Shown in pieces: positions 1-38,224 of a DNA stretch of 38,224 nt. The position numbers and the translations under genes were made by a program. The stretch is from a virus. Within the stretch, counting starts at the first letter, position 1; every line of letters begins with the position of its first letter. The DNA lies in the IMG/VR virus record IMGVR_UViG_3300037069_000529, positions 1-38,224 of that record, one strand, 5' to 3'. A model generated the notes under the pieces. That model worked only from the letters and a program-made list of their open reading frames with translations. It ran no database searches and had not been told where the DNA came from.

Positions 1-2
1 AG

Positions 3-104
3 TCACTCGAGCAGTTCACGCCGATGGCCCAGTATTTCCAAGCACAGATAAAGACCGTTATGGGCCGCCCAGCTATGAGTGGTCCCGGCGCACCGGGCAA
101 GACG
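3..104. repeat. Terminal redundancy, left copy
   Basis: These 102 bases are identical to 38123-38224. The reading frame of the portal gene runs through both copies and joins perfectly, so the repeat is best explained as the overlap left when a circular or circularly permuted genome was assembled. The first two bases (ag versus gt in the right copy) differ, as expected at a ragged contig edge. Confidence 0.95.
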
Positions 105-626
105 GCTCCGGGCGTTGAGGCGAGCCAGCAGGTTCAGGATAACGCCGTTAATCAGGTGACGAAAATCCTTGAGAACTTCCTACGCCAGTACGCGCTGGTC
201 GCGCTCGACACCCTGCTCTCAGAGCAGGAGGGCATTGACCTCATCATCGTTGACGATGAAACCAAGAACGCCATCAACGACCTACGCCCCGGTACCATCG
301 GTGCCGACAACAAGATCGAGATGGACTGGCAGCGCTTCTACGAGGCTGTCGAGACATGGAGTGCCGAGGTAACGGTCAGTCTCAGTTCCGACCAGATCAA
401 CGCCAAGAAGCGCGCCGACCTACAGGATATGCTGGTGGTACTGGCTCAGAACGCACAAGAGCTTGGCCCGGCTGCGGTCCAAAAGGTTCAGGAGATTACG
501 AACATGCTGCTGCAAGACCAAGTACCTATGGTGGGGACACTTCCCTCCAGTGGTGCAGCCCCAATGGCACCCGCGCAGATGGCCGCTCCGCTGCCTCAAA
601 ACCCAGCTGTCGGCGTCACGCAATAA
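3..626 (+). CDS. Portal protein, C-terminal part (continues from 36974-38224)
   Basis: This is the 3' part of the portal gene whose start lies at 36974. The codon frame at base 3 (S-L-E-Q-F-T-P-M) is the same as at 38123, and joining the pieces gives about 590 aa, a normal size for a podoviral portal. This part is rich in polar helices (residues around QVQDNAVNQVTKILENFLRQ) and ends in a flexible Pro/Ala/Gln tail. In the family the C-terminal region forms the crown or barrel of the dodecameric ring. The ATG at 24 is internal and not a real start. Next downstream is a short spacer with a promoter, then the scaffold operon. Confidence 0.85.
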   Translation, partial: SLEQFTPMAQYFQAQIKTVMGRPAMSGPGAPGKTAPGVEASQQVQDNAVNQVTKILENFLRQYALVALDTLLSEQEGIDLIIVDDETKNAINDLRPGTIGADNKIEMDWQRFYEAVETWSAEVTVSLSSDQINAKKRADLQDMLVVLAQNAQELGPAAVQKVQEITNMLLQDQVPMVGTLPSSGAAPMAPAQMAAPLPQNPAVGVTQ

Positions 627-631
627 AATGC

Positions 632-661
632 TTGCGCTTTAGGTAGCTGACGTGCTACGAT
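632..661 (+). promoter_or_regulatory. Sigma-70-like promoter, extended -10
   Basis: TTGCGC at 632-637, an 18-bp spacer and TACGAT at 656-661 preceded by TGC (extended -10). The -10 overlaps CGTGCTAC (651-658), which together with GCAACACG (663-670) forms a 20-bp quasi-palindrome also present at 22621-22639. The ATG of the next gene is 9 bp beyond the -10 with no ribosome site visible, so the transcript may be leaderless. Confidence 0.5.
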
Positions 662-670
662 TGCAACACG

Positions 671-994
671 ATGAGTTATATAGACCCTGAGGAGAATGTG
701 CCGGTACGAAGTTTCTTCGACCCGACCGAACTCGCTGAAGACAAACGCTTTACCAAAGATGAAGAAGATGAGCGTACCCTCCGCCAGATTTACAAGGTAC
801 TGAAAGAGGGTATGGACGGGCTAGACCAGTGGCACGCATTCTCTGACGGCCACCGTCAGCTGTCCGAGCTAAAACTTAAGCAGGATATTCACGCGCACCA
901 GATTGCTGCCGCGATTATTGCGCCTGCGCTAGAGGCGGCGGAACAGGCGCTCGCTACTGTGGACGAAAAATTTAGACAAAGGAATAAGAAATAA
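671..994 (+). CDS. Small head-module protein of unknown function
   Basis: A 107-aa, charged, mostly helical protein. Acidic N-terminal half (DPEENVPV, KDEEDERTL), then amphipathic helices with an Ala-rich stretch (AAAIIAPALEAAEQAL) and a basic tail. It lies between portal and scaffold and overlaps the scaffold start by one base (TAATG). I do not recognise the family; position suggests a head-assembly accessory. No Shine-Dalgarno precedes its ATG, which sits 9 bp after a -10 box, so translation from a leaderless mRNA is plausible. Confidence 0.7.
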   Translation: MSYIDPEENVPVRSFFDPTELAEDKRFTKDEEDERTLRQIYKVLKEGMDGLDQWHAFSDGHRQLSELKLKQDIHAHQIAAAIIAPALEAAEQALATVDEKFRQRNKK

Positions 995-2142
995 TGGAAG
1001 ATTTATTTGCAGCAATCCAACCGGGTAACGACGCAGGCACGCCTACGCCGCCAGCACCAGAGCCACCAACACCGGAAGTCCCAGAGCTACCAGCGAATAC
1101 CGCCGAGCAGGTAAACGCCGAGGAAAAAGCCGACGAGGACGAATGGGGTGACGCAATTGATAATATTTTTCCCGGCTTACAAAAATCACAGGAGGAAGAT
1201 AATGGGCAAGTTGACGCTACGAAAAAGTCTGAAGAAGCTGGCGCGGACAAAGGGGCTAACGAAAAAGCGAAATCTAACGAGGACGCAGGAAAATCCGGAG
1301 AAGATGGCGAGGAGGAAAGCGCTGACGGAACGGAAGAAGTATCTGGAGAAGATGAACAAACTGGCCCCCCAGAACTATCTGCCAGCGATCGGCAAGAACT
1401 AGAGCAGAGCGTTAAGTCTGAAATCTCGCAGAAGATGTTTACAGAGGAAATCAACGGTAAGCCCTTTATCGCGACCCCTGACGGCTCTAAGTATGGATTA
1501 GACGCCAATGGTCGTCCTGTCCTCGCCGACGCCGACGGCGACCCGATACGCGGTATCGACGACGTGATGAAGCTCGTCAACCCACGCACCGGCCAGCCAT
1601 TCACTGAGGAACAGGCCGGTATGTGGCTGCTTAACGCTAACCAGAACATGCGCGAGAACCTGAACGAGATGAGCAACCAGATCAACGAGATCGCCTCTAC
1701 CGGTATCACCATGAAAGAGGAAAGCGAAGCCGTCGCATGGCAGTACGGTGAACTGCTCAAGGCTATGCCCGATCTGCAAAAAGACCTCTGGGCCGACTAC
1801 GAAAAAACACTCGTCAAGGACCCTAAGACCGGTATCGTCACTAAGGCCCCGATCTCACTTCAGAAGTTCTACGAGCGGGCGCTCACGCCTTACGCAGAAC
1901 TGGCCCAAAAGCTAGAAACAGATACGGGAAACCCACAGCAAAGTCCCAACACGCGACAAGCCCCCGTGACGCCCCAAGCACCAGACCGGTCGTCTCAGGA
2001 GCAGGCTAGGCAGCAACGTCGCCAAGACCGTTCCGACATCTACGGAGGCGGCAAGGTCGATGACGCGACGGACGATGACAAGGAGTGGGGTGCGGCTGCG
2101 TCAGCTGTATTCGGCGATCAATTAAATGGATTAAGGAGGTAG
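994..2142 (+). CDS. Putative capsid scaffolding protein
   Basis: 382 aa. The N-terminal 130 residues are very acidic and low in complexity (Pro/Glu/Asp/Lys-rich), followed by a helical region with probable coiled coil (around LLNANQNMRENLNEMSNQINEI) and a Gln/Arg/Asp-rich C-terminal tail (SSQEQARQQRRQDRSD). This composition, together with the place directly after portal, is typical of podoviral scaffolding proteins, which guide procapsid assembly and leave before or during DNA packaging. AAGGAATAAGAAATA precedes the ATG. The assignment rests on composition and synteny, not on a diagnostic motif. Confidence 0.7.
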   Translation: MEDLFAAIQPGNDAGTPTPPAPEPPTPEVPELPANTAEQVNAEEKADEDEWGDAIDNIFPGLQKSQEEDNGQVDATKKSEEAGADKGANEKAKSNEDAGKSGEDGEEESADGTEEVSGEDEQTGPPELSASDRQELEQSVKSEISQKMFTEEINGKPFIATPDGSKYGLDANGRPVLADADGDPIRGIDDVMKLVNPRTGQPFTEEQAGMWLLNANQNMRENLNEMSNQINEIASTGITMKEESEAVAWQYGELLKAMPDLQKDLWADYEKTLVKDPKTGIVTKAPISLQKFYERALTPYAELAQKLETDTGNPQQSPNTRQAPVTPQAPDRSSQEQARQQRRQDRSDIYGGGKVDDATDDDKEWGAAASAVFGDQLNGLRR

Positions 2143-2146
2143 AGAT

Positions 2147-2377
2147 ATGGCAGAATTAACTTTTGGTCAAAAAGCTGTGGGGCTGACGTTCAACCCTAGC
2201 GGTGACGAAGCAGTTATTAAAATTAAGCAGGGTTGTGCTGATCTCATTGACCAGCTCGACACACTCCGCAGTACCACCGCTGATGGTGAGGTCAAGCGCA
2301 TGTGTGCCGTAGCGATCACTGAACTACAAACCGCGCAAATGTGGGGCGTCAAAGCCGTCACTTGGGAGACAAACTAA
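2147..2377 (+). CDS. acb2-like: Acb2/Tad1-type hairpin protein (putative cyclic-nucleotide sponge)
   Basis: 76 aa. The pattern is that of the small phage Acb2 family: FNPSGDEAV near residue 15, IKQGCADLIDQLDTLR, then AITELQTAQMWGVKAVTW at the C-terminus. Known Acb2 proteins are hexamers of helical hairpins that bind cyclic di- and trinucleotides made by CBASS or Thoeris-type defences and so stop host abortive signalling. Here the gene has a perfect ribosome site (AAGGAGGT) and overlaps the next gene by one base (TAATG). Unusually, it sits among head genes rather than in the early region. Family membership is from remembered motif similarity; ligand binding is inferred. Confidence 0.65.
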   Translation: MAELTFGQKAVGLTFNPSGDEAVIKIKQGCADLIDQLDTLRSTTADGEVKRMCAVAITELQTAQMWGVKAVTWETN

Positions 2378-2865
2378 TGCCACTAAACTGGGTAAACATT
2401 CGCACCGGACTAAAGACAGTCGCGGAAACTGAGCCGCAAATCGCCGCTCTATGGGCGAGTTCAGATCACTCACCAAACATCACACAGGGTCAGGACTTCG
2501 GTTGGCGTCTCGCACCAGAGGTCGTCGTAGAGATGAAGCAGATCATGGCCGACCTGCCAATGCTTGAACGTATCGCTGCGCGCTTCAAAAAGGGCGTCGA
2601 AGACTTAGGCGAGATCGATATTCTTCACTGGATTAGCAACAAGACGACGATGGACGCGGCACCGACAGTAGATGTTAGCGACTTCGCTGATGACTACGAT
2701 CGCCAAGTTCGGCTGCTTGAGGGCAAGCCAGAAGCCGGTATCGCCGCTGCGCCTATGACGGACGAGGAACTGCTCGCTGAGCTTGCAAGCCGCGGATTGG
2801 CCGCCCCAACTGCCACAACTGTGAAAAAAACTACGGATACTAAGACTACCGGTCCTGTAAAATAG
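2377..2865 (+). CDS. Head-module protein with Thr/Lys-rich tail, unknown function
   Basis: 162 aa, starting at the ATG that overlaps the previous stop (TAATG). The body is helical and mildly acidic. It contains the segment MTDEELLAELASRGL near residue 125, which resembles the short helical motif at the end of many small phage proteins. The last 20 residues are Thr/Lys-rich (TATTVKKTTDTKTTGPVK). The Thr tail is shared in style with three other proteins of this phage. No family recognised; position between scaffold/Acb2-like and a Thr-rich protein suggests a virion or head-assembly part. Confidence 0.7.
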   Translation: MPLNWVNIRTGLKTVAETEPQIAALWASSDHSPNITQGQDFGWRLAPEVVVEMKQIMADLPMLERIAARFKKGVEDLGEIDILHWISNKTTMDAAPTVDVSDFADDYDRQVRLLEGKPEAGIAAAPMTDEELLAELASRGLAAPTATTVKKTTDTKTTGPVK

Positions 2866-2895
2866 GAAACGTTAATTAACGAAAAGGAGGCTATT

Positions 2896-3219
2896 ATGGC
2901 TGACGAACAAGAAACAACAACGACCACTAGCACAAGCACCACCACTACGACTACTGGCAATCCTAGCACCACTCAGAATAACTCGAGCACACTAACTGTT
3001 GAGCCAGCTATGCCGACTGATATGGTTCCAAGCAACGCGAAGCCTGCCGGTTCCGCCAGCATGGGTGTCGCTGAGCCAGCGAACGACCCAACAACGAACG
3101 ACGATCTTCAGACCGCCGACGAGCGCATTGCCTCAGCACGCGCGACCGCCATGGCTAACCACGCTGTCGATCACCCGGAGAGCACCGGCGAAACATCTAC
3201 CGAAGAAGAAGTCGCTTAG
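2896..3219 (+). CDS. Thr-rich low-complexity protein, probable virion component
   Basis: 107 aa. After MADEQE comes a tract of about 15 residues that are almost all Thr with a few Ser, followed by Asn/Ser/Pro-rich disordered sequence and an acidic end (STEEEVA). The Thr codons are mixed (ACA, ACG, ACC, ACT), so the protein tract, not a DNA slippage repeat, is being kept. A strong ribosome site (AAGGAGG) precedes it. Its stop codon overlaps the stop of the convergent terminase gene (3216-3219). The function is unknown; Thr tracts of this kind are typical O-glycosylation substrates. Confidence 0.7.
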   Translation: MADEQETTTTTSTSTTTTTTGNPSTTQNNSSTLTVEPAMPTDMVPSNAKPAGSASMGVAEPANDPTTNDDLQTADERIASARATAMANHAVDHPESTGETSTEEEVA

Positions 3220-4574
3220 TAACGCGACCACTGGGGGGCGACATTAACAGTGTCGCTCTCATAGGTGTAAAACTGATCTTCCGGACTGTATAAAAACAGT
3301 CCGGTTTTTTCATCAAACTCATCTTCGATTGCCTTGAACATATAGCGGTGCGCGTCGGCGGCGTGGCTCACGCTCTTGTGTTCCGGCCCCATGTAGTCAC
3401 CTGTCAGTGCATTATACTTACGTTTATAGAGACGGAGCTTTCGTATCAGATCTTCAGTCGTGGCCTGATTAAACTCTGTCTGAGCAGTGCGCCCGACGGC
3501 CCGTTTAATGCCCTCCTCTTTCAACTCACGCCGGAGGACACTACTGTTAGGCAGGCCAAGCTGTCTGATCTTCTCAACACGCTCGATGGCGTCACTATCG
3601 CGAACCGCGCCGTCATGTGGCAGGAAGTTCCACATGATGTTATACGGCTTCCCCTTGACGACTGAGACGGTGCTCTCGTAAGCGACGTTGTGTGTCTCGA
3701 AGTAGTCGATGACACGGGGGACCTTGTTGATGTACTGCCAAAAGGCGACGGCCAGCATATCGCTCATACCAAGGTCCCAGCTCGTAAAGGCAGGGTACGC
3801 CGGGTCGTAGGGGAAGCGGCCAATCCTGCCGTTTTGCAAGGCTATCGCGAGCGCCGGACCGTAGTAGCTGGTGGCGCTTACCTGTCCCCAGTCACACATG
3901 TACTCCTGACGCCACATGAAGTCGTTGCCGTTCTTGGCAATCGTCTCTTGGCGTAACTCCTCAAGTAGCTCGGCACTAAGGTAACGATCGGCGGTGATGA
4001 TACTAGCGTACTGCGTCTTTGGCCCCTTGGTCCAGTTAGCAAGCGCCCGGTCGAATAAAATCTTGAACGTACCACCCGAGATACCATCGATCTTCGGTGT
4101 GGACTGAAGAATAACCTGACCCCCGTTGACTGCGACGATCGGGCGGATAACGTCAAGCGCTGCACCCGGAATATCGACGAACTCAGAGAAGATGTAAAGC
4201 TTACCGTTCGCGCCACGCAGAGCGTCTGGGTCGGTGGCACCAAGGACTTGGAACGTCGAGCCGTTCTTAAGCGTGATACGCATGTTGTTGTTGTCGCGCG
4301 CGGCGACGAGGCTGACAGGTATGTGGTCGATCGTCTGCATACCGTCATTCTCAACGTTGTTCCAGAATGAGTTTTTACCCTGCTCCTTGGTCGGGAACAC
4401 GAGCACGACGTTCATCGGCTTCTCGACCATCTTCTTGACGGCGTACCCAAAGCAAGTAAAGTCCTTGCCACCACGACGCGACCAACAGAGGACGGCGAGT
4501 GATACCCCATTATCGAGGGCCGACAGCGCTTCGGCCTGATAGTTGCGAGGTTCAAAGTTTACGGGTATATTCAT
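3216..4574 (-). CDS. terL: Terminase large subunit
   Basis: 452 aa from the ATG at 4574, which overlaps the upstream AP2 gene as ATGA and has AGGA just before it; an in-frame extension to 4646 lies inside that gene and is rejected. The ATPase half has a Walker A-like CWSRRGGKD (residues 30-38), Walker B KLYIFSEF (125-132, Ser where Asp is usual, Glu131 as the likely catalytic base) and the coupling motif LQSTP (157-161). The nuclease half shows the RNase H-like acidic residues D267 (TSWDLG), D321 (LPHDGAVRD) and D407 (SHAADAHR). The enzyme packages DNA into the procapsid through the portal. It is encoded opposite to all other head genes. Confidence 0.93.
   Translation of the reverse strand: MNIPVNFEPRNYQAEALSALDNGVSLAVLCWSRRGGKDFTCFGYAVKKMVEKPMNVVLVFPTKEQGKNSFWNNVENDGMQTIDHIPVSLVAARDNNNMRITLKNGSTFQVLGATDPDALRGANGKLYIFSEFVDIPGAALDVIRPIVAVNGGQVILQSTPKIDGISGGTFKILFDRALANWTKGPKTQYASIITADRYLSAELLEELRQETIAKNGNDFMWRQEYMCDWGQVSATSYYGPALAIALQNGRIGRFPYDPAYPAFTSWDLGMSDMLAVAFWQYINKVPRVIDYFETHNVAYESTVSVVKGKPYNIMWNFLPHDGAVRDSDAIERVEKIRQLGLPNSSVLRRELKEEGIKRAVGRTAQTEFNQATTEDLIRKLRLYKRKYNALTGDYMGPEHKSVSHAADAHRYMFKAIEDEFDEKTGLFLYSPEDQFYTYESDTVNVAPQWSRY
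3281..3310 (+). terminator. Rho-independent terminator for the head operon, inside terL
   Basis: CCGGACTGT (3281-3289) and ACAGTCCGG (3296-3304) form a perfect 9-bp stem with a 6-nt loop, followed by six T (3305-3310) on the plus strand. It lies about 60 bp past the last plus-strand gene but within the 3' coding end of the convergent terminase gene, so one stretch serves as coding sequence on one strand and terminator on the other. Confidence 0.88.
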
Positions 4575-4783
4575 TCGATCATTCCTAAGAACTTTTCCTC
4601 GGCGCTCTTTCGGACCTTGATCGCCATGGTGAGGCTGACGAACCAACCGAGATGTATGCGCCGACTGTGTACTGTTATCGTAGCATGATAACGACGTTTT
4701 GCCTTATGGTAATATATTCCCGGCACGCCCACTTTATTGTCGGCGCGCACCCCTCTTGCGCTGTAACTGTTTTGATATGCCAT
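4571..4783 (-). CDS. Small AP2-domain DNA-binding protein upstream of terL
   Basis: 70 aa. Residues 17-66 match the layout of the AP2/ERF-type DNA-binding fold: VPGIYYHKAKRRYHATI (two beta strands), HSRRIHLGWF (third strand) and a C-terminal helix LTMAIKVRKSAEEKFLG. In phages such domains are usually attached to HNH homing endonucleases; here there is no nuclease part. The gene stands where a small terminase subunit would be expected and is coupled to terL by ATGA. It could be a DNA-recognition subunit for packaging, a relic of a homing endonuclease, or a regulator. No ribosome site is visible. Confidence 0.7.
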   Translation of the reverse strand: MAYQNSYSARGVRADNKVGVPGIYYHKAKRRYHATITVHSRRIHLGWFVSLTMAIKVRKSAEEKFLGMIE

Positions 4784-4794
4784 ACTTATGCTTG

Positions 4795-4823
4795 ATTATG
4801 CCACCCGCTTTGCTTGGCGTCTA
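4795..4823 (-). promoter_or_regulatory. Promoter for the AP2-terL cassette
   Basis: Read on the minus strand: TAGACG (4823-4818), 17-bp spacer ending in TGG, then CATAAT (4800-4795), an extended -10. The ATG at 4783 follows 11 nt after the -10 with no ribosome site, so a leaderless or nearly leaderless mRNA is possible. Its -35 overlaps that of the divergent capsid promoter. Confidence 0.45.
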
Positions 4824-4842
4824 GTACCATAGGCATTATGAT
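4814..4842 (+). promoter_or_regulatory. Promoter for the major capsid gene
   Basis: TTGGCG (4814-4819), exactly 17 bp, TATGAT (4837-4842). It precedes the capsid gene by about 57 bp, leaving a leader of about 50 nt with AAAGGGG before the ATG. It shares bases 4818-4819 of its -35 with the divergent minus-strand promoter, so RNA polymerase can probably occupy only one of the two at a time. Confidence 0.6.
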
Positions 4843-4899
4843 AAAGTCAAGAACACCAAAATTGTTCGATACATAAATTAACAAAGGGGTCAAAATATC

Positions 4900-5814
4900 A
4901 TGGCGTTTAGCTACGGTACAAAAACCGCCAACATTATGGATATTCCACTAGCGATCAGCTCAGTGGTCACACCTTATCTTGGCGACAACGGCTACAAGTT
5001 TGATGGCGTGAACTCAGTTCGCGTTCTTTCTGTAGCTGATGGAACCCTGTCGGACTACGACGAAACTAACGCAAGCACACCATTCGGTGCCGCTACGCTG
5101 GTCGTCCCGAACGAACAGGTCCTACAGTTGGCATACAACAAAGCTATGCTTTTGCGTATCCAGCGCACACAAATTCAGGACATTCCTGTTGGTCAGTTCG
5201 CAAAGCAGGTCGCTTTGCAGCAGGCTAACGATGTGTTTGTCCCTGCCCACGACGCATACTCGTTGGCAAAAATCTGGGCAGCTCGTCCAGCTGCTAACGT
5301 TGTTGCTCTTGACACTACCGACGTCGGTGGTGGAAACGGCGTCAGCGGTTACGCGCTTTCGTTCAGCAAGATGGTCAGCAAGGCCCGTACGAACGCTGGT
5401 GGTAACGTAAGCAATCTTATTGCTTGGGTTACATACACGTTCAAAGACACGGCCGGTGCTCAGATCAACTTCACCGGTTCTGAAGTTGGTTACGCTAACG
5501 GTAAGAACGGCTACCTCGGCAAGCTCGCTGGTGTACCAACGGTTGAAATTCCTGACAGCTACCTGTTCGCAGGTGTCCTCGCTCTCGTCGTAGACAAGCG
5601 TGCTGTCATCAACGTGACGCCTAAGATGGACCCTAAGGCTGGTGGTATGACTATCATCGACCCAGTACCGGGCTTCTCAGGTATCGAAATCCAGTTGCGC
5701 GACCGAAGCGACACGTTCGTTCTGAACAAGAAAGTCAACTCTGTTGCCTCCCTTGAGAACGCCGCAAGCACCACCACCAGCACAACTGCGACAACCGTAA
5801 CCGCTGGTCCTTAG
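4900..5814 (+). CDS. Major capsid protein (HK97-like fold expected)
   Basis: 304 aa. The size, position downstream of portal and scaffold, own promoter and composition fit a major coat protein. There are regular beta-rich segments (VRVLSVADGTLSDYD, ATLVVPNEQVLQLAYNKAMLL), a helix resembling the spine helix (PVGQFAKQVALQQANDVF), the motif KLAGVPTVEIPDSYL, and the near-C-terminal VINVTPKMDPKAGG, all common in HK97-fold coats. The last 16 residues (289-304) are a Ser/Thr tail, ASTTTSTTATTVTAGP, beyond the expected fold. A glycosyltransferase gene follows after 17 bp, making this tail a candidate glycosylation site on the capsid surface. Confidence 0.85.
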   Translation: MAFSYGTKTANIMDIPLAISSVVTPYLGDNGYKFDGVNSVRVLSVADGTLSDYDETNASTPFGAATLVVPNEQVLQLAYNKAMLLRIQRTQIQDIPVGQFAKQVALQQANDVFVPAHDAYSLAKIWAARPAANVVALDTTDVGGGNGVSGYALSFSKMVSKARTNAGGNVSNLIAWVTYTFKDTAGAQINFTGSEVGYANGKNGYLGKLAGVPTVEIPDSYLFAGVLALVVDKRAVINVTPKMDPKAGGMTIIDPVPGFSGIEIQLRDRSDTFVLNKKVNSVASLENAASTTTSTTATTVTAGP

Positions 5815-5831
5815 TCCTTAAGGGTCTAACG

Positions 5832-6713
5832 GTGAAAGTAATATTGGCGCAGCCCTCTATCCCCCGGTTCAGCTGGGAGCTAGAGGTGCTGCTTACCAAT
5901 ATTCGTCAGTTCACTGACATGGAAGTGATCTTGCTTTTCAGTAAGCCACACGACTACGACAAGTCCGTACCTCAACATTTGGTTCGCAAATACCAAGGGG
6001 TGCGGGCTTTCGTCTATGAGGATAACCGCTTTGATAAGAGTTACATTCCCTCAATCCGGCCCTACCTGTGGTGGCAGTACCTCAAGGCAGACCCGGCGCG
6101 CGAGAATGAAACGTACTTTTACATCGACAGCGACGTGATATTCCGCGAGTGGCCCGACTTCAGTGCCATGCAAGTAAACGCCCTGCACTGGGCCGGGTCC
6201 AACTGCGATAGCTACATCGGTTACGACTACCTGAAACAGGTGACGCAGGGAGACGCGATCATCGGACGCATGGCTAGCTACTGCGGTATCGAGCCAAAGC
6301 AGATGATCGGCGTGCCCGGCATTGGCGCACAGCTCGTGATCGCTAACCCGACCGCGGAGATGTGGCAGAAGTCGTACAACCGAAGCAATATACTCTGGCA
6401 CTACCTCGACGGAGTGAACAGTAATATCCAGAAATGGACGGCGGAGATGTGGGCACAGCTTTGGACGTGGGTAGAGCATGGTATCACGCTCGACATGCCC
6501 GACGAACTGAACTTTTGCTGGGCCACCGACCCACTCGATAGGTGGGAGAACACAAAAATTATGCACAACTCGGGCGTCACAGAGGACACCGGCAAGCTAT
6601 TCTTCAAAGGCAAGTATCGGGACTACACCCCATTCGGCGAAGACTTCAGCTGGGTTGATACAAAAAAGTGTTCAAGAAAATATGTAGACGCAATAGAAAA
6701 GGTGATACGATAA
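5832..6713 (+). CDS. GT-A-fold glycosyltransferase
   Basis: 293 aa from a GTG start with AAGGG 8 nt upstream. The N-terminal half has a nucleotide-binding fold pattern (VILAQPSIPRFSWELEVLL) and the metal- and nucleotide-sugar-binding DXD motif YFYIDSDVIF (DSD, residues 99-101). The arrangement resembles GT8-like or capsule-type sugar transferases. No signal peptide or membrane segment, so it acts in the cytoplasm. It is encoded between the capsid and fibre genes, probably on the capsid transcript, which argues for modification of virion proteins during assembly rather than of host surface sugars. Acceptor and sugar are unknown; Thr-rich phage proteins are the obvious candidates. Confidence 0.8.
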   Translation: MKVILAQPSIPRFSWELEVLLTNIRQFTDMEVILLFSKPHDYDKSVPQHLVRKYQGVRAFVYEDNRFDKSYIPSIRPYLWWQYLKADPARENETYFYIDSDVIFREWPDFSAMQVNALHWAGSNCDSYIGYDYLKQVTQGDAIIGRMASYCGIEPKQMIGVPGIGAQLVIANPTAEMWQKSYNRSNILWHYLDGVNSNIQKWTAEMWAQLWTWVEHGITLDMPDELNFCWATDPLDRWENTKIMHNSGVTEDTGKLFFKGKYRDYTPFGEDFSWVDTKKCSRKYVDAIEKVIR

Positions 6714-6731
6714 CCATAAGGAATAACAAAA

Positions 6732-7511
6732 ATGAGCAATTATAATAACCTATCGGTAAGTAACGGCAGTGGTGACGCGTCACTCATGCACCTACAAAGC
6801 AACCGCGCTGTTGGCGCTACCGTCTTCACTGTAGACAGCGTTACGAACGTTCCAAACTTCTTTATCGCTACTGCCGGTACTTTGTTGCCTACTGGTTTTA
6901 TCGACCCCTCAACGAAGACTGACTTCTTCGGTCACGTCTCAGGAGCTACCCTGATACTCGACGCACTCTGCCCCGGTAGCGCCGACACCGGCAACACGTC
7001 GGGACAGGTCGTCGTCATCAAGCCGAACAGCGAATGGGCTAACCTCGTCGCACAGTTCGTCAAGAATGCCTCCGGCAACGGTACGCCAGAGAACATGACG
7101 GCCGCTACGCTTACGGCAAACGATCTCGAGACCGCCACCATGAAAGCAACGGGCACCGTTGAGTTCGACGGCCTAGTAAAGGTCGTCGGCGCGTCTTACA
7201 GCGTCGCTCAGTCAGTCGCCAGCGTTGACGCCTCGGGCAACATCACGCCGAACGCTCAGGTGTTCCGTGTCACCGCACTCGCGGCGAACGCGACGGTACA
7301 GGTTCCAAGCTTCGCAGCCCAAGACGGTATGACAGGCGAGCTACGCCTATCTGACAACGGCACCGGTCGCACCCTGACGTGGGCCGCTGGCTGGAAGCCG
7401 ATCGGATTAACGCTACCGACTACGACGAACGGCTACGCTTTCACGTATGTCTCTTACGAGTACAGCGCAAGCGATAGTAAATGGCACGTAACCGGCGTGG
7501 CTAGGGCATAG
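6732..7511 (+). CDS. Virion surface or tail-fibre-associated protein
   Basis: 259 aa, rich in Thr, Ser, Gly, Ala and Val with predicted beta structure throughout. The first 90 residues resemble an attachment module (ATVFTVDSVTNVPNFFIATAG, a pattern frequent at the start of phage tail proteins). The C-terminal part (NAQVFRVTALAANATVQVPS to WKPIGLTLPTTTNGYAFTYVSYEYSASDSKWHVTGV) is a beta-sandwich type seen at fibre tips. AAGGAATAACAAAA precedes the ATG. The role, host contact or capsid decoration, is inferred from composition and place. Confidence 0.65.
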   Translation: MSNYNNLSVSNGSGDASLMHLQSNRAVGATVFTVDSVTNVPNFFIATAGTLLPTGFIDPSTKTDFFGHVSGATLILDALCPGSADTGNTSGQVVVIKPNSEWANLVAQFVKNASGNGTPENMTAATLTANDLETATMKATGTVEFDGLVKVVGASYSVAQSVASVDASGNITPNAQVFRVTALAANATVQVPSFAAQDGMTGELRLSDNGTGRTLTWAAGWKPIGLTLPTTTNGYAFTYVSYEYSASDSKWHVTGVARA

Positions 7512-7521
7512 GGTCTGAGCC

Positions 7522-8217
7522 ATGTCTACTTGGTCCCGCACATATAGTAACGGTAGTTACTATCCCAATTGGCACCTCGACTTAGACTACACTTTAAATT
7601 CCCAAAACTCAGCTGCAAATACCTCGAACATCAGTCTCCACCTCTATACTTGGGCCGACAGCGGGGCCTACTCGCAGAGCGGGTTATGGGACCCCCGTAT
7701 CTACCTGAACGGCAACCAAGTCGCCGGTAGCCAGCAGAACCGCGGTGTCTCTGGCTCAGGCCGAGTAGATATGGCGGACTGGCAAGGTGATGTTGGTCAC
7801 GACGCCAACGGCAACCTGACGATCAATATTGGCGACTACATGAACGCCCCAGTGAACGAGGCCACGACGGCCTCGATCAACTGGACACTGCCGCAAATCC
7901 CCCGGTACGCCAATATCGATGGCGGACCAAATTTTGATGACGTAACCGACGAATGGATTAGGGTGGCGTGGCACGCTGACCGCTCGGTGGATTATGTCAC
8001 GTGGTGGAGCAACGCCTACGACGGAGGTGCACACCATGATACGCCAGCCAGCGGGCAAGGTTGGTTCTACGCTGACCTCCATAACTTGAAATCAAATACT
8101 CAGTATGACTTTATAGTAGCCGTAAGGAACGCAGCCAGCGGACTTTGGACACAGAGTGGTACGGCTTATGCGACGACGAAAGCACAAAACAACATAATGG
8201 GGAAAAGGATTTTATAA
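7522..8217 (+). CDS. Adhesin-like protein: DUF859-like region plus fibronectin type III domain
   Basis: 231 aa. Residues 1-125 (WSRTYSNGSYYPNWHLDLDY, LNGNQVAG, GHDANGNLTINIGDYM) resemble the DUF859 type found in streptococcal phage tail proteins. Residues about 130-225 form a fibronectin III-like domain (VTDEWIRVAWHADRSVDYVTWW, LHNLKSNTQYDFIVAVRNAASG). Such domains bind sugars or cell-wall polymers. It overlaps the next gene by one base (TAATG), in a run of coupled fibre genes. Confidence 0.7.
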   Translation: MSTWSRTYSNGSYYPNWHLDLDYTLNSQNSAANTSNISLHLYTWADSGAYSQSGLWDPRIYLNGNQVAGSQQNRGVSGSGRVDMADWQGDVGHDANGNLTINIGDYMNAPVNEATTASINWTLPQIPRYANIDGGPNFDDVTDEWIRVAWHADRSVDYVTWWSNAYDGGAHHDTPASGQGWFYADLHNLKSNTQYDFIVAVRNAASGLWTQSGTAYATTKAQNNIMGKRIL

Positions 8218-8609
8218 TGGACGCTACGAGGATAATAGAGCTAGCCATAGGGGGAGCTGGAGCGCTTGCTCTATTCTGGTCAGGTTTTAAGGGTAATCTA
8301 AGTAACGATACGATCAGGTTAATGAAAGCGAATAAGCAAGCGCAGGACGACGCTATCGCAATCCTCCGCGCGGAGCTGACTGAACATGAGCGGGACGCCA
8401 AAGATCGCGACGGCAAGCTATCTCACCTTACTGGTCAGGTACAAACCTTAAAGGATATTCCACTGGCGCAGATCGCCAAGAGCCTTGAGATCGTCAGCCA
8501 GACCCACCTTGATATGCAATCATTCTTGAAAGAGCACCAAGATAACGCGGTCGTCCTAGCCGATCGTATCTCGGATAAAATAATTAAATCACTCAAGGAG
8601 AAGAAGTAA
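8217..8609 (+). CDS. Membrane-anchored coiled-coil protein
   Basis: 130 aa from the ATG at 8217; an earlier in-frame start would run into the previous gene. One N-terminal membrane helix (IIELAIGGAGALALFWSGF, residues 6-24) is followed by a long charged helix with heptad-like spacing (RLMKANKQAQDDAIAILRAELTEHERDAKD) to the end. The layout resembles small phage membrane proteins of lysis or tail-associated type. The function is unknown. It is coupled to both neighbours through TAATG overlaps inside the fibre cluster. Confidence 0.7.
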   Translation: MDATRIIELAIGGAGALALFWSGFKGNLSNDTIRLMKANKQAQDDAIAILRAELTEHERDAKDRDGKLSHLTGQVQTLKDIPLAQIAKSLEIVSQTHLDMQSFLKEHQDNAVVLADRISDKIIKSLKEKK

Positions 8610-8998
8610 TGGCAGTATCAATCGATTTCCCAAGAGGCGACGCAATCACGCATACGTTCAGTATGCCAGCCGACGCGTGGAGTTCAGGTGGCAAGCTACG
8701 CTTCATGGCGAAGCCTGCGATCGATGACGACAATACGGACGCCACAGCGGTCATTACACAGGAATGGGACGACAGCGTGGTAACAGACGCTACTATCAAC
8801 GGTGTCACCTATAAGAAATACACCTGCTATTTTCCACCGAGCGCGACCAACAGTATCATAAGCAACGGTGCCGCAAGCGCTAATTACGTCGGTGAGTTCC
8901 AGTGGGTCAGCCAAGCCGGTGTTCCTACGACATTCCCACCAAACGACCCTAAGCTAACTGTCACCGTTTACTTCGATATTATCCGGGAGACTAACTAA
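8609..8998 (+). CDS. Fibre-module protein, BppU-N-terminal-like
   Basis: 129 aa, beta-rich. The sequence [31 protein letters not shown] and a final [15 protein letters not shown] are the pattern of small proteins that precede fibre genes and resemble the N-terminal attachment domain of lactococcal upper-baseplate proteins. It probably links or chaperones the collagen-like fibre encoded one base downstream. Overlap TAATG with the gene before. Confidence 0.6.
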
Positions 8999-8999
8999 A

Positions 9000-10256
9000 A
9001 TGGCTGATGTCGTCATAACTACCGCCGGTGGCACAGCTGCTACCGTTACCGCTGGAACAACGGCAGCGATATTAGTTGACGGCGCACTCCGCGGACCACA
9101 GGGCAACCCGGGTCCCGCCGGTCCTAGCGGACCACAAGGCCCTGCCGGTATTCCCGGTCCTGTTGGCCCTGCCGGTGCACCCGGCTCTACCGGTGCCGCC
9201 TCAACCGTACCCGGGCCTCAGGGTCCCGTTGGTCCGACCGGCCCCGCCGGTCCTGCTGGCCCACAGGGTGCCGCTTCAACGGTCGCCGGGCCACAAGGAC
9301 CTGCTGGCCCCGCCGGTCCTGCCGGTCCTCAAGGGGCGGCTTCGACTGTGGCTGGACCGACCGGTCCGGCAGGTCCGACTGGACCGCAAGGTGCGACTGG
9401 TCCTGCTGGCCCTGCAGCGACTGTTGCCGTAGGGACGACCACGACAGGTGCAGCCGGTTCATCAGCCAGCGTCACGAACTCTGGCACGTCTTCGGCCGCT
9501 ACCTTCAACTTCACCGTCCCACAGGGTGCGACTGGTGCCACGGGAGCCACTGGTCCTGCTGGCCCAGCGGGACCGACCGGACCAACGGGTGCGACAGGTC
9601 CTCAGGGCACAGCCGGAGCAACCGGCCCTACAGGACCGACCGGACCAGCTGGTGCTAACGGCCAAGGCGTCCCGACTGGTGGTACGGCGAACCAAGTCCT
9701 CGCTAAGATCGACGCCACGGACTACAACACGCAGTGGGTGACACCTGCTGAGGAGTGGACGCTCCTTGCCGAGATAAAGTCGGGAACTAACACGAGCTAC
9801 GTTGTCCCTAATGCCCTCGACATTGACGTTTCCGCCTACCGAGAAATCCGTATCGAGGGTATCGCTACTCCACAGAATAATAACCCAACGAACGCAGCCT
9901 TTACTCCCTGTATTCGTTTTAATAACGCCAAGGCCGATTATTACGGCGTGGTCTATAATGACAGCGCAAACTTCTATGCTAATTCCGAGCCATTCATGCG
10001 CCTAATTCGTTCCGGCGGGTCCGTGAACCAATTTCAGCATCGTATCAGCCTTGCGGGCATTTTCAATGCCGTTGTCGGACAGGGAACGTGGCCTAGCCCG
10101 ACCGCTGCACGCAACACTACCATGTCGGGGGTATGGCAACCGGCCACCCGCGTCGCCGTCACGAGTTTGCAATTTGGTGACTGGATCTACAGTCCCACTA
10201 ATGGGTATTTCTATACTGGCAGTAATACCTATGTCCAGATATGGGGTAAAGCATAA
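9000..10256 (+). CDS. Collagen-like tail fibre
   Basis: 418 aa. An N-terminal attachment segment (residues 1-31) leads into two blocks of Gly-X-Y triplets (about residues 32-140 and 178-222), rich in GPAGPxGPQ, broken by AAST(V)AG interruptions and a Ser/Thr-rich linker. A hinge, [20 protein letters not shown], common before phage fibre tips, is followed by a C-terminal globular domain of about 170 residues ([20 protein letters not shown] to YVQIWGKA) that is probably the receptor-binding head. Collagen-like triple helices in phage fibres form stiff trimeric rods. The G+C-rich triplet coding makes 9090-9660 internally repetitive. Confidence 0.85.
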
Positions 10257-10283
10257 TGATAGCCACGAAAACATAGCTATCAT
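10256..10283 (+). other. Intercistronic stem-loop without U tract
   Basis: ATGATAGC (10256-10263) and GCTATCAT (10276-10283) form a perfect 8-bp stem with a 12-nt loop just after the collagen-like fibre stop and before AAGGAG of the next gene. With no T run it is unlikely to terminate; it may protect or process mRNA. Confidence 0.5.
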
Positions 10284-10309
10284 CAACCAATATAATTAAG
10301 GAGTCAATT

Positions 10310-10645
10310 ATGACTGTAGTATCAGGAACAACCGAACAAGCACCGGACGTGCTTACCCACACATCACCAGCTGACACGACTGCCACCGGACAGTATGCAG
10401 GAAAGGCTGACACGTTCGCCCTCGTGTCCTACACGAACACCGGCAACGTCAACCAGACCGTCACGCTGAGCACTTCTGCCCTCTATAACGTCGATAGCGC
10501 GAGCGCCACGTTCGATGACAACGGCACCAGCACTATCACGCTGACGCCAAACCAGTCGGCCAACGCGACACTGAAACTGACACCACGTAACCTCGTCGGG
10601 GTCAACTACTCTGTTACCGTTGACGACGTGTGGGCGAAAGCCTAG
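10310..10645 (+). CDS. Small beta-sandwich virion protein, unknown function
   Basis: 111 aa with a strong ribosome site (AAGGAG). Thr/Ser/Asn/Val-rich beta sequence with an Ig-like rhythm (TFALVSYTNTGNVNQTVTLSTS, TLKLTPRNLVGVNYSVTV). Last gene of the fibre cluster, followed at once by a terminator. A capsid decoration or fibre accessory is possible; no family recognised. Confidence 0.65.
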   Translation: MTVVSGTTEQAPDVLTHTSPADTTATGQYAGKADTFALVSYTNTGNVNQTVTLSTSALYNVDSASATFDDNGTSTITLTPNQSANATLKLTPRNLVGVNYSVTVDDVWAKA

Positions 10646-10650
10646 CTACC

Positions 10651-10677
10651 AAGGGGCGGTTCTTCCGCCCCTTTTAT
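10651..10677 (+). terminator. Rho-independent terminator after the fibre operon
   Basis: AAGGGGCGG (10651-10659), loop TTCTT, CCGCCCCTT (10665-10673) followed by T-rich sequence. A 9-bp G+C-rich stem, plus strand, directly after the 10310-10645 gene. It separates the capsid/fibre transcript from the lysis transcript. Confidence 0.9.
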
Positions 10678-10702
10678 TGCTATAGGGATAAATGCGCCGA
10701 AC

Positions 10703-10711
10703 TGTTATAAT
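10703..10711 (+). promoter_or_regulatory. Extended -10 promoter for the lysis genes
   Basis: TGT followed by perfect TATAAT (10706-10711). The -35 region 17 bp upstream (TAGGGA) is poor, as is common with extended -10 promoters. AAGGGG lies 7 nt before the endolysin ATG at 10735. Confidence 0.6.
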
Positions 10712-10734
10712 GCAAAACATAAGGGGAACGCAAA

Positions 10735-11676
10735 ATGTCAATGAATTTTATCGACGTTGCTAGCTATCAAGCGCCGCTTGATCTACGTAATGTCAATTAC
10801 GACGGAGTGGCGATCAAAGCCACCGAGGGTAACAACTACGTGAACCCGTATTGCGATACGCATTACCAAGAGGCCAAGAGCCAAGGGAAGAAGCGCGCGG
10901 TCTACCACTTCTACGACTTCGGGATAGACCCTGTTACACAGGCTAATTACTTCGTCGATAACTGCGCCGGGTATATCCGCGACGCTGTTTTCGTGCTCGA
11001 CTGGGAGGGTTCTGGTGTCGCTGACGTGGGCCAAGCGCTCGCCTTTTTGCAGCAGGTAGAAGCCCGCACAGGGGTAAAACCAGCGATCTACATGTCGCAG
11101 TGGGTTGAGAACACCTACGACTGGTCGCCGGTGGTCAACAATAACAACGGGCTATGGATAGCCTGTTACTCGAATTGGGAGATCAACAACCATGCCCATG
11201 ATTGGGATATGTCAAATGCAGGCCAAGCGCCTAATGTTACGCATTGGTCGTTCTACTTTATGTGGCAGTGGACCTCGACAGGTTTTCTCAGTGGCTACAC
11301 TGGCAACCTCGACTGTGATATTGCATTCGTCACGCCTGAGGCGTGGGACGCTTACGCTGGTGTCCAAGCACCTGCCGCTGCTCCTGAGACAACTACGACG
11401 ACTACCACAACAACCACGACTACTGAAGCGCCGACTACTACTACTACGACGACGGTGGCTCCTGTGGAGCCTGAACCGACGACTACGGAAGCTCCAAGCA
11501 CTACGACAACTACCACTAGTCCCCAACCTGCTATCGCTACCACAACAAGTGCGCCTCAGGTCACAGGGGCTACGACAACTGGAGCGCCTCAGGAAGCTGA
11601 ATGGCAAACTTGGGGTCAATGGATAGGGCAGTTGATTAAAGCATTAATAGAAAGGTTACAAGGAAAAAAGAGATGA
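10735..11676 (+). CDS. Endolysin: GH25 lysozyme with Thr-rich linker
   Basis: 313 aa. Residues 1-205 form a glycoside hydrolase family 25 (muramidase) domain: DVASYQ (Asp7), VAIKATEG, and VLDWEG with the catalytic pair Asp89 and Glu91, then FMWQWTSTGFLSGYTG and LDCDIAF. It cleaves peptidoglycan glycan strands at lysis. Residues 218-282 are a low-complexity linker with Thr runs up to 12 long separated by Pro/Glu/Ala, encoded with mixed Thr codons. The end (EWQTWGQWIGQLIKALIERL) is a probable amphipathic helix that could bind membrane or wall. There is no signal peptide, so export depends on the holin encoded next. Confidence 0.93.
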   Translation: MSMNFIDVASYQAPLDLRNVNYDGVAIKATEGNNYVNPYCDTHYQEAKSQGKKRAVYHFYDFGIDPVTQANYFVDNCAGYIRDAVFVLDWEGSGVADVGQALAFLQQVEARTGVKPAIYMSQWVENTYDWSPVVNNNNGLWIACYSNWEINNHAHDWDMSNAGQAPNVTHWSFYFMWQWTSTGFLSGYTGNLDCDIAFVTPEAWDAYAGVQAPAAAPETTTTTTTTTTTTEAPTTTTTTTVAPVEPEPTTTEAPSTTTTTTSPQPAIATTTSAPQVTGATTTGAPQEAEWQTWGQWIGQLIKALIERLQGKKR

Positions 11677-11918
11677 TTGACGCAAACTTATTTATCGGAG
11701 CTGTTATAGTTGCTCTCGTACAAGCTATCAAAGAGGTATTCCCCGGCGTACAGGGTGCCATCACGACGATCGTAGCGGCTCTCGTAGGTGCACTGATCGC
11801 ATTACTTGCCCCTCATATCGGCGTCGTATCCGTCAGCATTGCTATGGGCGTCCTTGACGGCTTAGCTGCCGCCGGTGTCCATACTGTTGTGACAAATTCC
11901 ACTACACCAAAAAGCTAG
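11673..11918 (+). CDS. Holin
   Basis: 81 aa, overlapping the endolysin stop as ATGA. Hydrophobic segments at about 6-22 (LFIGAVIVALVQAIKEV), 30-47 (TTIVAALVGALIALLAPH) and a weaker 49-65 make two or three membrane helices with few charges, typical of small holins. It should form the inner-membrane hole that releases the endolysin. Confidence 0.8.
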   Translation: MIDANLFIGAVIVALVQAIKEVFPGVQGAITTIVAALVGALIALLAPHIGVVSVSIAMGVLDGLAAAGVHTVVTNSTTPKS

Positions 11919-11932
11919 TGTATAATACAGAC

Positions 11933-11964
11933 AAAGCCCGGACTGCCTGCGTTTCGGGCTTTTT
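11933..11964 (+). terminator. Rho-independent terminator after holin
   Basis: AAAGCCCG (11933-11940), 14-nt loop, CGGGCTTT (11955-11962) and a run of five T. Plus strand, 14 bp beyond the holin stop. Confidence 0.85.
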
Positions 11965-11972
11965 ACTTGGAA

Positions 11973-12016
11973 AAAAAATAATCCAGTGGTCTCGCAGTAC
12001 CACTGGATTATTTTTT
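11973..12016. terminator. Strong bidirectional terminator between convergent operons
   Basis: A perfect 18-bp inverted repeat: the left arm (11973-11990) starts with A6 and ends CCAGTGGT, the right arm (11999-12016) starts ACCACTGG and ends T6, loop CTCGCAGT. A and T runs at the two ends make it work on both strands: for the lysis operon (backup of 11933-11964) and for the long minus-strand early operon arriving from the right. Confidence 0.92.
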
Positions 12017-12029
12017 GCAAATGTATGGA

Positions 12030-12098
12030 CACTGGCGACCCGACCTGAGCCGGTGACATTGCGCTGGTCATGTCCAGCGATTGAACGCCTCGTGCGTT
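12030..12098. other. Three consecutive hairpins in the 3' region of the early operon
   Basis: Gene-free stretch with three stems in a row: CACTGGC/GCCGGTG (12030-12036 with 12049-12055, one G-T pair), CGCTGG/CCAGCG (12062-12067 with 12074-12079) and AACGC/GCGTT (12084-12088 with 12094-12098). On the minus strand this lies between the ParB-like gene stop and the terminator. It could be a structured 3' RNA or small RNA. It is not a recognisable tRNA: loop sizes are wrong and no TTCRA loop is present. Confidence 0.5.
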
Positions 12099-12113
12099 GC
12101 CGCCAATCTTGTA

Positions 12114-12902
12114 TTAGTATAATCGTTTTTGTGTTTTACTTTGGAAGTTATATACGTCCTCTATCGAGCGGAGGCAGGTGCGGACCGCCGCTGCGGGACG
12201 GAATAACTCGCGAGCACTTTCGCGATCTAGCTTACTGAGAAACAAATCGTAATCGAAGTTCTCGCTATCTTTGAACAACCCCAATAGCGAGTGAGCCATC
12301 GGTGCATTCATTTTAACATTTGTTTTATCGATTATCTCCTGCAAACGCGAGAGTGCCCAGTTGGCCTCGGCCTCGTCCTCGACGAAGAACTCGCCGCGTC
12401 GAAAATCTAGGTCCAACTGGTGTCGCTGACCGCCAGCTAGGTAGACACGAATAATGCTTGGTGCAATCTTCGGGTACCGGTTGACGTACTCAAGGAATAT
12501 CTTATAATCATCTCGACCGCTCTCGGAGTAGCTGCGAGCAAAGTCCAACAGGGTCCAGCGTCGCTGGGTGAAGTTTAATACGCGCGTTTCATCGAGCGTC
12601 GCGCCGGGCGTCACAATGTAATACAGGGGAACGCCAAGCTCTTGGGCCGCCAGTCGTCGGTGTTGGCCGTCGATGATGAAAAAGTGCTCGTTTACTTGGA
12701 TTGGGCTACTCGGTAGAAGCTGTGGGTCGGCCTCCATGCTGCGCTTCAGGCGCTTCACGTGGTTGTAATCGACCGGACGGTTGCCCGCCATCAGCTTGAA
12801 TTTCAGGTAGTCAGTCGTAACTTGGATTTGTGGAATTTCGATGTCGTTTGCCTGCTGAGGCTGTGTGGCCTCAGCAGGTTTAGTGATTTGTGCCTGCGTC
12901 AT
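12114..12902 (-). CDS. ParB/Sulfiredoxin-fold protein
   Basis: 262 aa. Residues about 20-130 carry the ParB N-terminal fold: IEIPQIQVTTDYLKF, PVDYNHVKRLKRSMEAD and the signature IIDGQHRRLAAQELG (76-90), which in ParB/Srx proteins forms the nucleotide-binding box. No clear helix-turn-helix of chromosome-type ParB follows; the C-terminal half is helical and unfamiliar. TAGGAG precedes the ATG. It is the last gene of the early operon and there is no ParA. Phage proteins with this fold can be CTP-binding partition factors, nucleases or modification enzymes; which applies is open. Confidence 0.75.
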   Translation of the reverse strand: MTQAQITKPAEATQPQQANDIEIPQIQVTTDYLKFKLMAGNRPVDYNHVKRLKRSMEADPQLLPSSPIQVNEHFFIIDGQHRRLAAQELGVPLYYIVTPGATLDETRVLNFTQRRWTLLDFARSYSESGRDDYKIFLEYVNRYPKIAPSIIRVYLAGGQRHQLDLDFRRGEFFVEDEAEANWALSRLQEIIDKTNVKMNAPMAHSLLGLFKDSENFDYDLFLSKLDRESARELFRPAAAVRTCLRSIEDVYNFQSKTQKRLY

Positions 12903-12917
12903 AGTAGTCTCCTATTA

Positions 12918-13472
12918 CTATTCTGTGGTATCTGGCGCGTCTGGAGCGTCAGCTACCTCGTTAGGTTCATCTGTCAGTGGGTTTATCTTAAACTGCTTCT
13001 GGCCCCAGTTCTTGCCCTCGTTTTTCTTCAGGGTGTAGAAGATGTAGCTGTTTTCGCCGTCTTCGATCTCATACTCGTGCAACGTGCCATCTTCGAGCAA
13101 TAGCTTCACGGCGATCAGGGTATCGTGGGCTGAGTGGCCGCCTAGCCAGTTTGACAGGTAGTTTTCCTCCATGTCTTTCTCTTGCTCGTTGAGCTTCTCG
13201 AACGCATAGGTCAGCGCTTCCTTAAGGTACTCGATCTCCGGGCCGAAGCTCCACGTGAGACCGTCAGCAATGAAGTGAGCGTGCTGGTCCTCTTGGTCCA
13301 TGTCGCTGATGTAGCCGAGGTCAACGGCAGCCCAGATTGCCGTGTTGATGTCGATTGGTCCCATCTGAAACAGTGAGATGATTTCCGGCAGTGTCTTTTC
13401 CGAGTACACCTCCACCAGATATGCAAACTTCTGTGCGTTTTGTTTAATTCGTTCGTTAAATTTATCAGCCAT
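12918..13472 (-). CDS. Early protein of unknown function
   Basis: 184 aa, acidic, soluble. The N-terminal half looks helical (FNERIKQNAQKFAYLVEVY, LFQMGPIDINTAIWAAVDLGYI), with a winged-helix-like rhythm; a long charged helix (YLKEALTYAFEKLNEQEKDMEENYLSNWLGG) follows, then a disordered acidic tail (ADAPDAPDTTE). It overlaps the exonuclease stop as TAATG, so it is co-translated with the recombination genes. No family recognised. Confidence 0.7.
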   Translation of the reverse strand: MADKFNERIKQNAQKFAYLVEVYSEKTLPEIISLFQMGPIDINTAIWAAVDLGYISDMDQEDQHAHFIADGLTWSFGPEIEYLKEALTYAFEKLNEQEKDMEENYLSNWLGGHSAHDTLIAVKLLLEDGTLHEYEIEDGENSYIFYTLKKNEGKNWGQKQFKINPLTDEPNEVADAPDAPDTTE

Positions 13473-14194
13473 TACCAGCCTCCACTTATTTTATTGTTGC
13501 TTGGGTCCATGTAGGCCCCTACTTCTACTCCAGCCGGGACTTCGCCCTTGATTGGGTGCAGGTTCGTCGTCGTGAACGGTTCCGTTACCAGCTTCTCTTG
13601 GAGCGCCTCCTCAAGGTACTCGAAGAACTCCTTGTCTGGCTCGACGCGTATAACGACGAACTGGCGTGTGCTGAAGTTTAGACATACGTAGTCGCACCAC
13701 TTGGCACCGCTAGCGAATAGCTGGCCCTGTATCTGCTTCCAGTGTTTGTCTGGTACGCCCGAGATAAGCACCTCCGTAAAGGTATTATCTTTGACGATTT
13801 TGATTTCTAGCAAGCCGACCATCTCCAGCTTACCATCGGTCTTGCCGACGATGATACGGTCCGGGCTGGCAACGAAGAACTCATTGTACCAGCAGCCACA
13901 CTCGTCGATCGTCCATTCGGGGTGCAGGTCAGCGTACTGCTTGGCCGCAAAGTCCTCATAGTCGGTACCGTCTTGCATGGCTTCGGTGACGTAGGTACTG
14001 AAGCTGACGCCGAACTGTCGCTCGAACATCAGCTCTTTCTCATAATCGAGCCGAGCCTTGAGCGGCTTGCCCGCGCCGGTTTTGGCTTTGCTCACGGCCA
14101 GCCAATCGCTGAGCCGTGAAGCAGTTACCTTACCGAGACGGGCCTGAAACCACTCTGGTGATTTCTGCGGTGCGCCTAAATATTCAAATTCCAT
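13472..14194 (-). CDS. YqaJ/lambda-type exonuclease
   Basis: 240 aa from the ATG at 14194, preceded by AGGGA; the TTG at 14209 lies within the upstream gene and is less likely. The family layout is clear: SPEWFQARLGKVTASRL at residues 12-28, DGTDYEDFAAKQY (Glu80), FFVASPDRII with Asp112, and GLLEIKI with Glu130 and Lys132, forming the metal-dependent PD-(D/E)XK site. A conserved Gln-helix region (KHWKQIQGQLFASGAKWCDYVCL) follows. The enzyme digests 5' strands of duplex ends to feed single-strand annealing. It sits next to a putative ssDNA-binding protein and Sak4, the usual recombination set. Confidence 0.92.
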   Translation of the reverse strand: MEFEYLGAPQKSPEWFQARLGKVTASRLSDWLAVSKAKTGAGKPLKARLDYEKELMFERQFGVSFSTYVTEAMQDGTDYEDFAAKQYADLHPEWTIDECGCWYNEFFVASPDRIIVGKTDGKLEMVGLLEIKIVKDNTFTEVLISGVPDKHWKQIQGQLFASGAKWCDYVCLNFSTRQFVVIRVEPDKEFFEYLEEALQEKLVTEPFTTTNLHPIKGEVPAGVEVGAYMDPSNNKISGGW

Positions 14195-14202
14195 CTCAGT
14201 CC

Positions 14203-14781
14203 CTACCAACTCTTAGGAATACCGGTAGCGCCCTCGCTAGGGAATGGCTCAGAACCGGGGAAAATCTTATCGACGTTTGACTTGGTGATCTGGTCGTCTT
14301 TCGGCATGAGTTCAGGGCGCTCTTTCGGCTCATAACCGTAGACGTTCTTGTTGATCGATGGACGGGTTGAGCCGTCAGCTGCGGTGTAGGTACGAGTTGG
14401 GTCAGGGTACTTCGTGAACCAGCACTCACCGCCGACCAGCTTCTCAGACAGGGTAGCTACCAGCTCCTCTGTGCTTTTCACGGCGTCGATAGTGGCGCGG
14501 GCTTCCTCTTTCTTATCCTCAGGCGCATTGTGGACGTAAATCTGGCGCAGAACGTTGAATGAGTAGTTAGCCGCCTTATCGGTCGTGAACCAGACGCGAG
14601 CGGTATCTTCTTCTTCGTTCGGGCCGAGCACCGTCACCTCGACGTACTCCTTACCGTTTTCTGGGTCGTCGTCGGTGAAGCCCTGCTCAATGAAGCCGAT
14701 CTGAACCTTGTGGCGGCCAAAACCGAGCCAGTTATTGTCGCTAAACTCTTTCACTTCTTTTGTCTCATCTGTAAATTTCAT
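14203..14781 (-). CDS. Putative ssDNA-binding / recombination accessory protein
   Basis: 192 aa with a good ribosome site (AAGGAG). Beta-rich first half (NNWLGFGRHKVQIGFIEQGFTDDDPENGKEYVEVTVLG, cut here by acidic loops), helical middle and a disordered Pro/Lys/Glu end with an aromatic tip (GIPKSW). In phages with YqaJ nuclease and Sak4-like ATPase, the gene in this place usually codes for an OB-fold ssDNA-binding protein. No diagnostic motif is visible; assignment is by context. Confidence 0.55.
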   Translation of the reverse strand: MKFTDETKEVKEFSDNNWLGFGRHKVQIGFIEQGFTDDDPENGKEYVEVTVLGPNEEEDTARVWFTTDKAANYSFNVLRQIYVHNAPEDKKEEARATIDAVKSTEELVATLSEKLVGGECWFTKYPDPTRTYTAADGSTRPSINKNVYGYEPKERPELMPKDDQITKSNVDKIFPGSEPFPSEGATGIPKSW

Positions 14782-14784
14782 AGG

Positions 14785-14979
14785 TTATTTCTCCTTGGTT
14801 GGTTGAATATGTTTAGTGATTTTTAAATAGTCGTTACTGTCATAGCTAGTAATATCGACATCGAACTTGGCCGTATCCAGATCGCCAAACCCAGCGTGCC
14901 TCATTAGCTCGGGGTGGTTATCCACAAGGGCCACTTTCAACAGGTCGATGGTCTCAGCTTTGGTAAGTGTGATTTTCAT
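14785..14979 (-). CDS. Small early protein, unknown
   Basis: 64 aa, start ATG overlapping the Sak4 stop (TAATG), stop 3 bp before the next gene. N-terminal helix (TKAETIDLLKVALVDNHPELM) followed by a beta strand segment (TAKFDVDITSYDSNDYLKITKHI). Similar short proteins accompany phage recombination genes; function unknown. Confidence 0.7.
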   Translation of the reverse strand: MKITLTKAETIDLLKVALVDNHPELMRHAGFGDLDTAKFDVDITSYDSNDYLKITKHIQPTKEK

Positions 14980-15671
14980 TACTTCCTCGCTTGTCCAATC
15001 TTAACTTTCTTACTTGGCAGTTCCCAGCCAGCCGACCGTAGGAACGGCTCAATCGTGCCGTATTCCACGTTGCCAGCCATCACTGTCCGCTTACTTACTA
15101 CATGTGCCCGGTACTTCTCGCCGTCGTAGCTCGTCAAGATCAGGCCGTCCGCAAAGCGGGTAAACTGCCTGATCGACTTCAGCTCTGAAGCGAGGATAAT
15201 TGAACCGGAAACGTCATCGACCTGACGTTTTGTATAGGTAAGCACAATAACGTTCTTCGGTAAGCTCCACAGCGTCTCAGAAAATGCAGCCATACGCTTG
15301 TTGAACTGACCGGTTAATTTACCATAGGGAACGTCCGTCAGGGCGGTTGCCTGTTGGCCGGTCTCTTGGTTCCACTGCTCGAGCACCACTTTCTCGAACA
15401 TATCAGCAATACCCTCGATGGTGTCGATCACCAGCGTGTCGTATTCGTCGCTCGAGGCAAAAAACGTGATCGCCTGTAGTAGCACCTCGCGGCCCGTCAC
15501 CTCGATAGCGTGTAGGCCCGCTTTGGCAGCGTTGCCGTCGGTGCTCAGGAACAGCGGGCGCGGCGCTTTGGCGGCAAGGGTCGTCTTGCCGGTCATCGGG
15601 TCGCCCATCACGATAAACTTGCTTGGTGCAGCAGGTTTGCCTTTACTGATTAAATCTTGTATATCACTCAT
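14979..15671 (-). CDS. Sak4-like RecA-fold ATPase
   Basis: 230 aa. Single RecA-type core: Walker A GDPMTGKT (residues 23-30), strand PRPLFLSTDG, Walker B TLVIDTIEG (79-87), then KLTGQFNKRMAAFSETLW and KNVIVLTYTKRQ. This is the Sak4 / phage nucleotide-binding family, which promotes single-strand annealing together with an SSB and a 5'-3' exonuclease; both partners appear just downstream. AAGGAG lies before the start. It acts on DNA in the cytoplasm during replication and end repair. Confidence 0.85.
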   Translation of the reverse strand: MSDIQDLISKGKPAAPSKFIVMGDPMTGKTTLAAKAPRPLFLSTDGNAAKAGLHAIEVTGREVLLQAITFFASSDEYDTLVIDTIEGIADMFEKVVLEQWNQETGQQATALTDVPYGKLTGQFNKRMAAFSETLWSLPKNVIVLTYTKRQVDDVSGSIILASELKSIRQFTRFADGLILTSYDGEKYRAHVVSKRTVMAGNVEYGTIEPFLRSAGWELPSKKVKIGQARK

Positions 15672-15682
15672 GGTTCATCTCC

Positions 15683-15853
15683 TTAATTCGGTTTCTTAAT
15701 ATGCTTATGAACGGGTAATCTCTCTAGTGCGGTTGATGTGATGAGATACGCGGCCCCATCGACCAAGAGAACTTGGCCGGGGTTGGCTATCGTTATCTGC
15801 TGTTTGCGGCGTGGCTTTCGCAATGAATGTAGGTGCCTGCGTAGCCAGTTCAT
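15683..15853 (-). CDS. Small basic early protein
   Basis: 56 aa; start overlaps the ribbon-helix-helix gene stop (TAATG). Strongly basic N-terminus (NWLRRHLHSLRKPRRKQQ) and a hydrophobic middle (GQVLLVDGAAYLITST). Possibly nucleic-acid binding. Coding is supported by exact coupling on the 5' side and placement just before the ribosome site of the Sak4-like gene. Confidence 0.6.
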   Translation of the reverse strand: MNWLRRHLHSLRKPRRKQQITIANPGQVLLVDGAAYLITSTALERLPVHKHIKKPN

Positions 15854-16014
15854 TATTCAGCCTCTACCGGGTGGTTCTTGATGTATTCGATAACTGCTTT
15901 GCGAATGAGCTGACCTTGGGTAATCTCGGCGCTTTCGATGTATTCTTCGACCCGTTCTTTCAGGTCACTATCGACACGTCCACCGAGCCAATCGTCTTTA
16001 ACTTTATTTGCCAT
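15853..16014 (-). CDS. Ribbon-helix-helix regulator
   Basis: 53 aa. GGRVDSDLKERVEEYIESAEITQGQLIRKAVIEYIKNH has the order of a ribbon-helix-helix (CopG/Arc) domain: a short basic/polar strand, helix 1 (LKERVEEYIE), turn, helix 2 (TQGQLIRKAVIEYI). Such dimers bind palindromic operators. It has GGAGGATTAA before its ATG. Candidate repressor of phage early promoters. Confidence 0.75.
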   Translation of the reverse strand: MANKVKDDWLGGRVDSDLKERVEEYIESAEITQGQLIRKAVIEYIKNHPVEAE

Positions 16015-16092
16015 TTAATCCTCCTCTGGCTCTAATCGTTTTTGTTCTTGGTCGTAAAACCACGCTTCCCATTCGGGGCTACCTATTTCCAT
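16015..16092 (-). CDS. Mini-ORF upstream of the RHH gene
   Basis: 25 aa (MEIGSPEWEAWFYDQEQKRL and an acidic tail). Supported by AAGGAGG at a good distance before the ATG and by ending directly against the next start (TAAATG). It overlaps the end of the membrane-protein gene by 14 bp. It may be a leader peptide that couples translation, or a small functional protein. Confidence 0.45.
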   Translation of the reverse strand: MEIGSPEWEAWFYDQEQKRLEPEED

Positions 16093-16291
16093 GGCTAGCC
16101 TCCTTGTGAGCGTTCCAGTCGGCGGCCATAATGGTAATCCAACCGAGCAAGAACGCTATCACATACCACCAGATCGCGTCTGCGCCGTGGTAGTTCGCTA
16201 TCAGGAGTAGCCCGAACAGAAAGGCGGTTATCAGGTTTCTCATAATCCCACTGATAAATCCGACGATCAAACAAATTGCTAGTAATATCAT
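16079..16291 (-). CDS. Small membrane protein
   Basis: 70 aa with two or three hydrophobic segments: MILLAICLIVGFISGIM, LITAFLFGLLLIANY and WWYVIAFLLGWITIMAA, ending in a charged tail (DWNAHKEASHGNR). AAAGGAG before the ATG. First gene after the promoter at 16316-16344. Function unknown; small early membrane proteins of phages may exclude superinfection or disturb the host membrane. Confidence 0.72.
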   Translation of the reverse strand: MILLAICLIVGFISGIMRNLITAFLFGLLLIANYHGADAIWWYVIAFLLGWITIMAADWNAHKEASHGNR

Positions 16292-16315
16292 GCCTGCTGC
16301 TCCTTTACGTTATTG

Positions 16316-16344
16316 ATTGTAGCACGTTATGCAAAACAATGCAA
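16316..16344 (-). promoter_or_regulatory. Early promoter (minus strand)
   Basis: Minus-strand TTGCAT (16344-16339), 17-bp spacer ending TGC, TACAAT (16321-16316): good -35 plus extended -10. Both boxes are embedded in the recurring elements GTGTTGCA and CGTGCTAC. It drives the recombination block from 16291 down to 12114. Confidence 0.75.
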
Positions 16345-16349
16345 CACTT

Positions 16350-16511
16350 TTATGGGCTAAATAGTAATTCCAGTACGTCTTCACGGCTCATGCCCTGTGC
16401 CCGCCAGCTCTTAATGAACCGTTGGCACAGGTCCCAGTCGTACACGACGGTCCGGCGGCCGTTCCACGTCAGTACCTTTGGCTGGAACTCTTTATCGTCT
16501 GATGGTGTCAT
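16350..16511 (-). CDS. Small early protein starting MTPSDD
   Basis: 53 aa from the ATG at 16511, 1 base after the upstream stop; a longer in-frame start would overlap the upstream gene by over 60 bases. Sequence is soluble with a C-terminal helix (DLCQRFIKSWRAQGMSREDVLELL). The N-terminus shares TPSDD with the protein at 16743-17120, encoded by an identical 15-bp stretch. Function unknown. Confidence 0.6.
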   Translation of the reverse strand: MTPSDDKEFQPKVLTWNGRRTVVYDWDLCQRFIKSWRAQGMSREDVLELLFSP

Positions 16512-16512
16512 T

Positions 16513-16746
16513 CTACTGCACGCCTCCTGCGGCGGGTTGGATATTTCCGGCCGCCGGTTGCAGGTTATCGACACGCTTCCCGGTAGGGTGATCGCTAGTT
16601 TGCAAGATGGGGTTATGGTATACCCACGTCGTCGTGTTATGAGCGGTTACGAAGTCCTCTATCAATCCGACCCCATATCCGGCAAGTAGTGCCATGGGAA
16701 ACATCATCACGAACAGGAACCTCTTATTTTTCAGTAATTTTTTCAT
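16513..16746 (-). CDS. Small exported or membrane-anchored protein
   Basis: 77 aa with a signal-anchor layout: MKKLLKNKR, then hydrophobic FLFVMMFPMALLAGYGVGLI (residues 10-29), and a polar outer tail that ends in an imperfect repeat LQPAAGNIQPAAGGVQ. AAAGGAG before the ATG; start overlaps the previous stop (ATGA). Function unknown. Confidence 0.7.
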   Translation of the reverse strand: MKKLLKNKRFLFVMMFPMALLAGYGVGLIEDFVTAHNTTTWVYHNPILQTSDHPTGKRVDNLQPAAGNIQPAAGGVQ

Positions 16747-17120
16747 ACTTTCTCCTTTGTGTCTTGCTTAGTAGTGAGGGTGGCGATACGGTCTAGGTAA
16801 TACTTTTGTACCTTTATAAATGGCGTGCAAGCTACACGTTCTAGCTCGTCTATCCTTGCCTCAGTTACCTTTTGGGAGATAAGAGCCAGCAACTCATCAT
16901 GGAACTTCCCTCTTTTCAGTACGTTCAGCATATAAACTTCGTACTTATCTAATATGTCGATTATCTCCTCCCTCAACCCCTCATCGTCTGACTTATCCAT
17001 AAGTGCCTGCCTTTTCTCCATCGAACCCTCGACGGCTTTTTTAATGTTTTTAGGGTCGGTGACGAATGCGAGGAGGTCAGCTTGGGACAACCCCTCATCG
17101 TCTGATGGTGTATGGCTCAT
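16743..17120 (-). CDS. Helical early protein, unknown
   Basis: 125 aa, charged and almost wholly helical. The motif (K/P)SDDEGL occurs twice (residues 5-11 and about 44-50), encoded by an identical 15-bp DNA repeat at 17091-17105 and 16977-16991. TTAAGGAGGAG precedes its start, which overlaps the upstream 48-aa gene as ATGA. No family recognised. Confidence 0.68.
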   Translation of the reverse strand: MSHTPSDDEGLSQADLLAFVTDPKNIKKAVEGSMEKRQALMDKSDDEGLREEIIDILDKYEVYMLNVLKRGKFHDELLALISQKVTEARIDELERVACTPFIKVQKYYLDRIATLTTKQDTKEKV

Positions 17121-17263
17121 TTTCTCCTCCTTAACGTGAGTTGGTAGTTCTTTGGCTGAACGCGTTTACCGTTCTTGAATAGCTGAATGAACCCTGCCGA
17201 ACCAGTCTTAATGACGTACTCATCAAAAGACTTTTGTAGGCGGAGGGGTTTACGCTTACTCAT
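17117..17263 (-). CDS. Small basic early protein
   Basis: 48 aa (MSKRKPLRLQKSFDEYVIKT, basic end LTLRRRK). Perfect ribosome site AAAGGAGGT upstream. Overlaps the downstream start as ATGA. Positively charged at both ends, so nucleic-acid binding is possible. Confidence 0.6.
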   Translation of the reverse strand: MSKRKPLRLQKSFDEYVIKTGSAGFIQLFKNGKRVQPKNYQLTLRRRK

Positions 17264-17315
17264 TACTTCTTACCTCCTTTGTATTCTGTAGCCCCTGCGT
17301 CGTATCACTCATCAT
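17256..17315 (-). CDS. Possible mini-ORF / leader peptide
   Basis: 19 aa (MMSDTTQGLQNTKEVRSNE). GGAGG lies 6 nt before the ATG and the start overlaps the upstream stop; its end overlaps the next gene by 8 bp. The ribosome site of the 48-aa gene lies inside it, so its translation could set access to that site. Little else supports it. Confidence 0.3.
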   Translation of the reverse strand: MMSDTTQGLQNTKEVRSNE

Positions 17316-17500
17316 TCGTCTCCTCCATTTACGATAGTGCGTTGCTCTACGCCCCAGCGCTCATCAGCGCCATTGTTCTGAACCTCGTCGAGCAGTATTT
17401 GTAGGCTCATAGCCGTAAACCCGAGGCAGCGACAGATCATGCTGCCGACCCGTGTCTCAGCTCGCTCTAGGAGGCGCTCACCGATAGTCACTAAGTCCAT
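17312..17500 (-). CDS. Small early protein, unknown
   Basis: 62 aa, helical (TIGERLLERAETRVGSMICRC, MSLQILLDEVQN). Start follows the helicase stop by 4 bp with AAGGAA in front. Function unknown; co-transcribed with the SNF2-like helicase. Confidence 0.6.
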   Translation of the reverse strand: MDLVTIGERLLERAETRVGSMICRCLGFTAMSLQILLDEVQNNGADERWGVEQRTIVNGGDE

Positions 17501-17504
17501 TGGT

Positions 17505-18815
17505 CTATTCCTTAATGTTTCCAGCCTCTAGCGCGGCCTTATACCACTGATCGGTCTGGAAGTTAGTTTTGTTGCGCAGGGCACTCCATATTTCCCGCTC
17601 GACAGTCTGCGGCGCACAGAGCAGGTAGATGGTCATTTTTTTGGTTTGACCAGAACGGTTAGTACGTCCGATCGACTGCTCATAATCGCTATAGCTATAC
17701 GTAGGCGAGAAATAAATCGTAGTGGCCGCGTATGTAAGCTCAATACCTGTACTGCCGCTTTGGTACTGGGCAAGAGTAATAGTACGCTCAAGATCGTTCC
17801 ATTGCGGTTTGTTTGGTATTTCATGCTTCTCTCCGTCCTGCCGAAATACTGTCCGGCCCTTGTGCTTGCGCTTAATCATATCGAGTATGGCGTCGCGCTC
17901 GCTTGCATAGTTATAAAAGATCACACAGTTGTCACTCACGCCCTCGAGGAAGTCGTCGAGCCACGCGATCTTCGGTGCGGCCAGCGATTGCCGGAGCGCA
18001 TGGAGCAGGGCGCTTGAGTTATCAAGGAACCTGTCGCCGAAGACACGCTTGCGCTCAACCTCGTGGTACTCCTTGGTAATCGGGAGGCTCACCGGTACGA
18101 ACGTGATCGGCGGCAGATCGAGCGCCGCCTGCTTATTGAGCGGCTTGGCAATCTTATTCCAGTAGCGCTTCAGTTCGTCCTCGTGGTAGTAGCCGATGAT
18201 TTCCGGAAACCCCTTATAGTTCTGAACGTTGCAATAGCGTTTCTTGAACTCGGTGATATGTCGGACCATGCCAAATATCTTCAGGTAGTTCGCGGCGTCA
18301 ATCCAACCGTTCGGCATAGGGGTCGCACTCAGGCCCACGAAGAAGTCGGCACGCTTGCCCACCTCATACACGCGGCGTCCGGCGTTGGCCCCGGGGTTTT
18401 TGGCCTTATGCACCTCGTCGCATATCATAGCGAAGTTGTCGGGGTGATCGGCCAGCCACGTCTCGTAAAGGCCACGCTTGCCCGCCCGGTATTGTTGCGG
18501 ACTTGGCTTTCTGCTAAATTTCTCATAGCTAACGATCATATACTCAGGCATAATACGACCTGAGAAGTATTCTTGCACGTCACGCTCCCAGTCGCCAGAG
18601 TTCGCTTTAGAAGCGGGCGCGACGATCAGAAGCGGCTTCAGGTACGCATGATGGTCATAGTGCGCAAGCGCCATGAACGTCTTGCCCGTACCGGTATCGG
18701 CGGCAAAGAGATACTTTGGCGGCAGCCCCCGTAGATAATCGATCTGATAATCATACAGGGTTACAGGTGCCTCGCCGGTCAGTGTGTTATGGGTTGATAG
18801 TAGTTGTCGTGTCAT
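17505..18815 (-). CDS. SNF2/SF2-type DNA helicase
   Basis: 436 aa, about the size of phage SNF2-like helicases. Q-like region YDYQIDYLRGL, motif I DTGTGKT (40-46), Ia LLIVAPASK, motif II CDEVHKAK (DEVH 133-136), motif III GLSATPMPN (161-169), then in the second RecA lobe NCVIFYNYAS, STGIELTYA and motif VI QSIGRTNRSGQ (about 380-390), the SNF2/RapA-type arginine pattern. It translocates on duplex DNA, in phages likely for replication or recombination. Ribosome site is weak (TAGGTAAAATT). Confidence 0.88.
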   Translation of the reverse strand: MTRQLLSTHNTLTGEAPVTLYDYQIDYLRGLPPKYLFAADTGTGKTFMALAHYDHHAYLKPLLIVAPASKANSGDWERDVQEYFSGRIMPEYMIVSYEKFSRKPSPQQYRAGKRGLYETWLADHPDNFAMICDEVHKAKNPGANAGRRVYEVGKRADFFVGLSATPMPNGWIDAANYLKIFGMVRHITEFKKRYCNVQNYKGFPEIIGYYHEDELKRYWNKIAKPLNKQAALDLPPITFVPVSLPITKEYHEVERKRVFGDRFLDNSSALLHALRQSLAAPKIAWLDDFLEGVSDNCVIFYNYASERDAILDMIKRKHKGRTVFRQDGEKHEIPNKPQWNDLERTITLAQYQSGSTGIELTYAATTIYFSPTYSYSDYEQSIGRTNRSGQTKKMTIYLLCAPQTVEREIWSALRNKTNFQTDQWYKAALEAGNIKE

Positions 18816-18845
18816 TATTAAATTTTACCTATTAGGAGGTTGTCC

Positions 18846-18989
18846 ATGGAATTAACGGTTATAATGGTTGTCTGGTTTGCGGCATGGTCTATCGGTAGAC
18901 TGCTCCACGCCCTAGTCACTCGGTATGTACGTGACGTGTATTTTGACCCGTTTTGGCCTACGTACTCGGACCACTACTCCCGTAGATAG
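18846..18989 (+). CDS. Small membrane protein on the opposite strand
   Basis: 47 aa: MELTVIMVVWFAAWSIGRLL forms a membrane helix, then a basic stretch and an aromatic tail (VYFDPFWPTYSDHYSRR). A perfect AGGAGGT (18834-18840) lies 5 nt before the ATG. All neighbours read on the minus strand. A weak alternative on the minus strand, a 43-aa frame at 18912-19043 (MSKATTEPTRKIEV...), overlaps it; only one is probably real, and the plus-strand one has the better start signal. Confidence 0.5.
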   Translation: MELTVIMVVWFAAWSIGRLLHALVTRYVRDVYFDPFWPTYSDHYSRR

Positions 18990-19005
18990 TCCGAGCCGCG
19001 TCACC

Positions 19006-19230
19006 TCAATTTTGCGCGTTGGTTCTGTTGTTGCTTTGCTCATAGTTGCCCCCATTGATAAATTTTATAAACTTTAAGCTTGTGTTTTTATAGCGTATGC
19101 CGTTCGCATGGCGGCACGTTTTCCACAGTTCGAGTTCGTTGGTGTTTAAGTTTAACAGCGTGTGTGTATGGGTGTTCTTGTCGCATGATAGATGTCTGTA
19201 GCCTGCGTAATACATCATGCAATGCTTCAT
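19006..19230 (-). CDS. Small early protein, unknown
   Basis: 74 aa with GAGGGG 5 nt before the ATG. Contains Cys/His residues near the N-terminus (MKHCMMYYAGYRHLSCDKNT) and a plausible beta segment (LLNLNTNELELWKTCRHANG, RYKNTSLKFIKFI). First gene behind the promoter at 19328-19356. Function unknown; the His/Cys spacing could bind a metal but is not diagnostic. Confidence 0.55.
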   Translation of the reverse strand: MKHCMMYYAGYRHLSCDKNTHTHTLLNLNTNELELWKTCRHANGIRYKNTSLKFIKFINGGNYEQSNNRTNAQN

Positions 19231-19304
19231 GCTATCCCCTCACGATCTTAGTTAAGAATTAAAGTGCTAAACTTTCCCCCTTTCACCTCTGTTAATTTCG
19301 CCTG

Positions 19305-19319
19305 CGTGAAGTATTCACG
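19305..19319 (-). other. Hairpin at the 5' end of the early transcript
   Basis: CGTGAA/TTCACG with a 3-nt loop, lying just downstream of the -10 at 19328-19333, so it would be the first structure of the mRNA. It could stabilise the 5' end or be an operator at +1. The leader from here to 19231 holds no other gene I can support. Confidence 0.4.
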
Positions 19320-19327
19320 TTATCTTT

Positions 19328-19356
19328 ATCATAGGCCCATTCGCATAACAATGCAA
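19328..19356 (-). promoter_or_regulatory. Early promoter (minus strand)
   Basis: Minus-strand TTGCAT (19356-19351), exactly 17 bp, TATGAT (19333-19328). The -35 lies in the recurring GTGTTGCAT element and, with the start of the spacer, resembles the promoter at 16316-16344 (TTGCATTGTT in both). It would feed the SNF2 helicase block. Confidence 0.72.
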
Positions 19357-19380
19357 CACTACTTTTTGCCCGGCCAATTC

Positions 19381-19530
19381 TCATTGGTCCAGCTCCTTTC
19401 CAAGGTCCTCGAGTAGCTTGCTAAAATCGTCGGCCACAAATCCCGGGTGCGTTTCGATCATCTGGCCGACGCCGTGGTGCTCGTAGTAATTAATCAGCCC
19501 GCGTATGTTGTCTTTCAGTTCGTCGCTCAT
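19381..19530 (-). CDS. Small early protein, unknown
   Basis: 49 aa, acidic and helical (MSDELKDNIRGLINYYEHHG, then DDFSKLLEDLGKELDQ). Follows the 19537-19686 gene after 6 bp, with its ribosome site (GAGTAGGCGG) inside that gene's end. Last gene before the promoter at 19328-19356. Function unknown. Confidence 0.6.
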   Translation of the reverse strand: MSDELKDNIRGLINYYEHHGVGQMIETHPGFVADDFSKLLEDLGKELDQ

Positions 19531-19536
19531 AGCCGC

Positions 19537-19686
19537 CTACTCCTCGTCGTACCCGTCAAACCAGCCGTCACCATGGGTTGAGGGGTCATTACAGTGCTCC
19601 CGCGCCTCCGCTAGCGTCAGGCCGGTATCGATCACCTCAGCCGGTCGATCGTCTTGGTAGAAGCGGATAATCTTATAAGTTGCCAT
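19537..19686 (-). CDS. Small conserved-type phage protein
   Basis: 49 aa. MATYKIIRFYQDDRPAEVID, LTLAEAREHCNDPSTHGDGWFDGY: a beta hairpin, a helix and a Trp/Phe/Gly end. Small proteins of this pattern (YK-I-RFYQD ... AQ/R-HC-DP-T ... GWFDGY) recur in many unrelated phages, though their role is not known. GGAGG precedes it. Confidence 0.7.
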   Translation of the reverse strand: MATYKIIRFYQDDRPAEVIDTGLTLAEAREHCNDPSTHGDGWFDGYDEE

Positions 19687-19690
19687 TTCT

Positions 19691-19885
19691 TTAGTCCTCC
19701 ATTCTTAGTGTGCTATGCTTTTGCGCCCATTCGTGGCCGCGGTCGTTAATATACTTGCTTACGTCATCGGCAAGGCTGATATAGCCGACGCCGATAATGC
19801 CGTTCAATGCGATTATCCTATCGATCACTCGCGTTAAGGTAATGTCACCATTCTTTAAAAGCTTGTCAAGTTCATCGTCACTCAT
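19691..19885 (-). CDS. Small early protein, unknown
   Basis: 64 aa, helical (DDELDKLLKNGDITLTRVIDRIIALNG) with a central hydrophobic turn (IIGVGYISLADDVSKYI). GGAGGT before the ATG; start overlaps the upstream stop (ATGA). Function unknown. Confidence 0.62.
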   Translation of the reverse strand: MSDDELDKLLKNGDITLTRVIDRIIALNGIIGVGYISLADDVSKYINDRGHEWAQKHSTLRMED

Positions 19886-20523
19886 GCGGGTACCTCCATC
19901 GGTCCATCAGTTAATTGTATTGGCACTTTACCGGCTTGAAACAGGTACAAAATCCAGTTGCGGCGCGCCACAAACCAGCCGTGTGGCAGCGCCTCAGTCA
20001 TGCGCTTGGCGGTTGTCATGGTATGCCAGCCGCCCGTATCCAGCGTGTACGTGTTCGTCTTGGCGTCATAGCTCACGACATACGTGGCGTGATAGCGGAC
20101 CCGGAAGCTCCCATCAGGCTCGTCAAAGCGGCGCGTCTTGGTCGCAATCAGCTTGCCCTTATTCACCGGCGTCGCCGTGTCACGTACCAAAATGTCTTGC
20201 CCGGTGCTAAACACGTTACTTGTCGGCGTGTATACCACGAAAATGTCGCCGTGTTTGGCCTCAAGTTCCTCATATTTGCGCTCTTGTGCGCTTGGCCCGT
20301 GTTCGTCGCTCATAGCGTCGCCCCATTCGCCGGTGGCCCAATCCTTATCGATCAGTTTGAAGCCCGGCTCAGGCGTCAGTACGTTATAGCCGCGCCACCC
20401 GTCGCTTGAGTGCCATTTACTCGTCGCCATCAGCACGCTAGGGTGCTTAGGGTCATAGAATGCGTCTGGTACGTCAGCGCCGCGGTTGACGGCTTCAATT
20501 GCGGTCGTGTCTTTGTAAATCAT
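19882..20523 (-). CDS. Early protein of 213 aa, unknown
   Basis: Start at 20523 is chosen because it overlaps the upstream stop (ATGA) and has AGGAGG 7 nt before it; an earlier frame opening at 20544 lacks these. Mixed alpha/beta protein, rich in aromatic residues (SKWHSSDGWRGYNVL, RYHATYVVSYDAKTNTYTLDTGGWHTM, GWFVARRNWILYLFQAG). No membrane segment or known motif. The largest gene in this stretch of mini-genes; function unknown. Confidence 0.68.
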   Translation of the reverse strand: MIYKDTTAIEAVNRGADVPDAFYDPKHPSVLMATSKWHSSDGWRGYNVLTPEPGFKLIDKDWATGEWGDAMSDEHGPSAQERKYEELEAKHGDIFVVYTPTSNVFSTGQDILVRDTATPVNKGKLIATKTRRFDEPDGSFRVRYHATYVVSYDAKTNTYTLDTGGWHTMTTAKRMTEALPHGWFVARRNWILYLFQAGKVPIQLTDGPMEVPA

Positions 20524-20705
20524 CGTCGTGCCTCCTCTTGGCATTTAATACATTGGTCGATAGTCTCGTGTCCGTTCGAGACGGTGCCGCTTATACTAGG
20601 CGCGGCAATCCATGTCCGGTGGCGCTTACAGCGAACAATCAGCAGCCCGCTATATTCGCCTATATATTCGCGCAAGGCGCGCTTTGTCTTTGCCATGTAA
20701 ATCAT
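20520..20705 (-). CDS. Small putative zinc-binding basic protein
   Basis: 61 aa. Basic N-terminus (MAKTKRALREYIGEY) and two Cys pairs: CKRH near residue 26 and CIKC near residue 54, a possible zinc ribbon. AAGGAGG before the ATG at 20705, which overlaps the previous stop (ATGA). A nucleic-acid-binding role is possible. Confidence 0.6.
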   Translation of the reverse strand: MIYMAKTKRALREYIGEYSGLLIVRCKRHRTWIAAPSISGTVSNGHETIDQCIKCQEEARR

Positions 20706-20953
20706 GCTATAGCCTCCTTAGTTTCGCCTAGTTCCGGCTCCCATTCGGTGTAGTAGCAGTCGCCGTCGTCGCTGTAGTGTTCGGTCCAGTCACGCTCGCC
20801 CTGTTCAATGTCGTCATTGAACGACTTGAATAGGCACGCGCCCTCGTGATAATACTCGTCGCAACAATACACTCCCTCTTGCGTGCCGTCAGGCTTAAAG
20901 TTCAGTAGCTTCTTACAGGTCGCGCAACGGCGGACCGTCATCTCCTCTTGCAT
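20702..20953 (-). CDS. Small zinc-finger-like protein
   Basis: 83 aa. CATCKK (residues 10-15), YCCDEYYHEGAC (29-40) give a CxxC ... C/C ... H ... C arrangement likely to hold zinc. The C-terminal half is strongly acidic (DDIEQGERDWTEHYSDDGD). The start overlaps the upstream stop (TAATG). Function unknown; small zinc proteins in phage early regions often bind host enzymes. Confidence 0.62.
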   Translation of the reverse strand: MQEEMTVRRCATCKKLLNFKPDGTQEGVYCCDEYYHEGACLFKSFNDDIEQGERDWTEHYSDDGDCYYTEWEPELGETKEAIA

Positions 20954-21183
20954 TATTCAGTTACCGCTTTCCGGCCGACAGCCGTTAGCTTGCCGTCCTT
21001 AGTTATAAAACCCTCCTCAATCAGTGCCGCCGCGTTCCGGCCGTACCACCCCTGCAAGCCCCATGCCGCGCCCGTCTTAATCAGGTACGCCCATGCGTTC
21101 AATTCATCTAGTGGCGTGTGGCCGTCATCGTCAAAGCCCTCAATGATAGAGCACGCGGTGTACGTATCAGTAATATCGATCAT
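20953..21183 (-). CDS. Small early protein with winged-helix-like end
   Basis: 76 aa from the ATG at 21183 that overlaps the upstream stop (TAATG). Sequence AALIEEGFITKDGKLTAVGRKAVTE at the C-terminus looks like the last helix and wing of a small winged helix. The N-terminal part contains DDDGHTPLDELNAWAYLIKT. Possible regulator; family not recognised. Confidence 0.6.
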   Translation of the reverse strand: MIDITDTYTACSIIEGFDDDGHTPLDELNAWAYLIKTGAAWGLQGWYGRNAAALIEEGFITKDGKLTAVGRKAVTE

Positions 21184-21311
21184 TACAGTACCGCCCATAC
21201 CACCACCGTGACATACAGTAGCGTTAAAATTGCCGTGAACTCTAGGAACTTTAGCGCCTTACGTGCTAGGACGCCTAGCGCCTCTTTCGTGGTCATTATC
21301 TCGTTTTTCAT
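21183..21311 (-). CDS. Single-span mini membrane protein
   Basis: 42 aa: charged N-terminal helix (MKNEIMTTKEALGVLARKAL) and one hydrophobic span (FTAILTLLYVTVVVWAVL) that ends at the stop. GGAGGCC upstream. Coupled downstream by TAATG. Function unknown. Confidence 0.58.
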   Translation of the reverse strand: MKNEIMTTKEALGVLARKALKFLEFTAILTLLYVTVVVWAVL

Positions 21312-21312
21312 A

Positions 21313-21573
21313 CTAGTTGGCCTCCTTTGGTAGCCAATCACGCCATGCGTCATGCGTGGTTATCAGTTCAATATCGTCAATCGTATACAAGCCCTTGGCT
21401 AGTTCAGCGCGTAGCTGTACCATGTTCGGCAAGCTAACGACGCTTCCCCGTTGGCCGTTATATGGCCCGCCGCGATACGTAAAGTATACGCGGATATAAT
21501 CAGGGCTGTCCCGGTACAAGCGGCGCGCGGTGTTGTGGTCAATCGCCGCTTGCATGTCCTCAATCGTGTTCAT
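21313..21573 (-). CDS. Small early protein, unknown
   Basis: 86 aa from the second ATG (21573), 8 nt after AAGGAG; the ATG at 21579 is too close to that site. Contains TIEDMQAAIDHNTARRLYRD, a beta stretch with RVYFTYRGGPYNGQRG, and a helical end. Function unknown. Confidence 0.62.
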   Translation of the reverse strand: MNTIEDMQAAIDHNTARRLYRDSPDYIRVYFTYRGGPYNGQRGSVVSLPNMVQLRAELAKGLYTIDDIELITTHDAWRDWLPKEAN

Positions 21574-21597
21574 GGTCATTACTCCTTATAGTTATGG

Positions 21598-21876
21598 TTA
21601 TCGCGTAGTAGTTTCAAACTGTCGTGACTTAGGTATAAAATGCGCGTCATTCCCGGATAGGCCATTAAAGTCGTGGGCAATAATGCCATTTTTCACGTCG
21701 TTTGGCATGTCGCTAGTAAGGCACGCGAACAGGTTATGAATGTCGCGGCTGTCGAAAAAATACAGTGCCGCCGCGCCTATCGTGGCCTCTAGTTCGCTAC
21801 GCCCTTGGCGCGTCATCTCAAAGATGATGTGATGTCGCAACAGGTCCCGCTTCTCAGTCAGTGTTAATTTAGTCAT
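21598..21876 (-). CDS. Small early protein, unknown
   Basis: 92 aa with AAGGAG before the ATG. Helical N-terminal two-thirds (TLTEKRDLLRHHIIFEMTRQ, LEATIGAAALYFFDSRDI). Function unknown. Confidence 0.62.
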   Translation of the reverse strand: MTKLTLTEKRDLLRHHIIFEMTRQGRSELEATIGAAALYFFDSRDIHNLFACLTSDMPNDVKNGIIAHDFNGLSGNDAHFIPKSRQFETTTR

Positions 21877-21878
21877 GG

Positions 21879-21941
21879 TTATAGCTCCTTATCTGTTATG
21901 GTTAAAACTAGTGCAATGTATTCAGCGGTTGTTAGGTGCAT
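21879..21941 (-). CDS. Possible mini-ORF / leader peptide
   Basis: 20 aa (MHLTTAEYIALVLTITDKEL) with AAGGAG 7 nt before the ATG. The ribosome site of the next gene (AAGGAG) encodes its last residues, so it may simply couple translation. Confidence 0.4.
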   Translation of the reverse strand: MHLTTAEYIALVLTITDKEL

Positions 21942-21945
21942 GTGT

Positions 21946-22209
21946 TTACTCCTTGGCGGTCCAGTAAAAACGGCCGTCTTCCATTACGTTTGCCAACTCT
22001 TTAGCCATGTGTATGGCGTCCTCAATAGTCGCGCCATAATCGTCCGGCAAGTCGTTATCGTCAGTGTCCTCATATTTCCAGTCGATTACGTCCTGTAAGT
22101 CCACTAGATAATCAATACCGTCCTTGTCAATAAAATGGTAGTTCATATCCCAATCATGCCGTGGCGTGTAGACGCTGTAGCGTTTGTGGTTAATTATCGC
22201 GGTTGTCAT
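21946..22209 (-). CDS. Small acidic early protein, unknown
   Basis: 87 aa, rich in Asp and aromatic residues (RHDWDMNYHFIDKDGIDYLV, DWKYEDTDDNDLPDDYGATI). Surface charge is DNA-mimic-like but not decisive. Start overlaps the upstream stop (TAATG). Function unknown. Confidence 0.63.
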   Translation of the reverse strand: MTTAIINHKRYSVYTPRHDWDMNYHFIDKDGIDYLVDLQDVIDWKYEDTDDNDLPDDYGATIEDAIHMAKELANVMEDGRFYWTAKE

Positions 22210-22502
22210 TAGATAAACCTCACGTCAGTCTCAGGCAATGTTTCAAGTATTACCTCAAGTTGGCTATAGCGGTGCTTAATATCAAGCGCCACGGCCTTGG
22301 CTTGTACATATTCAATATCGTAGACCGTCAAGCTATAGGACAGTTCAAGTTCCCCGGCATAATAGCCGTCGCTTGCCGTCAAGTTCCACCCGGCCACGTT
22401 GCGATTATTTGCAATTTCTACTAAGTCGCGTAACAGTTTCGTCTTTGGCGTACTCGTGCCGGTGTTGTTTATATAAGTGCTAAAAGTGATTTTATAGTTC
22501 AC
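22209..22502 (-). CDS. First gene of the early minus-strand operon, unknown
   Basis: 97 aa from a GTG at 22502 preceded by AAGGAGG at 9 nt. Beta strand start (NYKITFSTYINNTG), helix (KTKLLRDLVEIANNRN), beta (LELSYSLTVYDIEYVQ) and a helical end. Being closest to the rightmost promoter it should be among the first products made. Function unknown. Confidence 0.63.
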   Translation of the reverse strand: MNYKITFSTYINNTGTSTPKTKLLRDLVEIANNRNVAGWNLTASDGYYAGELELSYSLTVYDIEYVQAKAVALDIKHRYSQLEVILETLPETDVRFI

Positions 22503-22640
22503 GTGCTTTGGCCTCCTTATGGCGTATTCGCTTACGTTTATCGTGATGTGCTACCGTTGCCGCCTAGATTAATATTCGCGGTGGTGGTGTGCTTGCCACT
22601 GGATACAGCGTAGCGCAAAACGTGCTACATTGCAACACGT
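22503..22640 (-). other. 5' leader of the early minus-strand operon
   Basis: About 130 nt between the first early gene and its promoter. I see no gene here. It contains the 19-bp quasi-palindrome at 22621-22639 right at the expected transcription start and the AAGGAGG of the first gene at the other end. Confidence 0.5.
22621..22639. promoter_or_regulatory. Putative operator CGTGCTAC-N3-GCAACACG
   Basis: A quasi-palindrome that recurs, with a 4-bp spacer, at 651-670. Its halves also occur at the early promoter 16316-16344. Here it overlaps the transcription start of the first early gene, where a bound protein would block initiation. Confidence 0.5.
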
Positions 22641-22649
22641 ATTATACCA
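22641..22649 (-). promoter_or_regulatory. Extended -10 promoter of the early operon
   Basis: Minus-strand TGG followed by perfect TATAAT (22646-22641). No good -35 at 17 bp; the extended -10 may suffice or an activator may help. It points left to the gene starting at 22502. Confidence 0.55.
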
Positions 22650-22670
22650 TTTGATATAACAATGTGTTGC

Positions 22671-22956
22671 ATAACAGAGGTAGAGTGATTGTTGTGAAAT
22701 TGTATAAATTCGATCGATATGGCGGTTATCCACAATTTGTAGACAGTTTCAAACACCCTAAAATAACAGAGGTAAAACCGTTTGTAGACACTTTGCCACT
22801 TATTAATTATAATAAAAGCTTGACAGCTAGTACCCTATAGCACCCCTGTTACGGACCGTGAAGCAAAAAAAAGTTAATTAATTAGAACGTAACTGTCTAC
22901 AAATTTGAACTCCCCTGTTATTTGAAAATTTGAAAGTGTCTACAAGCTGTGGAAAA
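22671..22956. other. Putative origin of replication with mirrored iterons and DnaA boxes
   Basis: Left arm: ATAACAGAGGTA (22671-22682), DnaA box TTATCCACA (22726-22734), TTTGTAGACA (22736-22745), ATAACAGAGGTA (22763-22774), TTTGTAGACA (22781-22790). Right arm, inverted: CCCCTGTTA (22843-22851), TGTCTACAAA (22894-22903), CCCCTGTTA (22912-22920), TGTCTACAAG (22937-22946), DnaA box as TGTGGAAAA (22948-22956). The arms from the DnaA boxes inward align over about 70 bp with one 2-bp gap. Between them is A+T-rich DNA (22800-22890) that could melt. It lies between divergent early operons and just before the D5 helicase gene. No gene is present. Confidence 0.75.
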
Positions 22957-22963
22957 CTACATT

Positions 22964-22994
22964 TTGACAACGTTGGAACACGACGTTGTATAAT
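22964..22994 (+). promoter_or_regulatory. Rightward promoter with dyad operator in a 19-bp spacer
   Basis: Perfect TTGACA (22964-22969) and perfect TATAAT (22989-22994) but 19 bp apart. A perfect dyad, ACAACGT-N9-ACGTTGT (22967-22989), fills the spacer. Long spacers with a dyad are typical of promoters that need an activator to twist the DNA (MerR type) or are shut by a repressor. It would transcribe towards the XRE gene and D5 helicase. Confidence 0.65.
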
Positions 22995-22999
22995 AGGCT

Positions 23000-23270
23000 T
23001 ATTAGAACATTGGATATTGATATTGCAAACGGCCGCCTATGGCCGCGCTTGACGTGCCCGCCGCGCGCTCTGAAACAGGACAACGTGCCCGCTTGTGCCT
23101 CATCGACCGGCGGGGGGGCAGTGTTGTGCCGGGCGCGGGTTTTGGGCGCTCCATCAATCCCAAATTTTTTTCTCATTTTTCCAAATAATATTAAAAAATA
23201 TTCCCTACCAATGTCAATTATCCCTCCTAGTATAGTGCCCCGATCAAACGAAAATCACCATATATAGCGC
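23000..23270 (+). other. Untranslated leader with a GC-rich, repeat-bearing segment
   Basis: No credible gene. Bases about 23028-23150 are very G+C-rich in an otherwise A+T-rich region, with ACGTGCCCGC present twice (near 23052 and 23082) and possible stems CGGCC/GGCCG and CCGGC/GCCGG. After 23160 it turns A/T-rich with T runs. It could be a structured leader or attenuator. Confidence 0.4.
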
Positions 23271-23299
23271 TTGCAAATGTGATTAGTAAGACTTATATT
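23271..23299 (+). promoter_or_regulatory. Promoter of the XRE regulator, leaderless type
   Basis: TTGCAA (23271-23276), 17 bp, TATATT (23294-23299). The ATG at 23309 is 9 bp beyond the -10 with no ribosome site, so the mRNA should be leaderless or nearly so. AATCAC (23253-23258) and GTGATT (23279-23284) form a dyad around the -35, a possible autoregulatory operator. Confidence 0.65.
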
Positions 23300-23308
23300 T
23301 AGTAGCAC

Positions 23309-23527
23309 ATGAAAACACAGGCAGATACTCAGGAAATCCCGAAATGGGTAGATATAATCAAACGGCTTCGTCGGGACCTTGACGAGACCCAAGCGCAGTT
23401 CGGCGAGCGCTTCGGGGTGACGCAATCAGCCGTGGCCCAGTGGGAGGCAGGGACCACCGCCCCTCCGGCCGCGGTGCTGTTACTGGCAATGGAGCGGTCC
23501 GCACACATGACCAATACGGTAACATAA
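23309..23527 (+). CDS. XRE/Cro-type helix-turn-helix regulator
   Basis: 72 aa. IIKRLRRDLDETQAQFGERFGVTQSAVAQWEAGTTAPP, residues 17-54, is a complete HTH_3 domain with recognition helix QSAVAQWEAG. It is a small one-domain protein without a dimerisation or cleavage domain, so more Cro-like than a full CI. It likely controls the promoters beside the origin. The mRNA appears leaderless, as with lambda cI from its maintenance promoter. No integrase is present, so this need not mean lysogeny. Confidence 0.85.
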   Translation: MKTQADTQEIPKWVDIIKRLRRDLDETQAQFGERFGVTQSAVAQWEAGTTAPPAAVLLLAMERSAHMTNTVT

Positions 23528-23562
23528 CGGTAGAACAAAGCAGCATAAGAGGGTAAAAACAA

Positions 23563-25104
23563 ATGGCAAAGCAGACTATGGGGCTACTGGACCAAGACGG
23601 TCCGATCGACGAGGAGACGGGACGGGTACAACCGGCGACGGTGGTGGCTCGGCGGGCGCTTAAGGTGATGGAGACGAGCAGCTTCGTCCGGTTCAAGGGG
23701 CGCTGTCTGGTACTGGTCCAAGACGGGGGGTTCCCGCATTACGTGCCGCTGCGCAAGGAATACTTCGACCAGATCGCCTATGGGACGTGGGGCGGGCTGA
23801 CCCGGGGACAGGTGAGCGACATGTATGCGTTCGTGCAGAATACCGCGCCCGACCTCAACGCCAACGCCAGCCTGATTGCCTTTGGCAACACCGCCATGCC
23901 CGACGATTACGACCCGTTTTCCGACGGTCCCGACAAGACCTCGCGGGCGACATGGTTTCAGCCGGTGGTCTGGGACATGCAAGAGCTGACGTGGCGGCCG
24001 GAGTGCGCGCCGGTGGATTGCGTCTGGCGCAGTCCGTATTCGCCGCTGGGGTCCCCGGCTGAGTTCATGTTTATCGGGGACCAGCTTGACGAGGGGCGGC
24101 CCCGGATTAAGTTTATATTGGACCTCGCCGGGGGGGACTTCGGGCTGTATGACGACATCATGCAGAGCATGGCCCCGATCATTATGGATAAGAAGCCTGA
24201 CGGCGTGGTGTGGTGGGTCGGTAACGGGGCCAACGGTAAGAGCACCCTGATGGACGCGCTGTATCGCATGTTCCCGGGCCACTTCGCCAACATCACCGTC
24301 AAGCGCCTGACCGACGGCCGCGACAACCCGAGCCTCAACGGGGTGCTGGCTAACATCGTCAAGGAGAGCAGCGAGGGCCGGGTGGACGACACGGAGGTGT
24401 ATAAGAGCCTCGGTACCCACGAGAATTTTGAGGCCCACAAGTTCCACTCGCAGGAGAGCATTACCATTAACGGCAATATCCACACGATTTTCTCGGCCAA
24501 CACCATTCCCGCCTTTAACGACAAGGGCCACTCCGCCAAGCGCCGGACGTTTATCATTCCGTTTCGGGAGCAGTTCGAGAGCGACCCCGACTTCGAGCGC
24601 AAGACCTTTACGCCGGAGTTCTTCGCGACCTTGGCCCGCGAGATGGGCCGCTACGCCAACATATTGAAGCGGCAGGGGTATCGCTACAAGTGGAGTGCGA
24701 TCACGGCCGGAGCCAAGGAGGACTACGACCACGAGGCGTCAAATGCGGAGGAGTATGTGCGCCAGATGGTCAATCAGGGGTTGGTCGCCTTTACCGGCTT
24801 CCACCCGATCAAGATGGATTACGAGAACTGGTGCGCGGACGAGGGGTATGTGCCGCTCGGTATCACCAATTTGCGTAAGGCCATGCGCGCCGCGGGCTTC
24901 GAGGACACCACGACCCGCAAGGACGATGGGTCAGTCACCCGCCTGTATCGCCTCAGCACGATCGACGCCAAGGCCCCGCTGGAGATGATGAGCCTCGGCC
25001 GACCCGGCCTGTTTACCACCTATGGGTTCGTGACGCCGGAGAAAAAGGCGGAAGAAGCGGAAAAAAAGACTAGACAAACGACCATACTTGATGGTAAATG
25101 GTAA
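23563..25104 (+). CDS. D5-like SF3 replicative helicase
   Basis: 513 aa. D5_N-like region about 100-210 and an SF3 AAA+ core: Walker A GNGANGKST (220-228), LNGVLANIVKES as motif B-like with an acidic end, sensor 1 TIFSANTIPAF, and the arginine finger region SAKRRTFIIPF. The C-terminal part (YVRQMVNQGLV, MDYENWCADEG, LRKAMRAAGFE) is winged-helix-like DNA binding. No TOPRIM or AEP primase motifs in the first 100 residues. It should load at the adjacent origin and unwind it. Codon usage is visibly richer in GGG/CCC/GCC than in the neighbours, hinting at separate ancestry. Confidence 0.9.
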   Translation: MAKQTMGLLDQDGPIDEETGRVQPATVVARRALKVMETSSFVRFKGRCLVLVQDGGFPHYVPLRKEYFDQIAYGTWGGLTRGQVSDMYAFVQNTAPDLNANASLIAFGNTAMPDDYDPFSDGPDKTSRATWFQPVVWDMQELTWRPECAPVDCVWRSPYSPLGSPAEFMFIGDQLDEGRPRIKFILDLAGGDFGLYDDIMQSMAPIIMDKKPDGVVWWVGNGANGKSTLMDALYRMFPGHFANITVKRLTDGRDNPSLNGVLANIVKESSEGRVDDTEVYKSLGTHENFEAHKFHSQESITINGNIHTIFSANTIPAFNDKGHSAKRRTFIIPFREQFESDPDFERKTFTPEFFATLAREMGRYANILKRQGYRYKWSAITAGAKEDYDHEASNAEEYVRQMVNQGLVAFTGFHPIKMDYENWCADEGYVPLGITNLRKAMRAAGFEDTTTRKDDGSVTRLYRLSTIDAKAPLEMMSLGRPGLFTTYGFVTPEKKAEEAEKKTRQTTILDGKW

Positions 25105-25352
25105 GCATGGACACTTTAACACAAACACTCCACTACGTCTTTCTTCACATGACGGGTATCGACACGCAGCAGTCGTATTTCTATGACTTCTGGTCGGGGA
25201 TTGCCACGCAGCTGAGCGTCTTCGGCGGCGTCCTCGCGCTGTATTTCCACAAGAATTGCCATGTCCGGCTCTGCCCGCGCCTCGGCCACCCCAATACCAA
25301 CGGCGTCGTTTACTGTAAGAGGCATAACCCCGATGGACCCGTTTCACGGTAA
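25098..25352 (+). CDS. Membrane protein with Cys/His tail, copy 1
   Basis: 84 aa (or 81 from the ATG at 25107). A membrane span (IATQLSVFGGVLALYF) followed by CHVRLCPRLGHPNTNGVVYCKRHNP, a Cys/His cluster. The next gene has the same order with a closely similar cluster, so the two are tandem paralogues. The motif C-x4-C-x-R-x-GH ... YCK-x-H-x-P is likely a small metal-binding module on the cytoplasmic face. Function unknown. Confidence 0.68.
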   Translation: MVSMDTLTQTLHYVFLHMTGIDTQQSYFYDFWSGIATQLSVFGGVLALYFHKNCHVRLCPRLGHPNTNGVVYCKRHNPDGPVSR

Positions 25353-25563
25353 CGGTTATGCGTTCTGGTCCGGTATCGGCAACGATATACCCGTCTTTGT
25401 GGCGGGCTATATTTTTGCCTTTCTTCCCCACATGGTGATGACGTACCGGTTAAACCGGTGCCATTACCACCGCTGCTTTCGTCTCGGCCACCACCCATAC
25501 CGGCATTACAAATACTGTAAGCACCATCACCCGGAGGAGATGATTTTTCGCGTAAAAAAGTAG
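25333..25563 (+). CDS. Membrane protein with Cys/His tail, copy 2
   Basis: 76 aa from the ATG at 25333 (AGAGG upstream), overlapping copy 1 by 20 bp. Membrane span VFVAGYIFAFLPHMVM, then CHYHRCFRLGHHPYRHYKYC and KHHHP, very rich in His. Same architecture as copy 1 but with a more His-rich cluster. Likely metal binding. Function unknown. Confidence 0.68.
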   Translation: MDPFHGNGYAFWSGIGNDIPVFVAGYIFAFLPHMVMTYRLNRCHYHRCFRLGHHPYRHYKYCKHHHPEEMIFRVKK

Positions 25564-25614
25564 ACTGAAAACAACTTGGCAACAGCAAAACTACACAAAA
25601 GAGGGGAAAAACAA

Positions 25615-25800
25615 ATGGAAACAACACCTGATACCACCAATGTCGTGTATCTGGACGAATACCGCCGGGCGAAGTGGCTTACGGACCTGAAGCGCACCCG
25701 CACGATTGGTGGTATCGCTATATTTAATCAAGAGTACGCCGTACCCGCCGAGGTGATCGCTTTCCCAAGCGCGGAGGGTGAACCTGATGGGGCAGCTTGA
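25615..25800 (+). CDS. Small early protein, unknown
   Basis: 61 aa from the ATG at 25615 (GAGGGG upstream in the same GAGGG-aaaacaaATG context as the helicase gene). Contains NVVYLDEYRRAKWLTDLKRT and a hydrophobic end part. Overlaps the next gene by 14 bp. Function unknown. Confidence 0.62.
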   Translation: METTPDTTNVVYLDEYRRAKWLTDLKRTRTIGGIAIFNQEYAVPAEVIAFPSAEGEPDGAA

Positions 25801-26176
25801 CCGACACCATATCTTGCATTACCGGCAGGAGTGGACACTGCGCCCCGGGGCCGAGAAGCTTCGCGAAAGTCGGCCGCTCGTCCCGACGCTGCCACGCGAG
25901 GTCCACAACGAAATCCACGCTAACTGCCCACCGGTACCGCTCCTTGGCTACCACGCGCTCGCTCGCACCGTCAAGCTCTACCGCCCGCTGATGGGCGACA
26001 CGCTCGGCAGCATGGACAATCTGATGTTCGCTATCGAGGAGGCGGCCGATCACCCTCGGTCCCACCCGATAGAGCGCGACTTGGCTGAATTGGCAATCCA
26101 AGCCGTCGATTTACAAAGGCCATACATAAAAGAGGGACTACAACATGGAAACACCACAGTGGAAATCGCCGCGTAA
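25787..26176 (+). CDS. His-rich protein, possibly HNH-related, unknown
   Basis: 129 aa from the ATG at 25787, 8 nt after GGAGGG; the GTG at 25778 is too close to that site. LDRHHILHYRQEWTLRPGAE, LPREVHNEIHANCPPVPLLG: the HH ... H ... N-x2-H layout recalls a beta-beta-alpha metal site of HNH-type nucleases, but the usual order is not clear. The rest is helical. Function unknown; nuclease activity is only a possibility. Confidence 0.6.
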   Translation: MGQLDRHHILHYRQEWTLRPGAEKLRESRPLVPTLPREVHNEIHANCPPVPLLGYHALARTVKLYRPLMGDTLGSMDNLMFAIEEAADHPRSHPIERDLAELAIQAVDLQRPYIKEGLQHGNTTVEIAA

Positions 26177-26345
26177 GATCGAGGAGGAGGTGAGAGCCTA
26201 CCGGTCGAAGCGCTTTGAGGATTACATGAAGATGGAGGACCGGGGCGAGATCGAGCGCAGCATTGCGATTACGGCACTGCGCGAGGAGATCGCATATTCC
26301 GACCAAGTAACGGAGATGGCTAAAAATGGAAACCTTGCGGCCTGA
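26145..26345 (+). CDS. Small charged helical protein
   Basis: 66 aa with AGAGGG before the ATG; overlaps the previous gene by 32 bp. Almost all charged helix (SPRKIEEEVRAYRSKRFEDYM, IERSIAITALREEIAYSDQV). Function unknown; a coiled-coil partner or regulator is possible. Confidence 0.6.
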   Translation: METPQWKSPRKIEEEVRAYRSKRFEDYMKMEDRGEIERSIAITALREEIAYSDQVTEMAKNGNLAA

Positions 26346-26478
26346 ACCTGTTACTATCGAAGAAGTACAGGCTGCGATCGAGGGGGTGAACGAGCAAATT
26401 CTCCTCCTCGAGATACAGCGTGAGCGGTATGAGAAGATGGGACACCATATTATAGAGGTAATGATGGGGATTGAATGA
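26326..26478 (+). CDS. Small coiled-coil protein
   Basis: 50 aa, overlapping the previous gene by 20 bp and the next by ATGA. METLRPEPVTIEEVQAAIEG followed by a leucine-rich helix (NEQILLLEIQRERYEKMGHH). Likely dimeric coiled coil. Function unknown. Confidence 0.58.
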   Translation: METLRPEPVTIEEVQAAIEGVNEQILLLEIQRERYEKMGHHIIEVMMGIE

Positions 26479-27236
26479 CCGATAGCGACCAAAGCAAGTT
26501 AGCAGCGTTCCTGCGCGAAGTGTCCAACTGGAACTGGGAGGAGTTCTGCAAGGCCGAGAGCGACCCGCAGTACACCACCAATCAGGCGGTGATCTTTGCG
26601 CTTATCCGGGCCTGCGTCATGGAGAAGATGGACGCGATCAAGCTGGCGCTGAACCGTATCGACGGTAAATTAAAGACGCCGGTACGGATTGAAATGCCCA
26701 AGGTATTTTATCGTTATCCGATGGCCCAGCTGCCGCCGGAAGACCATTCTAAAAAGCAAAATATTTCACAGCTTTTGCCAACCGGGGACGCTAGTATAGG
26801 CAGTGAGGCAGTCATACCAGAAGCCGAGCCAGAGCCGGAGCTTGCTACCCTCTCTCTCCGGCAAACGCTCAGCAAGATGGCAGACCACCCACGCCAAGTA
26901 CCGGAAGCGATCATTGCCTACGCGACCGCTACGCAGAAATGGCTCAACGGGACTGGTCCCATGCCCGATGAGAAACCGTTGGTGAAGTCCGTTGTCGCGG
27001 CTCACCTGCTAAAACTGGCCCAAGAACGCAACATCGACGCGTTAAGTGAAGTATTCGATCAGGTCGATGGAAAGCTTGTCGAGACCATACAGGTGCTCGG
27101 CGAGGATATTTGCATTACTGACTATTCACTTACCGCGCCCGATGGGGCATACTTAGGCCCAGATGGCGTCCTGCGTATGGAAGCCGTACAAGCCCAAGAT
27201 ATATGGGCACAGAAGTTAGGCAACCGCAATGGATAG
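26475..27236 (+). CDS. Protein with two copies of an IDGK-type helical unit; possible small terminase
   Basis: 253 aa. Two similar units: residues about 36-80 (AVIFALIRACVMEKMDAIKL, ALNRIDGKLKTPV) and about 170-212 (VVAAHLLKLAQERNIDALSE, VFDQVDGKLVETI). Each is a helix pair ending in (I/V)DGKL followed by a beta strand. Units of the form A-x2-EI-DR-GKP occur in many small terminase subunits and related DNA-binding proteins. The phage otherwise lacks a clear small terminase, so this is a candidate, though it lies far from terL. A Pro/Glu-rich linker joins the halves. Confidence 0.6.
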   Translation: MTDSDQSKLAAFLREVSNWNWEEFCKAESDPQYTTNQAVIFALIRACVMEKMDAIKLALNRIDGKLKTPVRIEMPKVFYRYPMAQLPPEDHSKKQNISQLLPTGDASIGSEAVIPEAEPEPELATLSLRQTLSKMADHPRQVPEAIIAYATATQKWLNGTGPMPDEKPLVKSVVAAHLLKLAQERNIDALSEVFDQVDGKLVETIQVLGEDICITDYSLTAPDGAYLGPDGVLRMEAVQAQDIWAQKLGNRNG

Positions 27237-27244
27237 TAGAATTT

Positions 27245-27466
27245 ATGATAGACAATTTTATTTGGTATGCAGCAGAAATCTCTCAGGCGGAACTCGCCTT
27301 GATCTGTCTGTGGGTCGCGATTAAGCTATGGAGAAGCGACTTCAGAGCAAGATTATTCAGTGGCTTAAAAGCCAAGGCGGGTACGTTATTAAAGCGCAGG
27401 CCGGTCCGGGCGTCCCGGTCGGCTGTCCCGACATCATCTGCCTCTATAGAGAACGCTGGTGCGTGA
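27245..27466 (+). CDS. Doubtful small membrane ORF
   Basis: 73 aa: FIWYAAEISQAELALICLWV is a plausible membrane span, but no good ribosome site is seen and the second half (Ala/Ser/Arg-rich) overlaps the VRR-NUC gene by 139 bp in another frame and looks like a shadow translation. Included because the 90 bp before VRR-NUC are otherwise unexplained. Confidence 0.3.
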   Translation: MIDNFIWYAAEISQAELALICLWVAIKLWRSDFRARLFSGLKAKAGTLLKRRPVRASRSAVPTSSASIENAGA

Positions 27467-27615
27467 TCGAGGTTAAGGCTGATGAGCACGCAAGAATGCA
27501 GCCCGGACAGCAGGCGACCCTCGATTGGCTCGGGGGTCAGAACATGCACGTCTATAAGGCGTGGCCGGATAACTGGCTAGAAGTAAAATCGCTATTGCAG
27601 CGACATTTCTTTTAG
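27328..27615 (+). CDS. VRR-NUC / Holliday-junction-resolvase-like nuclease
   Basis: 95 aa, a typical free-standing VRR-NUC domain. LQSKIIQWLKSQGGYVIKAQ, then VGCPDIICLYRERWCVIEVKA with Asp35, Glu48 and Lys50 of the PD-(D/E)XK site, and QATLDWLGGQNMHVYKAW. Viral members act on branched DNA. It probably resolves recombination or replication junctions before packaging. Last gene of the rightward early group, followed by a new promoter. Confidence 0.85.
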   Translation: MEKRLQSKIIQWLKSQGGYVIKAQAGPGVPVGCPDIICLYRERWCVIEVKADEHARMQPGQQATLDWLGGQNMHVYKAWPDNWLEVKSLLQRHFF

Positions 27616-27623
27616 CATATTAT
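27595..27623 (+). promoter_or_regulatory. Promoter for the virion operon
   Basis: TTGCAG (27595-27600), exactly 17 bp, TATTAT (27618-27623). It starts inside the 3' end of the VRR-NUC gene and points to the internal virion genes. Its -35 is of the TTGCA type seen at three other promoters of this phage. Confidence 0.65.
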
Positions 27624-27653
27624 TAGGGTATAACCTAAGGGTTCCCTTTAAAA

Positions 27654-27697
27654 GTCGGAGATGTGAAGCAGGCACACACCCCGAAAAAGGGGCCGAC
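27654..27697 (+). other. Leader RNA with three-way-junction potential
   Basis: Closing stem GTCGG (27654-27658) / CCGAC (27693-27697); inside it hairpin TGTG/CACA (27662-27665 with 27673-27676) and hairpin CCCC-GAAAAA-GGGG (27679-27692), the latter stacked directly on the closing stem. It lies in the leader between the promoter and GAGAGGG of the first virion gene. It may be an mRNA stabiliser or control element. Confidence 0.5.
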
Positions 27698-27717
27698 AAT
27701 AAGAGAGGGAAACACTC

Positions 27718-27894
27718 ATGCCTGCATCAGCAAAGAAACCAGTTAGCGCTAAAGCCGCAATGGCAGTTGCTAATCTGCTCAAAAAGGGTGGCGCGAAAGC
27801 TCCTGCCGTCAAAACTCCTGTTAAGGCCACCAACGCAGTTGCGCCTGACGCAGAGGACGCTATCGACGGCGGTGCCGACGAAGCGACGGAGTAG
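27718..27894 (+). CDS. Small Ala/Lys-rich protein (histone-tail-like)
   Basis: 58 aa. First 40 residues are Ala, Lys, Pro and Val-rich (SAKKPVSAKAAMAVANLLKK, APAVKTPVKATNA), like histone H1 tails; the end is acidic (DAEDAIDGGADEATE). GAGAGGG before the ATG. First gene of the virion operon, perhaps a DNA-associated or ejected virion peptide. Confidence 0.65.
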   Translation: MPASAKKPVSAKAAMAVANLLKKGGAKAPAVKTPVKATNAVAPDAEDAIDGGADEATE

Positions 27895-27897
27895 GCC

Positions 27898-29019
27898 ATG
27901 TATCAGGGCGGCCCTATTAACCTACAAGGTGGCGGTGGCGTTAGCTTGCAGGGCGGTGGTAGTCCACAGTCCACTGTTAATGGTGCCAACCTGAACACAA
28001 CCGTTGCTCCCGGTAGTAACGGTTATTTTTGGAAAGGCTCGAACGGGCAGGTTTACGTCCAAGGCTCTAGGGGCATTAACGCCGCTGGCGCATGGGACCC
28101 GAACACGGCTAACTACTGGAGCAGCCGTGGTTTTCGCCAGACGGCCGATAGCCCGTCCGGTCAGCCGAATACCAATACTGGTGGCGGCGGTTACGGTACG
28201 AACACTACATCTGGTGGCGGTAGCGGTGCAGCTGCCCCTGCCGTCCTTTACCCGGACAAAAGTAATGATATTACGCTCCAGAATGCTGGTCTCGGCCAAG
28301 TGGACTCTACTCAGAACAGGGGCATTCAGACGATCGAGGACGCATGGAACAAGATCAACGGCCAGTATTCCGACGACTTGAACACTGCCGGAACCGAGTA
28401 CAACAACGAGACGACTGACAACACCAAAGACCTCCAGACTAACAAGCAGACCGCGCTTGAGCGTGGTGTACAGGGTCGCCAAGGGCTATTCGGCACGCTC
28501 GCAAGCATTGGCGCGCTCAACGGTACCGGCGTCGAGCTGGCTAACCACGCCGTCCAGCAGGGCGCGAACGAGGACCTGACGACAGCCGCCAACACGTATG
28601 CAACCAACCAGAACTCCCTCGATAACGGCTACCAAGCCTACAAGAAGCAGGAGGAGCGGTTGCAGTCGCAGGCTGAGACGGCGAAGACCAACAATGAGGA
28701 GCAGGTCAGAAATGACGCGGCCAAATCTCGTCAGCAATACCTCACCAACCTTGCGAACGACTACCAAGCCGAGGGCAAGGTCGATCAGGCCAAAGGCTAC
28801 GCTTCACAGGCGGCAGCGCTCTTTCCGAGTATTGCGGCGACGAACGTACCAACGATTAACCTTGGCTACTCTGGCGGCTCCTACGCGGCTCCTACGCTTA
28901 GCCAGTACGTTGGCAAGGCGAATAATACGACCGTTCAAACGACGCCGGGCAGCCATGTACCGGGCAGTACGTTCAATATTCCGGGTCTTGCAGCCCTTAA
29001 CAAGCGACAGGGGGCATAA
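27898..29019 (+). CDS. Internal virion / ejection protein with coiled coil
   Basis: 373 aa. Residues 1-115 are Gly/Asn/Ser/Thr-rich and disordered (INLQGGGGVSLQGGGSPQ, TNTGGGGYGTNTTSGGGSG). Residues about 130-300 are a long Gln/Asn/Ala-rich helical region (LERGVQGRQGLFGTLASIGA, YQAYKKQEERLQSQAETAKT) typical of podoviral internal core or ejection proteins. The next gene, overlapping by one base (TAATG), is the giant lytic virion protein. Assignment is by composition and place. Confidence 0.65.
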   Translation: MYQGGPINLQGGGGVSLQGGGSPQSTVNGANLNTTVAPGSNGYFWKGSNGQVYVQGSRGINAAGAWDPNTANYWSSRGFRQTADSPSGQPNTNTGGGGYGTNTTSGGGSGAAAPAVLYPDKSNDITLQNAGLGQVDSTQNRGIQTIEDAWNKINGQYSDDLNTAGTEYNNETTDNTKDLQTNKQTALERGVQGRQGLFGTLASIGALNGTGVELANHAVQQGANEDLTTAANTYATNQNSLDNGYQAYKKQEERLQSQAETAKTNNEEQVRNDAAKSRQQYLTNLANDYQAEGKVDQAKGYASQAAALFPSIAATNVPTINLGYSGGSYAAPTLSQYVGKANNTTVQTTPGSHVPGSTFNIPGLAALNKRQGA

Positions 29020-32000
29020 TGGACTTCTTCGGCGGCCTGAGTAATATCTTCCACTCAATTGGGCATTTCCTCGGTATGGGGGGCAACGACGCCCCAACTA
29101 ACAATCCACCCCAGAACTCTGGGTCAAATTCCATTTCACTCTCGACGGGACCGGCTGCTGGACAAAGTTACAACCAAAACCAAAACCAGAACCAACAAAA
29201 TCCTTACTTACTTCAAAAAACACCTCAACCACAAAATCAACAGCAGCAAGATCAACCGCAAGCACCGGCCCCGTCCCTGAATTTATACCAAGGTCCTCAG
29301 CACAATGCGCCATTGACCGTCGCCGACGCAGCTAAAGCGCCTCTGCTCAAGGCACCCCAGCAAGTAGCGCCGCAGGCTCCTCAGAACCCTAACGGCTTCC
29401 TGAGTGGCGTCGAGGACTTCGGAAAGGGCCTTATCAAAGCACCGGTCCAACTACTAAACCAAGCGGGCAGCGAGCTTGCGAACGTCGGTGTCACCGGCAA
29501 GACGGAGTATGACCTGCTTACCCACGCCGATCAAAAGACGCTCAACAACGACTTTGCCATGGAAAAAGCCGGTAACGGCTCTTATGACAAAAAGTCTGGC
29601 GGCCTGCTCAACATGGGTACGATTACTAGCGCCGATGAGGCTAAAAACCCTGATCTTGCCCAGACTTCCAAGGAATTTGGTGGCAACTTCATTCAGAATG
29701 CCGCCATGCTCGCAACGGGCGGTGTCGATGGCCTGATCGAGAAAGGGGCTGCAAAGCTTCTCCCTGAAGCCACGAACCTCGGCGGGAAGATCGTCGCAAA
29801 TCTTCTACCAAAAGCCGCCACCGGTGCGGTCGTTGGTGGTGCGGCAGGCGGTGGTCAGGCACTCGAGGACGGCACTGACATTCTCAAGGGTATGGGCATA
29901 GGTGCTGGGACGGGCGCAGTTGCCGGTCCGATCATCGGTAACGTCGTCAACGGCTCGGCACAGCTTCTCCGCAAGGCAATCCCGGGCATAGTCGATATGC
30001 TCCACGGCGGTGGCGACACGGCTGAGGGCAGCATGAACACGGCCACCGACAGCAAGGTAGCCTCCGGCGTCCAGCAGCCAGACGAGATTGAGCCGGGCAT
30101 TAAGTCAGTCAACCCGACACAGGCGCAAGACGCCTTGCAGGTTATCCAGCAAAAAGAGGCTGAGCAGCTTGCTTCCAACCCGCAGCCCGCAGACACCCAG
30201 TCTGGCGAGCAAACCCAGCCTACCGGGACAGATACACAGCCCGCTAACGGCGAGGGGCAGCCTACTACCGTTAATCCGCAGCAGACCGAGCAGGGCACCC
30301 CAGCAGACGAAACACAAACGCCTAACAATCAGCCCGCACAACCGGTACAGGGTCCTCGACCAACAGGCGGACCAACGGCACCGAACGCGCCGAATATTCG
30401 CGCACAGGCTCAAAAAGACCTCGAGGCCATCGGTAATCAGGTCGATAAGGAAACGTCTAGCGCTGTTGGTAGTACCAAGGAGCATGACGTACTTAGTAAC
30501 CAAGACCTTAACGACGCTGCTCAGCGCTACACCCAGAGCATGTCTGACGATGAGATCAAGCAAGCTACGGCACATGGTATGACGGTCAATGGCGCAGGCG
30601 ATATTGCGAAAGCCTACGCAGTCATCAAACGGCTCGGTCAGATGGCCGCCAACGGCGACGAAGAAGCGCGGGGGCTTATCCCGGGTATTCTTGATAGCAT
30701 CGAGCAACACGTCTCTGGCGCAGGTCGCTCGATGAACTATACCGGTGCCATGCTCGACAGCTTACCAAAAGAGGCGCAGCTTGAGTACATCGTCAAGGAC
30801 ATCAACCGTACCCGAACTAACGCGGGACTTGAACCTCTCAGCGACGCCGAGGAAGCAACCGCTCGCGGAAACATCACGAAATACCTCACAGAAATCGAGC
30901 AGAGGCAAGACGCTGCTGCCGGTGCTAAGGGGTCGATCGAGGAGATCATGGCTCGCGCTGAAAAGGGCGAGGCTACTCAAGACGACCTACGGGCCATTTC
31001 CGACTACCAGAAAACGGCAGAGGAGAACACCCGGGAAGCTAACCAGCTTAAGACGCAGGTTGGTAAAGAGTACCTCCAGTGGGCACCACAAAAGGGTAAC
31101 TTCGCTAAGGCGGCTGGTGACTTTGCTCGATCATCAATGCTGACCAAGGTAACGGGCCGATTAAGTGACATTGCAACGACGGGAATTAACGCCGCTCACT
31201 CGCTTATCCAGAACACTGTCGAGAACGGCATGGGCAAGCTGCTCAACAAGGCCACCGGAACTCCGGGCCGCTTTAGCGATACGCTCCCGAGCGCCAAGGT
31301 TATGATACAGGGAACCGGTCAGGGTGTGCGCGACATGACCTCTAACTATGAGGGCAACGTAGAAACACCCGACCTCTACTCAGCTATCCGACAACAGGGT
31401 ATGGGTGGTAAGTCACAGCTTATGAATGCCAATAGCGGTAACGCCGTTTCACAGTTCGTCCGCAAGACTGGACACGCCATGGCAGAAACCGCGACAAACC
31501 TCTCAAAAGGTGTGGGGACGAACAAGATGTACCAGATGGCGTCTCAGGAGGCAAAGCAGATGGGGCTTGAGGGCGATCAGGCGAAAATCTGGACCGCTGG
31601 TCGTGTCGCCAACCCAACCGCTCAAATGCAAAAAGCTGGCGATCAGCTTGTCGATGAAGTCAACAACATGAATAATAACCCGCTTACCGAGGTAATGAGT
31701 AAATGGTCGAAAGCATTTACCAACACCAAACTCGGGAGGTGGTCTGATAACAGTGGTCTTGGCAAGCTTGGTGAATTTGCTGGCGAACAAATCCGAAACA
31801 TCGTAGCCCCGTTCACCCGCTGGGCCGCTGGTGCCGCGTGGAACGGTGCAACCGATAAGAATGCCGTCGCCAACCTCGTGAAGATCGTCGGGCAGGTCAG
31901 CATGAAAGATGGAAAACTAAGCATTAAGGACCCACAAGAACTGGTCCACCAGCTTGCCGGGCTGACAACCAATACTGCCGGTTCGATAAGCGCAGGCTAC

Positions 32001-33989
32001 GCTCTTGCGTCAAATGGCCTTATCTCCAGTACCAACGCCGAGGGTTACAACGACGAGGGCATGTACCTCCACGTTGGTAGCCACTATATTCCGATCGGCT
32101 TCCTCGGCTTCTTCGCTCCGGGTATCATCATGGGTGCAGCCGCTCACCAAGCTATGACCGACCCAGACCCGAACAAGTCTGTTATTCAGAAGATAGGTGA
32201 GGCGGCGAGCACGACGTTTGACTCAATGGCTCGTTCTGACCTGACCAACACCATGCTCGGTGGTAATAACGAGTTCGTCAAGCAGGTTCAGGAATTCCTA
32301 CAAAATAAGAATGGCATTACTGGTCCTGACGTAGCCGCTACAGCTGGAGCCGACGCTGCCGGTTCGTTCATTCCGGGCGCAGCAGGGGACGTGAACACTG
32401 CGATCAACCAATTCAACCTTGGCAATTTAAATCCGAACCATGAGCCGGGTCTTACGAAAGTCACGAACGGCGAATTGGGTCAGATCGATAAAAACGGTGC
32501 ACCATCAACCGCTAAGAACATTCCTGCTTCTGCCGGTATGGCACTTCTGAACAAGATACCAGTCGCCGGTCAGCTGCTCGTTCCTCGTAACCCGGGCGTG
32601 GCTGCTAACGACCTCACAAGCAACATCACCCGTGGCGACAACGAAAGCCCACAGCAGGCCGAGGAGAACGCTAAAATTGCTCAGCTTCCAGTTAAGGACC
32701 AGCAGACCGTTCGGACTGCCCTATTGAAGACAAACGGTGCAGCGCAAGAAGAAGCTAACCGGACGATCGCCGCCATGCCTGATGGCTCACTGGCTAAGGT
32801 CAAAGCAGAGCAGGCCGCTGGCAAGATGGCATTTACGAATAGTCAGAACTCACCGATCGACACGGCAATCCAGAACGCACAGCGGTCCGACCAAGTGTCT
32901 CAGTTCAAGAACTCTAACAGCAAAATGCAGACGATTGACGGCAAGACGTATGCGAACATTGCCGGTCAGACCAAGACGTTCTCTACGCCGCAGCAGGCTC
33001 AGCAAGCGCTCGACTTCCAGAAGTTCAAGGATAGCGGTAAGGACTTCGATACCATTAACGGCGTCGTCTACCAAAAGGGTTCAGATGGCAAGTACGCAGC
33101 GCCGATGGAGCAGAAAGATTACGACTACAAACAGGCGACCGACAGTATCAAGTCCGCAAAAGATAACCACGACCTTAACGGCACGCTGGCCGGACAGAGC
33201 AAGCTGCTTGATAACATTACGTGGCAGCTCAATCACGCCAACCTTACGAACGGTGCTCGCGACAGCCTTATTAGCACCGCGGCTAAGACACAGGCTGAAT
33301 ACAATAAGTATGCGCTATGGGGCAGCTTCACGAAGCCAAAGGGCGCGCCGTCATACGACCCAACCTTTACGGGTGGCTCACCGAAAACGACCCAGTACAT
33401 TAAGAACATTCAGGAAGCCGGTGCGAAGTACGGTGTTGATATTAACGCACTTCTCTCTGTCGCGGCCCAAGAGGGACTTGGCGGCGGCGTGGGCGATAAC
33501 GGTACTAGCTTCGGGCCATTCCAAATGCACGAGGGTGGCGCACTACCTCAGGGCAAAGATCAGGCATGGGCTGAAAGTCCAGAGGGTGTTGACTACGCCG
33601 TTAAGCAGATCGCGAACGTGGCTAAGGGTAAAGTCGGCAAGGACGCGATCAACGCCATCGTTACACAGTTCGAGAAGTCCGCTAACCAGCCAGCAGAAAT
33701 CGCCAACGCGCTCTCCGTCTACGAGGGCGGCACCGCGAACCTCGCCACCGGCTCCGGTATTGGCGCAGACATTACGGGCGGGGCAGCCGCTAAGGCAAGC
33801 GCAAGCAAGGCTGCTTCACTCATCAAACAAAACACGATCGGTTCCCTGCCACAAATGGCTCGAGAGAGCTTCATTGAGAACGGCATGGTGAACAAGCCTA
33901 TCACGCCAAATATCCCGCAAATCAAGTTGACGGACCCACAGACGTTGATAAAGGTGCACAAAATAACAGTAGGTATGCCTAAGGCATAA
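29019..33989 (+). CDS. Giant internal virion protein with lytic transglycosylase-like domain
   Basis: 1656 aa, the largest gene. Residues 1-150 are Gln/Asn/Pro-rich. About 250-320 has Gly/Ala-rich hydrophobic stretches (AATGAVVGGAAGGGQALEDG, GIGAGTGAVAGPIIGNVV) and about 1025-1050 another (YIPIGFLGFFAPGIIMGAAA), possible membrane-inserting parts. A Pro/Gln/Thr-rich linker lies near 380-460, then long helices. Residues about 1465-1600 look like a lysozyme/SLT domain: AKYGVDINALLSVAAQEGLG with a likely catalytic Glu, SFGPFQMHEGG and YEGG. By analogy with T7 gp16 it would enter the cell envelope, open peptidoglycan locally and help form the DNA-ejection channel. Confidence 0.8.
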   Translation: MDFFGGLSNIFHSIGHFLGMGGNDAPTNNPPQNSGSNSISLSTGPAAGQSYNQNQNQNQQNPYLLQKTPQPQNQQQQDQPQAPAPSLNLYQGPQHNAPLTVADAAKAPLLKAPQQVAPQAPQNPNGFLSGVEDFGKGLIKAPVQLLNQAGSELANVGVTGKTEYDLLTHADQKTLNNDFAMEKAGNGSYDKKSGGLLNMGTITSADEAKNPDLAQTSKEFGGNFIQNAAMLATGGVDGLIEKGAAKLLPEATNLGGKIVANLLPKAATGAVVGGAAGGGQALEDGTDILKGMGIGAGTGAVAGPIIGNVVNGSAQLLRKAIPGIVDMLHGGGDTAEGSMNTATDSKVASGVQQPDEIEPGIKSVNPTQAQDALQVIQQKEAEQLASNPQPADTQSGEQTQPTGTDTQPANGEGQPTTVNPQQTEQGTPADETQTPNNQPAQPVQGPRPTGGPTAPNAPNIRAQAQKDLEAIGNQVDKETSSAVGSTKEHDVLSNQDLNDAAQRYTQSMSDDEIKQATAHGMTVNGAGDIAKAYAVIKRLGQMAANGDEEARGLIPGILDSIEQHVSGAGRSMNYTGAMLDSLPKEAQLEYIVKDINRTRTNAGLEPLSDAEEATARGNITKYLTEIEQRQDAAAGAKGSIEEIMARAEKGEATQDDLRAISDYQKTAEENTREANQLKTQVGKEYLQWAPQKGNFAKAAGDFARSSMLTKVTGRLSDIATTGINAAHSLIQNTVENGMGKLLNKATGTPGRFSDTLPSAKVMIQGTGQGVRDMTSNYEGNVETPDLYSAIRQQGMGGKSQLMNANSGNAVSQFVRKTGHAMAETATNLSKGVGTNKMYQMASQEAKQMGLEGDQAKIWTAGRVANPTAQMQKAGDQLVDEVNNMNNNPLTEVMSKWSKAFTNTKLGRWSDNSGLGKLGEFAGEQIRNIVAPFTRWAAGAAWNGATDKNAVANLVKIVGQVSMKDGKLSIKDPQELVHQLAGLTTNTAGSISAGYALASNGLISSTNAEGYNDEGMYLHVGSHYIPIGFLGFFAPGIIMGAAAHQAMTDPDPNKSVIQKIGEAASTTFDSMARSDLTNTMLGGNNEFVKQVQEFLQNKNGITGPDVAATAGADAAGSFIPGAAGDVNTAINQFNLGNLNPNHEPGLTKVTNGELGQIDKNGAPSTAKNIPASAGMALLNKIPVAGQLLVPRNPGVAANDLTSNITRGDNESPQQAEENAKIAQLPVKDQQTVRTALLKTNGAAQEEANRTIAAMPDGSLAKVKAEQAAGKMAFTNSQNSPIDTAIQNAQRSDQVSQFKNSNSKMQTIDGKTYANIAGQTKTFSTPQQAQQALDFQKFKDSGKDFDTINGVVYQKGSDGKYAAPMEQKDYDYKQATDSIKSAKDNHDLNGTLAGQSKLLDNITWQLNHANLTNGARDSLISTAAKTQAEYNKYALWGSFTKPKGAPSYDPTFTGGSPKTTQYIKNIQEAGAKYGVDINALLSVAAQEGLGGGVGDNGTSFGPFQMHEGGALPQGKDQAWAESPEGVDYAVKQIANVAKGKVGKDAINAIVTQFEKSANQPAEIANALSVYEGGTANLATGSGIGADITGGAAAKASASKAASLIKQNTIGSLPQMARESFIENGMVNKPITPNIPQIKLTDPQTLIKVHKITVGMPKA

Positions 33990-34010
33990 GAGAGATGGTA
34001 GGATAAGATC

Positions 34011-34796
34011 ATGGGACCAAATGGCACACTAATAGGCTCACCGACGGCACAGCTTGAGGCGTTCGCTCAGAGCGTCTATAAGATGATTAAGAACCGCTAC
34101 TATGACGACCTCAATTCTACTGACGGCCAGAACTTCCTGAGCCAAGTCACCGACTGGCTCAACGAGTTTATCGATGAGCTTGAGTACGAACTCAATTCAG
34201 ACGGTGAACCAATTGACTGGATTTGGGTGCGCAAGCCAAGCGTCAAGCTCGGTACAGCTGTTACTGGTCAGAATTTTATTACTTGGGACGCAAACTCCTA
34301 CAACAACCTCATTACCGGGCAAGACCGTTTCGTACAAATAATTGACGCAAATGGCAACGTTAAGGCACAGTTTACGGTTGTCGCTCCGGCCGACCTGAGT
34401 AACGATAATACTCGCAATAGCGACGACTTCTGTACGCTGGTCAACGGCAACATCATGTTCAGCCGGGCATTCAACGCGGCTGAGAACAACCTCTCTGTCG
34501 TCGGCGACGTGACGGCCTACCTGCCACGCGTTACGACAACTATCAACCCTACGACGAAATTGCTCGTCGCTACCAATGTCGATATTTTCAAGACCGTCAA
34601 GCCGCTGACGCTGTTAAAGCTCGGTACGACCAAGAACGCTATCCTACCTGACATCGTTCAGGGCGGTCTGAACCCAGCCTACACGCAGAAGTACAACGAC
34701 CTCCTGACGAATGCGATTAACCGTAGTGAGGCGAGTGCGGTTGCACCAACTGCTGACTACACTGAATATGGTGCCGTGAGGGGTGTCGGCTTCTAA
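34011..34796 (+). CDS. Tail-tube / head-tail adaptor protein
   Basis: 261 aa. Helical start (AQLEAFAQSVYKMIKNRYYD, FLSQVTDWLNEFIDELEYEL) then beta-rich sequence with GQDRFVQIIDANGNVKAQFTVV. The size, helix-then-beta order and position before the nozzle-like and portal genes resemble gp11-type adaptors of T7-like phages. It overlaps the next gene's start by one base (TAATG). No diagnostic motif; call by synteny. Confidence 0.6.
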   Translation: MGPNGTLIGSPTAQLEAFAQSVYKMIKNRYYDDLNSTDGQNFLSQVTDWLNEFIDELEYELNSDGEPIDWIWVRKPSVKLGTAVTGQNFITWDANSYNNLITGQDRFVQIIDANGNVKAQFTVVAPADLSNDNTRNSDDFCTLVNGNIMFSRAFNAAENNLSVVGDVTAYLPRVTTTINPTTKLLVATNVDIFKTVKPLTLLKLGTTKNAILPDIVQGGLNPAYTQKYNDLLTNAINRSEASAVAPTADYTEYGAVRGVGF

Positions 34797-36952
34797 TGAT
34801 TACCGGTAAGATCGCCTCCGTCCCGCAAAAAGAGATCACGTCCGTTGATGTGCTCAACTTTGCGAGCGGGCTAAACCTCAACGGTCCGCAGGTAGCTGCT
34901 ACTAACAGTTTCGTGGACAGCAAAGATGTTATGCTGACGCCTGACGGCTATCTCGTCCCACGCCCGGTTATGACACCATTCCTCCCCGATACTGTCGATA
35001 AGGTTTACCAAATCTATCCAGTCCTCTGGCAGAACAAGATTTACTACGTCACGGCTGACGCCAAGACGAAAGGTAATACCGCTGGTCAGATCATCTACTG
35101 TCAGGAGGGCGACCCCTCTTGGACGGTAGCTGGCGCAGTTACCGGCTCGACGAACAGCGTCACTGTCAACAACGGCGGTAAGCCTGAGTTCGTTCGCGCG
35201 CTCGATACGGTGCTGATACTCAACGGTGAGAACGGTGACAAGCTGGCTGAACTCCAGCTCGGTACGACGTTCAAAGTGTCGAAGTATACCCCGATTGCCG
35301 ACCCATCAGCTCCTCTGACCGCTACGGCGAACTCCGGCATGACGATGGCTGCCACTACTTCGAGCACGAACCCGTACCCGATCTACTACGCTTACACGTA
35401 TACCACCTCTACTGGTGAAACCAACCTATCACCTATCCTGACTGAGTATACGAGCGTCACCCGCGACCAGTGGGAGAAGCAGACCACGCCAGCTAAGCTG
35501 ACCGTCACCCGTCCCGGCACCGCGCCAACGGGCGCTCAGAACTGGAACTTGTATGTTTCGATTGCCGCTACTGCCGGGTCTATTACTAGCGACAACATGC
35601 TTCAGCTCGCTACCGGGCTTGACCTCAACCAGACCGTATTTAACGATGACGGCACGCTGGCTATCCAGCTCGGCGCACCAGCTCCGACATCGAACTCTAC
35701 CGATGGGCCACGCGTCTCACACGGTATCGTCGAGGAGGGCAACCCTATCCTCTTTGGCGACGTGGACAACCGCAGCAACATCTGGATTGGCGGTGGCGGC
35801 CAGAACGCCCTGACATTCAGCTCAGCGCTTGGCGGCTATAAGGCCCAGCCGAACCTCGGCACCAACTTCCAAGTGACGCAGGTAGTCGGCTTCCGCAACG
35901 GTCAGGGTATTCCAAGCCTGACGGTCCTCTTTAGCAACACGCAGGGACTTGCCGAGCAGGCAGTGCTTGAGCAGCAAACGATCACCTATGGCAACCAGAC
36001 ATTCACCGTCTGGGGCGTCATCAGCCAGCACTATGGTGCCGCAGGTGTGGCCGCAGCCGACAGCGCGATCAACTACAACGGTAAGCTCGTCTTCATGGGC
36101 ACCGACGGGATTATGAGCATGAACACGCAGCCGCTTCGCCAGAACGTGATCTCGACCGAGAACCTGACGATCAAGATGATGAGCAGCTATGTCCAGCAGA
36201 TCAAGAACTCAGCCATGAACACCATCGTTGGTACGGCATGGGATAACCGGTTTATGTTCACTATGCCGTCGGGCGGCTTCGATACGCCACAGGAAATCTT
36301 GGTACTCGACGACAACCAGCAAGTACCAGAGAATAACAATAATGGTGCATTTTACACCTACGACATTCCAGCCGAGTGGATTGGCGTGGTCAGCCCGGCA
36401 AACGAGGCCGCATTCATATACGTGGTTCAGGGCAATCACTCCTACAAGCTCCAAACCGGCACCGCGACATTTGATACCAAGGCAGGCTTACCAGCACCGT
36501 TTAGCACTAGCGCGACCGGGGCTTTTATCCCGATGTCGCCAAATGGTGCTCGCAACCACTGGCAGGCCGACGTACAGGCAATGTTCTATGTCATGGGCCT
36601 TGTCGGCACTATCACCGTCGGCGTCACCTACCGTAACCAGAATGGCAAGCTGAAAACCAAATCGAAGACCTATATCGGGCCAAGCTATGTGCCATCGACC
36701 TCTGGTGGTTGGGGCGATACGCAGTGGAGTTACACGGCGTTTCCGGCCATTCCCGGCTGGCGTGGAAGCCCAAAGATCGACACCTCACTAGTGGCAGTTC
36801 AACCGTTGGACGTTCGTATCCCGGTACAGATCGACGACATTATGAACGAAGCTCAGTGGTGGTTCTCAACTGAGGCTGGGTACAACAACTTTAAAATAAG
36901 GGCTATTAACTTCGAGGGCATAAATCTTGGCGTTCGACCAGATTTGCAGTAG
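34796..36952 (+). CDS. Tail tube nozzle / stabilisation protein
   Basis: 718 aa, beta-rich. The opening segment (VLNFASGLNLNGPQVAATNS, DSKDVMLTPDGYLVPRPVMT) is the typical start of podoviral tail tubular B / gp10-like nozzle proteins, which begin with a description of a beta-propeller strand order. Repeated features such as YPVLWQNKIYYVT, NPILFGDVDNRSNIWIGGGG, INYNGKLVFMGTDGIMSMNT and a C-terminal WWFSTEAGYNNFKIRAINFE fit a propeller-like barrel. It should form the lower tail tube through which DNA and ejection proteins pass. It lies just before portal. Confidence 0.78.
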   Translation: MITGKIASVPQKEITSVDVLNFASGLNLNGPQVAATNSFVDSKDVMLTPDGYLVPRPVMTPFLPDTVDKVYQIYPVLWQNKIYYVTADAKTKGNTAGQIIYCQEGDPSWTVAGAVTGSTNSVTVNNGGKPEFVRALDTVLILNGENGDKLAELQLGTTFKVSKYTPIADPSAPLTATANSGMTMAATTSSTNPYPIYYAYTYTTSTGETNLSPILTEYTSVTRDQWEKQTTPAKLTVTRPGTAPTGAQNWNLYVSIAATAGSITSDNMLQLATGLDLNQTVFNDDGTLAIQLGAPAPTSNSTDGPRVSHGIVEEGNPILFGDVDNRSNIWIGGGGQNALTFSSALGGYKAQPNLGTNFQVTQVVGFRNGQGIPSLTVLFSNTQGLAEQAVLEQQTITYGNQTFTVWGVISQHYGAAGVAAADSAINYNGKLVFMGTDGIMSMNTQPLRQNVISTENLTIKMMSSYVQQIKNSAMNTIVGTAWDNRFMFTMPSGGFDTPQEILVLDDNQQVPENNNNGAFYTYDIPAEWIGVVSPANEAAFIYVVQGNHSYKLQTGTATFDTKAGLPAPFSTSATGAFIPMSPNGARNHWQADVQAMFYVMGLVGTITVGVTYRNQNGKLKTKSKTYIGPSYVPSTSGGWGDTQWSYTAFPAIPGWRGSPKIDTSLVAVQPLDVRIPVQIDDIMNEAQWWFSTEAGYNNFKIRAINFEGINLGVRPDLQ

Positions 36953-36973
36953 AGTAAGCATAAGGATAAAAAA

Positions 36974-38224
36974 ATGCAACCAAATCTAAACTTCGCAAAT
37001 CCACAATCACTTGCCATAGGCGGGGACCCACATCTGGGCGACCCAAACATGTCGGCGCAGGGGTTGACCGTTCCTAACCCACAGGGTATCAACATGAGCG
37101 AACTCATCAATGAGTGGAACATTGCGACTGAATATGTCCGCCTCTACACGCGTGATTTCAAGTACCTCGACGACCTCGTAGACGGCGTACCGCTCCAGCA
37201 CGACCCGAAGAACCCATTTGTCGGTGACACCACCCTGCTCGGTGAAGTAAAGTCTATCCCTCGTGATAGCCTCCAACAGCTCCCCGTCATCACCATGTCG
37301 ATCAACGGCACGAAGAACTCAGTCGCGGCGCTGCTTGCCACCTACCTCTTAAAGCACACCGCTTTCAACGAAGACACCTTTGGTAAGGGCTTACTCTCAA
37401 CGCTTCAGATCGGTGCTGAGCAGGCATTGTCTCACGGGTACGCACCGTTCATGGTCGCGACCGGTAGCATGTTTAACAACTTTGGCACCACCTTGAAGCT
37501 GCTGCACTACATGGATAACGCACCAGAGCCGGGCATTCAGGACCACAACGAAACTGGTTTTGACTACGTGGTTGCTAACCTGACGCCATCTCGTGTCCGT
37601 AAAATCCTCAAGGCCGCCCTGCGTAACCCAGACACCACATGGAACGTTGCGGCCCTGAAGCAAGTGCTCGCTAGCACACCAGTCCCACCGACCTATTCGA
37701 TCTACGAGGGCGCTGCCCGCATGAACCAGCCGGGCGAACAGAGCGGTCCGACCTACCAGTTCGTTACCCGTTACGAGACCGGTCCAGAGTCAACGATTAT
37801 CACATTTTGTCCACAGGTTTCTGAGGCACCGCTGCGTGTCATGGATAGCCGCTCGAAGTGGGGCTACCCTCGTGTTATCTACTTGGTTATCGACCCGGCA
37901 GCTCTGACACCATTCGGCCAGAGCCGCGTTCGTCTGGCTAGCCCGAACGTGAACCTGATGAACATTTATTACGGTCAGATAGCTGCCATGCTCCTGCTTA
38001 ATAGTAAACCGCCGATCTTTCAGAAAGGCCGCTTCTCGACGCCGGTTGTTCTTAAGCAGGGGGCGGTCTGGAAAGCTCTCGACCCACAGGCAAGTGCCGA
38101 ACTTAAGAATATGGACAACGGTTCACTCGAGCAGTTCACGCCGATGGCCCAGTATTTCCAAGCACAGATAAAGACCGTTATGGGCCGCCCAGCTATGAGT
38201 GGTCCCGGCGCACCGGGCAAGACG
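36974..38224 (+). CDS. Portal protein, N-terminal part (continues at 3-626)
   Basis: 417 codons to the window end, in frame with 105-626 after removing the terminal overlap; full length about 590 aa. Features of podoviral portals: SELINEWNIATEYVRLYTRD near residue 37, GKGLLSTLQIGAEQALSHGY, the beta strand runs of the wing domain (TYQFVTRYETGPESTIITF), the LNSKPPIFQKG strand region and helical clip/stem segments. It forms the ring at the capsid vertex through which terminase pumps DNA. It follows the nozzle gene after 21 bp with AAGGA upstream. Confidence 0.85.
   Translation, partial: MQPNLNFANPQSLAIGGDPHLGDPNMSAQGLTVPNPQGINMSELINEWNIATEYVRLYTRDFKYLDDLVDGVPLQHDPKNPFVGDTTLLGEVKSIPRDSLQQLPVITMSINGTKNSVAALLATYLLKHTAFNEDTFGKGLLSTLQIGAEQALSHGYAPFMVATGSMFNNFGTTLKLLHYMDNAPEPGIQDHNETGFDYVVANLTPSRVRKILKAALRNPDTTWNVAALKQVLASTPVPPTYSIYEGAARMNQPGEQSGPTYQFVTRYETGPESTIITFCPQVSEAPLRVMDSRSKWGYPRVIYLVIDPAALTPFGQSRVRLASPNVNLMNIYYGQIAAMLLLNSKPPIFQKGRFSTPVVLKQGAVWKALDPQASAELKNMDNGSLEQFTPMAQYFQAQIKTVMGRPAMSGPGAPGKT
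38123..38224. repeat. Terminal redundancy, right copy
   Basis: Identical to 3-104 over 102 bp and within the portal coding sequence; see the left copy. Because it falls inside a gene that is intact only after joining, it is unlikely to be a true packaged terminal repeat. Confidence 0.95.

Follow-up and report, generated by a model that had tools for sequence, protein, structure and literature searches.

Genomic context and layout of the array

The window is the whole 38,224-nt stretch of IMG/VR virus record IMGVR_UViG_3300037069_000529, and the phage it represents is called W here. The two ends of W are near-identical (104 nt, 2 mismatches) and give a circular map of about 38.1 kb, which agrees with the circular genome assumed in a preliminary description of this DNA. 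At 22.5-23.3 kb, a gap separates a leftward operon from a rightward operon that carries an XRE gene and a D5-type helicase gene. A repeat array lies within this gap, and its features are collected in Table 1.

Each arm of the array is made of a DnaA box, an iteron A (TTTGTAGACA), a motif B (AACAGRGGTR) and a second A, and the two arms lie on opposite strands. This mirrored layout had been proposed in the preliminary description and was confirmed element by element. When distances are counted between first bases, the DnaA-to-A offset is 10 in both arms, as described before. The offset from B to the inner A is 16/16 and that from A to B is 29/27; the equality of the former and the 2-bp difference of the latter were reproduced, but the earlier figures of 20/20 and 25/23 were not, because the first base of B had been chosen differently, by a constant. 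Two extra B copies, one outer and one central, lie outside the strict mirror. The AT-rich core has an AT content of 65%, which is the 98.8th percentile of the 103-bp windows of W.

Table 1. Features of the array of W and its surroundings (window coordinates).
Feature	Position	Strand	First base	Remark
First gene of leftward operon	22209..22502	-		97 aa, no assigned function
Leftward promoter -10 (extended, TGG-TATAAT)	22641..22646	-		consensus match only
Outer B copy AACAGAGGTA	22673..22682	+		outside strict mirror
DnaA box TTATCCACA	22726..22734	+	22726	left arm; not conserved in relatives
A1 iteron TTTGTAGACAGTT	22736..22748	+	22736	left arm
B1 AACAGAGGTA	22765..22774	+	22765	left arm, between outer and inner A; same place in L002, L004, L005
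A2 iteron TTTGTAGACACTT	22781..22793	+	22781	left arm
AT-rich core	22791..22893	none		candidate unwinding element; AT tracts at 22791-22822 (75% AT) and 22864-22888 (84% AT)
Central B copy AACAGGGGTG	22841..22850	-		outside strict mirror
A3 iteron TTTGTAGACAGTT	22891..22903	-	22903	right arm
B2 AACAGGGGAG	22910..22919	-	22919	right arm
A4 iteron CTTGTAGACACTT	22934..22946	-	22946	right arm
DnaA box TTTTCCACA	22948..22956	-	22956	right arm
Rightward promoter-like TTGACA - 19 nt - TATAAT	22964..22994	+		also in L002
XRE/HTH_3 small protein	23309..23527	+		72 aa
D5-type AAA+ helicase (DUF5906)	23563..25104	+		513 aa; C-terminal winged helix ~392-475; proposed initiator

The right-arm DnaA box and the -35 of the rightward promoter-like sequence share a block of about 25 bp that is identical in the related phage L002. 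The 19-nt spacer of this sequence is longer than usual and was missed by a scan with 16-18 nt spacers.

In the leader of the rightward operon, a G-rich element GACCGGCGGGGGGGCAGTGTTG precedes GGGTTTTGGGCGCTCCATCA and a short hairpin that has a run of T (window 23118-23175; L002 7517-7575). The element is strongly conserved, with variant forms in the relatives L004 and L005, and a search with its pattern returned the known relatives and one false match, L010, in a terminase gene. An attenuator, a terminator or an RNA/DNA hybrid site is possible. Rfam gave no RNA family at 22400-23600, and the idea of a small RNA in the leader at 23000-23176 was dropped, as its folding stability is not unusual (z -1.0; L002 likewise).

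Inverted repeats within the window

The number of inverted exact 8-mer matches within 22650-22970 was 22, compared with a mean of 1.6 and a maximum of 12 in 2,000 dinucleotide shuffles. This is the top 320-bp window of W for inverted 8-mers, and none elsewhere exceeded 15. When up to one mismatch was allowed, A was found four times in the whole window, always inside the array. The second-best inverted-repeat place of W, at about 11.7-12.1 kb, holds a perfect hairpin between convergent genes (window 11973-12016; 18-bp inverted repeat, 8-nt loop, ends with A/T runs), which is probably a two-way terminator.

Conservation in related phages

Six relatives were obtained by D5-based searches (L002, L004, L005, L015, L016/G006 and L017/G007), giving seven phages with W. 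They are syntenic with W across most early genes. The D5 protein of L002 is 73% identical to that of W, and L003 has the gap sequence of L002. A DNA-level search of annotated phages with 22200-25200 gave no matches, and a protein search of annotated phages returned only distant Paenibacillus phage primases.

Clusters of A, with 4-8 copies each, are present in the homologous gap of all six relatives. Conservation of the mirrored order had been put forward as a check on the preliminary description, and it was borne out: the order A-B-A is kept, and L002, L004 and L005 have facing arms. With the direction of A set by TTTGTNNACASTT, the pattern is ++ / -- in W (spacings 45/111/43), +++ / --- in L002 (33,9/111/8,34), ++ / --- in L004 (33/115/33,10) and +-++ / ---- in L005 (16,19,9/132/9,34,10), the last with one extra inverted A in its left arm. 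W and L002 share an inner gap of 111 bp despite their diverged centre. In W, L002 and L005, B is flanked by the outer and the inner A in each arm, and the left-arm copy of L005 is inverted; in L004, B has this place in the left arm, with a degenerate copy in the right arm. The same sites, with looser order and mirror, are found in L015, L017 and G006. The common plan seems to be a mirrored arm of the form A-34-A-9-A, of which W would keep the outer and the innermost A of each arm.

The DnaA boxes, which the preliminary description had counted as part of the plan, do not belong to what is conserved. L002 retains only the right box within its array, L005 has two boxes about 170 bp outside the array, and none was found in the 20.8 kb contig of L004. 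With two boxes in W, a conserved DnaA-box cluster of the oriC type is not present among these phages.

A second conserved inverted repeat, CGTCGCACAA ... TTGTGCGACG, accompanies B motifs in the relatives, on the downstream side of the A array (L004 rc 6129-6154; L005 rc 5941-5966; L015 5375-5400; L017 2690-2715). It is not clearly present in the window, and in the relatives it is probably an operator of the rightward promoter.

Motif A is phage-specific and motif B is host-wide

The core bases of A are uniform within each of W, L002, L004, L005, L015 and L017. They are AG in W and L005, AT in L002, and GT in L004, L015 and L017; the copies of G006 have a mixed core, GG and GT. In the alignment of W with L002, the same substitution is found in all four A copies, giving the two versions TGTAGACA and TGTATACA. 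The joint change of the core within each phage indicates that A, which is close to palindromic, is probably read by one phage-encoded protein. A was not enriched in 61 genomes from the class to which G008, a Saccharibacteria genome, belongs.

B occurs 43 times in G008, compared with 4 for the reversed control, and 631 times over the 61 class genomes, compared with 228 for the control. At least 15 copies were found in 17 of the 61 genomes; no genome reached this number with the control. Since B is found genome-wide across Saccharibacteria, its binder is probably a host protein, and these counts make B most likely a target of a DNA-binding protein of the host. The copies in the host genomes look like sites of an undescribed host regulator. 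Among the 60 host sites inspected (L019-L038 and L050-L089), many lie between genes, and four lie directly after a -10 hexamer; a fixed place after the -10 hexamer was therefore rejected as a general rule. Host B copies are sometimes found directly after the TATAAT of tRNA promoters, and in G020 a second CTGTT half follows 11 bp on (L059, L063, L069).

The host of W is probably a member of the Saccharibacteria, as judged from a D5 relative, a contig of G112 and the common occurrence of B. The sole chromosomal D5 relative in the genome scan lies within a Saccharibacteria genome. G112 contig C16 (L101-L104), in a genome of the Saccharibacteria class, is circular, with 37,354 bp and a 141-nt terminal repeat, and encodes a D5 homologue and a terminase with 50% identity; its placement in that genome could be a binning artefact.

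The D5 helicase as candidate reader of motif A

The preliminary description proposed an origin of replication and did not name the initiator that binds A and B. D5 itself is now the best candidate for reading A. It is found in all seven phages, and in W it matches the Pfam family DUF5906 above the cut-off as well as PHROG primase/helicase families. By both sequence and fold, its closest solved structure is the SaPI5 primase-helicase (7ola/7om0), with a profile E of 2.9e-7 for 7ola, a Foldseek E of 1e-5 and Z of 13.9-14.1; identity to the SaPI5 protein over the aligned parts is about 14%. Weaker fold matches include the head-to-head double hexamer of MPXV E5 (9im3). A primase domain was not detected in the D5 helicase of W. 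The model of W D5 has a mean pLDDT of 63, with a poor AAA+ core and a winged helix at about 67-88. Residues 390-470 show the winged-helix order of elements in the model, and residues 392-475 match winged helices in fold, at modest Z of 5-6.

W and L005, which both have the A core AG, share T435, R442 and A444 in the predicted recognition helix, and these residues are absent in the other five phages. Agreement restricted to W and L005 was found in 16 alignment columns, 3 of them within the 15-residue stretch of the recognition helix (P ~0.009, from few columns picked after the fact). In the recognition helix, W is 87% identical to L005 and 73% to L002, and over the whole of D5 the order is reversed, 57% vs 73%. 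This covariation of helix and core is suggestive of D5 as the reader of A, short of proof.

The XRE protein is the first rightward gene product in four phages. As reader of A it was rejected, as it is missing in G004, G006 and G007, three of the seven phages, all of which keep A; no XRE homologue was found in G006 or G007. In L005, which is among the three, a reading frame resembling an HNH endonuclease occupies the XRE place just upstream of D5 (rc 6249-6602).

GC skew

In all five long phages, the detrended cumulative GC skew reaches its lowest point 0.5-1.4 kb to the left of the array. This raw minimum could arise from the divergent early genes alone. When all third positions were used, the skew looked consistent with forks leaving the array; however, the test at fourfold sites did not hold. 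With gene strand controlled, the leading-strand effect at fourfold sites in W was 0.019 (-0.050 to 0.084), and the 95% intervals of the strand-controlled skew include zero in all five long phages. In W, G001 and G005, the best free skew fits capture nothing beyond the 4-5 kb early operon. Skew is thus not counted as support for an origin, and it does not speak against one either.

A probable origin, D5 as its proposed binder, and the alternatives

The segment 22671-22956 is, in our judgement, quite probably a theta origin in which the A iterons would be bound by the C-terminal winged helix of D5. The origin reading of the preliminary description remains the best supported, and the order of A and B is conserved; its use of the DnaA boxes as an element of the plan fell with the comparison of relatives. 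As in iteron origins with a self-loading helicase of the D5/SaPI Rep type, a D5-group AAA+ gene adjoins the repeats, and four A copies surround the 65% AT core. D5, encoded 600 bp right of the origin, would bind the A iterons, and the inward-facing sets of A would position one helicase assembly on each side of the core, about 111 bp from the other. By analogy with SaPI Rep, it is plausible that two helicases load facing each other. The two assemblies would then melt the core and depart in opposite directions as two forks. A Saccharibacteria protein on B would probably join the complex, or bend or control it, and the DnaA boxes would be optional helpers, with DnaA helping or controlling where they are present. 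Some observations speak against the origin reading: the SaPI origin lies downstream of rep, and here D5 has the array on its upstream side; L015, L017 and G006 show a looser mirror; and the related G112 C16 has a D5 gene with no A array in the scanned 28 of its 37 kb, so that this contig probably has an origin of another design.

That short words merely clustered by chance in this AT-rich gap has next to no probability. The 65% AT of the gap makes random matches likelier, but none of the 2,000 dinucleotide shuffles reached the observed count, and this reading is already contradicted by the recurrence of the layout in related phages. A partition site, in which the array would be a centromere bound by the ParB-like protein encoded at 12114-12902, can draw on the presence of a ParB-like gene in five of the seven phages and on the nearly palindromic A, which resembles many parS sites. 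It would leave the D5 neighbourhood and the AT-rich core unexplained, and it is very improbable because G007 has the A array and a 95-nt terminal repeat without a detectable ParB.

The main rival is a control region of two divergent early promoters, in which A would serve a phage regulator (XRE or another) and B a host regulator, and the mirror would simply serve two promoters facing away from each other. The array does lie where two operons diverge, and each arm has a promoter-like sequence on its outer side; A4, close to -60 relative to the rightward start, is placed like an activator site; XRE leads the rightward genes in four phages; and the host copies of B are often intergenic, a few of them directly behind a -10 hexamer. 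However, the XRE gene is lacking in several phages that retain A, no A is found at any other promoter of the window, and the A sites overlap neither promoter. The distances of A from the predicted starts differ, about -60 on the right vs about -107 on the left, and the right distance is -88 or -89 in L005 and L004, yet the mirror geometry is kept. Promoter control is for these reasons considered unlikely as the reading of the array, and origin and control functions may coexist, as in many compact origins. Also unlikely is a version of the proposed origin in which A is read, and the helicase loaded, by host DnaA or by some protein besides D5; it agrees with the preferred explanation on the origin and differs solely in the reader of A. 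The two DnaA boxes at equal offset in the arms of W and the early proteins p184, p192 and p253, conserved in all relatives, are in its favour. Against it, the DnaA boxes have no conserved position and are absent from the L004 contig, and Pfam gave no DNA-binding domain in the other conserved proteins, while D5 has one.

Comparison with known origins

The SaPI origins were compared by description (PMC7581432 and general background). In SaPI Rep, the iterons are recognised by the C-terminal domain, and two hexamers appear to bind; in Cch2 of SCCmec, a relative in the D5 group, the iteron is needed for unwinding and is bound by the isolated C-terminal domain (PMC7581432). As in SaPI Rep/PriRep1 (SaPI5 7ola, 7om0; Cch2), W has a D5/Primase_Cterm AAA+ protein with a C-terminal winged helix adjoining short iterons. 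Unlike in SaPI, the proposed origin of W lies upstream of the helicase gene, where two operons diverge; a primase domain was not detected in the helicase; and the arms of the array contain the host-genome motif B and sometimes DnaA boxes. Because the array is upstream of D5, not downstream as in SaPI, it is not classed as a strict SaPI origin.

The alpha protein of phage P4 uses a winged helix to bind the repeats of its origin, and it unwinds the DNA afterwards (PMC4234260). The likeness to P4 ori/crr and alpha is a single origin-binding and unwinding protein, a role proposed here for D5 by analogy. The P4 alpha protein has its own TOPRIM-type primase, and P4 requires a second element, crr. 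In lambda-type origins, direct iterons lie on one side of an AT-rich region and are used with O protein and host DnaB. The iterons of W likewise lie beside an AT-rich tract; however, they flank it from both sides with opposite orientations, and W codes for a helicase of its own. The helicases of SV40 T antigen and papillomavirus E1 are loaded as facing double hexamers. T antigen and E1 differ from the proposed D5 mode in that they recognise the origin through an N-terminal domain (PMC7581432), and they belong to eukaryotic viruses, as does poxvirus D5/E5.

The proposed origin is of a known kind, a self-loading helicase beside iterons of the SaPI/P4 type, and is not a new kind of origin. What is new is the strictly mirrored layout, in which each arm encloses a host-genome motif, and its conservation with matched changes of A in phages that probably infect Saccharibacteria. 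No described origin of a Saccharibacteria phage was found in the open-access papers searched. Tentatively, and with more doubt than confidence, each arm may join a fast-changing, phage-specific A with a fixed host-protein site B, so that two D5 assemblies would be set opposite each other, controlled by the host and needing no separate initiator or loader. The variants of A, each beside its own D5 gene, form a ready set for the question of how a D5-type helicase reads its origin, and serve as well for the question of face-to-face double loading. The B motif suggests that Saccharibacteria genomes widely share a DNA-binding protein yet to be described.
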